A stretch of 33,065 nucleotides of DNA. It comes from Candidatus Brevefilum sp. (lineage in GTDB: Bacteria; Chloroflexota; Anaerolineae; Anaerolineales; Anaerolineaceae). The position numbers were made by a program, and so were the translations under genes. The DNA is taken from positions 1 to 33,065 of the forward strand of contig JARGGB010000034.1 of assembly GCA_029210815.1 (NCBI GenBank), in the 5' to 3' direction. Position 1 is the first letter of the stretch, and each line of letters begins with the position of its first letter. Below the pieces are notes generated by a model that was not told the DNA's origin, ran no database searches, and saw only the letters and a program-made list of their open reading frames with translations. Below are positions 1-33,065 of this stretch, piece after piece.

Positions 1-1
1 C

Positions 2-934
2 AACCCCGCGGAACCCGAACGTGTGCTGCCATTCAGAATAAAATTTGAGCATCTCAGGTCTATATTCACACATTTCACATCTGGGGTATGGATCAAACCT
101 GAAGATTTTACGACCGAAAATTTAATGCAGCGCACGCAAAAGATTTACTGGTCTTTATGGCTGGTTGACAGCAACGTTGAGGGTCAATGGCAAATGGAAG
201 CTGGCTTTGATTACCAGGTCGAAAGCTCAAAAGAATACTTCCAGGATGGCCAGTGGCATTCCCGAAAGCTTGTGGAAGATCGCATCCGCTGGGAGCCGCG
301 ATTGGGAGGAATCAATTATCACGTCGACAATGTGCCCGTGCCCGCCTTGGAAGAACATCAAAATCGACAACAAATGACAGGGGCATACAGACTGGAAAAT
401 ACAGGATCTTTTCACCTTGACAAGTCAAATGATGCCTTGATTGAGACCCCTGACCTGCCGCCTGCAGATGCCTGGCCGCTGGCTAAGCCTCAGGTAAATA
501 AAAAACTCAGCCAGGTATGTGCAGAAGCAGCTGGCGCCCAGCACAGTCGAAATTTTAACATCAACGCAAAATATCAGAAATTGAATTGGACACAATTCCT
601 CCTGCCGATGTACACAAGTTACTACAAAGATGATGAAGGAAATCCACAAATCCTGGTCATTAACGGCGAAACAGGGGAAATCCATGGCCCGCGCCTTGCT
701 TCACAAAAACGAGGCTGGCGAATTGCAGCCATCATCGGCGGCATCGCTGCAGTTTTACTGCTGTTTGCCCTGCTCGGGTTTCTCGTTACACCTATCTTCC
801 CGCCAGCAAGCCTCCTTGCAGTATTTTCTTCCATCCTTGGTTTTACGGCAGGGATAGGGGCATTGATACCTGCCATCTGGCCGTCACAATGGAATCGAAA
901 GAACCAATCACCGGTTGTCACAAAGAGGGACTGA
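2..934 (+). CDS. C-terminal part of membrane-anchored, probably zinc-ribbon protein (5' end outside window)
   Basis: The reading frame is open from the first bases of the window, and the GTG at 23 has no ribosome site, so this is a fragment whose start lies upstream. About 230 polar residues, rich in Trp and Tyr, precede two hydrophobic segments near the C-terminus (about residues 232-253 and 257-286 counted from 23), so the bulk is soluble and anchored by a C-terminal hairpin. The stretch YYKDDEGNP...VINGETGEIHG just before the anchor resembles the C-terminal region of bacterial proteins that begin with a TFIIB-type zinc ribbon and are often mislabelled PriA-like helicase. The zinc ribbon itself would lie off the edge, so this family assignment is from memory and tentative. 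Its stop touches the next start codon, which suggests cotranscription with the methyltransferase. Confidence 0.6.
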   Translation, partial: NPAEPERVLPFRIKFEHLRSIFTHFTSGVWIKPEDFTTENLMQRTQKIYWSLWLVDSNVEGQWQMEAGFDYQVESSKEYFQDGQWHSRKLVEDRIRWEPRLGGINYHVDNVPVPALEEHQNRQQMTGAYRLENTGSFHLDKSNDALIETPDLPPADAWPLAKPQVNKKLSQVCAEAAGAQHSRNFNINAKYQKLNWTQFLLPMYTSYYKDDEGNPQILVINGETGEIHGPRLASQKRGWRIAAIIGGIAAVLLLFALLGFLVTPIFPPASLLAVFSSILGFTAGIGALIPAIWPSQWNRKNQSPVVTKRD

Positions 935-1711
935 ATGAAAATTATCAACCCACAGCGGTATAAAAAATTAGTAGCGGAAGCACAGAAAGCCAGTTTCTCC
1001 GGGTGGGACTTCAGCTGGCTTAATGGAAGGTTAATCCAGGAAGAGCCGCCCTGGGATTATGAAAAATTGGTCCTGGGTCATATGAAAGGTATCCATTCCA
1101 TGCTTGATATGGGCACAGGCGGTGGTGAGTTTCTAGCATCATTAGGACCGCTGCCTGAAGACACTCATGCTTCGGAATCCTACCCACCCAACCAGGTCAT
1201 CGCCGCAAGAAATTTGGAACCCCTTGGCGTTACGGTCCATAAATTTACTAAATATGTTCCACTTTCATTTGAAGATGCGTATTTTGATCTTGTTATAAAC
1301 CGACATGATGATTTTGAGCCGGCTGAGGTCAAGCGAATACTGAAACCTGGCGGGGTGTTCATCACTCAGCAAGTTGGCGGTTTGAATAATCTCGAACTCA
1401 ACCAGGTTCTTCAAGAAAAAATTGCTTTTGAATTTATGGAATGGGGATTGGCACCAACATTGATAGAGCTATACGAAGCGGATTTTGTGGTTGAAATTGC
1501 AGAAAAAGCTGCTTTAAAATCAACATTTTTAGATATTGGCGCTGTCGTCTATTATCTGAAAGCCATCCCCTGGCAGGTCGAAGGATTTGACCCTGCCACA
1601 CACACAAAAGGTTTGGTGAAAATTCATAATATCATCGAACGACAGGGCAAGTTTGTTGCAACCGCCCATCGATTTATGATCATCGCCAAAAAGAAGGTGC
1701 AAAAGACATGA
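935..1711 (+). CDS. class I SAM-dependent methyltransferase, substrate unknown
   Basis: A 258-residue protein with a clear class I methyltransferase core: motif I LDMGTGGGEF (about 57-66), an acidic ASESYPPN strand end near 80-86, and motif IV DLVINRHDDF (118-127) followed by VKRILKPGGVF. The run TQQVGGLN (144-151) is typical of a small bacterial methyltransferase family that keeps INRH and TQQVGG but has no assigned substrate. The ATG directly follows the TGA of the upstream gene, and the 3' end overlaps the next start by ATGA, so translation is probably coupled. No partner protein indicates the target; a small molecule or an RNA is equally possible. Family certain, function unknown. Confidence 0.85.
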   Translation: MKIINPQRYKKLVAEAQKASFSGWDFSWLNGRLIQEEPPWDYEKLVLGHMKGIHSMLDMGTGGGEFLASLGPLPEDTHASESYPPNQVIAARNLEPLGVTVHKFTKYVPLSFEDAYFDLVINRHDDFEPAEVKRILKPGGVFITQQVGGLNNLELNQVLQEKIAFEFMEWGLAPTLIELYEADFVVEIAEKAALKSTFLDIGAVVYYLKAIPWQVEGFDPATHTKGLVKIHNIIERQGKFVATAHRFMIIAKKKVQKT

Positions 1712-2124
1712 AAAAGAGCAAAATCGAATTTCCTGAATTAATAAAAGTCTTTGCTTTTTTGCTCTATCTCCTTGGAAGCTCACTCACGCTCATTAATCAT
1801 GGCATTGAAATATCCCTGTGGATAATGACCTTTGCGGTGGTCATCAACATTGCTTTGAGAATCCTGTCCTGGATGGGCTTTTGCTGGCTCTCCTTATCCA
1901 AAATGGGTTCCAAAACCGGCAGGTGGTTGGCGGTCTTGCTCGATATTGCCTCCTGGGGCAGCTTTGGGTATGCCATGTACCTACGCTTGTGGCGAAATCT
2001 ACCCATGTTCTATACCATGATTACAATCACCACCCTGCTTTGGGCAGTCGGATTGCTGCTTTTCCTTTACAGCAGGCATGCTTTTACAGATGGAAAAACT
2101 GGTGATAAACTTGATAAAAATTAG
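1708..2124 (+). CDS. small integral membrane protein, unknown function
   Basis: A 138-residue protein with about four hydrophobic segments (roughly residues 9-27, 31-52, 71-90 and 98-118) and a short polar C-terminal tail. The ATG overlaps the TGA of the methyltransferase gene by four bases (ATGA), strong support for this start and for an operon. I recognise no family motif, no catalytic residues and no transporter signature. The uracil phosphoribosyltransferase gene follows after 34 bases, but nothing in this protein looks like a uracil permease, which would be about three times longer. Confidence 0.75.
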   Translation: MKKSKIEFPELIKVFAFLLYLLGSSLTLINHGIEISLWIMTFAVVINIALRILSWMGFCWLSLSKMGSKTGRWLAVLLDIASWGSFGYAMYLRLWRNLPMFYTMITITTLLWAVGLLLFLYSRHAFTDGKTGDKLDKN

Positions 2125-2158
2125 ACGCATTTTATGATGGTATGAAAGGTCGAATTAA

Positions 2159-2782
2159 ATGGAAAATGTCTTTGAATCCTCCCATCCCCTTGTCAAACAT
2201 AAATTAACTCGAATGCGGGATAAGAATACAAAACCGAAGAAATTTCGAGAACTGGTTCGGGAACTGGGGGCGCTGCTAACCTATGAAGCCACAATGGACC
2301 TTGAAACGACAACGGTGAGCATCGAAACCCCGTTAACAACAACCCGTGGTGAGAATTTGAAGGATAAAATCGGCCTGGTACCCATCCTCCGGTCAGGTCT
2401 GGGCATGGTTGAAGGCGTTTGGGAATTGATGCCTTCCGCCGAGGTTTGGCACATTGGTCTTTATCGAGATGAGCGCACCCTTAAACCCGTGGCTTATTAC
2501 AACCGCCTGCCGGTTGCACCTACCGTTTCCGTCTGTCTGATCCTGGATCCCATGCTTGCAACGGGTGGTTCTGCTGTTGCCACTGTGGATATCCTCAAAA
2601 ATTGGGGGGTTGCCAGGATCAAGTTTGTGGGTTTGATTGCCTCGCCTGAGGGTATCGCACGCCTGCACGGTGCCCATCCCGATGTTCCCATTCACCTGGC
2701 AGCCATTGACGACCACCTAAATGAACACGGTTATATTGTCCCAGGATTGGGGGATGCAGGCGATCGTCAGTTTGGCACTTAA
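2159..2782 (+). CDS. upp: uracil phosphoribosyltransferase
   Basis: Converts uracil and PRPP to UMP and pyrophosphate in the pyrimidine salvage pathway; a cytosolic enzyme. At 207 residues it has the usual family length. Visible signatures are the [15 protein letters not shown] segment (72-86), the PRPP-binding loop [13 protein letters not shown] (127-139), and the uracil-binding C-terminus [17 protein letters not shown] that ends the protein exactly as in the family. A GAAAGG ribosome site (2144-2149) lies nine bases before the ATG. It is the last gene of the rightward cluster; only a weak five-bp hairpin (2788-2800) follows before the convergent tpiA terminator. Confidence 0.96.
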
Positions 2783-2853
2783 TAAACGCTGCTGAGCAGC
2801 AAACCCAAAAAGCAAGGCTATCTATAACCGCACAAGACACGCTGTTAAAAAAT

Positions 2854-2879
2854 TCAAGCCGCCCAAACAGGCGGCTTGA
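2854..2879 (-). terminator. intrinsic terminator of tpiA
   Basis: A perfect 10-bp stem, TCAAGCCGCC (2854-2863) with GGCGGCTTGA (2870-2879), encloses a six-base loop. Read on the minus strand it is followed by a run of T (complement of 2847-2852), so it terminates the yvcK-gap-pgk-tpiA transcript. On the plus strand there is no T-run, although the stem may still act against read-through from upp. Confidence 0.85.
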
Positions 2880-2901
2880 TGAATATCAGCTTAATCTTAC
2901 G

Positions 2902-3690
2902 TTACTCTTTCGAAGTTTCCTCAACAATTGTCACCAATGAAGCACCTTTGATGATTCCAACAAAGGAATCTGCTTTAAGGCTGGCACCACCAACCAAACC
3001 GCCGTCGATATCGGACATCGCAAAAAGTTCTGCAGCATTATTGGGTTTAATGGAACCGCCATACTGAATGCGCATGGCATTGGCTCGCTGATCACCGAAT
3101 TGCTGCTTGAGCAGCGGACGGATGACATTCTTGTGAACGTTGTTGGCATCTTCAGGTGTTGCAGTTCGGCCTGTGCCAATCGCCCATATAGGTTCGTAGG
3201 CAATGGTGATATGGGCTGCCTGGTCTTCGGTGATACCGGCCAATCCTTCAGAAATCTGGCGGGTGACAACGGCTTCTGTTTGCCCGGCTTCGTTCTCTTC
3301 CAGGGTCTCGCCAACGCAGACGATCACGTCCAAGCCTGCTGCTAAAGCTGCCTTAAGACGTTTATTGACCGTTTCATCCGTCTCACCAAAGTAGGTGCGG
3401 CGTTCTGAATGGCCGACAATCACAAAATCACAAACTTCTGCGACCATCTGGGGTGCAACTTCACCCGTATAGGCACCGGATTCTTCCCAAAATAAGTTTT
3501 GAGCGCCAACTTTCAATGCTTTACCTTTGCATAATTCAGCGACAGCCGGCACAGCCAAATAAGAAGGTGCGACTGCGACGTCAACATCATCGAAGGCTTC
3601 AAGCTCAGGCAGCATCTTCGATACCAGGTCAACAGCCTCAGCGATGGTTTTATTCATCTTCCAATTACCAGCTACAAAAATTTTTCGCAT
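2902..3690 (-). CDS. tpiA: triosephosphate isomerase
   Basis: Interconverts dihydroxyacetone phosphate and glyceraldehyde 3-phosphate. The 262-residue length is normal. Catalytic residues are visible: Lys11 in AGNWKMN, His94 in VGHSERR, Glu166 in AYEPIWAIGTG; the flexible loop and the phosphate-binding QYGGS and GGLVGGASL segments follow. An AAAGGGTG ribosome site precedes the ATG. It is the last gene of the leftward glycolytic group; 171 bases and a stem-loop separate it from pgk, and a strong terminator follows at 2854-2879. Confidence 0.97.
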   Translation of the reverse strand: MRKIFVAGNWKMNKTIAEAVDLVSKMLPELEAFDDVDVAVAPSYLAVPAVAELCKGKALKVGAQNLFWEESGAYTGEVAPQMVAEVCDFVIVGHSERRTYFGETDETVNKRLKAALAAGLDVIVCVGETLEENEAGQTEAVVTRQISEGLAGITEDQAAHITIAYEPIWAIGTGRTATPEDANNVHKNVIRPLLKQQFGDQRANAMRIQYGGSIKPNNAAELFAMSDIDGGLVGGASLKADSFVGIIKGASLVTIVEETSKE

Positions 3691-3793
3691 TTCATCACCC
3701 TTTCTTTTTCTAATTTTGATTGTTAATAATTGCGCTAATTAGATTTTACCAGCAAAACACCTTTGAAAATGAGTTAAAAGGACATCGAAACAA

Positions 3794-3834
3794 GAAAGGC
3801 TATCCATTCAATTAAAAAACAGATAGCCTTTTCT
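3794..3834 (-). terminator. intercistronic stem-loop between pgk and tpiA
   Basis: AAAGGCTATC (3795-3804) pairs with GATAGCCTTT (3822-3831), with a 17-base A/T-rich loop; flanking bases extend the stem imperfectly. On the minus strand the stem is followed by TTCTTGTTTCG, only moderately U-rich. It could be a partial terminator or an mRNA 3'-end stabiliser that sets the tpiA level relative to pgk. Structure seen; function inferred. Confidence 0.55.
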
Positions 3835-3861
3835 AACGAATCGGTTCCTTTTAATTTTTAC

Positions 3862-5037
3862 TTATTTATCATCCAGGGCTGCCAGGCCGGGCAGCATTTT
3901 GCCTTCCAACATTTCAAGTGAGGCGCCTCCGCCGGTAGAAATATGGGTGATCTTATCCTCCAAGCCGGATTTCTTAATGGCTGAAGCAGAATCGCCGCCG
4001 CCTACAATACCCGTGGCGTCGCTCTCGGCTATCGCTTTTGCGACTTCAAAGGTGCCTTTAGCAAATTTATCGAGTTCAAATACACCCATCGGTCCATTCC
4101 ATACCACCGTGCCAGCCTTTTTGATAATATCCGAGAAGGCTTGAACAGTACGAGGCCCAATATCCAGAATGCGCCATCCAGCCGGCACATCACCGACATC
4201 CATTATTTTATCCTCTGCATTGGCATCAAAGGCATCTGCAATGACAACATCCACTGGCAGAACGAGCTTTCCACCCGCCATTTCCAGCAATTCCTTTGCA
4301 GTGTCGAGAACCTCATCTTCAACCAGGGAATCCGCCATGGCATAACCCTGCGCTTTAAAGAAGGTGTTTGCCATGCCCCCGCCGATCAGAATTCTATCGG
4401 CTTTCTTGATCAGGTTATCAATCACGCCGATTTTGTCACTGACTTTTGCCCCGCCCAGAATAGCAACAAAGGGACGTTCGGGCTCAGCAATGGCATTGCC
4501 GAGGTATTTGATTTCCTTCTCCAGCAAGAATCCTGCAGCAGCTGGCAGATAATCTGCCACACCTGCGGTTGAGGCATGCGCACGATGCGCGGAACCAAAT
4601 GCATCATTGACGAACAGGTCTGCCAGAGAAGCCAATTCCTTTGCCATCTCGGGATCATTTGCTTTTTCCCCGGCATGGAAGCGGGTGTTTTCCAGAACAA
4701 GGACCTCATTTGATGTCAAATTCTCAGCAGCTTTCTGAGCAACTTCCCCGATGCAATCTTCAGCAAACTTCACAGGCACGTCCAACAAAGTGCCCAAATA
4801 ATCTGCCACTGGCTTCAAGCTAAATGCAGGATCCGGTTCGCCCTTTGGTCGGCCAAGGTGCGAACACAAAATCACAGCTGCATCATTTTCCAACAAATAT
4901 TTAATCGTTGGAAGCGCTGCCTGAATACGGGTGTCGTCGCCAACTTTGCCTTCACTGATCGGCACATTAAAATCTACACGCACAAGCACTTTCTTGCCTT
5001 TAACATCCAGATCTGTCAACATTTTTTTACTGAACAT
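3862..5037 (-). CDS. pgk: phosphoglycerate kinase
   Basis: Transfers the acyl phosphate of 1,3-bisphosphoglycerate to ADP, the first ATP-yielding step of lower glycolysis, and works in reverse in gluconeogenesis. The 391 residues match the bacterial monomeric enzyme. Visible signatures: [10 protein letters not shown] (17-26) and SHLGRPKG (59-66) for substrate binding, [12 protein letters not shown] at the domain hinge, NGPMGVFE, and the nucleotide-binding [11 protein letters not shown] near the C-terminus. The ATG has an AAAGGAG ribosome site ten bases upstream; a second in-frame ATG five codons on is less likely. A 12-bp terminator-like hairpin ends only a few bases before this ribosome site, so pgk expression may depend on partial read-through from gap. 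Confidence 0.97.
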
Positions 5038-5061
5038 TTCTTAATAGCTCCTTTCGAAAAA

Positions 5062-5096
5062 ATGCGTAATGTGATTTTGAGCAGCACATTACGCAT
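5062..5096 (-). terminator. intrinsic terminator or attenuator between gap and pgk
   Basis: A perfect 12-bp stem, ATGCGTAATGTG (5062-5073) with CACATTACGCAT (5085-5096), has an 11-base loop. On the minus strand the stem is followed at once by a T-run (complement of 5057-5061) and then by the pgk ribosome site AAAGGAG (5049-5055). This is a standard terminator structure inside the gap-pgk gap, placed where it would cut transcription just before pgk. Confidence 0.8.
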
Positions 5097-5125
5097 CTTG
5101 TTTATTGAGTCTCCAAAGGATAACG

Positions 5126-6157
5126 TTAGAGTGATTTTGCCATCAATGCTGCCAGGTCAGCTGTTCGGCAGGAGTAACCCCATTCATTGTCATACCAGGT
5201 TACAACTTTGACAAAAGTGCCATCCATGACAGTGGTTAGTTCAGCGTCGATGATGGAGGAATATGGATTTCCTTTGAGGTCCATTGACACCAGCTCATCT
5301 GTGGAGTATGCCAAAATGCCTTTCATTGCACCTTCAGAGGCTTCTTTGAACAAGGCATTGAGTTCCTCTGCAGTAGTGGGTTTCTCAACTTGGGCAACAA
5401 AGTCCACAATGGAAACTGTGGGCGTCGGTACGCGTAATGCATAACCGTATAATTTTCCCTTCAAATCAGGAATTACCAGTGCAATCGCTTTTGCGGCACC
5501 GGTGGTTGTTGGGATGATATTCAATGCTGCAGCGCGGGCACGGCGTTTTTTGCTGTGAGCAAGATCAAGAATACGCTGATCGTTGGTGTAGGAGTGAATG
5601 GTTGTCATCAATCCACGCTCTATTATAAAATTATCATGTACAACTTTAGCTGCAGGTGCCAGACAGTTTGTGGTGCAGGATGCATTCGAAATGATATGGT
5701 GCTTGTCAGGATCATAGAGATCATCATTAACACCAAGCACAATGGTCAAATCTTCATTTTTTGCAGGCGCAGAGATAATCACTTTTTTCGCGCCGCCGCC
5801 GTCAATGTGTGAATTGGCACCAGGTTTTGCTTCTGTTCCCTTTCCATCACGGAAAACACCGGTTGATTCAACAACAACATCAACACCGAGGTCTGCCCAA
5901 GGCAATGCATATGGATTGCGCTCGGACATGACTTTAATTTCCTTGCCATCCACAATGATATTGCCTTCTTTGACCTCAACTGTGCCATCATAGATGCCGT
6001 AGTTTGAGTCATATTTAAAAAGATAAGCGTTGATGTCTGCATCAAAGAGATCGTTAACAGCTACAACTTCAAGTGCATCTGGATGCCTTTCGTTGATAGC
6101 TTTTAACACTTGCCGTCCAATACGGCCGAATCCGTTAATACCCACACGAATTGTCAT
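5126..6157 (-). CDS. gap: glyceraldehyde-3-phosphate dehydrogenase, type I
   Basis: Oxidises and phosphorylates glyceraldehyde 3-phosphate to 1,3-bisphosphoglycerate with NAD(P). The 343-residue chain has the Rossmann motif INGFGRIGR (7-15), Asp36 after strand 2 (AVND), which usually favours NAD over NADP, the catalytic [12 protein letters not shown] with Cys161, and His188 in TTIHSYT. C-terminal WYDNEWGYS is also intact. The AGGAGG ribosome site (6164-6169) six bases before the ATG is the strongest in the window, fitting a highly expressed enzyme. Only 81 bases and no terminator separate it from yvcK upstream, so they are probably cotranscribed; I found no convincing separate promoter. Confidence 0.97.
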
Positions 6158-6238
6158 TTCTTGCCTCCTATATGATTAGTTTTTATCAATTTTATTTTAC
6201 CATCAATGAACAAAGATGAATGAATTAATTCAAACAAT

Positions 6239-7576
6239 TTAGTGATTATTGTTCATCAATGGACCTGTTCTTTCGTAAAATAAGTTCATGATTGTCTTTG
6301 ATAATCGTTTAGAATCATGCCGCCAGGGATAAGTGGTGTCGATGAGGTCGGCACAATAAACTGCGGTGTGCGCCTTCAACTCCTGGTCCATTTTGACCCA
6401 ATCGACATCCTCCCCCAACCTTCCTTCAAAATGATTGTTGCAGATAACAAGGTCAAAAATTTCCTGTCCGACATGGGATTCTACGGATTTTACATGGTCC
6501 AGGCAGGAAAATTGATCGGTTTCACCGCGTTCAGTGGCAACATTGCAGATGAAAAATTTTAATGCCTGACTGGCACGCACAGCTTCAGCCAGATCCCGAA
6601 CGAGCAAATTCGGCAGCAAGCTTGAATAAAGGCTCCCCGGCCCGATAATTACCAGGTCAGCATTTAAAACTGCAGCAATTGCGGGTGGGAATGCAGGTGT
6701 GTTGGCGGGGTCCAACCACAAACGCTGAATAGCCCCCTCTGTTTCGCGGATTTGCGTTTCACCTGAGACATGGAGTCTATTTCCGTTTTCATCGATGAGA
6801 TCTGCCAGAAGGCGCACATCCGTCAGTGTTGAAGGCAGCACCTGGCCGTAAACAGCCAACACCCGCCCGGACTCCGCAACAGCTTCCTCGAAACTGCCTG
6901 TGATTTCCGTCAGCGCAGTGATGAATAAATTGCCCAGTGAATGCCCTTCCAACCCGGCACCACTGGCAAAGCGATACTGAAAAACCTGGGAAAGCAAATC
7001 CTCATTATTGCTCAAGGCTGCAAGGCAATTGCGAATATCCCCTGGTGGTAAAACCCCCATTTGTCTTCGAAGTTCCCCGGAGGAACCGCCGTCATCGGCG
7101 ACGGTTACAATCGCAGTGATGTTATGGGTATATTCCTTCAAACCACGCAGCAAGGATGCAAGCCCATGCCCGCCGCCAAGGACCACAATTCGCGGGCCGC
7201 GATCCCGCCTGCGAAAGGAATCAAGGGCTTCAATCACGGGTTTACCCGGGGGAACAAAAGGTTTGAGCAATGAGCGGTTTGAGCCCCAAATGCCGATCAA
7301 AACCAGGGTAACCCCAATGCCGCCAAAGATGATCACGCGTATGGGACGATCCAGGAATCTTAAGGATAAATAGGCAAGGGCAGGCAGCCACCATGTTTCA
7401 GGGGCGTTGCGATAGATATCCAAAATAAACATCGTCAAGCCAACACCAAGCAGCGTTGTGCCAATCAATGCCAAAATTAACCAGCGTTTAAAACCCAGTC
7501 CTGGTCTCAGCCATTGCACTTCCCGACGGAGTACGTTCCACAATCGAGAAAATATGTCTTTCTGTTTATCTTGCAT
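6239..7576 (-). CDS. yvcK: YvcK/CofD-like gluconeogenesis factor with N-terminal membrane anchor
   Basis: YvcK proteins bind UDP-sugars (UDP-GlcNAc in Bacillus) and are needed for growth on gluconeogenic carbon and for normal cell-wall metabolism. The domain from about residue 128 shows the family motifs VVLGGGHGLASLLRGLK, TVADDGGSSGELR (158-170), PPGDIRNCLAAL (178-189) and IIGPGSLYSSLLPN. The chain is 445 residues, over 100 longer than the soluble Bacillus protein, because hydrophobic segments at about 32-54, 61-75 and 79-98 precede the catalytic-like domain, making it a membrane protein. No ribosome site precedes the ATG, and a good promoter ends nine bases upstream, so the mRNA is probably near-leaderless. 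Location ahead of gap-pgk-tpiA fits a role in carbon-flow control. Confidence 0.92.
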   Translation of the reverse strand: MQDKQKDIFSRLWNVLRREVQWLRPGLGFKRWLILALIGTTLLGVGLTMFILDIYRNAPETWWLPALAYLSLRFLDRPIRVIIFGGIGVTLVLIGIWGSNRSLLKPFVPPGKPVIEALDSFRRRDRGPRIVVLGGGHGLASLLRGLKEYTHNITAIVTVADDGGSSGELRRQMGVLPPGDIRNCLAALSNNEDLLSQVFQYRFASGAGLEGHSLGNLFITALTEITGSFEEAVAESGRVLAVYGQVLPSTLTDVRLLADLIDENGNRLHVSGETQIRETEGAIQRLWLDPANTPAFPPAIAAVLNADLVIIGPGSLYSSLLPNLLVRDLAEAVRASQALKFFICNVATERGETDQFSCLDHVKSVESHVGQEIFDLVICNNHFEGRLGEDVDWVKMDQELKAHTAVYCADLIDTTYPWRHDSKRLSKTIMNLFYERTGPLMNNNH

Positions 7577-7585
7577 GATAGAAAA

Positions 7586-7614
7586 ATGATAGCAGGATTC
7601 CAGTTAATCGTCAA
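7586..7614 (-). promoter_or_regulatory. sigma-70-type promoter of yvcK (near-leaderless)
   Basis: On the minus strand TTGACG (complement of 7609-7614) and TATCAT (complement of 7586-7591) are separated by exactly 17 bases, close to the consensus. The -10 box ends nine bases before the yvcK ATG (7576), so transcription should start about two or three bases before the start codon, and there is no Shine-Dalgarno sequence. Confidence 0.75.
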
Positions 7615-7638
7615 CGTGATTAACTCACATGAAATTAA

Positions 7639-7828
7639 TAAGGCTGTCCGAAAAGCACTTCTGATCGAATTGATAACCTAGGATAACAAAAGACCTCAAT
7701 CTCTCTCTTTGGCCAAAGGGAGAGGTTTTTTACTATGAACAAAACCTGAACATTACGTCTTTTCCAAAATTACCAGTTGAGTTATTAGCATTTCCTCGTG
7801 GCGATTTGTTACTTTTCGGATAAGCTTA
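7639..7828. mobile_element. possible MITE-like element with terminal inverted repeats
   Basis: TAAGGCTGTCCGAAAAG (7639-7655) and CTTTTCGGATAAGCTTA (7812-7828) are inverted copies with 14 of 17 positions matching, and each outer end is a TA. The ends resemble those of IS630/Tc1-type elements, which duplicate a TA target. The 190-bp interior has no transposase frame. It could be a decayed, non-autonomous element; chance similarity is not excluded because the match is imperfect and only one copy is visible. Confidence 0.4.
7701..7731 (+). terminator. terminator-like hairpin without an upstream gene
   Basis: CTCTCTCTTTGG (7701-7712) faces CCAAAGGGAGAG (7713-7724), pairing throughout except one T-G wobble around a GGCC centre, followed by G and six T (7726-7731). 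It has the form of a rho-independent terminator on the plus strand, yet no plus-strand gene precedes it. It may belong to the possible mobile element or end a short RNA. Confidence 0.5.
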
Positions 7829-7891
7829 TTGTCTTCCTCAAAAAACGCCAATTCAAAACAAATCAAGGGGTCATCAATCGATCACCTTCCA

Positions 7892-7900
7892 TGCTATAAT
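7892..7900 (+). promoter_or_regulatory. extended -10 promoter of the ROK kinase (leaderless)
   Basis: TGCTATAAT is a perfect extended -10 element. Its last base is six bases before the ATG at 7907, so the predicted first transcribed base is the A of the start codon. The -35 region is poor, as is usual with extended -10 promoters, and there is no ribosome site. Confidence 0.7.
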
Positions 7901-7906
7901 CACCCC

Positions 7907-8851
7907 ATGACCATAACAATTGCCGTAGACATTGGCGGCACCCACATGCGAGTTGCCGCATTTCCTGAAAACGAAAAAAAACCGACTTTCCACAAGCGCA
8001 TTCGGACGTACACCAATGGCGAAACCTCCATTGACCGCCTGATCAACCTGATCCAGGAAGCAATACCCCCTGGCGAGCGCGTGGATGCTGTGGGCATTGC
8101 GGTGCCCGGTCCGGTAGACCCTGAAAAAGGCATCATTTTAACAGCACCCAACCTGCCAGAGTGGGAAGGTGTCCCCATACCGCAGCGTATTGAAACGGAA
8201 ATTGGGGCACCTGCATTTCTCGGGAATGACGCCAACCTGGCAGCCCTCGGTGAGTGGCGTTATGGCGCTGGCAGAGGGCATCATGACTTGGTCTACTTCA
8301 CGATCAGCACCGGCATTGGCGGCGGTATGATCAGCAATGACCGCCTCTTATTGGGCTCACACGGACTCGCTGCTGAACTCGGGCACGTCACCATTCTTCC
8401 CGATGGTCCCTTATGCGGCTGTGGTCAACACGGGCACCTGGAAGCTCTTGCCTCAGGCACCGGGATTGCCGCCTATGTTGCCGAACAGCTTGCAAGCGGT
8501 CGGGTATCCTCCCTCACTGGAAAACCTGATACAAAAGAAATCAGCCAGGCAGCAAAAGATGGGGATGAATTAGCCAATGAGGCGTTTCAACGTGCTGGGC
8601 ATTACCTGGGATTGGGCGTTGCAAATTATTTAATGATCTTCAATCCCTCAATTGTCATCTTCGGCGGCGGCGTTTCACAGGTGGGCGACCTGCTGTTTGA
8701 ACCCATGCGTGAAACACTCAATAAATCCGTGCTCTCGAAACATTATTTACAGGGATTGGTGATTACCACCGCAGAACTTGGCGACAATACAGGCTTATAT
8801 GGCGCTTTAGCCCTCGCCCGAGATTCAATCCTTTCCACTCCAAAGCTCTGA
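7907..8851 (+). CDS. ROK-family sugar kinase, probably glucokinase
   Basis: ROK kinases phosphorylate glucose or N-acyl-hexosamines with ATP. The 314 residues show the phosphate-1 motif VDIGGTH (7-13), catalytic Asp108 in LGNDANLAALGE, TISTGIGGGMI, and the ROK zinc region ELGHVTILPDGPLCGCGQHGHLEALASGTGI, then IFGGGVS in the C-terminal lobe. The usual third zinc cysteine is His177 here (CGCGQHGH instead of CGCGxxGC), leaving His160, Cys170, Cys172 and His177 as likely ligands. The frame is open for 26 codons further upstream, but the promoter at 7892-7900 and the conserved N-terminus place the start at 7907. Glucose is the likeliest substrate given the glycolytic neighbours, but ROK specificity cannot be read safely from sequence. 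Confidence 0.9.
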   Translation: MTITIAVDIGGTHMRVAAFPENEKKPTFHKRIRTYTNGETSIDRLINLIQEAIPPGERVDAVGIAVPGPVDPEKGIILTAPNLPEWEGVPIPQRIETEIGAPAFLGNDANLAALGEWRYGAGRGHHDLVYFTISTGIGGGMISNDRLLLGSHGLAAELGHVTILPDGPLCGCGQHGHLEALASGTGIAAYVAEQLASGRVSSLTGKPDTKEISQAAKDGDELANEAFQRAGHYLGLGVANYLMIFNPSIVIFGGGVSQVGDLLFEPMRETLNKSVLSKHYLQGLVITTAELGDNTGLYGALALARDSILSTPKL

Positions 8852-9010
8852 GAGCCCGTGCTTAATGTTTCTTCAAAATCCCCTAATTCCAAATACATGT
8901 TTCCTGACAATTATTGAATCCTGCAAACCAATTTGAGAACGGGTCACGACTCACCAACCACCATTCACTAATCCCCTCTCACAATTCACTATCACCAATC
9001 CCCATCCCAG

Positions 9011-9019
9011 TGATATAAT
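9011..9019 (+). promoter_or_regulatory. extended -10 promoter of the aminotransferase gene
   Basis: TGATATAAT is an extended -10 element 39 bases before the ATG at 9059. The leader ends with GGGAGG (9045-9050), a strong ribosome site eight bases before the start, so this gene uses conventional initiation, unlike several neighbours. Confidence 0.65.
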
Positions 9020-9058
9020 CTCCCTCACAAACTCTACTCACTATGGGAGGTATCCTAA

Positions 9059-10387
9059 ATGAAACCGCTTAAGTTACCAGGGCCAAATGCGAAAGCGATC
9101 ATCGAAAGAGATCGCGAAGTCATCTCACACTCCTATCCTCGTGGGTATCCATTTGTGATGGATCATGGTGAGGGTACCCAGGTTTGGGACGTCGATGGCA
9201 ATCGCTTTTTGGATTTTGCTGCCGGCATTGCAGTCGCAGCAACGGGGCACAGCCACCCCCAGGTAGTAAAGGCTATTCAGGACCAGGCAGAGCAATTTAT
9301 TCACATTTCTTCAGATTTTTATCATGAAACATGGGTGCGGTTGGGGGAAAAATTGAACGAAATCGCCCCCTTCAGCGGACCGGCAGCATCCTTCATGACC
9401 AATTCAGGCACAGAAAGCGTGGAAGCTGCTATCAAGCTGGCACGATACCACACGAAACGGTCGCAATTCATCGGTTTTCTGGGAGCCTTCCATGGACGTA
9501 CCATGGGCGCCGTCTCCTTCACCGCCAGTAAACCCAAATACAAAGGCCGTTTCTTCCCCATGATGAGCGGCGTTGTGCACGTACCTTTCCCCGATCCTTA
9601 TCGCCCCGTGCTTCTGCAGCGCAATGGCGACGGGTATGGTGAAGCTGTCGTCCGATATATCGAAGAAGAAATTTTAAACCGGATCCTTCCTGCGGATGAA
9701 CTGGCTGGTTTCCTGATCGAACCAATCCAGGGTGAAGGTGGTTATATCATCCCGCCCCCAGATTTCTTCCCTGCGTTACGGGAATTATGCGATAAATACG
9801 GTATCCTGCTCATCGCAGATGAAGTTCAATCCGGAATGGGGCGCACCGGTAAGTGGTGGGCGATCGAAAATTTCGGTGTCGAACCGGATATCATCACCAG
9901 TGCAAAGGGGATTGCATCCGGCATGCCCCTCGGTGCGATGATCTCCCGTAAGGAGATCATGAGCTGGCCCAAAGGCTCCCACGGCAATACCTTTGGTGGT
10001 AACCCAATCTCCTGCGCAGCTTCTTTGGCAACCATTGACCTGATCGAAAAGCATTACCTGCAAAATGTGCGCGAGGTTGGCGAATACACCCTTGACGCCC
10101 TGGCTGAGATCATGGCACGCCACCCAAGCATCGGCGATGTTCGTGGCATTGGCTTGATGATCGGCGTGGAATTTGTGCAGGATCGCGAATCCAAAAAGCC
10201 TGCCATATATTTGCGCGATGAGGTCATTGAACTGGCATTTGAACGAGGCTTGCTGACCCTCGGCTGTGGTCAAAGCGTCATCAGGATCTCACCTCCCCTC
10301 TCGACATCAAAGACTGAGATCGGTGAAGGGCTGATGATCTTTGAAGAAGCGATTGCATTGGCAGAAAAAAAGTACTTAAATAATTAA
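9059..10387 (+). CDS. class III PLP-dependent aminotransferase (ornithine/GABA/acetylornithine type, or amino-acid racemase)
   Basis: The 442-residue chain has the full fold-type I layout: N-terminal LPGPNAKAIIERD, EDVDGN-like WDVDGNRFLDFAAGIAV (43-59), the PLP-phosphate loop TNSGTESVEAAIK (114-126), LIADEVQSGMGRTG with Asp254 for the pyridine nitrogen, the Schiff-base lysine Lys283 in TSAKGIASGMPLGA, and the C-terminal GLLTLGCGQSVIRISPPL. The N-terminus and overall pattern match the group found in Thermococcales and Chloroflexi that contains ornithine aminotransferases and also broad-specificity amino-acid racemases, so the label acetylornithine or GABA aminotransferase would be over-precise. 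A GGGAGG ribosome site supports the start. No arginine-biosynthesis gene is adjacent. The class is certain, the substrate is not. Confidence 0.9.
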   Translation: MKPLKLPGPNAKAIIERDREVISHSYPRGYPFVMDHGEGTQVWDVDGNRFLDFAAGIAVAATGHSHPQVVKAIQDQAEQFIHISSDFYHETWVRLGEKLNEIAPFSGPAASFMTNSGTESVEAAIKLARYHTKRSQFIGFLGAFHGRTMGAVSFTASKPKYKGRFFPMMSGVVHVPFPDPYRPVLLQRNGDGYGEAVVRYIEEEILNRILPADELAGFLIEPIQGEGGYIIPPPDFFPALRELCDKYGILLIADEVQSGMGRTGKWWAIENFGVEPDIITSAKGIASGMPLGAMISRKEIMSWPKGSHGNTFGGNPISCAASLATIDLIEKHYLQNVREVGEYTLDALAEIMARHPSIGDVRGIGLMIGVEFVQDRESKKPAIYLRDEVIELAFERGLLTLGCGQSVIRISPPLSTSKTEIGEGLMIFEEAIALAEKKYLNN

Positions 10388-10399
10388 AGGGAATGTACA

Positions 10400-10450
10400 A
10401 TGAAATTAGCACTTCATTGGTTGATTGAAGTGCTAATTTCAAGAAAATGA
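10400..10450 (+). CDS. possible 16-residue peptide ORF overlapping a palindrome
   Basis: An ATG at 10400 opens a 16-codon frame (MKLALHWLIEVLISRK) ending at TGA 10448-10450. AAGGG ending at 10391 gives a ribosome site eight bases upstream, overlapping the stop of the aminotransferase gene. Nearly the whole frame lies inside the 16-bp inverted repeat at 10401-10441, so translating ribosomes would melt the hairpin, the arrangement of a leader peptide. There is no run of a single amino-acid codon. It may equally be chance coding within a palindrome. Confidence 0.3.
   Translation: MKLALHWLIEVLISRK
10401..10441. repeat. 16-bp perfect inverted repeat after the aminotransferase gene
   Basis: TGAAATTAGCACTTCA (10401-10416) is followed after a nine-base loop by its exact inverse TGAAGTGCTAATTTCA (10426-10441). 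Neither strand has a T-run after the stem, so it is not a textbook intrinsic terminator. Options are an mRNA-stabilising 3' hairpin, a protein-binding operator ahead of the next gene, or an attenuator with the peptide frame that overlaps it. Confidence 0.8.
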
Positions 10451-10484
10451 CAACCATTTTTGGGTCACAAAAAGGATTAAGAAG

Positions 10485-11540
10485 ATGGTATGGACAGATT
10501 CCTTGAGGTGCGACTCATTATCCTGGCTTTTAGAAATGGACCAACCCGGCGTCCGCTACCTGGCACAGAGAGATCTTTCAGACCTTCCCCAAAACAATCC
10601 AGAATTCATTGAAGCCCGTAAGAAAGCGCATCAAGAAGGTCCAATTGCAGCAATATTAGATCAAATGGATGAACCGGGTTACTGGGTTGAACCGGGTCCA
10701 GGTTATTTGCCTAAATATCGAAGCACGGTATGGTCGCTGATCATGCTCGCCCAATTGGGTGCAAAAGTTGATCAGGATGAGCGGATCGGGACAGCCTGCC
10801 AATATCTATTAGCCCATGCACTGACAGACTACGGTCAATTCAGTGCTTCCGGTACACCGGGCAGTACGGCAGACTGCTTGCAGGGTAATATGTGTGCTGC
10901 GCTGCTTGACCTGGGATTTGAGGACCCCCGATTGGATGGCGCTTTCGATTGGATGGCGCGCAGCCTGACGGGTGACGGCATTACCCAAATGGGAGATAAA
11001 AGCACACCCGTCCGTTATTATTCCGGAAATTGCGGTCCCGGTTTCGCCTGCGGGTCAAACAATAAACAGCCCTGTGCATGGGGGGCAGCCAAAGTCATGC
11101 TGGCATTTGGAAAATTACCAAAAGAAAAATGGACGTCCCAAATCAAGGATGCTGTGAAACAGGGGATTGATTTCCTCTTCAGCGTTGATCCTGCAGATGC
11201 AAACTATCCCTCAGGATGGAATGACAAACCCAGCACCAATTGGTGGAAGTTCGGTTTCCCGGTATTTTATGTGACGGATATGCTGCAAATTGTTGAAGCA
11301 CTGGTTCGTTTGGGTCATGGTCAGGACCCTCGATTGATCAATGCCATCAATCTTATCAAAGACAAACAAGACGCCCAGGGACGCTGGATTCTTGATTACA
11401 GTTATAGCGGAAAAACCTGGATCGATTTTGGTAAAAAAGGACAGCCAAACAAATGGGTCACCTATCGCGCCGCCTGGGTCCTAAAAAACCTTTACAGGAA
11501 AACTGATGATGATCCTCAATCTACCACCCTGCTTGCCTAG
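10485..11540 (+). CDS. alpha/alpha-toroid (prenyltransferase/squalene-cyclase-like repeat) protein
   Basis: A 351-residue soluble protein with repeated helical pairs such as VWSLIMLAQLGA, AALLDLGFEDPRLDGAFDWM, AAKVMLAFGKLP and QIVEALVRLGHGQDPRLINAINLI, the pattern of terpenoid-cyclase/protein-prenyltransferase toroids. Family members are conserved in Chloroflexi and archaea, and I recall some being labelled NifH, but no P-loop or cluster cysteines of NifH are present. Conserved-looking stretches with Cys and Trp (STADCLQGNMC, CGPGFACGSNNKQPCAWG, NWWKFGFPVFYVTDMLQI) line what could be a pocket. No DxDD cyclase motif and no protein-prenyltransferase partner are visible, so the reaction is unknown. 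AAAGGA lies eight bases before the ATG. It follows the palindrome at 10401-10441. Confidence 0.8.
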   Translation: MVWTDSLRCDSLSWLLEMDQPGVRYLAQRDLSDLPQNNPEFIEARKKAHQEGPIAAILDQMDEPGYWVEPGPGYLPKYRSTVWSLIMLAQLGAKVDQDERIGTACQYLLAHALTDYGQFSASGTPGSTADCLQGNMCAALLDLGFEDPRLDGAFDWMARSLTGDGITQMGDKSTPVRYYSGNCGPGFACGSNNKQPCAWGAAKVMLAFGKLPKEKWTSQIKDAVKQGIDFLFSVDPADANYPSGWNDKPSTNWWKFGFPVFYVTDMLQIVEALVRLGHGQDPRLINAINLIKDKQDAQGRWILDYSYSGKTWIDFGKKGQPNKWVTYRAAWVLKNLYRKTDDDPQSTTLLA

Positions 11541-11615
11541 TCTCCTGATTGCCTAATACCTGCTACCTACTACCTAATTCCCAAAATTTCTTATATCCCC
11601 CTAACAAAACTAAGC

Positions 11616-11621
11616 TAAAAT
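11616..11621 (+). promoter_or_regulatory. -10 box of the histidine kinase gene (leaderless)
   Basis: TAAAAT ends six bases before the ATG at 11628, the same spacing as for the ROK kinase, metallopeptidase and RlmI-like genes. No -35 box is convincing and no ribosome site is present, which fits a leaderless mRNA. Confidence 0.5.
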
Positions 11622-11627
11622 TAGCTC

Positions 11628-13169
11628 ATGTTACCTGATATCCGTGTACGCCAAAGAGATTATCTTTTAGAAATCTCAAGGGCTGTGACTGAAGAACTGA
11701 ACCTGGACAAGCTCCTCAGCCGTATTTTGAAATACAGTATTGAGCTTCTGGCAGGGCATGCCGGCTTTATCGCCCTGAGCAACCCCAACAGCCACTGGTC
11801 ACTGGCTGTATCCAACGGTTTACCCGAAGCCATCCAGCGATTTTTGGATGCCTGGCTTGACCGGATCCCCCCCATCAAAGACCCCAAAGACATCCAGATT
11901 CCTGAGATCAACAACATTCTTTCTCAAATAAGCATGGGAACCCTATCAGCGGTTGGGCTGCCCCTGGTCGCACAGAGCGAAGTGATCGGCTTCATCTACA
12001 TTTTCCGTAATTACCGCGGTACTTTTTCAGCCAATGACCGCTCATTATTATCCAGCTTTGCCAACCAGGCAGCCATTGCTGTACGCAACGCGCGCCTTTA
12101 TACGGAGGTCAATCGCGAAAAACAGCGCACGGATGCCATGCTCGATTCTGCCGCGGACGGCATCCTGATCCTCAACCCGGATCACAACATCGAACGCACC
12201 AACGCAGCCTTTGCACGCATGTTTGGGTTATCCCAGCAAACGCTGCAGTCGATGACCCATGAAGATGTCATCCATTGGGCAAAGGACCCCCACGGGATCA
12301 CCCTGGGAGAAGCTGAAGCTGGTGGATGGCCGCTCTCACCCCAGGCACACCTGTATGTGGAGGGCGACCTGCGCCGTCCCAATGGGCAGCCGCCCCTGCC
12401 GGTAGGGATCACCTATGCACCGCTGATCTCAACAGAAGGTTCGCTGCTCAACACCATCGCAACCATTCGGGATATCACCCGCTTCCGCCAGGCAGATGAA
12501 CTCAAAAGCGAATTCGTCTCCATCGTCAGCCACGAGCTCAAGACCCCCGTCGCGTTGATCAAAGGCTATGTGAGCACATTGCGCCGTGATGACGTACAGT
12601 GGGATCCGGAAATTATGGGTGAAAGCCTGCAGGTAATCGAGGAAGAAGCCGACCACCTGACGCGTTTAATCGAAGACCTGCTGGATGCTTCTCGCCTCCA
12701 GGCAGGCGGGATGCCGCTTAAACGCTCCGATATTGCCATGGTTGCCATGGCAGAGCGATTGGCAGAGCGCTTCCAGGTTCAAACCGAGGATCACCAGATC
12801 ATCGTGGACTTACCTGAAGACCTGCCGGTGGTCATGGCGGATGAAACCCGCATCGAACAGGTGCTTTCAAACCTGATCTCCAACGCCATCAAATATGCCC
12901 CGGACGGCAAGATCACCATCAACGGCTGCGGACGCCCTCATGAGATCCTGATCTGTGTTGAGGATGAGGGGCCTGGCATCCCCACCGGTGATTTGCCCCA
13001 CATCTTTGACCGGTTCTACCGCGCCCCTGAGACCAGCCGAAAGACCAAGGGGGCTGGACTGGGTTTATACCTGGCGCGTGCTATCATCGAAGCCCATAAG
13101 GGGCGCATCTGGGCGGACCCCAATCCGGACAAAGGCGCTCGAATCTGCTTTTCACTGCCGAGGGATTGA
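11628..13169 (+). CDS. cytosolic GAF-PAS sensor histidine kinase
   Basis: The 513-residue sensor has no membrane segment, so it reads an internal signal. Domains in order: a GAF domain (about 10-160, ending SSFANQAAIAVRNARLY), a PAS domain (about 168-285, from MLDSAADGILILNPD to TIRDITRFRQ), the HisKA dimerisation helix with phospho-acceptor His302 in FVSIVSHELKTPVALIKGY, and a HATPase_c domain with N-box EQVLSNLISNAIKYAP, G1 DEGPGIP, the F-box FDRFYRA and G2 GAGLGLYLARAI. All catalytic parts look intact. No response-regulator gene is next to it, so it is an orphan kinase. The start at 11628 is supported by a -10 box six bases upstream. The ligand of the GAF and PAS domains cannot be inferred. 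Confidence 0.93.
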   Translation: MLPDIRVRQRDYLLEISRAVTEELNLDKLLSRILKYSIELLAGHAGFIALSNPNSHWSLAVSNGLPEAIQRFLDAWLDRIPPIKDPKDIQIPEINNILSQISMGTLSAVGLPLVAQSEVIGFIYIFRNYRGTFSANDRSLLSSFANQAAIAVRNARLYTEVNREKQRTDAMLDSAADGILILNPDHNIERTNAAFARMFGLSQQTLQSMTHEDVIHWAKDPHGITLGEAEAGGWPLSPQAHLYVEGDLRRPNGQPPLPVGITYAPLISTEGSLLNTIATIRDITRFRQADELKSEFVSIVSHELKTPVALIKGYVSTLRRDDVQWDPEIMGESLQVIEEEADHLTRLIEDLLDASRLQAGGMPLKRSDIAMVAMAERLAERFQVQTEDHQIIVDLPEDLPVVMADETRIEQVLSNLISNAIKYAPDGKITINGCGRPHEILICVEDEGPGIPTGDLPHIFDRFYRAPETSRKTKGAGLGLYLARAIIEAHKGRIWADPNPDKGARICFSLPRD

Positions 13170-13250
13170 AGAGAACAAGCCTTTAAATATCCAGGAGAAT
13201 AATTGGCAGCGGTATTATGTATATTGGAGCGAGGTACCTACCCTGAGCGC

Positions 13251-13270
13251 AACTGAACTCCTTCAGTTTT
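13251..13270 (+). terminator. weak possible terminator of the histidine kinase gene
   Basis: AACTGAA (13251-13257) pairs with TTCAGTT (13262-13268) around CTCC, followed by two more T. The stem is short and AT-rich, so termination is doubtful. Confidence 0.3.
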
Positions 13271-13282
13271 GAATCCTATAAA

Positions 13283-13405
13283 GCGTGAGGGTTTAGGCTG
13301 ACCTCAGCCAAACTTGTGATAAATAAAGATCAACGACAAAAATATTCTCAGGGGCATAGATAGAACACTTGAAAAGCCAATATTATCAAGCCAAAGCCCT
13401 CACGC
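13283..13405. repeat. spaced 17-bp inverted repeats
   Basis: GCGTGAGGGTTTAGGCT (13283-13299) and AGCCAAAGCCCTCACGC (13389-13405) are inverted copies with 15 of 17 positions matching, 89 bases apart. They could be the ends of a short decayed mobile element or the base of a long RNA stem. No flanking target duplication is obvious. Confidence 0.45.
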
Positions 13406-13538
13406 CAGCCCATCAATCCTCAAAGCATCAAATTCAATCTAAGTGTTTATAAATATAAAGAAACAAATAATTCCTCCTTCTCAAAATTTAAAACATCATA
13501 TAAAATAGAATAACAACACAGACATAAAAAGGGGCGGC

Positions 13539-14477
13539 ATGATGCCAACGCGGTCTCACCTTCGATCAACCATTACCCTCCTGCTGACACTCTTGTTGTC
13601 CACATTGACAGGCTTGCAAGAAACGTATGCAAGGGCTGACGACGACTGGTGGGACGACCAATGGCCTTATCGGATCCTTTTACAGGTAAACGAAACAGGG
13701 ACCGTTACTAACGAACTGAATTTTTCTCAAGAATTCGCAAAATTAGGGATACCCAATGCGCTCTTAGACCTGAGGTCCTTACGACTGATCCCCACTACCG
13801 CCGGTATAATCGGTGATCCAATACCCTTTGAAGAAACATTCAGCCAAATTATCAGCGATGCAGACGAATTGATCCTCAGCACCTCGTATGATGAAATGGG
13901 TTGGGGAATATTAGAAGAGAGCACAGATTTTGAAATCAATAACACGCCAAAAACACAGGGAGAAGGATCCTTACACGCCCACATTGAAATTACAGACACA
14001 ACTCAATATGACTTCGGTTTTTACTACAATTTAGTTGGCTCTCCCTTTATTGAATTGTCTAATTATGATCTATTGCTTTATGACATCTACCCTTCTATAA
14101 GCGAAGGATTGATAAATACGAAACCCGAACTGTTTTATTTTGAATTTGAGGGGGTAAAGAATTGTCGAGATGAGTTTATCAACAGCCCCGAGTTGATGAT
14201 GAACAGCTGGAATAAAATTGACTTTCCGCTGAGACCTTACGGAATTTGTGCAGGACCTGACCTTTCACGTATCAATAAAATTAAATTCTTTTTCAAGAAA
14301 GACAACTTCAATTATAGTGATGCTGCCATCATGGATTTTTGGTTGGATTACCTCCGCATATATGACCAGGAAGCGGACGGCCAAATCACATGGATTGCAG
14401 AAGAAAATGTCGATGCATACCATTTATATTTTGATGTCCTCAGGTATCAATATATTCTTCCCCTGGTGTTTCGCTAA
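13539..14477 (+). CDS. secreted protein of unknown function with possible C-terminal tag
   Basis: A 312-residue protein that begins with a signal peptide: Arg residues, a hydrophobic run from about 11 to 26, and likely cleavage near AxA (TYARA). The mature part is acidic and rich in Trp, Tyr, Asp and Asn, starting DDDWWDDQWPYRILLQVNETG, which recalls extracellular beta-sandwich modules that open with W-P-Y-R. I cannot name a family. The chain ends YILPLVFR, like a C-terminal motif I associate with exported Chloroflexi proteins. Two adjacent ATGs are possible; the second (13542) has the better distance from AAGGGG. The gene is visibly more AT-rich than its neighbours, so recent transfer is possible. 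A metallopeptidase gene follows after 113 bases with its own promoter. Confidence 0.7.
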   Translation: MMPTRSHLRSTITLLLTLLLSTLTGLQETYARADDDWWDDQWPYRILLQVNETGTVTNELNFSQEFAKLGIPNALLDLRSLRLIPTTAGIIGDPIPFEETFSQIISDADELILSTSYDEMGWGILEESTDFEINNTPKTQGEGSLHAHIEITDTTQYDFGFYYNLVGSPFIELSNYDLLLYDIYPSISEGLINTKPELFYFEFEGVKNCRDEFINSPELMMNSWNKIDFPLRPYGICAGPDLSRINKIKFFFKKDNFNYSDAAIMDFWLDYLRIYDQEADGQITWIAEENVDAYHLYFDVLRYQYILPLVFR

Positions 14478-14554
14478 TGACTTGGTTAGAAAACTGGCAC
14501 AACAATCATTCCCTTTCATTCCAGAAATTTCATTTTCAGAGACCCCATTGCTTG

Positions 14555-14584
14555 TTGTCGATTCTTTGCCCGATGTGTTAAAAT
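14555..14584 (+). promoter_or_regulatory. promoter of the metallopeptidase gene (leaderless)
   Basis: TTGTCG (14555-14560) and TAAAAT (14579-14584) are 18 bases apart, with TG one base before the -10 (TGTTAAAAT, an extended -10). The -10 box ends six bases before the ATG at 14591, so transcription should start at the start codon. No ribosome site is present. Confidence 0.65.
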
Positions 14585-14590
14585 CCGTTT

Positions 14591-15889
14591 ATGGTGGTCC
14601 TGAGAAATTTCAAACCGATTCTGCGTTTCGCCTGGCGTTCGCTGCGCCTGGGTGTCCTGTTGTTGCTGCTGGTCTTTTTTACAGCCGGCTCGGTTTTGCC
14701 CCCCTCCGGTTTGGAAAGCCAGGCATACGCCTACACCCGGCACATCGAGTTTGATTACGGCGCCTGGACCCTGGATGCCATCGCTGCCAAGCTCTCAAGC
14801 TGGTCGCTGAGCCTGAACCGCTTCCTCCCCGGTGAGGCGCAGTCCCAATTAGTGCTGGACACCCTTTCGCAGGTCAGCCTTGTTAATACCCTCCAAACCG
14901 AGCTTGTGCTGATTTACGCAAACCCCAACATTGAAAACCCGCATACAGCCTCCAAAGTCGTCCAGGCTGAACTTGAAAAAGCCCAGCAGAAGCTGAGCGA
15001 CCTGGCACCCCTTGCCGAATCCATCCTGCAAAGCCAGTTGATGAGCGTTGTCAACGAAGCAGGCCTGGGACAATTTGGGCAGGTCTTTCCGCCATCACTC
15101 TACCAATTCAGCGACACGCCCCAATCACTGGTTATCTCCCCCCGAGAAGAAATCTCCCAGGTGCTGGATATCTCCCTGCTGCCCGTTTTAAATGCCGATG
15201 ACATGGATGCCCTTGAAACTCGCGTCTTGCAGGAATTGAACCATGCCGCCCTGGTTGTGCCCATCGGCGGCGTTGGCACCTATCCCACCATGGTTATGCA
15301 GACCGCCGATATTATCTGGCTAACCGAGGTGATCGCCCATGAATGGATTCACAACTACCTGACACTGCGTCCCCTGGGGATCAATTATTACACCACCCCC
15401 GAACTGCGCACGATTAATGAAACCACAGCCTCCTTAGTCGGCAAAGAACTGGGGAGGTTGATCCTGCAAAAATATTATCCCACGTACCCCCCACCTGAAG
15501 AGGAACCGGACCAAAATAAAGCTGCCCCTTCAACCAGCGCCCTCGAAATGGCACCAGAAACCTTTGACTTCCGGGCAGAGATGCGAGAAACCCGGGTCGA
15601 AGTGGACCGGCTTTTAGAACAGGGTCAAATTGAACAAGCAGAGTCTTACATGGAAACAAGACGCCAGGTCTTTTTGGAAAACGGCTTCTTAATTCGCAAA
15701 CTCAACCAGGCATATTTTGCTTTTTACGGCGCTTATAATGACGTTCCCGGCGGGGGTGCCGCAGGGGAAGACCCGGTTGGCCCAGCAGTCCAGGCATTCA
15801 GAGAAAAATTCACCTCCCTGTCCGATTTCCTGAAAACAATCGCCTGGGTTAATTCTTATGCTGATCTTTTAAAACTTCTTTCGGGCTGA
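14591..15889 (+). CDS. membrane-anchored HExxH zinc metallopeptidase, uncharacterised
   Basis: The 432-residue protein has an N-terminal membrane segment (about 20-35) after basic residues, so it is anchored in the cytoplasmic membrane with an external body, or is secreted. HEWIH at 250-254 (AHEWIHNYL) is a zinc-protease active site, and NETTASLVGKEL, with Glu277 23 residues later, fits the third zinc ligand of a gluzincin-type enzyme. A helical region with EAL-type heptads (about 115-150) and a proline- and glutamate-rich linker (about 297-325) flank the catalytic part. I cannot assign a MEROPS family; substrate and role are unknown. The start is chosen because a promoter ends six bases upstream. 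The next gene is convergent, and its stop is immediately beside this one with no terminator between. Confidence 0.75.
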   Translation: MVVLRNFKPILRFAWRSLRLGVLLLLLVFFTAGSVLPPSGLESQAYAYTRHIEFDYGAWTLDAIAAKLSSWSLSLNRFLPGEAQSQLVLDTLSQVSLVNTLQTELVLIYANPNIENPHTASKVVQAELEKAQQKLSDLAPLAESILQSQLMSVVNEAGLGQFGQVFPPSLYQFSDTPQSLVISPREEISQVLDISLLPVLNADDMDALETRVLQELNHAALVVPIGGVGTYPTMVMQTADIIWLTEVIAHEWIHNYLTLRPLGINYYTTPELRTINETTASLVGKELGRLILQKYYPTYPPPEEEPDQNKAAPSTSALEMAPETFDFRAEMRETRVEVDRLLEQGQIEQAESYMETRRQVFLENGFLIRKLNQAYFAFYGAYNDVPGGGAAGEDPVGPAVQAFREKFTSLSDFLKTIAWVNSYADLLKLLSG

Positions 15890-16282
15890 TTAATCATCCC
15901 AGCCAGGGGCAACGTCGTCCCCCAGGTCAGCCAGTTCCGGCATTTCTCGTTCAATCTGTTCCGGGTCCTGTCCCTTTTCCAGCCTTGAGACCACTTCATC
16001 AAACTCAGGTCCAACTTCCTCCCCTAACTCAGATTGCATCTTCCGCATGAGCCTTCCCATCGCCTTTGGATCATCCTCAATACCATCCAAACTTGAAGGA
16101 TTCACTAAATTTTCCATGCGGCTTTCCTCAGATTTTGCAATCCGAATTCTCCCAATCCGCCGTCTCACCTGTCCACTCCCGCAGGCTGGGCAGCGCACCT
16201 CAGCCGCATCATATTCTGCATAGGTTAAAAAGACAGCAAATCGCTTATGACATTCTTCGCAAAGATATTCGTAAGTTGGCAT
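15890..16282 (-). CDS. FmdB-type zinc ribbon protein
   Basis: The N-terminus MPTYEYLCEECHKRF and the second pair RCPACGSG form the four-cysteine zinc ribbon of the FmdB/putative regulatory protein family, whose function is unproven although a regulatory role was proposed near formamidase genes. The 130-residue protein continues with an acidic tail containing MRKMQSELGEEVGPEFDEVVSRLEKG, longer than the minimal family. The frame extends upstream to 16324, but GGAG lies eight bases before the ATG at 16282 and the conserved family start is MPTYEY, so I use that one. The gene runs divergently from guanylate kinase. Confidence 0.85.
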   Translation of the reverse strand: MPTYEYLCEECHKRFAVFLTYAEYDAAEVRCPACGSGQVRRRIGRIRIAKSEESRMENLVNPSSLDGIEDDPKAMGRLMRKMQSELGEEVGPEFDEVVSRLEKGQDPEQIEREMPELADLGDDVAPGWDD

Positions 16283-16313
16283 TGGCATTTCTCCGGTTGG
16301 TAACCTAAAATAC

Positions 16314-16319
16314 ATTATA
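16314..16319 (-). promoter_or_regulatory. -10 box of the FmdB-type gene
   Basis: TATAAT on the minus strand (complement of 16314-16319) is about 31 bases before the ATG at 16282, leaving a short leader with the GGAG ribosome site. No good -35 box is visible. Confidence 0.5.
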
Positions 16320-16390
16320 ATCAAAGTCTGGTACGGTTTCGATCAACAAACATTTCCAGCCCTTTGCTGTTAATCCTTCACTCCAGGAAA

Positions 16391-16396
16391 TATAAC
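16391..16396 (+). promoter_or_regulatory. -10 box of guanylate kinase (near-leaderless)
   Basis: TATAAC ends ten bases before the ATG at 16407, so the leader would be about three bases. No ribosome site is visible in the gap (CAAAACCATCT before ATG). The -35 region is weak. Confidence 0.45.
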
Positions 16397-16406
16397 AAAA
16401 CCATCT

Positions 16407-17039
16407 ATGAATAATATTAAAATTGATTTTGAATTAAAACAACCCGAACACAGCCCCCTGCTGATCGTCATCTCTGGTCCATCCGGCATCGGCAAAGATA
16501 CCGTCGTCCAGGGGATGAAGGATCGGAACCTTCCCTTTCATTTTGTGATCACCGCCACCAGCCGTCCCCCCCGAGATTATGAAGTTGACGGTGTGGATTA
16601 TTTCTTTTACAGCAAGGAAACCTTTGAAAAGATGATCGAGGAAGGCGAGTTCCTGGAGCATGCCTGGGTGTACTCAGATTATAAAGGCGTTCCAAAATCA
16701 CAGGTGCGCCAAGCCATGGCATGCGGTGAAGATGTCGTCATGCGCCTGGATGTACAGGGCGCAGAAACCGTCCATTATCTTGCTCCCGATGCCATCCTGA
16801 TCTTCCTGACAGCAAACAGCAAAACTGAATGGCTGCAGCGTTTGAAAGATCGCCGAAGCGAAACCGATGAAGAGCTCGAATTGCGGATTGAGACAGCAAA
16901 AAAGGAATATGAAACTTTGGACATCTTCGATTACATTGTCCTCAACGAAAAGGGTAAGCTGGATGAGACATTAGATGTGATCGAAAGCATTATTAACGCT
17001 GAACATCACCGGGTTCACACCCGTCAGGTCAAATTATGA
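16407..17039 (+). CDS. gmk: guanylate kinase
   Basis: Phosphorylates GMP to GDP with ATP, essential for GTP and (p)ppGpp pools. The 210 residues have the P-loop ISGPSGIGKD (22-31), the GMP-binding TSRPPRDYEVDGVDYFF with EFLEHAWVYSDYKGVP, and the lid region around LKDRRSETDEEL. The P-loop ends GKD rather than the usual GKS/T, a variant worth noting but placed in an otherwise intact enzyme. The gene overlaps the rhomboid gene by ATGA, so they share a transcript. The omega subunit and other usual gmk neighbours are absent here. Confidence 0.92.
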   Translation: MNNIKIDFELKQPEHSPLLIVISGPSGIGKDTVVQGMKDRNLPFHFVITATSRPPRDYEVDGVDYFFYSKETFEKMIEEGEFLEHAWVYSDYKGVPKSQVRQAMACGEDVVMRLDVQGAETVHYLAPDAILIFLTANSKTEWLQRLKDRRSETDEELELRIETAKKEYETLDIFDYIVLNEKGKLDETLDVIESIINAEHHRVHTRQVKL

Positions 17040-17797
17040 ACGACGAATCTCCCCGACCGGATACCAACGCAAACCGGGAATCTTTCCGTATAAAATTCCC
17101 AGGTACAAAACCGATAGCCACATTCGTCCTGATTGGCATTTCAATCGCGTTTTTTATTCTCCAAACTATAACTGAGACAATCAGCGGATATGACCTTTTG
17201 TTCCTGTATGGCGGCAAGATCAACAGCCTGATCACAGCAGGCCAGGTTTGGCGCCTAATAACCCCTGTTCTGCTTCATGGTTCAATATTACATATTGCCA
17301 TGAACATGTACGCCCTTTACATCCTCGGCCGCAGGATGGAAAGATTTTACGGCCACAAGCGCTTTTTGCTGCTGTACCTGATTTCTGGTTTTGCAGGCAA
17401 CGTCCTGTCCTTTGTGCTGACTGATGCACCCTCTTTAGGCGCTTCAACCGCTATCTTTGGATTGTTCGCCGCAGAAGGGATCTTTATCATTCAGAACCGA
17501 AAGCTGTTTGGCTCAGCCCAAACACGGCAAGCCTTGATGAACCTTGGGATTGTTTTAATAATCAACATGGTTTATGGCTTTGCACCGGGGTCTAATATTG
17601 ATATTATGGGGCATATTGGGGGGCTGATCGGTGGGGCATTTTTCGCCTGGAAAGCCGGACCCATCCTTGGCGTTACCGGAGAACCGCCCTTTTTTGATAT
17701 GATCGACAAAAGAAAAAAGAAGGATGTAACCCTTGCCAGCGTAGTAGTTCTGGTGGGTTTCACAATTATCGCGTTAATCCCCTTTATCACCGGGTAA
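17036..17797 (+). CDS. rhomboid-family intramembrane serine protease
   Basis: The 253-residue protein has a polar N-terminus and about six or seven membrane helices. The catalytic serine is Ser137 in LGASTAIFG (the GxS motif), and the catalytic histidine is His193 in MGHIGGLIGG. WRLITPVLLHGSILHIAMNMYAL carries the HxxxN of the second helix. Rhomboids cut membrane proteins within or near a helix; bacterial substrates are mostly unknown. The ATG overlaps the gmk stop by four bases, so it is translated with gmk, a pairing with no obvious biochemical link. A bidirectional terminator follows at 17827-17854. Confidence 0.92.
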   Translation: MNDESPRPDTNANRESFRIKFPGTKPIATFVLIGISIAFFILQTITETISGYDLLFLYGGKINSLITAGQVWRLITPVLLHGSILHIAMNMYALYILGRRMERFYGHKRFLLLYLISGFAGNVLSFVLTDAPSLGASTAIFGLFAAEGIFIIQNRKLFGSAQTRQALMNLGIVLIINMVYGFAPGSNIDIMGHIGGLIGGAFFAWKAGPILGVTGEPPFFDMIDKRKKKDVTLASVVVLVGFTIIALIPFITG

Positions 17798-17826
17798 AAC
17801 TTTAAATTCACTTATAAAAAACAGAC

Positions 17827-17861
17827 AAGGCCGCCTGAGAAACCAGGCGGCCTTATTTTTG
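17827..17861. terminator. bidirectional intrinsic terminator between rhomboid and macroglobulin genes
   Basis: A perfect 11-bp stem, AAGGCCGCCTG (17827-17837) with CAGGCGGCCTT (17844-17854), has a six-base loop and is followed by TATTTTT on the plus strand. A weaker T-run on the minus strand (after TTGTCTG) lets it serve the convergent macroglobulin gene too. Confidence 0.85.
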
Positions 17862-17873
17862 GATGTAAAACTA

Positions 17874-20800
17874 TCAATCAATTGTAAACAAGTTACCAGC
17901 TGAAGTGCCCTGAACTTCGGGATAGAAGTACATCCAGGCACGGCTGGGTAAAACCTGGAAGGTTCCTCGCTGGAAGGGGACCAGGGTATAAACCAGGGTG
18001 TAGGTTCCGGCCGGCACATAATCCGCCGTCCACAGGATGTGGTCATCATAGATTTGCGGCTGATTAAAGTACCACCACCCCCATCCATGTTCAAAAGGCG
18101 ATCGAGGATGATAAATATCAATCGGGGATTCCTGAACTGTTTGCGATGTCAGAAAGTCCTGGTTGAGAATTTCTGTTCCTGAGGGGATGAAATCCTCCAG
18201 CATCAAATTGATCATATCGCTGGACAGGGTGAGCGTCAGGGCAGCAGTGATCATTTCTGAAGGACCATCCGCACCCAGGGATATTGTATCAATTGGTGTG
18301 CAATCATCCCTGCCGGGGCAGCCCGTACCGGAAAGGTAATATGTCCGTTGAATGGTAATCCCCCTGTTAATCGCCTCAGCGTCAGCTGCTGGTTGATAAG
18401 TCCGCAAATCGACACGATAATACAATGTGCCAGGGCCGTCCCCCCGCTCAATCACCAATGCATTTGGTGACTCCGGATACAGATCAAGGATTGAAGTGCT
18501 TGTTTTTACGCTGGTCGAATCGGCTTCTCCTTCTGCAAAAAGGCGATCATTCAAAAATGCCTGGAATGGGTAATCAGCCTGGTAATCCCCAGTCCCTTTT
18601 AACGCGGACGTGGCAGCAATCAGCACCCAGGCAGATTCAAATGGCGAACTGGCAGGGTTCAAGGCGTTTCTATGGGTCATCAAATAACGCAATGCCGGAA
18701 CCAGGCTTGTTGAGGCAGGGTCAAGTGCTGAGAGTGTCAGCACGCCTACAGCGGTGTTAAAAAGCGGTGTTCCCGGCAGCATCCACGAAACCTCCTGGCT
18801 CTCCCAGTGGACGCCCGTTTCAGACCGAACGGCAGCGGCTTCCAAATCGCCAAGCAAGACGTTAAGCCGTGCAGAAGATCCCTCAATTTGGTCCAATGCC
18901 AGGGTGAATAAACCCAGTGCCCAGGGATTCAGATCCGATCGGCGATTGTAGACGGCAGCAATGTAATTATCCAGGCTAAAATTGCTCTCTCGTAAAGCAT
19001 ATATCTGGAAAGCCAGGCGATCCAACGCCCAGGTTTCCTCAATATTTCCGGGATCAATAAGATGATAGAAGAGATATTCAAAAGCTCGATCCAGGTAATA
19101 ATCGCCAACCTCAAACCCTGCATGTGAGGCAAGCTGCAAACCATGGAGGACGTAAGCCGTAATGAAGGCATCCGAGCTGAGAAAACCTGCTCCCGAACCA
19201 CCCCACCACGACCATCCGCCGTCAAATTTCTGGATTTCCAATAATTCTTGCAGGCTCTCAGCAACCAGGATGGATAAGTCTGATTCGAGCTGCGGTGTTT
19301 CAATCCCCAGGTCCTGTAAAGCCTGGTAGGTATTGACATTTGCCAGCATTCTCGAGACGATTGAGATCGTATCTGAAAAACTTGGTGAATCAAAGGCTTG
19401 CAAGGTATCAAGAATGGACGCGGTCAGGGACGGCTGTAATTCCAGTGAAAGGGAACCGGATGATGGATCGGTTGAAATTGGCAAACTGACCAGTTCCAGC
19501 ACCTGCCCTTCTTCCTCAATCTGACCCGCTGTACTGAAAGTAGCAGGCATCGCATACCGCAGTACTTGCAAGTCTCCCCAAACCGGTTTTGCAGCATCTT
19601 TGTACCCATCTGATTTAGCCTGGAAAATTAATTCGACACTTTCCTGGCTTTCTACCAGGCACCACCAGGTAACCCGGGCATTTGTACCGGCATCAATAAC
19701 AAGCGTTTGGCTCTGGTCTGTCCCTGCTTCCAATGTGAATCCGCTTCCCAGAAGCGAAGCCTCAACTTCCAATGACTCTTCTGTATTGTTATGAATAATT
19801 GCTGCCAGTTCGACCCGGTCGCCATCAACCAGGAAACGAGGTGTGACAGGCCGCACCATTAATTCCTTTTGGGTAATAATCTCTCCCTCTGCCTGCCCGA
19901 CCAGGTAATCTTCAGTCAATCCACGCACATCCACCACCCAGGTGGTCAGTGAATCCGGCAGTGGAATTGTGAGCTGGGCAGTCCCATCAGATCCTGTCAC
20001 AACACGTCCTTCCCAAAGGGCTGTGTCAGGGAAGTTTTCCCGCAGAGACTTTTCGGCAGCCATGTCGCCCCCGCCGCCGCCAATCCCCAATTCCGATGTT
20101 AAGGCAAGCTGCATGGCGTAGGTCTTTAGTGAAAAGGATGTCTGTACTGCGAGCGGTTGACTGCTGTAAAAGGCATCCAAAATCGGCTGGCTGTTAGGCT
20201 CAATCAGTGCCAGCAAAGCCTTATCAACAACAGCAACGGAAAACTCGCCCTGCACCGGATTTCCCTGCAGATCGGTAATCAGCAGTTGGGCAGAAACAGG
20301 CGCACCTGGGGTTGTGACTTGCGGGTTAAGGATCAATTCAACATTCAGGGTTTTACTTTCTGGTGAAACCTTGATGTTATTTATCCCCTGTCGGAAACCT
20401 GGATTACCATCCTCATCCCGCCCGAATAACATCACCGACAAATAAACATTTGGAATGGAGTCGCTGGTTATTGGGACCTCAAGGGAATAGCCCGAATCCC
20501 TTACCTCAACAACCTGTGTTTCCATTACCTGCCCTCTTTCAAGGGTGATCAATGCTGTTGCATCACCCGGGAAGGGGTTCGGGAAGAAAATACTGGCGCT
20601 TTGACCGGGCTGGTAAAGCTCGGCATCCGATGTTAATTCAATCAGGTTTTGTGTTCGCCTGGGCCAAACCGCGGTACCCTCGCCTGCTGCCCAAACCAGA
20701 GACTCGGTCACTGCATTACCGGATGTGACAGTCAGCAGGTAGGTGCCTGGCTCAGGTGGAACAAAAGACAGTCGTGAAAGCCCATCATCTCCCGTAATTG

Positions 20801-23800
20801 GGTTCGCTGTGTCGATCAAGGTTTTTCGTTCGACGTATTGGTAGGGCATTTCCATCCTGCCAGTTTCCTCGACCTCCCACTCAATCGCCTCAAAGGAAGC
20901 TTCCAGAGCAAGCTGTCCAACTGGCTCTTGTTCCCAATCAACCGTCAAAATCGTGAAGGAGAAGGCGGTGTTCACATTCCCGAAATAGGTTTCTGGCTTG
21001 ACCCCGATATAGAAAGTATCAGGATGAATCTTTGCTGATTCCCGGTAAGAAACGGGAAACCCACTTTCATCGGATATTGTAAATTCGAGGGTCAGTTCCT
21101 GCAGTCTGCCAGCCAAAGCTTCTTCCAGCGCTATATCTGCTTCTGAGAAGACAAGGTTTGACTGCCCCTTTTCATCAGTAAACCCCTCTCCAAACGCAAC
21201 ACGCTCACCAAGAACAGAATACTCTGGCAAGCGCGGCATGAGCCAATCCGAGCTCGTCGGTCCAACCTGGTAACCCGGGAGTTCAAACCGTCCTTCATCC
21301 CTGTAGAGCGACCATGTATAGCCTTGGTCTGCAACCGGCAGCCCAAAATAATAAGCTGCTTGCAATTGGGCGTTCAAATCCTCCCCAAAAACAATCTCAT
21401 CCGGGGTCAAATCCAGCGTGAGTTCAATTTCAGGTTTCCGATATGCAGCGACATCAAAATACAGGCTTTCAATCGCTTTTTCTCCCTGTGTCAGGGCAAT
21501 CTGGAACATGCCGGGGGAGGCATCCGGGGGGATATCAACGCTTCCTTCCAGCGTGCCAAATTGGCTCAGCGTGAGCGTGTTGGTATAAAGGTTCACTGGG
21601 ATTCCCGACATACCCGGGTCACCATACACAGCCACATCCACCTGGTCCATGCCTGAAGGTACTGGTAAGCCGTTTTCTCGTGAAAACAAAACAGCCTTGA
21701 AATGCACCCTGTCGCCTGGGCGATAAATCGGCCGATCCGTATAAATATAAGCTTCAATTTCTCTCGGCAGGGTGTTTTGTCGGATACCCTGTTCATAAAG
21801 CACATAACCCTGCCCCCAGGTCGAAATTGAAAAAGCAAAGTCATCCTGCCCTGGTTTGCCAATCACTGCCAGGAAATTGGCGTAAGGTTCCTCAGCCCTT
21901 GTGATGTCTTCTATGAAAAAACCTTCTGAATCCGTTTCTCCACTGGCAAGAATATCCCCTTCTGAGTTATAAACCGTCACGGGTGCCCCTGCCAGGGGAG
22001 TTTGATCAGACAAGGCCGTTCCCCAAATAAAGGCTTGCTCAGGTGCAATCTTCATAACAGCATGATTGTCACTGACGATCAGGTAGTATCTTTGATAAAC
22101 CTGTTCACCATTCTCGACCAAATCAGCTGACGTCATTCCAAGAAAATACACGCCTGGAGATAATGGATTTCCCTGGTAGGTGAGGGGCAGCCGCACAGCC
22201 TGGTTGATATTTCGTGTCAACTCAAGATTGTGCGTGCTTGTTTCTAAGTTGCTGGGCAAGAACATTTGCCGGTATTCATAATTATCCGGATGTACCAGGG
22301 TAAGCAGATCACCCACCGTGATGGGGCCAATTTCAAAGGTCAGGGTATTAATATTCGTTGCCTGCAAAACAACATCAGAGCTTTGAGCAGGAACAAACAT
22401 CAGATTATAGCTGGTATACCCGGTGACCAAACTGAGGGCAGGATCTGCTGATGGCGTCACAAAAGTGTAAGATAAGGTTCGTCCTAATGCTCCGCCCCAT
22501 CGATCTTCTAAATTTGGGTCCAGCGTCAGCGTATATTCTGTGTCAGGTTTGAAATAACCATTCAAAACAAGGTTCATGTCATTGTTACTCAACTGCAAAC
22601 CTACAGAACCCACTTCTGGATTGATTTGAATATGATCCTTAAAATTCTGTTTGGAAACAGGGGCTGTTAACTGGATCTCATACTGACCATACTGCCCATA
22701 ATAGCTCCTGAAATCAGGCTGCACTGAGGATAAAACATTCAGCCCAGGATAGGTCGTCCGCCAGGTTTCAAAAGGTACGTCAACTGGCAAACCACCGTAG
22801 GACTGCGCGCCGGAATCAAGCCTGATGTCATAGCGAGTGTTTCGATCAAGATTGTCTTCCGGTGTAAATAGAATGCCCTGGAAATCTTCCTGCCATTCAA
22901 AACGACCGTTGACTCTTCTCCCGTTTGGCGCAAGCAGGTAAAAATGCTCCTCAACACTTTGCTTGTCCATTCGAATATTAAACCTGACTTCTATTGGACC
23001 GTCCAAACTCAAAAGCTCTGACCCAATCGGCAGCACCTCCAAAACCTGGGGTGTTGTTGTTGTAAAGCTAAACGCAAGATCCTGTGTATCGAAACCAGCG
23101 CCAGAGGTGCCCGTCAATGACTCGTTGAGCGTGATATTATAGGTGGTACCGCCAGTCATCGAGGGTTCAGGTCTGAAAACATAAGTGGTCGTATTAAGCC
23201 ATGTGCCTTCCCCGGGGACTTCCGGTGAAAGTGAAAACGCAGGCGGACCTGCTTGCTCTGCCCCCAATGGAACAACAGGCTGGTTGAATGTTACAAAGAC
23301 CAGGCTCTCAGGATCAACATCCTGGGCAAAGTCCACTGGCATCACTTGCAAGGCTAATAATTCGTCTGCAGTCTGATAATTGACATCAACAGGTGCTTGT
23401 AAGCCCTTTTTGTTCGCTGCCTGGGCACTGGTATCAATGACCATAGAAATCTCAGTACCCGGCTCAAGATTTTGGTCTGGCGTAAAGGTAAGGATCTGGT
23501 CATCTTCCCATGAGAAACGCCCGTTGACTCTTGGTTCAAAATGTATGGCAGCTTCAACGGAACCGGTGTCCATTGCCTGATTGAAATAAAGGGAAATCGA
23601 CTGATTTAGGCTGATGGCACTGCCAGAAACAGGAGAAACCTCCACGAGGGCAGGCGGCAAATCCAGACGGGGTTCTGATGTCGCTTCAGGTTCATCTTTC
23701 CTGACCTCGACACTCTCAGGCGTTGATAATTCCTTCGATCGTCCCCAGGGCAAATTGCACCCGGCTAAAAGGCTAAAAATGGTTACAAGTGAAATTACTA

Positions 23801-23846
23801 CTTTTATCCAATGAAGGTGAGATTTTCTATTCGGCAAAATAATCAT
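17874..23846 (-). CDS. alpha-2-macroglobulin-like lipoprotein without a thioester motif
   Basis: Bacterial alpha-2-macroglobulins are large envelope proteins thought to trap proteases. This one is about 1990 residues. The lipoprotein signal ends LLAGC with Cys30; GAGGAG seven bases before the ATG at 23846 supports this start over one 18 codons upstream. Domains in order: three SbsA/Big_5-type Ig-like repeats (about 65-360), macroglobulin domains with the MG2 signature YTDRPIYRPGD (about 702-712), the AVVDKALLALIEP stretch, the A2M signature FPDTALWEGRVVT (about 1272-1284), then the toroid domain with KFDGGWSWWGGSGAG. The thioester C-x-E-Q is absent: the aligned slot reads FDSPSFSDTISIVSRMLANV. 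The protein has only four Cys (Cys30, one in TWWCLV, two in CPGRDDC). No pbpC gene is adjacent. A terminator-like hairpin sits in the leader. Confidence 0.9.
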   Translation of the reverse strand: MIILPNRKSHLHWIKVVISLVTIFSLLAGCNLPWGRSKELSTPESVEVRKDEPEATSEPRLDLPPALVEVSPVSGSAISLNQSISLYFNQAMDTGSVEAAIHFEPRVNGRFSWEDDQILTFTPDQNLEPGTEISMVIDTSAQAANKKGLQAPVDVNYQTADELLALQVMPVDFAQDVDPESLVFVTFNQPVVPLGAEQAGPPAFSLSPEVPGEGTWLNTTTYVFRPEPSMTGGTTYNITLNESLTGTSGAGFDTQDLAFSFTTTTPQVLEVLPIGSELLSLDGPIEVRFNIRMDKQSVEEHFYLLAPNGRRVNGRFEWQEDFQGILFTPEDNLDRNTRYDIRLDSGAQSYGGLPVDVPFETWRTTYPGLNVLSSVQPDFRSYYGQYGQYEIQLTAPVSKQNFKDHIQINPEVGSVGLQLSNNDMNLVLNGYFKPDTEYTLTLDPNLEDRWGGALGRTLSYTFVTPSADPALSLVTGYTSYNLMFVPAQSSDVVLQATNINTLTFEIGPITVGDLLTLVHPDNYEYRQMFLPSNLETSTHNLELTRNINQAVRLPLTYQGNPLSPGVYFLGMTSADLVENGEQVYQRYYLIVSDNHAVMKIAPEQAFIWGTALSDQTPLAGAPVTVYNSEGDILASGETDSEGFFIEDITRAEEPYANFLAVIGKPGQDDFAFSISTWGQGYVLYEQGIRQNTLPREIEAYIYTDRPIYRPGDRVHFKAVLFSRENGLPVPSGMDQVDVAVYGDPGMSGIPVNLYTNTLTLSQFGTLEGSVDIPPDASPGMFQIALTQGEKAIESLYFDVAAYRKPEIELTLDLTPDEIVFGEDLNAQLQAAYYFGLPVADQGYTWSLYRDEGRFELPGYQVGPTSSDWLMPRLPEYSVLGERVAFGEGFTDEKGQSNLVFSEADIALEEALAGRLQELTLEFTISDESGFPVSYRESAKIHPDTFYIGVKPETYFGNVNTAFSFTILTVDWEQEPVGQLALEASFEAIEWEVEETGRMEMPYQYVERKTLIDTANPITGDDGLSRLSFVPPEPGTYLLTVTSGNAVTESLVWAAGEGTAVWPRRTQNLIELTSDAELYQPGQSASIFFPNPFPGDATALITLERGQVMETQVVEVRDSGYSLEVPITSDSIPNVYLSVMLFGRDEDGNPGFRQGINNIKVSPESKTLNVELILNPQVTTPGAPVSAQLLITDLQGNPVQGEFSVAVVDKALLALIEPNSQPILDAFYSSQPLAVQTSFSLKTYAMQLALTSELGIGGGGGDMAAEKSLRENFPDTALWEGRVVTGSDGTAQLTIPLPDSLTTWVVDVRGLTEDYLVGQAEGEIITQKELMVRPVTPRFLVDGDRVELAAIIHNNTEESLEVEASLLGSGFTLEAGTDQSQTLVIDAGTNARVTWWCLVESQESVELIFQAKSDGYKDAAKPVWGDLQVLRYAMPATFSTAGQIEEEGQVLELVSLPISTDPSSGSLSLELQPSLTASILDTLQAFDSPSFSDTISIVSRMLANVNTYQALQDLGIETPQLESDLSILVAESLQELLEIQKFDGGWSWWGGSGAGFLSSDAFITAYVLHGLQLASHAGFEVGDYYLDRAFEYLFYHLIDPGNIEETWALDRLAFQIYALRESNFSLDNYIAAVYNRRSDLNPWALGLFTLALDQIEGSSARLNVLLGDLEAAAVRSETGVHWESQEVSWMLPGTPLFNTAVGVLTLSALDPASTSLVPALRYLMTHRNALNPASSPFESAWVLIAATSALKGTGDYQADYPFQAFLNDRLFAEGEADSTSVKTSTSILDLYPESPNALVIERGDGPGTLYYRVDLRTYQPAADAEAINRGITIQRTYYLSGTGCPGRDDCTPIDTISLGADGPSEMITAALTLTLSSDMINLMLEDFIPSGTEILNQDFLTSQTVQESPIDIYHPRSPFEHGWGWWYFNQPQIYDDHILWTADYVPAGTYTLVYTLVPFQRGTFQVLPSRAWMYFYPEVQGTSAGNLFTID

Positions 23847-23898
23847 CGCCAGCTCCTCATTTTGATGTTGCGTAAATCCCCAAATAATTGATAATGTC

Positions 23899-23924
23899 AA
23901 AAAATGCCCTTGGTGAAAAGGGCA
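23899..23924 (-). terminator. terminator-like hairpin upstream of the macroglobulin gene
   Basis: On the minus strand TGCCCTT (complement of 23918-23924) and AAGGGCA (complement of 23905-23911) form a 7-bp stem with a six-base loop, directly followed by six T (complement of 23899-23904). It ends the leftward HAD gene transcript or attenuates the macroglobulin leader if the promoter at 23942-23947 is real. Confidence 0.65.
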
Positions 23925-23941
23925 GAATCCAATTCTTTTAT

Positions 23942-23947
23942 ATTATA
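23942..23947 (-). promoter_or_regulatory. possible -10 box of the macroglobulin gene
   Basis: TATAAT on the minus strand lies about 95 bases before the ATG at 23846, giving a leader of roughly 89 bases that would contain the terminator-like hairpin at 23899-23924. No clear -35 box. AT-rich context makes a chance match plausible. Confidence 0.35.
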
Positions 23948-24050
23948 GTTTAAAACGTGAGTATTTTGCTGCTATTTATCTCAGGGTATTAGCGTAAATC
24001 ATGGTTTCTGATCCTTACATGCTTCGAATTTCAATGTCTTTCGTTTCTGT

Positions 24051-24075
24051 AGGGGTGGGGCTCTGTCCCCACCCT
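24051..24075. repeat. GC-rich hairpin in intergenic DNA
   Basis: GGGTGGGG (24053-24060) pairs with CCCCACCC (24067-24074) around a six-base loop in otherwise AT-rich sequence. There is no T-run on the minus strand, so it is not a classical terminator for the HAD gene. Its wording (GTAGGGGTGGGG) resembles palindromic intergenic repeats scattered in many genomes. Confidence 0.5.
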
Positions 24076-24108
24076 AAAATTTATATTCAGAAATAAAAGA
24101 TATATAAG

Positions 24109-24762
24109 CTAAGCTAAATTCCCAATTGCATCTAAAAATGGCATTCTAAAATCATCCACAAACAGGTCTGCCGCAGTTAACTGAGATTTCGCGTGACTCG
24201 TCAGTACAGCAATACAGGTCATCCCTGCGTTTTTAGCTGCTTGGACACCCGCCGTAGAATCTTCGATTACTAGGCATTCCTCTGGTGAAAACTCAAGCAA
24301 TTTTGCTGCTTCCAGGAAAACGTCATTTTCTGGCTTTGCCGGTAAATTCGCGCCTGATACCAGCAAATCAAAATACCCTAAAAGTCCAAAAGCAGTGAGC
24401 ATGATTGTAATATTCTTTATTCCAGCAGAAGATGCAATGGCTTGTTTCATACCCATTTGATTTGCTGTAGCTAACCAGGACTTAACCCCAGCAACCAATG
24501 ACGCATCTCTGGACACTTTCTCTCGAAACAAGGCTTCCTTAGCATGAGTGATTTCATTGGCAAGGCTGAGATCCGGTTGAAAACCCAGATATCCGGTTAA
24601 TGAAGCGAAATTATTTCTACCGTAATTCGAATTAAAAAGGTCTCGACTGATGGTATAACCATGACTTTTCAATGCCTCGGACCAGGATTCGAAATGGCAC
24701 TCGGTTGAATCAATGATCGTGCCGTCCAGGTCCCAGAGGATCGCTTTTGGTAAGTGTTTCAA
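24109..24762 (-). CDS. HAD-superfamily hydrolase, beta-phosphoglucomutase/phosphatase type
   Basis: The 217-residue enzyme has the four HAD motifs: LWDLDGTIIDS with nucleophile Asp11 and acid/base Asp13, motif II IASSAG, the lysine in AKPENDVFLEA, and IEDSTAGVQAAKNAG. A helical cap lies between motifs I and II (subclass I), as in beta-phosphoglucomutases and sugar-phosphate phosphatases such as the 2-deoxyglucose-6-phosphate or glycerol-1-phosphate types. Substrate cannot be told apart from sequence. The start is a TTG codon with an excellent AAGGAG ribosome site six bases upstream; a TATAAT box lies at 24790-24795. The neighbours do not inform its function. Confidence 0.88.
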   Translation of the reverse strand: MKHLPKAILWDLDGTIIDSTECHFESWSEALKSHGYTISRDLFNSNYGRNNFASLTGYLGFQPDLSLANEITHAKEALFREKVSRDASLVAGVKSWLATANQMGMKQAIASSAGIKNITIMLTAFGLLGYFDLLVSGANLPAKPENDVFLEAAKLLEFSPEECLVIEDSTAGVQAAKNAGMTCIAVLTSHAKSQLTAADLFVDDFRMPFLDAIGNLA

Positions 24763-24789
24763 TTCTTTCTCCTTAGAATACTGCCGTCC

Positions 24790-24795
24790 ATTATA
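24790..24795 (-). promoter_or_regulatory. -10 box of the HAD hydrolase gene
   Basis: TATAAT on the minus strand sits 27 bases before the TTG start at 24762, leaving a short leader containing AAGGAG. The -35 region is not clear. Confidence 0.5.
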
Positions 24796-24976
24796 CCTGC
24801 AGCCAAATTAACGATTTTCCATGAATTGGAAGTAAAATATCACCTGTTTTTCTAACCGGTTTGGATGATGCCAGAATTTCAATTATTTGTGGCAGTAAAA
24901 ATGCGATCAAATGCATCAACGCTTTCAAGCCATTTCTGGTAGCATTATTGGTAATGATTTCGTTGGGTCAAAACCT

Positions 24977-25528
24977 ATGAAAAATTGCTTATTAAAATTT
25001 TTGAACTGGGATGCGCTTGCTTCAAAAGCCTTACATGTGAAGCCCAATCAAAAGGTCTTTGCGCTGATCTTAAAATTCTTCGCGCACTCTGGTGATTCCT
25101 GGTTCTGGTTAGCCGGCTTATTTATTGCATGGTTGTTCAGCGGGGACGAATGGCGTGAACGCATTGTTTTTATTACCGTCGGCCTGGTCATTATGGCAGC
25201 AGCAGTGATTGCGTTGAAGTTCTCCATCAGGCGGCCGCGTCCTGAAGGAGAATGGGGACAAATTTACCGCATTACAGACCCCCATTCCTTCCCCTCTGGT
25301 CATGCTGCGCGCTCAGCTGCCCTGGCAGTGATGGGCATTGCCCTTGGTCCACCCTGGTTTGGGCTGGCAGTAAGCCTCTGGGCACCCTGGGTGGGCATCT
25401 CACGGGTTGCCCTGGGCGTCCATTACCTGTCTGACGTTTTGGTAGGCTGGCTTGTCGGGGCAGCCATGGCAGGCCTTGCCGTGCTGGCAAAACCTCTGAT
25501 TCTCAATCTATTTTCTTTTTTCATTTAA
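24977..25528 (+). CDS. PAP2-family membrane phosphatase
   Basis: The protein carries the three-part phosphatase signature: KFSIRRPRP (K-x6-R-P, residues 81-89), FPSGHAARS (105-113) and SRVALGVHYLSD (S-R-x5-H-x3-D, 142-153), with about five membrane helices. Family members dephosphorylate undecaprenyl pyrophosphate (recycling the cell-wall lipid carrier) or phosphatidic acid/phosphatidylglycerol phosphate. The first is likely but not provable here. The frame is open to an ATG at 24911, which would add 22 polar residues; I prefer 24977, where the hydrophobic family-like sequence begins, but neither start has a good ribosome site. The gene is convergent with elp3, 14 bases apart. Confidence 0.85.
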   Translation: MKNCLLKFLNWDALASKALHVKPNQKVFALILKFFAHSGDSWFWLAGLFIAWLFSGDEWRERIVFITVGLVIMAAAVIALKFSIRRPRPEGEWGQIYRITDPHSFPSGHAARSAALAVMGIALGPPWFGLAVSLWAPWVGISRVALGVHYLSDVLVGWLVGAAMAGLAVLAKPLILNLFSFFI

Positions 25529-25542
25529 AGGCTGAATCAAGC

Positions 25543-27159
25543 TCAATCAAGATCCTTGATCATGTAATAATCCCCCAGCTTATAGCCGCGATCCGCATAA
25601 TAGCCGCGGGTACCAACAGCAGCAATCACCGCTAATTTTCGATAGCCGGCATCCTTTGCAATGCTTTCTGCTTCTACCAGTAACCGTGTCCCCAATCCGC
25701 TGTGCTGTGCCATACCCGAGCGGTCTTCCCCCACCTCCAGTGACTGACCATAAACGTGCACTTCACGAATAATCGCAGAATCTTCCAATTCTCCAATGCC
25801 GCTCATCTTTGTGTCTGTTGGTAATGATAAGCGCAGAAAACCAGCCAAATGATCATCTGTGGTGTCAAAGGAAAGGAAATGCTCCTCTACATGGGCAGGC
25901 TTGTAAACAAGATCATTCAGTTCGACTTTTTCCGCTGAAACCTGTTGTTTCCGGATTTCCCTGCAGCGAATGCATTTGCATTTTGTCCCGCGTTTTGACA
26001 TTTCTCGCTGAACATCCTGGCGCAAGCTGCTGTTTTTATTGCCTTCCACAACATAAGTGGAGGGAATGTCCCGAATAATGCGGTTGATACGACAGTATCG
26101 GGGGACATCAGTTTTTATATCGGTAATCAGGTCCAACAGTGTTTCTTCGAAATATGGCTGATACTGACCGATCTTCCAAATATCATAGAGCTCTGTGTTT
26201 TCAAGCAGCTGGCAGGGATAAATTTTCAGTTCATCCGGGCAGTAAGCGCCATCACCCCATAAATGTTTGAAATCCTCCCGATCCGATTCCGGAGTCGCGC
26301 CTAATAAATTTGGCATCCAGTGCAAAACAACCTTGAAGCCCCCGGCACGTAATAATGCCGTCGCCTCCAGGGTCTCCTGAGCTGTGTGGCCGCGTTTATT
26401 AATTTCAAGAATTTGGTCATCCAGGCTCTGGGCACCCAATTGAACCTTGGTCACCCCCAGGTATCGATACCAGCGTAAGGCATCACGATTCACAAGGTCG
26501 GGCCTGGTTTCAATCACCAGCCCCACGTTGCGGTGTTTGGCATTCACATTTTGTTTTTGCGCTTCTTGCAATGTTTCGAATTCAGGAATATCGTCAGGGT
26601 TGACCTCGTTCATCGCCTCAAAGCAGCGCCGAATAAACCATTCCTGATAATTTCGCGGATAAGCGCTGAAGCTCCCCCCTAAGATCAACAACTCAATTTT
26701 ATCGGTGGGGTGACCCACTGCGGTCAGCGCACCAATCCGATTTTTGACCTGTGCGTAAGGGTCAAAATTATTTTGCAATCCGCGCATCGCGCCCGGTTCC
26801 TGGCGCAAATAGCTCTTTGGCATTTGGTCTTCCTGGGGGCAGAAAATGCATTTGCCAGGACAGGGATGAAAACGGGTCAAAACGGTGACCGTGGTCACAC
26901 CCGACAGGGTCCGGGTTGGTTTCATGCGGATTTTTAACAACAACGCGTCATCCTCATCCCACTGACCGCTGTTCACCATTTCATGGTAGACCGCTACCAG
27001 GGCGTGCTTGGGGATAAAGCCCCCGCCATCCGGCTTAGGGTGCTCCCGCTGGGACGTGCTCAGGTCAAGACCCTTCTTCAGGTCTTCTAATATTGCCAGC
27101 GCCAGGTCTTTTTCAACCTTGCTGTAATTTCGCTTCTTTTGCCAGCTCTCTGCTTTCAT
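25543..27159 (-). CDS. elp3: Elp3-family tRNA U34 carboxymethyl-modifying radical SAM/acetyltransferase
   Basis: Elp3 uses a radical SAM domain and an acetyl-CoA-binding GNAT domain to put a carboxymethyl-type group on C5 of the wobble uridine of tRNA. The 538-residue chain has both: the cluster ligands CPGKCIFCP (Cys100, Cys104, Cys107), GGSFSAYP and GAQSLDDQILEINKRGHT in the barrel, a zinc-type CKCIRCREI (near 380-390), and the acetyltransferase QHSGLGTRLLVEAESIA with GYYADRGY at the C-terminus. The N-terminal basic region binds tRNA in homologues. A single-subunit Elp3 is known from Chloroflexota (Dehalococcoides). A GTG two codons upstream (27165) is an alternative start; a -10 box eight bases before the ATG suggests a near-leaderless mRNA. 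A Trm9-like methyltransferase lies 2 kb away. Confidence 0.93.
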   Translation of the reverse strand: MKAESWQKKRNYSKVEKDLALAILEDLKKGLDLSTSQREHPKPDGGGFIPKHALVAVYHEMVNSGQWDEDDALLLKIRMKPTRTLSGVTTVTVLTRFHPCPGKCIFCPQEDQMPKSYLRQEPGAMRGLQNNFDPYAQVKNRIGALTAVGHPTDKIELLILGGSFSAYPRNYQEWFIRRCFEAMNEVNPDDIPEFETLQEAQKQNVNAKHRNVGLVIETRPDLVNRDALRWYRYLGVTKVQLGAQSLDDQILEINKRGHTAQETLEATALLRAGGFKVVLHWMPNLLGATPESDREDFKHLWGDGAYCPDELKIYPCQLLENTELYDIWKIGQYQPYFEETLLDLITDIKTDVPRYCRINRIIRDIPSTYVVEGNKNSSLRQDVQREMSKRGTKCKCIRCREIRKQQVSAEKVELNDLVYKPAHVEEHFLSFDTTDDHLAGFLRLSLPTDTKMSGIGELEDSAIIREVHVYGQSLEVGEDRSGMAQHSGLGTRLLVEAESIAKDAGYRKLAVIAAVGTRGYYADRGYKLGDYYMIKDLD

Positions 27160-27167
27160 ACGCACCC

Positions 27168-27197
27168 ATTGTACCCATTATTCATGATCAATGCGAA
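27168..27197 (-). promoter_or_regulatory. promoter of elp3 (near-leaderless)
   Basis: TACAAT (complement of 27168-27173) and TTCGCA (complement of 27192-27197) are 18 bases apart on the minus strand. The -10 box ends eight bases before the ATG at 27159, giving a one- or two-base leader. Confidence 0.5.
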
Positions 27198-27309
27198 TAG
27201 CACCCTTTAAACCTTATATAATCTTTTTACAATAAATTGATGATGGTCTAATATTAAGATGAGATACTGGATATCAAGAATAGTAGATAAATAATTTAAA
27301 GGTGCAAAC

Positions 27310-28419
27310 ATGAAAAGCTCCATAAATCTCGGAAAAATATTTGGGATTGACCTGAAAATGAACATCACCTTTCTGTTTTTGCTGCTGTGGGTGGGATTTT
27401 CCAGCCTGTTTTCAGGCGCATCAGCAGGTGCTGCAGTAACAGAAATCGTATTTATCATTGCCTTATTTGTGCTGGTTGTCTTGCATGAATTGGGTCATGC
27501 GCTAATGGCAAAGCGATATGGGATCAAAACACAGGACATCACCCTGCTGCCGATAGGCGGTTTGGCGCGGCTTGAAAAAATGCCTGAAGATCCAAAACAG
27601 GAATTCTTTGTAGCCATCGCCGGACCGGCTGTCAATTTAGTGATCGGCGCCTTGCTGTTCGTTGGGCTCTTATTAAAGGGTTTTTTCAACCAGCCTTTCA
27701 GCTTTGCCCTGCTCGAAGAAAATCTCTGGATGCAGCTGCTTACAGCAAACATCACCCTGTTCCTCTTCAACCTGATCCCTGCTTTCCCCATGGACGGTGG
27801 ACGCGTTTTGCGGTCTTTGCTGTCTCTGCGCATGGATCCTGTCAAAGCAACCAGCATCGCGGCCAATATTGGCAAAGGCGCAGCACTGCTTATCGGCCTT
27901 GCAGGGTTCTTTTTCAACCCCTGGCTGGTATTAACGGCGATTTTCATTTGGGTAGGTGCAAAATCAGAAGCAGATTCTGTCAGGATTCAGGCAAGCATCA
28001 AAGGCTTGCAGGTACAGGATGCCATGATGACAAGATTCTTCCAGGTCGAAGGCAACCAATCCCTGGAGTCAGTGCTGAACTTATCGGTACAATCCGGTCA
28101 GCATCACATCCCGGTGACATCCAACGGTCATTTCCTGGGGATCATTCAACGACAGGGCTTGCTTAACGCGCTTCAGCGGCTGGGCAACCGTGCCCCCGCT
28201 TATGCAGCGATTGGAATCGAGCCGGAAGGGCTATCACCAACAGCACCGCTCAAAGACGCCCTGGAAAGCATGAAGAAAACTCGCGTGCAGCCCGTGATCG
28301 AGAATGGGCAATTAATCGGATTGATCACACTTGAAAGCATTCAGCAGCGTATGTGGCTGGATCAGAAGATGAAAAATTCACAAAATCCTTCTCCAGATGA
28401 AAAAACGGACATGGTGTAA
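27310..28419 (+). CDS. site-2 protease family (M50) membrane metalloprotease with CBS pair
   Basis: Cuts membrane proteins within the bilayer, often to release transcription factors or to remove remnant signal peptides. The 369-residue protein has zinc-binding HELGH at 59-63 in the third hydrophobic segment region and the second motif NLIPAFPMDGGR with Asp162, the usual pair of M50B (SpoIVFB-like) enzymes. After the membrane part (about 1-220) come two CBS domains (about 230-350), which bind adenine nucleotides in related proteins and so could tie activity to energy status. AAAGGTG lies six bases before the ATG. It is divergent from elp3 across 150 bases. Substrate unknown; no anti-sigma factor is adjacent. 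Confidence 0.92.
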   Translation: MKSSINLGKIFGIDLKMNITFLFLLLWVGFSSLFSGASAGAAVTEIVFIIALFVLVVLHELGHALMAKRYGIKTQDITLLPIGGLARLEKMPEDPKQEFFVAIAGPAVNLVIGALLFVGLLLKGFFNQPFSFALLEENLWMQLLTANITLFLFNLIPAFPMDGGRVLRSLLSLRMDPVKATSIAANIGKGAALLIGLAGFFFNPWLVLTAIFIWVGAKSEADSVRIQASIKGLQVQDAMMTRFFQVEGNQSLESVLNLSVQSGQHHIPVTSNGHFLGIIQRQGLLNALQRLGNRAPAYAAIGIEPEGLSPTAPLKDALESMKKTRVQPVIENGQLIGLITLESIQQRMWLDQKMKNSQNPSPDEKTDMV

Positions 28420-28453
28420 GGACATCTTCACAAAGTAAAAAATATTTTAAGAT

Positions 28454-28503
28454 TACCTAACCTTAAAAACCCCTTCCCTTCAGGGAGGGGGCAGGGGGTA
28501 GGT
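28454..28503. repeat. GC-rich imperfect palindrome after the site-2 protease gene
   Basis: CCCCTTCCCT (28470-28479) pairs with AGGGAGGGG (28482-28490) with one bulged base, and outer TACCTAACC and GGGTAGGTA extend it imperfectly. There is no T-run on either side, so it is more like a dispersed palindromic intergenic repeat than a terminator. The 218-bp spacer around it shows no other feature. Confidence 0.45.
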
Positions 28504-28637
28504 AAAATTGGATTTATTATAATACACTGGCTGGGGGAAGGCTTTGCTGCACGCTTCAACTGCGTCACAAATACGGCGTATAATCCTGGTATCATAGACA
28601 TAAAATAGTTTTTATATCCTCATCATTGGAGAGCCTC

Positions 28638-29141
28638 ATGAAGCGCTGGTACCTTTATGCATTGATCGGATTGATCTTTGGCATCTTTGACTGGTTTTAC
28701 CTGGATTGGCTGGCAAGAGGTCTTAGCCCGAACCTTGGTGAAAATCCATTTATCGTCATCCCCATCATCCTGGGGCTGAATTATGGGATCTGGCTCGTAC
28801 CCATCATCCCGGTGACCCTTTATGAAGCAAATCGAGCGAAGACCATCAAAAGCCCGATTTTTGCCGGCATCCTCACCTGGAGCTGCGCAATCCTCAGTTA
28901 TTACATTTTTTATGCCTTCCTCTTATCCCTTGGCAGATTACCCAATTTAGAACATTTAAATATTTTTGGCCAAAATTTTGAAAACGTCCGGCCTGAGTAT
29001 TGGCGAATGTTCAATCGTATTATCCTGTTCCAATTTCTTGAATGGACCCCGATCGCCGTCATTGGCGGCGGAGTTGCCGGTGCAATTGCATGGTGGGTAA
29101 TTCGCAGATTCAAGCATCCAAAATCCAAATTCACAAATTAA
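28638..29141 (+). CDS. small integral membrane protein, unknown function
   Basis: A 167-residue protein with about four hydrophobic segments (roughly 3-22, 38-60, 75-97 and 128-152) and a basic C-terminus. The motif DWFYLDWLARG and several conserved-looking aromatic residues lie in the first loop. I do not recognise the family. The frame is open from 28626, but GGAG six bases before the ATG at 28638 and a hydrophobic MKRWYLYALIG start favour this one. The Trm9-like gene follows 48 bases later with its own promoter. Confidence 0.7.
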   Translation: MKRWYLYALIGLIFGIFDWFYLDWLARGLSPNLGENPFIVIPIILGLNYGIWLVPIIPVTLYEANRAKTIKSPIFAGILTWSCAILSYYIFYAFLLSLGRLPNLEHLNIFGQNFENVRPEYWRMFNRIILFQFLEWTPIAVIGGGVAGAIAWWVIRRFKHPKSKFTN

Positions 29142-29150
29142 ATAACACAT

Positions 29151-29179
29151 TTGCGCTGTCTCAAAGACTGCAATATACT
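29151..29179 (+). promoter_or_regulatory. promoter of the Trm9-like gene (near-leaderless)
   Basis: TTGCGC (29151-29156) and TATACT (29174-29179) are separated by 17 bases, good consensus geometry. The -10 ends ten bases before the ATG at 29190, leaving a leader of about three or four bases without a ribosome site. Confidence 0.6.
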
Positions 29180-29189
29180 TTAGTTCACC

Positions 29190-29921
29190 ATGAATTCAGC
29201 TACTCGAGATAAATTATTAGCCATCAATCGCGAATTTTATGACCAATTTGCGCATTCTTTCAGCGCAACCCGCCACCAGGTTCAGCCGGGGGTACACAAT
29301 CTGATCCACCAAATGATACAAAGCGAGACAATCCTGGATGTCGGCTGCGGCAACGGCACCCTGGCAAGGATGCTGGCGGCTGAGGGTTTTCAAGGCAGCT
29401 ACCTGGGGCTTGATATGAGCGAGGGCTTGCTCACCAGCGCTAAGGAGTTATTTGAACACCCATCAAAAGGAACTTTCAATTTCATACCCCTTGACATGGC
29501 TGACCCCAATTGGCATCAATCTCTCCCTGGAAATGCTTATGACTGGTTGGTTTGTTTTGCCGTCCTGCATCACATCCCGAGAGAAGAACTGCGCACACAA
29601 ACAGCTCGCAATTTTGCATCCCTGGTGTCAAATACAGGACGGGTTGCCCTTTCTGTCTGGCAGTGGCAAAACAGCCCCCGTCTGAAAAAACGGGTGGTTC
29701 CGTGGTCAACGGTGAACATTGACCCGGATAACCTCGATGAGGGGGACGTCTTGCTGGATTGGCGTTCAGGGAAAACAATTGGCTATCGCTATGTGCACAC
29801 CTTTACCGAAGAATCTTTATTTATTCTCGCCAAAAAGTCAGGGTTCAAAGTGATTGAAAATTTCTATTCCGATGGCAAAAAAGGCAATCTTGCCCTTTAC
29901 CAAATCTGGCAGTTGGTATAA
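29190..29921 (+). CDS. class I SAM methyltransferase resembling Trm9/ALKBH8 tRNA methyltransferases
   Basis: The 243 residues have motif I ILDVGCGNGTLARML (48-62), LGLDMSEGLL (72-81) and AVLHHIPREE (124-133). Beyond the generic fold, several features match the eukaryotic Trm9/ALKBH8 group that esterifies carboxymethyl-U34 of tRNA: the N-terminal YDQFAHSFSATRHQ (compare F-S-x-T-R in Trm9), CGNG in motif I, the DMSEGL acidic strand, WxW after the VxLS strand, and the late YRYVHTFTEESL (compare RYYHxF-x-EL). The closeness is judged by eye and the activity is not proven; a small-molecule or other RNA methyltransferase remains possible. Elp3, which makes the carboxymethyl group, is encoded about 2 kb away, but the genes are not in one operon. 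No Trm112-like zinc partner is in the window. Confidence 0.65.
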   Translation: MNSATRDKLLAINREFYDQFAHSFSATRHQVQPGVHNLIHQMIQSETILDVGCGNGTLARMLAAEGFQGSYLGLDMSEGLLTSAKELFEHPSKGTFNFIPLDMADPNWHQSLPGNAYDWLVCFAVLHHIPREELRTQTARNFASLVSNTGRVALSVWQWQNSPRLKKRVVPWSTVNIDPDNLDEGDVLLDWRSGKTIGYRYVHTFTEESLFILAKKSGFKVIENFYSDGKKGNLALYQIWQLV

Positions 29922-29925
29922 ACAT

Positions 29926-29967
29926 CAAAAAAGCTGGTGAGCATTTAGATCTCACCAGCTAATTTTT
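29926..29967. terminator. bidirectional intrinsic terminator
   Basis: AGCTGGTGAG (29932-29941) pairs perfectly with CTCACCAGCT (29951-29960) around a nine-base loop. Both flanks carry T-runs: AATTTTT after it on the plus strand, and TTTTTT on the minus strand (complement of 29926-29931). It serves both the Trm9-like gene and the convergent ZIP gene. Confidence 0.88.
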
Positions 29968-29983
29968 CGAATTAAAATTTTAT

Positions 29984-30796
29984 CTACCCCAGTGCGACAT
30001 CTAAAAGCATCATGACAGCAAACCCAAGCATCACACCAATGGTTGGGATGTCAGAGTGTCCTTCGCATTTAGATTCTGGGATCAATTCTTCTGCAACCAC
30101 GTAAATCATGGCACCTGCAGCAAAAGAAAGGGCGTAGGGCAACAAAGGCTGCATCAACAATGTGGCGGCAGCGCCAATCAAACCGGCAATGGGCTCCACC
30201 ATACCGGAGAATTGACCATAAAAGAAAGATTTGCCAACTTTCCATCCTTCACGTCTTAGGGGAGCTGAAACTGCCAAACCTTCAGGGAAATTTTGAATAC
30301 CAATACCAAGAGCTAGTGCAATAGCGGAAGCAACACCGGCTTCTCCAATGCCTGCTGCAGCAGCACCGAAAGCGACACCCACAGCCAATCCCTCTGGAAT
30401 ATTATGCAAAGTAATGGCAGTGATCAATAACACGCTTCGCTGCCAGGATGTTTTAGGGCCTTCTGCTTCACTAATATCCATACCCATATGCAAGTGCGGC
30501 AGTAATTTATCAGTCAGGAAAAGAAAAACACCTCCCAAAATAAAGCCAGCAACTGCAGGAACCCAAACAGGAACGGGCAAATCTTTAGACATCTCGATCG
30601 CAGGTGCTAACAACGAAAAGAAACTGGCAGCGATCATCACACCTGCGGCAAATCCCAGCAATCCGTTCAATAGTTTCCGATTGACTTCTTTGGCAAAGAA
30701 CACAAGCCCAGCACCCAGCGCAGTCAAGCCCCAGGTAAAGAGGGTGCCCATTAAGGCCTGAATAATAGGCGAAAATTGTTCAATAAAAGCAACCAT
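29984..30796 (-). CDS. ZIP-family (GufA/ZupT-like) metal transporter
   Basis: ZIP carriers move zinc, and sometimes iron or manganese, into the cytosol. The 270-residue protein has about eight membrane helices. The metal-binding motifs are [11 protein letters not shown] (131-141) in helix 4 and [10 protein letters not shown] (168-177) in helix 5, with further carboxylates in [10 protein letters not shown] and VAEELIPE. The cytosolic loop is short, with HLHMGMD rather than the long His-rich loop of eukaryotic members. GGAG seven bases before the ATG and an extended -10 at 30836-30844 support the start. No zinc-regulator (Zur) box is recognised, though the flanking DNA is AT-rich. Confidence 0.92.
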
Positions 30797-30835
30797 TAAT
30801 AATCTCCTTTTTTCAATCTAATTGTAATTCATAAG

Positions 30836-30844
30836 ATTATAGCA
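30836..30844 (-). promoter_or_regulatory. extended -10 promoter of the ZIP gene
   Basis: TGCTATAAT on the minus strand, identical to the element before the ROK kinase gene, lies about 39 bases before the ATG at 30796 and leaves a leader with a GGAG ribosome site. The -35 is poor, as expected for extended -10 promoters. Confidence 0.6.
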
Positions 30845-30908
30845 TTAATTTAGTCAAATATAAATAATTATTTATTAATAACTAAATTTTGATTTCCTGA
30901 GTTGCGAG

Positions 30909-30914
30909 TAAAAT
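30909..30914 (+). promoter_or_regulatory. -10 box of the RlmI-like gene (leaderless)
   Basis: TAAAAT ends six bases before the ATG at 30921, the same spacing as at three other genes in this window. There is no ribosome site (GTTGCGAGTAAAATAATTAT upstream) and no clear -35 box. Confidence 0.5.
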
Positions 30915-30920
30915 AATTAT

Positions 30921-31925
30921 ATGGCAGCAGATAACGAGATTTTACAACACATCAAACATGCAATTGAACAAAGAAAATCCTTTGCAGATATAACCACGGC
31001 ATATGGATTGTTCAACGGCTTTTACGAAGGCTGTCCCGGACTGGTGATCGATCGATACGGCGAGACACTGGTCATCCTTGATCATGGAAAACCTGGCGAG
31101 CATCGTGAAATAATCCACCGAGTAAGCCAATGGGCAATGGAAAGCCTGGAAAATATCGCCTCAGTATTCCTCAAACAACGACAGTCACCAGACCAAAAAT
31201 TGGTGAATGGGATTTTAATTGAAGGCAGCAACTTATGCCAATCGATCGTGGAGTTCGATGTAAAATATGCCGTCGACCTGCAGATAAACCAGGATGCCAG
31301 CTTCTACCTGGATACGCGCAATCTTCGCCGCTGGCTGCTGGACCATTCTGACGGATTGCGAGTGCTGAACACCTTTGCTTACACCGGCAGCCTGGGGGCG
31401 GCAGCAGGGATGGGCAATACCTCCCTGGTCGTCCAAACCGACCTCAATAAAAGCTTTCTTGAAATCGCAAAGCAATCCTGGGAACTGAACAATCTTGACC
31501 CGGGTAAGAACAAAATCATCACCGGTGATTTCTTCAGGGTTACTGGGAAAATGCGCCATAAAGCGCGCTTATTTGATTGTGTGATCCTGGATCCCCCCTA
31601 TTTTTCGACAACTGAAGCAGGACGGGTTGATTTACAAAATAATTTTATACAGCTAATCAACAAAGTGCGTCCACTTGTTGCACACCAGGGATGGCTGATC
31701 CTGATCAACAACGCCCTTTTCCTTTCCGGGGAAGCCTTTATGCAGGAAATTGGTACGATTTGCGATAGCCCCTATCTCGCTTTCGAAAAGATCATCCCCG
31801 TCCCGCAGGACGTGACCGGCTATCCAAACACCATCCTCGATGCGCCGCCCGTAAATCCAGCGCCTTTTAATCACCCGACTAAGATCGCGATTTTACAGGC
31901 TTTCAGAAAAGATAAGCGAAAATAA
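30921..31925 (+). CDS. RlmI-like class I SAM methyltransferase, probably rRNA cytosine-C5 type
   Basis: The 334-residue protein begins with the EEHE-like domain feature of the RlmI family, TAYGLFNGFYEGCPGLVIDRYGETLVI (26-52), then YLDTRNLRRWL (129-139), the SAM-binding VLNTFAYTGSLGAAAG (148-163), an acidic QTDLNKS and the catalytic-region LDPPYFST (223-230). In E. coli, RlmI makes m5C1962 in 23S rRNA. The PUA domain that starts RlmI is absent here, since the chain starts directly at the linker domain, so the target may differ. The ATG has a -10 box six bases upstream. A small membrane protein gene follows after 36 bases. Confidence 0.85.
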   Translation: MAADNEILQHIKHAIEQRKSFADITTAYGLFNGFYEGCPGLVIDRYGETLVILDHGKPGEHREIIHRVSQWAMESLENIASVFLKQRQSPDQKLVNGILIEGSNLCQSIVEFDVKYAVDLQINQDASFYLDTRNLRRWLLDHSDGLRVLNTFAYTGSLGAAAGMGNTSLVVQTDLNKSFLEIAKQSWELNNLDPGKNKIITGDFFRVTGKMRHKARLFDCVILDPPYFSTTEAGRVDLQNNFIQLINKVRPLVAHQGWLILINNALFLSGEAFMQEIGTICDSPYLAFEKIIPVPQDVTGYPNTILDAPPVNPAPFNHPTKIAILQAFRKDKRK

Positions 31926-31961
31926 AAACCAATAAACATCATAAAAGATTTGGACTTGAAA

Positions 31962-32366
31962 ATGACAATAAATCAGAAAATGCTAAAAAGAATAAACATC
32001 ATGCGCTGGGCTGCAAGGATATGGAGCATCCTGGCATTCGTGTTTGGAGTTATCCTTCTTGTTTCCGTTCTTAAAGAACAGCAGGTTGAACCACAATCAT
32101 CAATCTACTGGCTGCTTTTTGGATTGTGGTTCGCATCCCTGTTAGGCTTGTTGGCAGGTTGGCGCTGGGAAATGGCAGGCGGCGTCATTGCGCTCACCAG
32201 CCTGATTTCCCGCGAATTAATGGTTTATTTTTTCAGCGGACAGGTGCTTGTCGGATTTTGGATGGTTTGGCTGCCAATTTTGCCGCCGGCAGTCTTATTT
32301 ATGGAGACCTGGCGCCTGGAAAATAAACTAAAGGAGTCTCAATATCCCTGCGAGGTTTTCGATTGA
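31962..32366 (+). CDS. small integral membrane protein, unknown function
   Basis: A protein of about 134 residues with four hydrophobic segments. The sequence LAGWRWEMAGGVIALTSLI and the end WLPILPPAVLFMETWRLEN recall a widespread four-helix family of unknown function found in many environmental bacteria (WxWEGxGG then LPgxLF). The frame opens with TTG codons at 31950, but the ATG at 31962 is the more likely start; no strong ribosome site is visible for either. It probably shares a transcript with the RlmI-like gene upstream and is convergent with the GH13 gene, 72 bases away, with no clear terminator between. Confidence 0.7.
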   Translation: MTINQKMLKRINIMRWAARIWSILAFVFGVILLVSVLKEQQVEPQSSIYWLLFGLWFASLLGLLAGWRWEMAGGVIALTSLISRELMVYFFSGQVLVGFWMVWLPILPPAVLFMETWRLENKLKESQYPCEVFD

Positions 32367-32438
32367 AGATTGCGTTTTAACAGTGATATGACCTGACGCA
32401 AGCTCGTGAAGAATCCCCCATTCCCGAATCGCTATTCC

Positions 32439-33065
32439 CTATCTTTCCTCAACAACCGGCTTGAATATTGCCCCTTCCCACGGTGCTAAATTCCAATTCC
32501 GTAAATGACCGTCAACCAGGTGCGCCTCACCCCCGCCAACCAGGTCATTAAGAAGCGTGCCGTCCGCAATATGAGACTCCGTTTGAATGTTCAATTCCCA
32601 ATTCCCATCACCAGCGTTAAATACCACCAGCATACGCTTGTCCTCAAGATGCCGTAAAAATGCGAAGTGACGCCCCTCGGAATGCACAGGCACATATTCA
32701 CCAGTTCGCAGGACACGGTTCTCCCGCCGGATCTGGATAAATTTCTTGAAATCATTGCGTAAATTGTGGTTCCACCGGGACTCATCCCATGGGAATGGTG
32801 CCCTGTTTTCAGGGTCTCGACCGCCCTTCATCCCAATCTCATTGCCGTAATAAATGCACGGCGCGCCGGGATATGTCATCTGAAACAGGGTCGCCAATCG
32901 AAATGCACGGGTATCCCCGCTGACCATGCTCAAAAAGCGTGGCATGTCGTGACTGTCCATCAAATTAAGTTGGGCCAGGGCATTTTGTTTTGGATAGAGC
33001 TCAAGCAGTTCCTTTGTCCGTTTAGCAAAACCGGCTGCATCCAATTCTGGCACTTCCGGCAATCC
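32439..33065 (-). CDS. GH13 alpha-amylase-family glycosidase, C-terminal part (5' end outside window)
   Basis: The frame runs off the right edge without a start, so only the last 209 residues are seen. NLMDSHDMPRFL near the beginning is conserved region IV of GH13 enzymes, with the transition-state His and Asp, and PCIYYGNEIGMKGGRDPENRAPFPWDE is the following loop typical of neopullulanase, cyclomaltodextrinase and maltogenic-amylase-like enzymes. The last 80 residues form the beta-sandwich domain that follows the barrel. The catalytic Asp and Glu (regions II and III) lie outside the window. Likely acts on alpha-glucans or maltodextrins; without the N-terminus neither export nor exact specificity can be judged. 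Confidence 0.9.
   Translation of the reverse strand, partial: GLPEVPELDAAGFAKRTKELLELYPKQNALAQLNLMDSHDMPRFLSMVSGDTRAFRLATLFQMTYPGAPCIYYGNEIGMKGGRDPENRAPFPWDESRWNHNLRNDFKKFIQIRRENRVLRTGEYVPVHSEGRHFAFLRHLEDKRMLVVFNAGDGNWELNIQTESHIADGTLLNDLVGGGEAHLVDGHLRNWNLAPWEGAIFKPVVEER

Follow-up and report, generated by a model that had tools for sequence, protein, structure and literature searches.

We analyzed a 33,065-nucleotide stretch of Anaerolineae-type Chloroflexota DNA, referred to here as the window, which encodes a full Elp3 and a 243-amino-acid class I methyltransferase. See Table 1 for the coordinates of all features. As originally predicted, the two genes lie on opposite strands with two others between them, encoding an M50 metalloprotease and a 171-amino-acid protein. 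Elp3 had been placed at 25543–27159; the open reading frame was confirmed, and its 5′ limit was revised to the GTG start codon ending at 27165, with the ATG (27159) two codons further in. The protease gene also sits between the pair in two loci from close kin of the window (L009 and L010) and was absent from the few kb examined at 40 other loci. The 171-amino-acid protein was matched over 137 residues in L023 and over 41 residues in L010, and was not found in L009. Neither is thought to be a member of the pathway proposed below.

Table 1. Genes and motifs at the elp3–methyltransferase locus, in window coordinates
Feature	Position	Strand	Description
elp3	25543..27165	-	Radical SAM/GNAT enzyme, 540 aa; proposed cm5U34 maker; TIGR01211 and PDB Elp3 matches
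CPGKCIFC	26839..26862	-	Elp3 cluster cysteines C102, C106, C109 (CX3CX2C); aligns with CPGKCIYC of Dehalococcoides-type Elp3
M50 metalloprotease with CBS domains	27310..28419	+	PF02163, PF00571
171-aa protein without family	28626..29141	+	Between the pair; no match in Pfam or NCBIfam
Trm9-like class I SAM methyltransferase	29190..29921	+	243 aa; proposed cm5U34 to mcm5U34 esterification; Pfam, PDB, elp3 partnership
Codon of R28	29271..29273	+	Aligned with yeast Trm9 R29; R in 58/58
GCGNG 52-56, SAM-binding motif I	29343..29357	+	G52, C53, G54 invariant (n = 58)
H127-H128	29568..29573	+	Aligned with HH of Trm9 (H115 in review)
R200-Y201-V202-H203	29787..29798	+	Aligned with RYYH of Trm9 (R241, Y243)

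The window Elp3 scored 513.7 bits against the TIGR01211 ELP3 model (cut-off 350), with residues 62–539 aligning to profile positions 38–522 of 522, or nearly the full length. Nine PDB Elp3 sequences matched it at E values from 8e-116 to 6.5e-82. The three cluster cysteines are kept in an alignment with Dehalococcoides-type Elp3 (DmcElp3 numbering), as are all of the acetyl-CoA pocket residues K77, K193, E386, and Y441 (DmcElp3 numbers), a list given in the available portion of PMC6367351.

The distribution of the two genes was examined in a class sample of 298 genomes, counting Elp3 at E < 1e-25 and the methyltransferase at E <= 1e-10. Elp3 was found in 170 genomes (166 above the family cut-off) and the methyltransferase in 155, of which 153 also carry Elp3; a further 17 genomes have Elp3 only, 2 the methyltransferase only, and 126 neither. 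By family, the methyltransferase is present in 28 of the 31 families with Elp3 and in 0 of the 28 without it. This family table covers 289 of the 298 genomes, leaving out nine (G195, G261, and G296, which have MnmG, and six others). The genes are divergent and within 3 kb of each other in 100 of the 130 genomes with both gene positions listed, 77 of these within 500 bp. Outside the class, the phylum sample gave 20 genomes with Elp3, Dehalococcoides-like ones included, and in every one of them a Trm9-like methyltransferase (hereafter the Dehalococcoides-side proteins) lies divergently next to elp3. None of six other window genes was present within the few kb examined at 40 other loci, and the adjacency is therefore not background synteny. 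The original prediction described the link as proximity only, which is too weak a statement because the genes co-occur across genomes and families and are divergent neighbors both in and outside the class. The co-occurrence it had proposed as a check was found; we regard its reading as supported and the proposed link as stronger than first noted.

The 17 of 170 Elp3 genomes without the methyltransferase fall mainly in families f12 and f24, and Elp3 is therefore kept there without it. A window-family profile at E 1e-3 matched no open reading frame at 14 elp3 loci from these genomes; the loci of G096, G129, and G257 lie outside this comparison, and several of the 14 are short or cut off by the end of a contig. 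At a loose E of 1e-3, the Elp3 model matches 269 of the 298 class genomes. We take the weak ones among these to be other radical SAM proteins, because 1e-3 also brings in E. coli and B. subtilis, neither of which is matched at 1e-30. At one locus (L073), the long frame that precedes Elp3 resembles a spurious extension and was not counted as a fusion.

The methyltransferase contains the predicted motifs FSATR (residues 24–28), CGNG (53–56), and AVLHH (124–128). The predicted C-terminal motif is also present (YRYVHTFTEESL, 199–210), with its spacing corrected to F-x-E-x-x-L, one residue longer than first described. Pfam matches were to Methyltransf_23, 25, 12, and 11. The best PDB sequence match is 5cm2 chain Z, the Trm9 of a Trm9–Trm112 complex (E 1.5e-7), aligned over residues 26–227 with the RYxH end included. 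This chain aligns over positions 25–223 of the window-family profile, and the other 59 PDB chains among the matches listed for that profile stop at or before position 160. Trm9 headed the PDB matches whether the single sequence or either family profile served as query, with a small lead over the next chain for both full profiles. When only the C-terminal part was used, Trm9 was the only clear PDB match of the Dehalococcoides-side profile, and the window-family profile gave no PDB match at E up to 10. Compared directly, the C-terminal profiles of the two families match at E 4.1e-11. The stretch that precedes the RYxH end is longer in the window family than in the Yarrowia and Dehalococcoides-side proteins. 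R28, H128, W157, D186, W191, R200, and Y201 do not vary among 58 homologues. The family alignment omits A1, L011 and L022 (the same genes as L030 and L009), L021 (the window itself), L039 (which has a reported in-frame TGA), and L043, L047, and L019 (short contigs). A structure model of the window methyltransferase, made with three sequences (the window protein and two relatives), had a mean pLDDT of 36, too low for the model to be of use. Judged by sequence, the protein is Trm9-like, and we do not class it as Trm9.

The available part of a review (PMC5372719) gives roles and mutant data for R29 and R241 of Trm9 in tRNA and cm5U34 binding. We checked the five residues on which tRNA binding by Trm9 depends, namely R29, H115, R241, Y243, and N271. 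The counterparts of R29 and R241 (R28 and R200) are each present in 58/58 window-type and 20/20 Dehalococcoides-side proteins. In the histidine pair, H127 is H in 47 of the 58 window-type proteins, including the window, and Q in 11, and H128 is present in all 58; both histidines are kept in 20/20 Dehalococcoides-side proteins. Which of the two equals H115 is presumed from the yeast sequence. The counterpart of Y243 (position 202) is V in the window and V, C, A, or T, never Y, in all 58 window-type proteins, next to a Y201 conserved in 58/58; Y243 is kept in 19 of the 20 Dehalococcoides-side proteins. N271 has a possible counterpart in N233, which is N in 15/58 window-type proteins in an uncertain part of the alignment, and has one in N212 of the Dehalococcoides-side branch (20/20). 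Overall, the Dehalococcoides-side proteins keep all five of these Trm9 residues (Y243 in 19 of 20), whereas the window-type proteins keep three, with Y243 lost and the fifth ambiguous.

We built trees from 18 of the 58 window-type and 12 of the 20 Dehalococcoides-side proteins, hand-picked for spread, together with three of the eight paralogues in the window's own genome; the other paralogues gave no clean open reading frame by our filter. In tree 1, UbiG, on a very long branch, fell beside the window family with support of 40/26, and the placement of CmoM was open. Tree 2, built after removing two long comparison rows and with tree 1 already seen, placed both Elp3-linked families with Trm9, and CmoM among the remaining comparison proteins, at 93/86. 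With the two long rows retained, the Trm9 grouping was unresolved, and a single clade was not rejected (AU p 0.426). The likeness to Trm9 noted in the original prediction is supported by the PDB searches and left unresolved by the trees, which do not settle orthology.

Elp3 also alternates with MnmG. Elp3 was found in 191 genomes and MnmG in 164, with zero overlap, and at E <= 1e-60 no MnmG was detected in 170 and in 45 Elp3 genomes (0/170 and 0/45). In a single genome, G120, MnmG occurs together with a weak Elp3-model match (E 1.5e-21), which we read as below the cut-off and did not count as Elp3. The window's own genome had no MnmE, MnmG, or CmoB match above cut-off (best CmoB score 30.8 bits against 275). 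It does encode MnmA, as well as a 73-amino-acid Trm112 protein (G000:C22). Trm112 is present in 234 of the 298 class genomes and is therefore too common to add anything specific, and we dropped it as support.

We propose that elp3 and the methyltransferase form one wobble pathway from cm5U34 to mcm5U34, and consider this the probable reading. Elp3 would put a carboxymethyl group on carbon 5 of U34 to give cm5U34, and the Trm9-like enzyme would then use SAM to methylate its free carboxylate, giving mcm5U34. In thiolated tRNAs, the product would be mcm5s2U34; the genome encodes MnmA. In these Chloroflexota, the pair may substitute for the common bacterial MnmE/MnmG route. What was observed directly is that the two genes are present, occur together, and lie side by side in divergent orientation; that Elp3 and MnmG alternate; that the window's own genome has no MnmE, MnmG, or CmoB match above cut-off; and that the substrate-binding residues of Trm9 are partly conserved. 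The chemistry of both enzymes (including cm5U34 formation by Elp3), the order of steps, and any Trm112 partnership are inferred, as is mcm5U as the product, for which there is no chemical or structural test.

The methyltransferase could also act on U34 after Elp3 with mcm5U only an intermediate, or with another cm5U derivative (ncm5U or an aminomethyl form) at the end. We find this unlikely, though it deserves to be kept in mind. The 17 Elp3 genomes without the methyltransferase mean that the end product may vary, and ncm5U34 is reported for the archaeon Thermoplasma acidophilum in the available parts of PMC5372719 and PMC6313347. However, no third gene is kept with the pair among the six window neighbors in the few kb examined at 40 loci, a comparison that left amidating enzymes outside its scope and covered only the window's own neighbors, not those of the other loci against each other. 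It is more doubtful that the protein is functionally linked to Elp3 without Trm9-type chemistry, whether as its regulator or partner or by methylating a different tRNA site or Elp3 itself. The missing Y243, the longer stretch before the RYxH end, and the C-terminal part without a PDB match all fit such a role for the window family. Against them stand R28, the HH pair, and R200 in the window protein, its top match to Trm9, the mutual match of the two C-terminal profiles, and the Dehalococcoides-side family, which occupies the same genomic place and keeps all five residues (Y243 in 19/20).

An unrelated small-molecule enzyme of the UbiG, UbiE, or BioC type, near elp3 by chance, would suit the generic Pfam domains and the position of UbiG in tree 1. 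It is strongly disfavored by the co-occurrence and adjacency with elp3, and NCBIfam scores fall far under the cut-offs (UbiG 39.9 against 102.95, UbiE 31.7 against 216, and BioC 33.2 against 184.95 bits); we regard it as highly improbable. Other wobble-uridine routes also use a methyltransferase, namely CmoM and MnmL/MnmM, the latter with a radical SAM enzyme as well. A CmoM-like esterification of cmo5U34, or an MnmL/MnmM-type (YtqA/YtqB) pair acting on cmnm5U, can nevertheless be virtually dismissed here. CmoB was not above cut-off in the own genome, MnmE and MnmG, the makers of cmnm5U, were not found there, the window Elp3 scores 58.7 bits against the MnmL (YtqA) model (cut-off 180), and CmoM groups with other comparison proteins in tree 2, its place in tree 1 being open. 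The CmoM, UbiG, BioC, and MnmL/MnmM identities were dropped on the grounds given here.

The proposed cm5U34-to-mcm5U34 pathway resembles the eukaryotic route, Elongator followed by Trm9–Trm112 or ALKBH8, in having the catalytic subunit Elp3 and a methyltransferase laid out like Trm9 (TR...HH...RYxH). It differs in that the window protein lacks the Y243 of Trm9, the bacterial genes are paired divergently, and a need for Trm112 is not established. The MnmE/MnmG route (with MnmC or MnmL/MnmM) to (c)mnm5U34 also modifies carbon 5 of bacterial U34, but with other enzymes and another side chain, and MnmG was found in no genome counted as Elp3-bearing. This alternation suggests one wobble-uridine system replacing another. 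The evidence suggests that many bacteria of one phylum, in genomes without the usual bacterial machinery, modify the tRNA wobble position in a eukaryotic manner.

Bacterial Elp3 is described as occurring in one clade, with no direct evidence on its U34 product, in the accessible portion of PMC7663514; we count it in 170 of 298 genomes of another class. The conserved Trm9-like partner could be the second enzyme that has been missing after bacterial Elp3, and makes the product question directly testable. As far as the available text of the review goes, bacterial relatives of Trm112-dependent methyltransferases were not detectable (PMC5372719). A close known system in the phylum is the single-gene DmcElp3 of Dehalococcoides mccartyi, the bacterial structural model, whose close relatives also have the divergent Trm9-like neighbor. 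One Elp3 from outside the class matches the crystallized DmcElp3 over 458 of 459 residues (E 1.2e-293). The neighbors of these DmcElp3-type genes form a second, shorter branch (212–241 amino acids in 19 of 20 frames) with a profile score closer to Trm9. We lean, with some reserve, toward a wider reading in which much of the Chloroflexota (the Anaerolineae together with a Dehalococcoides-containing group) lacks MnmE/MnmG and makes eukaryote-type mcm5U34 or mcm5s2U34 with two genes, the Dehalococcoides-side protein being truly related to Trm9 and the window enzyme belonging to a diverged branch with a partly rebuilt pocket.

According to the available parts of PMC6367351 and PMC13315578, Elp3 stands alone in bacteria and archaea, a further difference from the eukaryotic route. 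Archaea such as Haloferax and Sulfolobus likewise have a Trm9 homologue in addition to a single-gene Elp3. The accessible text of PMC2584109 describes clustering of the two genes in S. solfataricus and Trm9 homologues in only some archaea. No relative turned up when viral contigs were searched with the Dehalococcoides-side alignment. A plasmid search with the window protein returned one haloarchaeal relative (L116, function unknown), the sole archaeal Trm9-type sequence that we compared, and a search with a Trm9 fragment returned the same record along with five partial matches.

The elp3 gene and the methyltransferase gene lie in a 2.66-Mb genome, of which the window is one contig. We found the Trm9-like motifs named in the original prediction in the sequence of the methyltransferase, which falls far under the cut-off for all 23 NCBIfam families that it matched. 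The observation that the two genes are on opposite strands with two others between them was also confirmed. Among the window's close kin, the M50 protease is likewise located between the pair in loci L009, L010 and, at least partly, L023, and the family-less protein next to it is found over most of its length in L023 and as a 41-residue match in L010.

Genes of the Elp3-methyltransferase locus and nearby frame (window positions)
Feature	Position	Strand	Assignment or remark
elp3	25543-27165	-	TIGR01211, 513.7 bits vs cut-off 350
methyltransferase	29190-29921	+	generic class I domains
M50 protease and 171-aa protein without family	27310-29141		between the divergent pair
2008-aa frame	17874-23900	-	resembles alpha-2-macroglobulin type lipoprotein (by reading, no search)

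We counted Elp3 at E < 1e-25 and the methyltransferase at E <= 1e-10 in 298 genomes of the window's class, Anaerolineae. Elp3 was present in 170 genomes (166 exceed the family cut-off; G120, at E 1.5e-21, was left out) and the methyltransferase in 155. Both were found in 153 genomes, Elp3 only in 17, the methyltransferase only in two (G214 and G249), and neither in 126 (Fisher p 4e-62, on genome counts uncorrected for kinship). Co-occurrence had been set as a check beforehand, and it held, as 153 of the 155 methyltransferase genomes have Elp3. Counting by genome family served as a rough kinship correction (289 of 298 genomes assigned to a family) and places the methyltransferase in 28 of 31 families with Elp3 vs 0 of 28 others (p 1e-13). 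The Elp3-only genomes belong to families f12 (six), f24 (four), f37 and f41 (two each), and f39, f55, and f59 (one each), and incomplete assemblies may be behind some of the single cases.

Adjacency was scored in the 130 class genomes with both gene places listed. A divergent pair no more than 3 kb apart occurs in 100 of these, with 77 spaced within 500 bp, 15 at 501-1000 bp, and eight, including the window, at 1001-3000 bp. The remaining 30 comprise genes on different contigs (25), divergent pairs farther apart (3), a convergent pair 641 kb apart (1), and a near pair on the same strand (1). An Elp3 piece also adjoins the methyltransferase in the fetched loci of G030, G081, and G144. For a gene-order control, we used six other window neighbors: HAD, PAP2, M50, the small family-less protein, ZIP, and RlmI-like. 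None was found in 20 other class loci (4.5-9 kb each) or 20 loci outside the class (3.3-5.6 kb each), while Elp3 was present in 16/20 and 20/20 of these, respectively. This control is valid only for a few kb around the pair, because the 40 loci are short and were picked for the methyltransferase or Elp3. Presence and gene order could hardly make a stronger case that the two genes are functionally linked.

Several loci carry Elp3 without the methyltransferase, including those from f12 and f24 (L071, L072, L074-L078, L081, and L084). In f12 loci, the gene upstream of elp3 encodes a histidine phosphatase (by Pfam on L072 and by reading on L077, L078, L081, and L084; L071 is ambiguous); in f24 loci, it encodes a glycosyltransferase (by Pfam on L074 and by reading on L075 and L076). 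Genome G194, which has Elp3 and lacks a window-type enzyme, carries, immediately upstream of elp3 and in the same orientation, a gene for a 294-aa methyltransferase (L079:2089-2970, -). By eye its N-terminus resembles a Trm112-type zinc ribbon; Pfam reports the methyltransferase part only. The profile of 58 window-type proteins does not match it, and the profile of the Dehalococcoides-side family, the methyltransferases beside elp3 outside the class, matches it weakly (16 bits).

The proposed pathway would act in place of MnmE/MnmG. Counted at E <= 1e-60, MnmG is present in 67 of the 298 genomes from the class and absent from all 170 that carry Elp3 (p 4e-31, uncorrected). In a sample of 251 Chloroflexota genomes, 99 have MnmG, and all 45 Elp3 genomes lack it. 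Pooling both samples gives 191 distinct Elp3 genomes vs 164 distinct MnmG genomes with zero overlap, and no family in the class table has both. G120 is a potential exception, with MnmG and a weak, uncounted match to the Elp3 model. In the window's own genome, neither MnmE (best 128.8 vs 252.6 bits, profile positions 204-369 only) nor CmoB passed its cut-off; MnmA is present, and a 73-aa Trm112 protein is encoded. Both Elp3 and MnmG are missing, at the limits used, from 61 of the 298 genomes in the class sample, including every genome listed in the family table for f6 (19), f13 (9), and f11 (3).

The 45 Elp3 genomes of the phylum sample include 25 from the window's class and 20 from outside it. 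In all 20 outside loci, elp3 has a divergently oriented methyltransferase gene no more than about 300 bp away (product 212-241 aa, with one frame of 282 aa). Elp3 of one such locus, L098, matches the crystallized Dehalococcoides mccartyi Elp3 (5l7j) along 458 of its 459 residues (E 1.2e-293). Among ORFs of the fetched loci, the window-type profile finds these neighbors at E 8e-16 to 1.3e-20. A plain profile search of the 251 genomes passes only 4/20 at E 1e-15 (G303, G398, G433, and G468), and many other methyltransferases reach that value through the core alone; therefore, position counts besides score outside the class.

In the PDB, the sequence closest to the window methyltransferase comes from the Trm9-Trm112 complex: it is the Trm9 chain (5cm2 chain Z; E 1.5e-7), and the alignment runs from the N-terminal TR through to the RYxH end. 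This chain also ranks first with the window-type profile (E 4.3e-14; runner-up 6.2e-14, on the core) and with the profile of 20 Dehalococcoides-side proteins (E 1.2e-21; runner-up 2.6e-20, on the core). With the former, the 59 other chains among the matches listed (389 matched) stop at or before position 160; with the latter, some non-Trm9 chains reach about position 195-205 (juvenile hormone acid methyltransferases, 3l8d, and 3mgg, for example). In a cleaner test that excludes the common core, a profile of the last 73 Dehalococcoides-side positions finds 5cm2_Z at E 2.8e-5 and no other chain below 0.4 (177,635 sequences). Up to E 10, the window-type C-terminal profile has no match in the PDB. 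The C-terminal profiles of the two families match one another (E 4.1e-11), as do the full profiles (191 columns, E 1e-25).

Yeast Trm9 residue numbers were mapped onto the bacterial proteins with a yeast sequence and an alignment, on which their placement depends. A review reports strong effects on both tRNA affinity and turnover for the substitutions R29A, H115A, R241A, Y243A, and N271A (PMC5372719). Dehalococcoides-side proteins carry R at the R29 position, HH, R at the R241 position, and N at the N271 position in 20/20, and Y at the Y243 position in 19/20. Window-type proteins have R28, H128, and R200 in 58/58 and H127 in 47/58; N occupies the N271 position in 15/58, with uncertain placement, and Y the Y243 position in 0/58 (V, C, A, or T there). 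The window protein is thus Trm9-like in layout but lacks Y243, and we do not assign it as Trm9.

Phylogeny against Trm9, another check of the original prediction, gave a divided answer. Our first tree included E. coli CmoM, UbiG, BioC, and CmoA and three methyltransferases from the window's genome. The Dehalococcoides-side family grouped with Trm9 and a haloarchaeal relative (support 85/69), but the window family was unplaced, with the long UbiG branch next to it (40/26). A constrained tree uniting Trm9 and all Elp3-linked proteins was not worse (AU p 0.426). They formed one group (93/86) only in a second tree, from which UbiG and one own-genome protein were omitted after the first was seen. 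Tree evidence is weak throughout because of long branches.

The main function of the methyltransferase is quite probably carboxymethyl esterification at U34; the step from gene link to mcm5U is inferred from conserved residues and the known chemistry of Elp3 and Trm9. In the open-licence literature, none of the matches listed deals with a bacterial Trm9 alongside Elp3. Published sources describe bacterial Elp3 as confined to a single clade, Dehalococcoides, with direct evidence on its U34 products lacking (PMC7663514), DmcElp3 as a rare bacterial example (PMC6367351), and relatives of Trm112-dependent methyltransferases as undetected in bacteria (PMC5372719). Other sources report clustered Elp3 and Trm9 genes in Sulfolobus (PMC2584109) and catalogue archaeal U34 derivatives (PMC6313347). 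A haloarchaeal relative of Trm9 and the window protein, on a Natronorubrum bangense megaplasmid (L116:3518-4228), is annotated merely as a class I methyltransferase.
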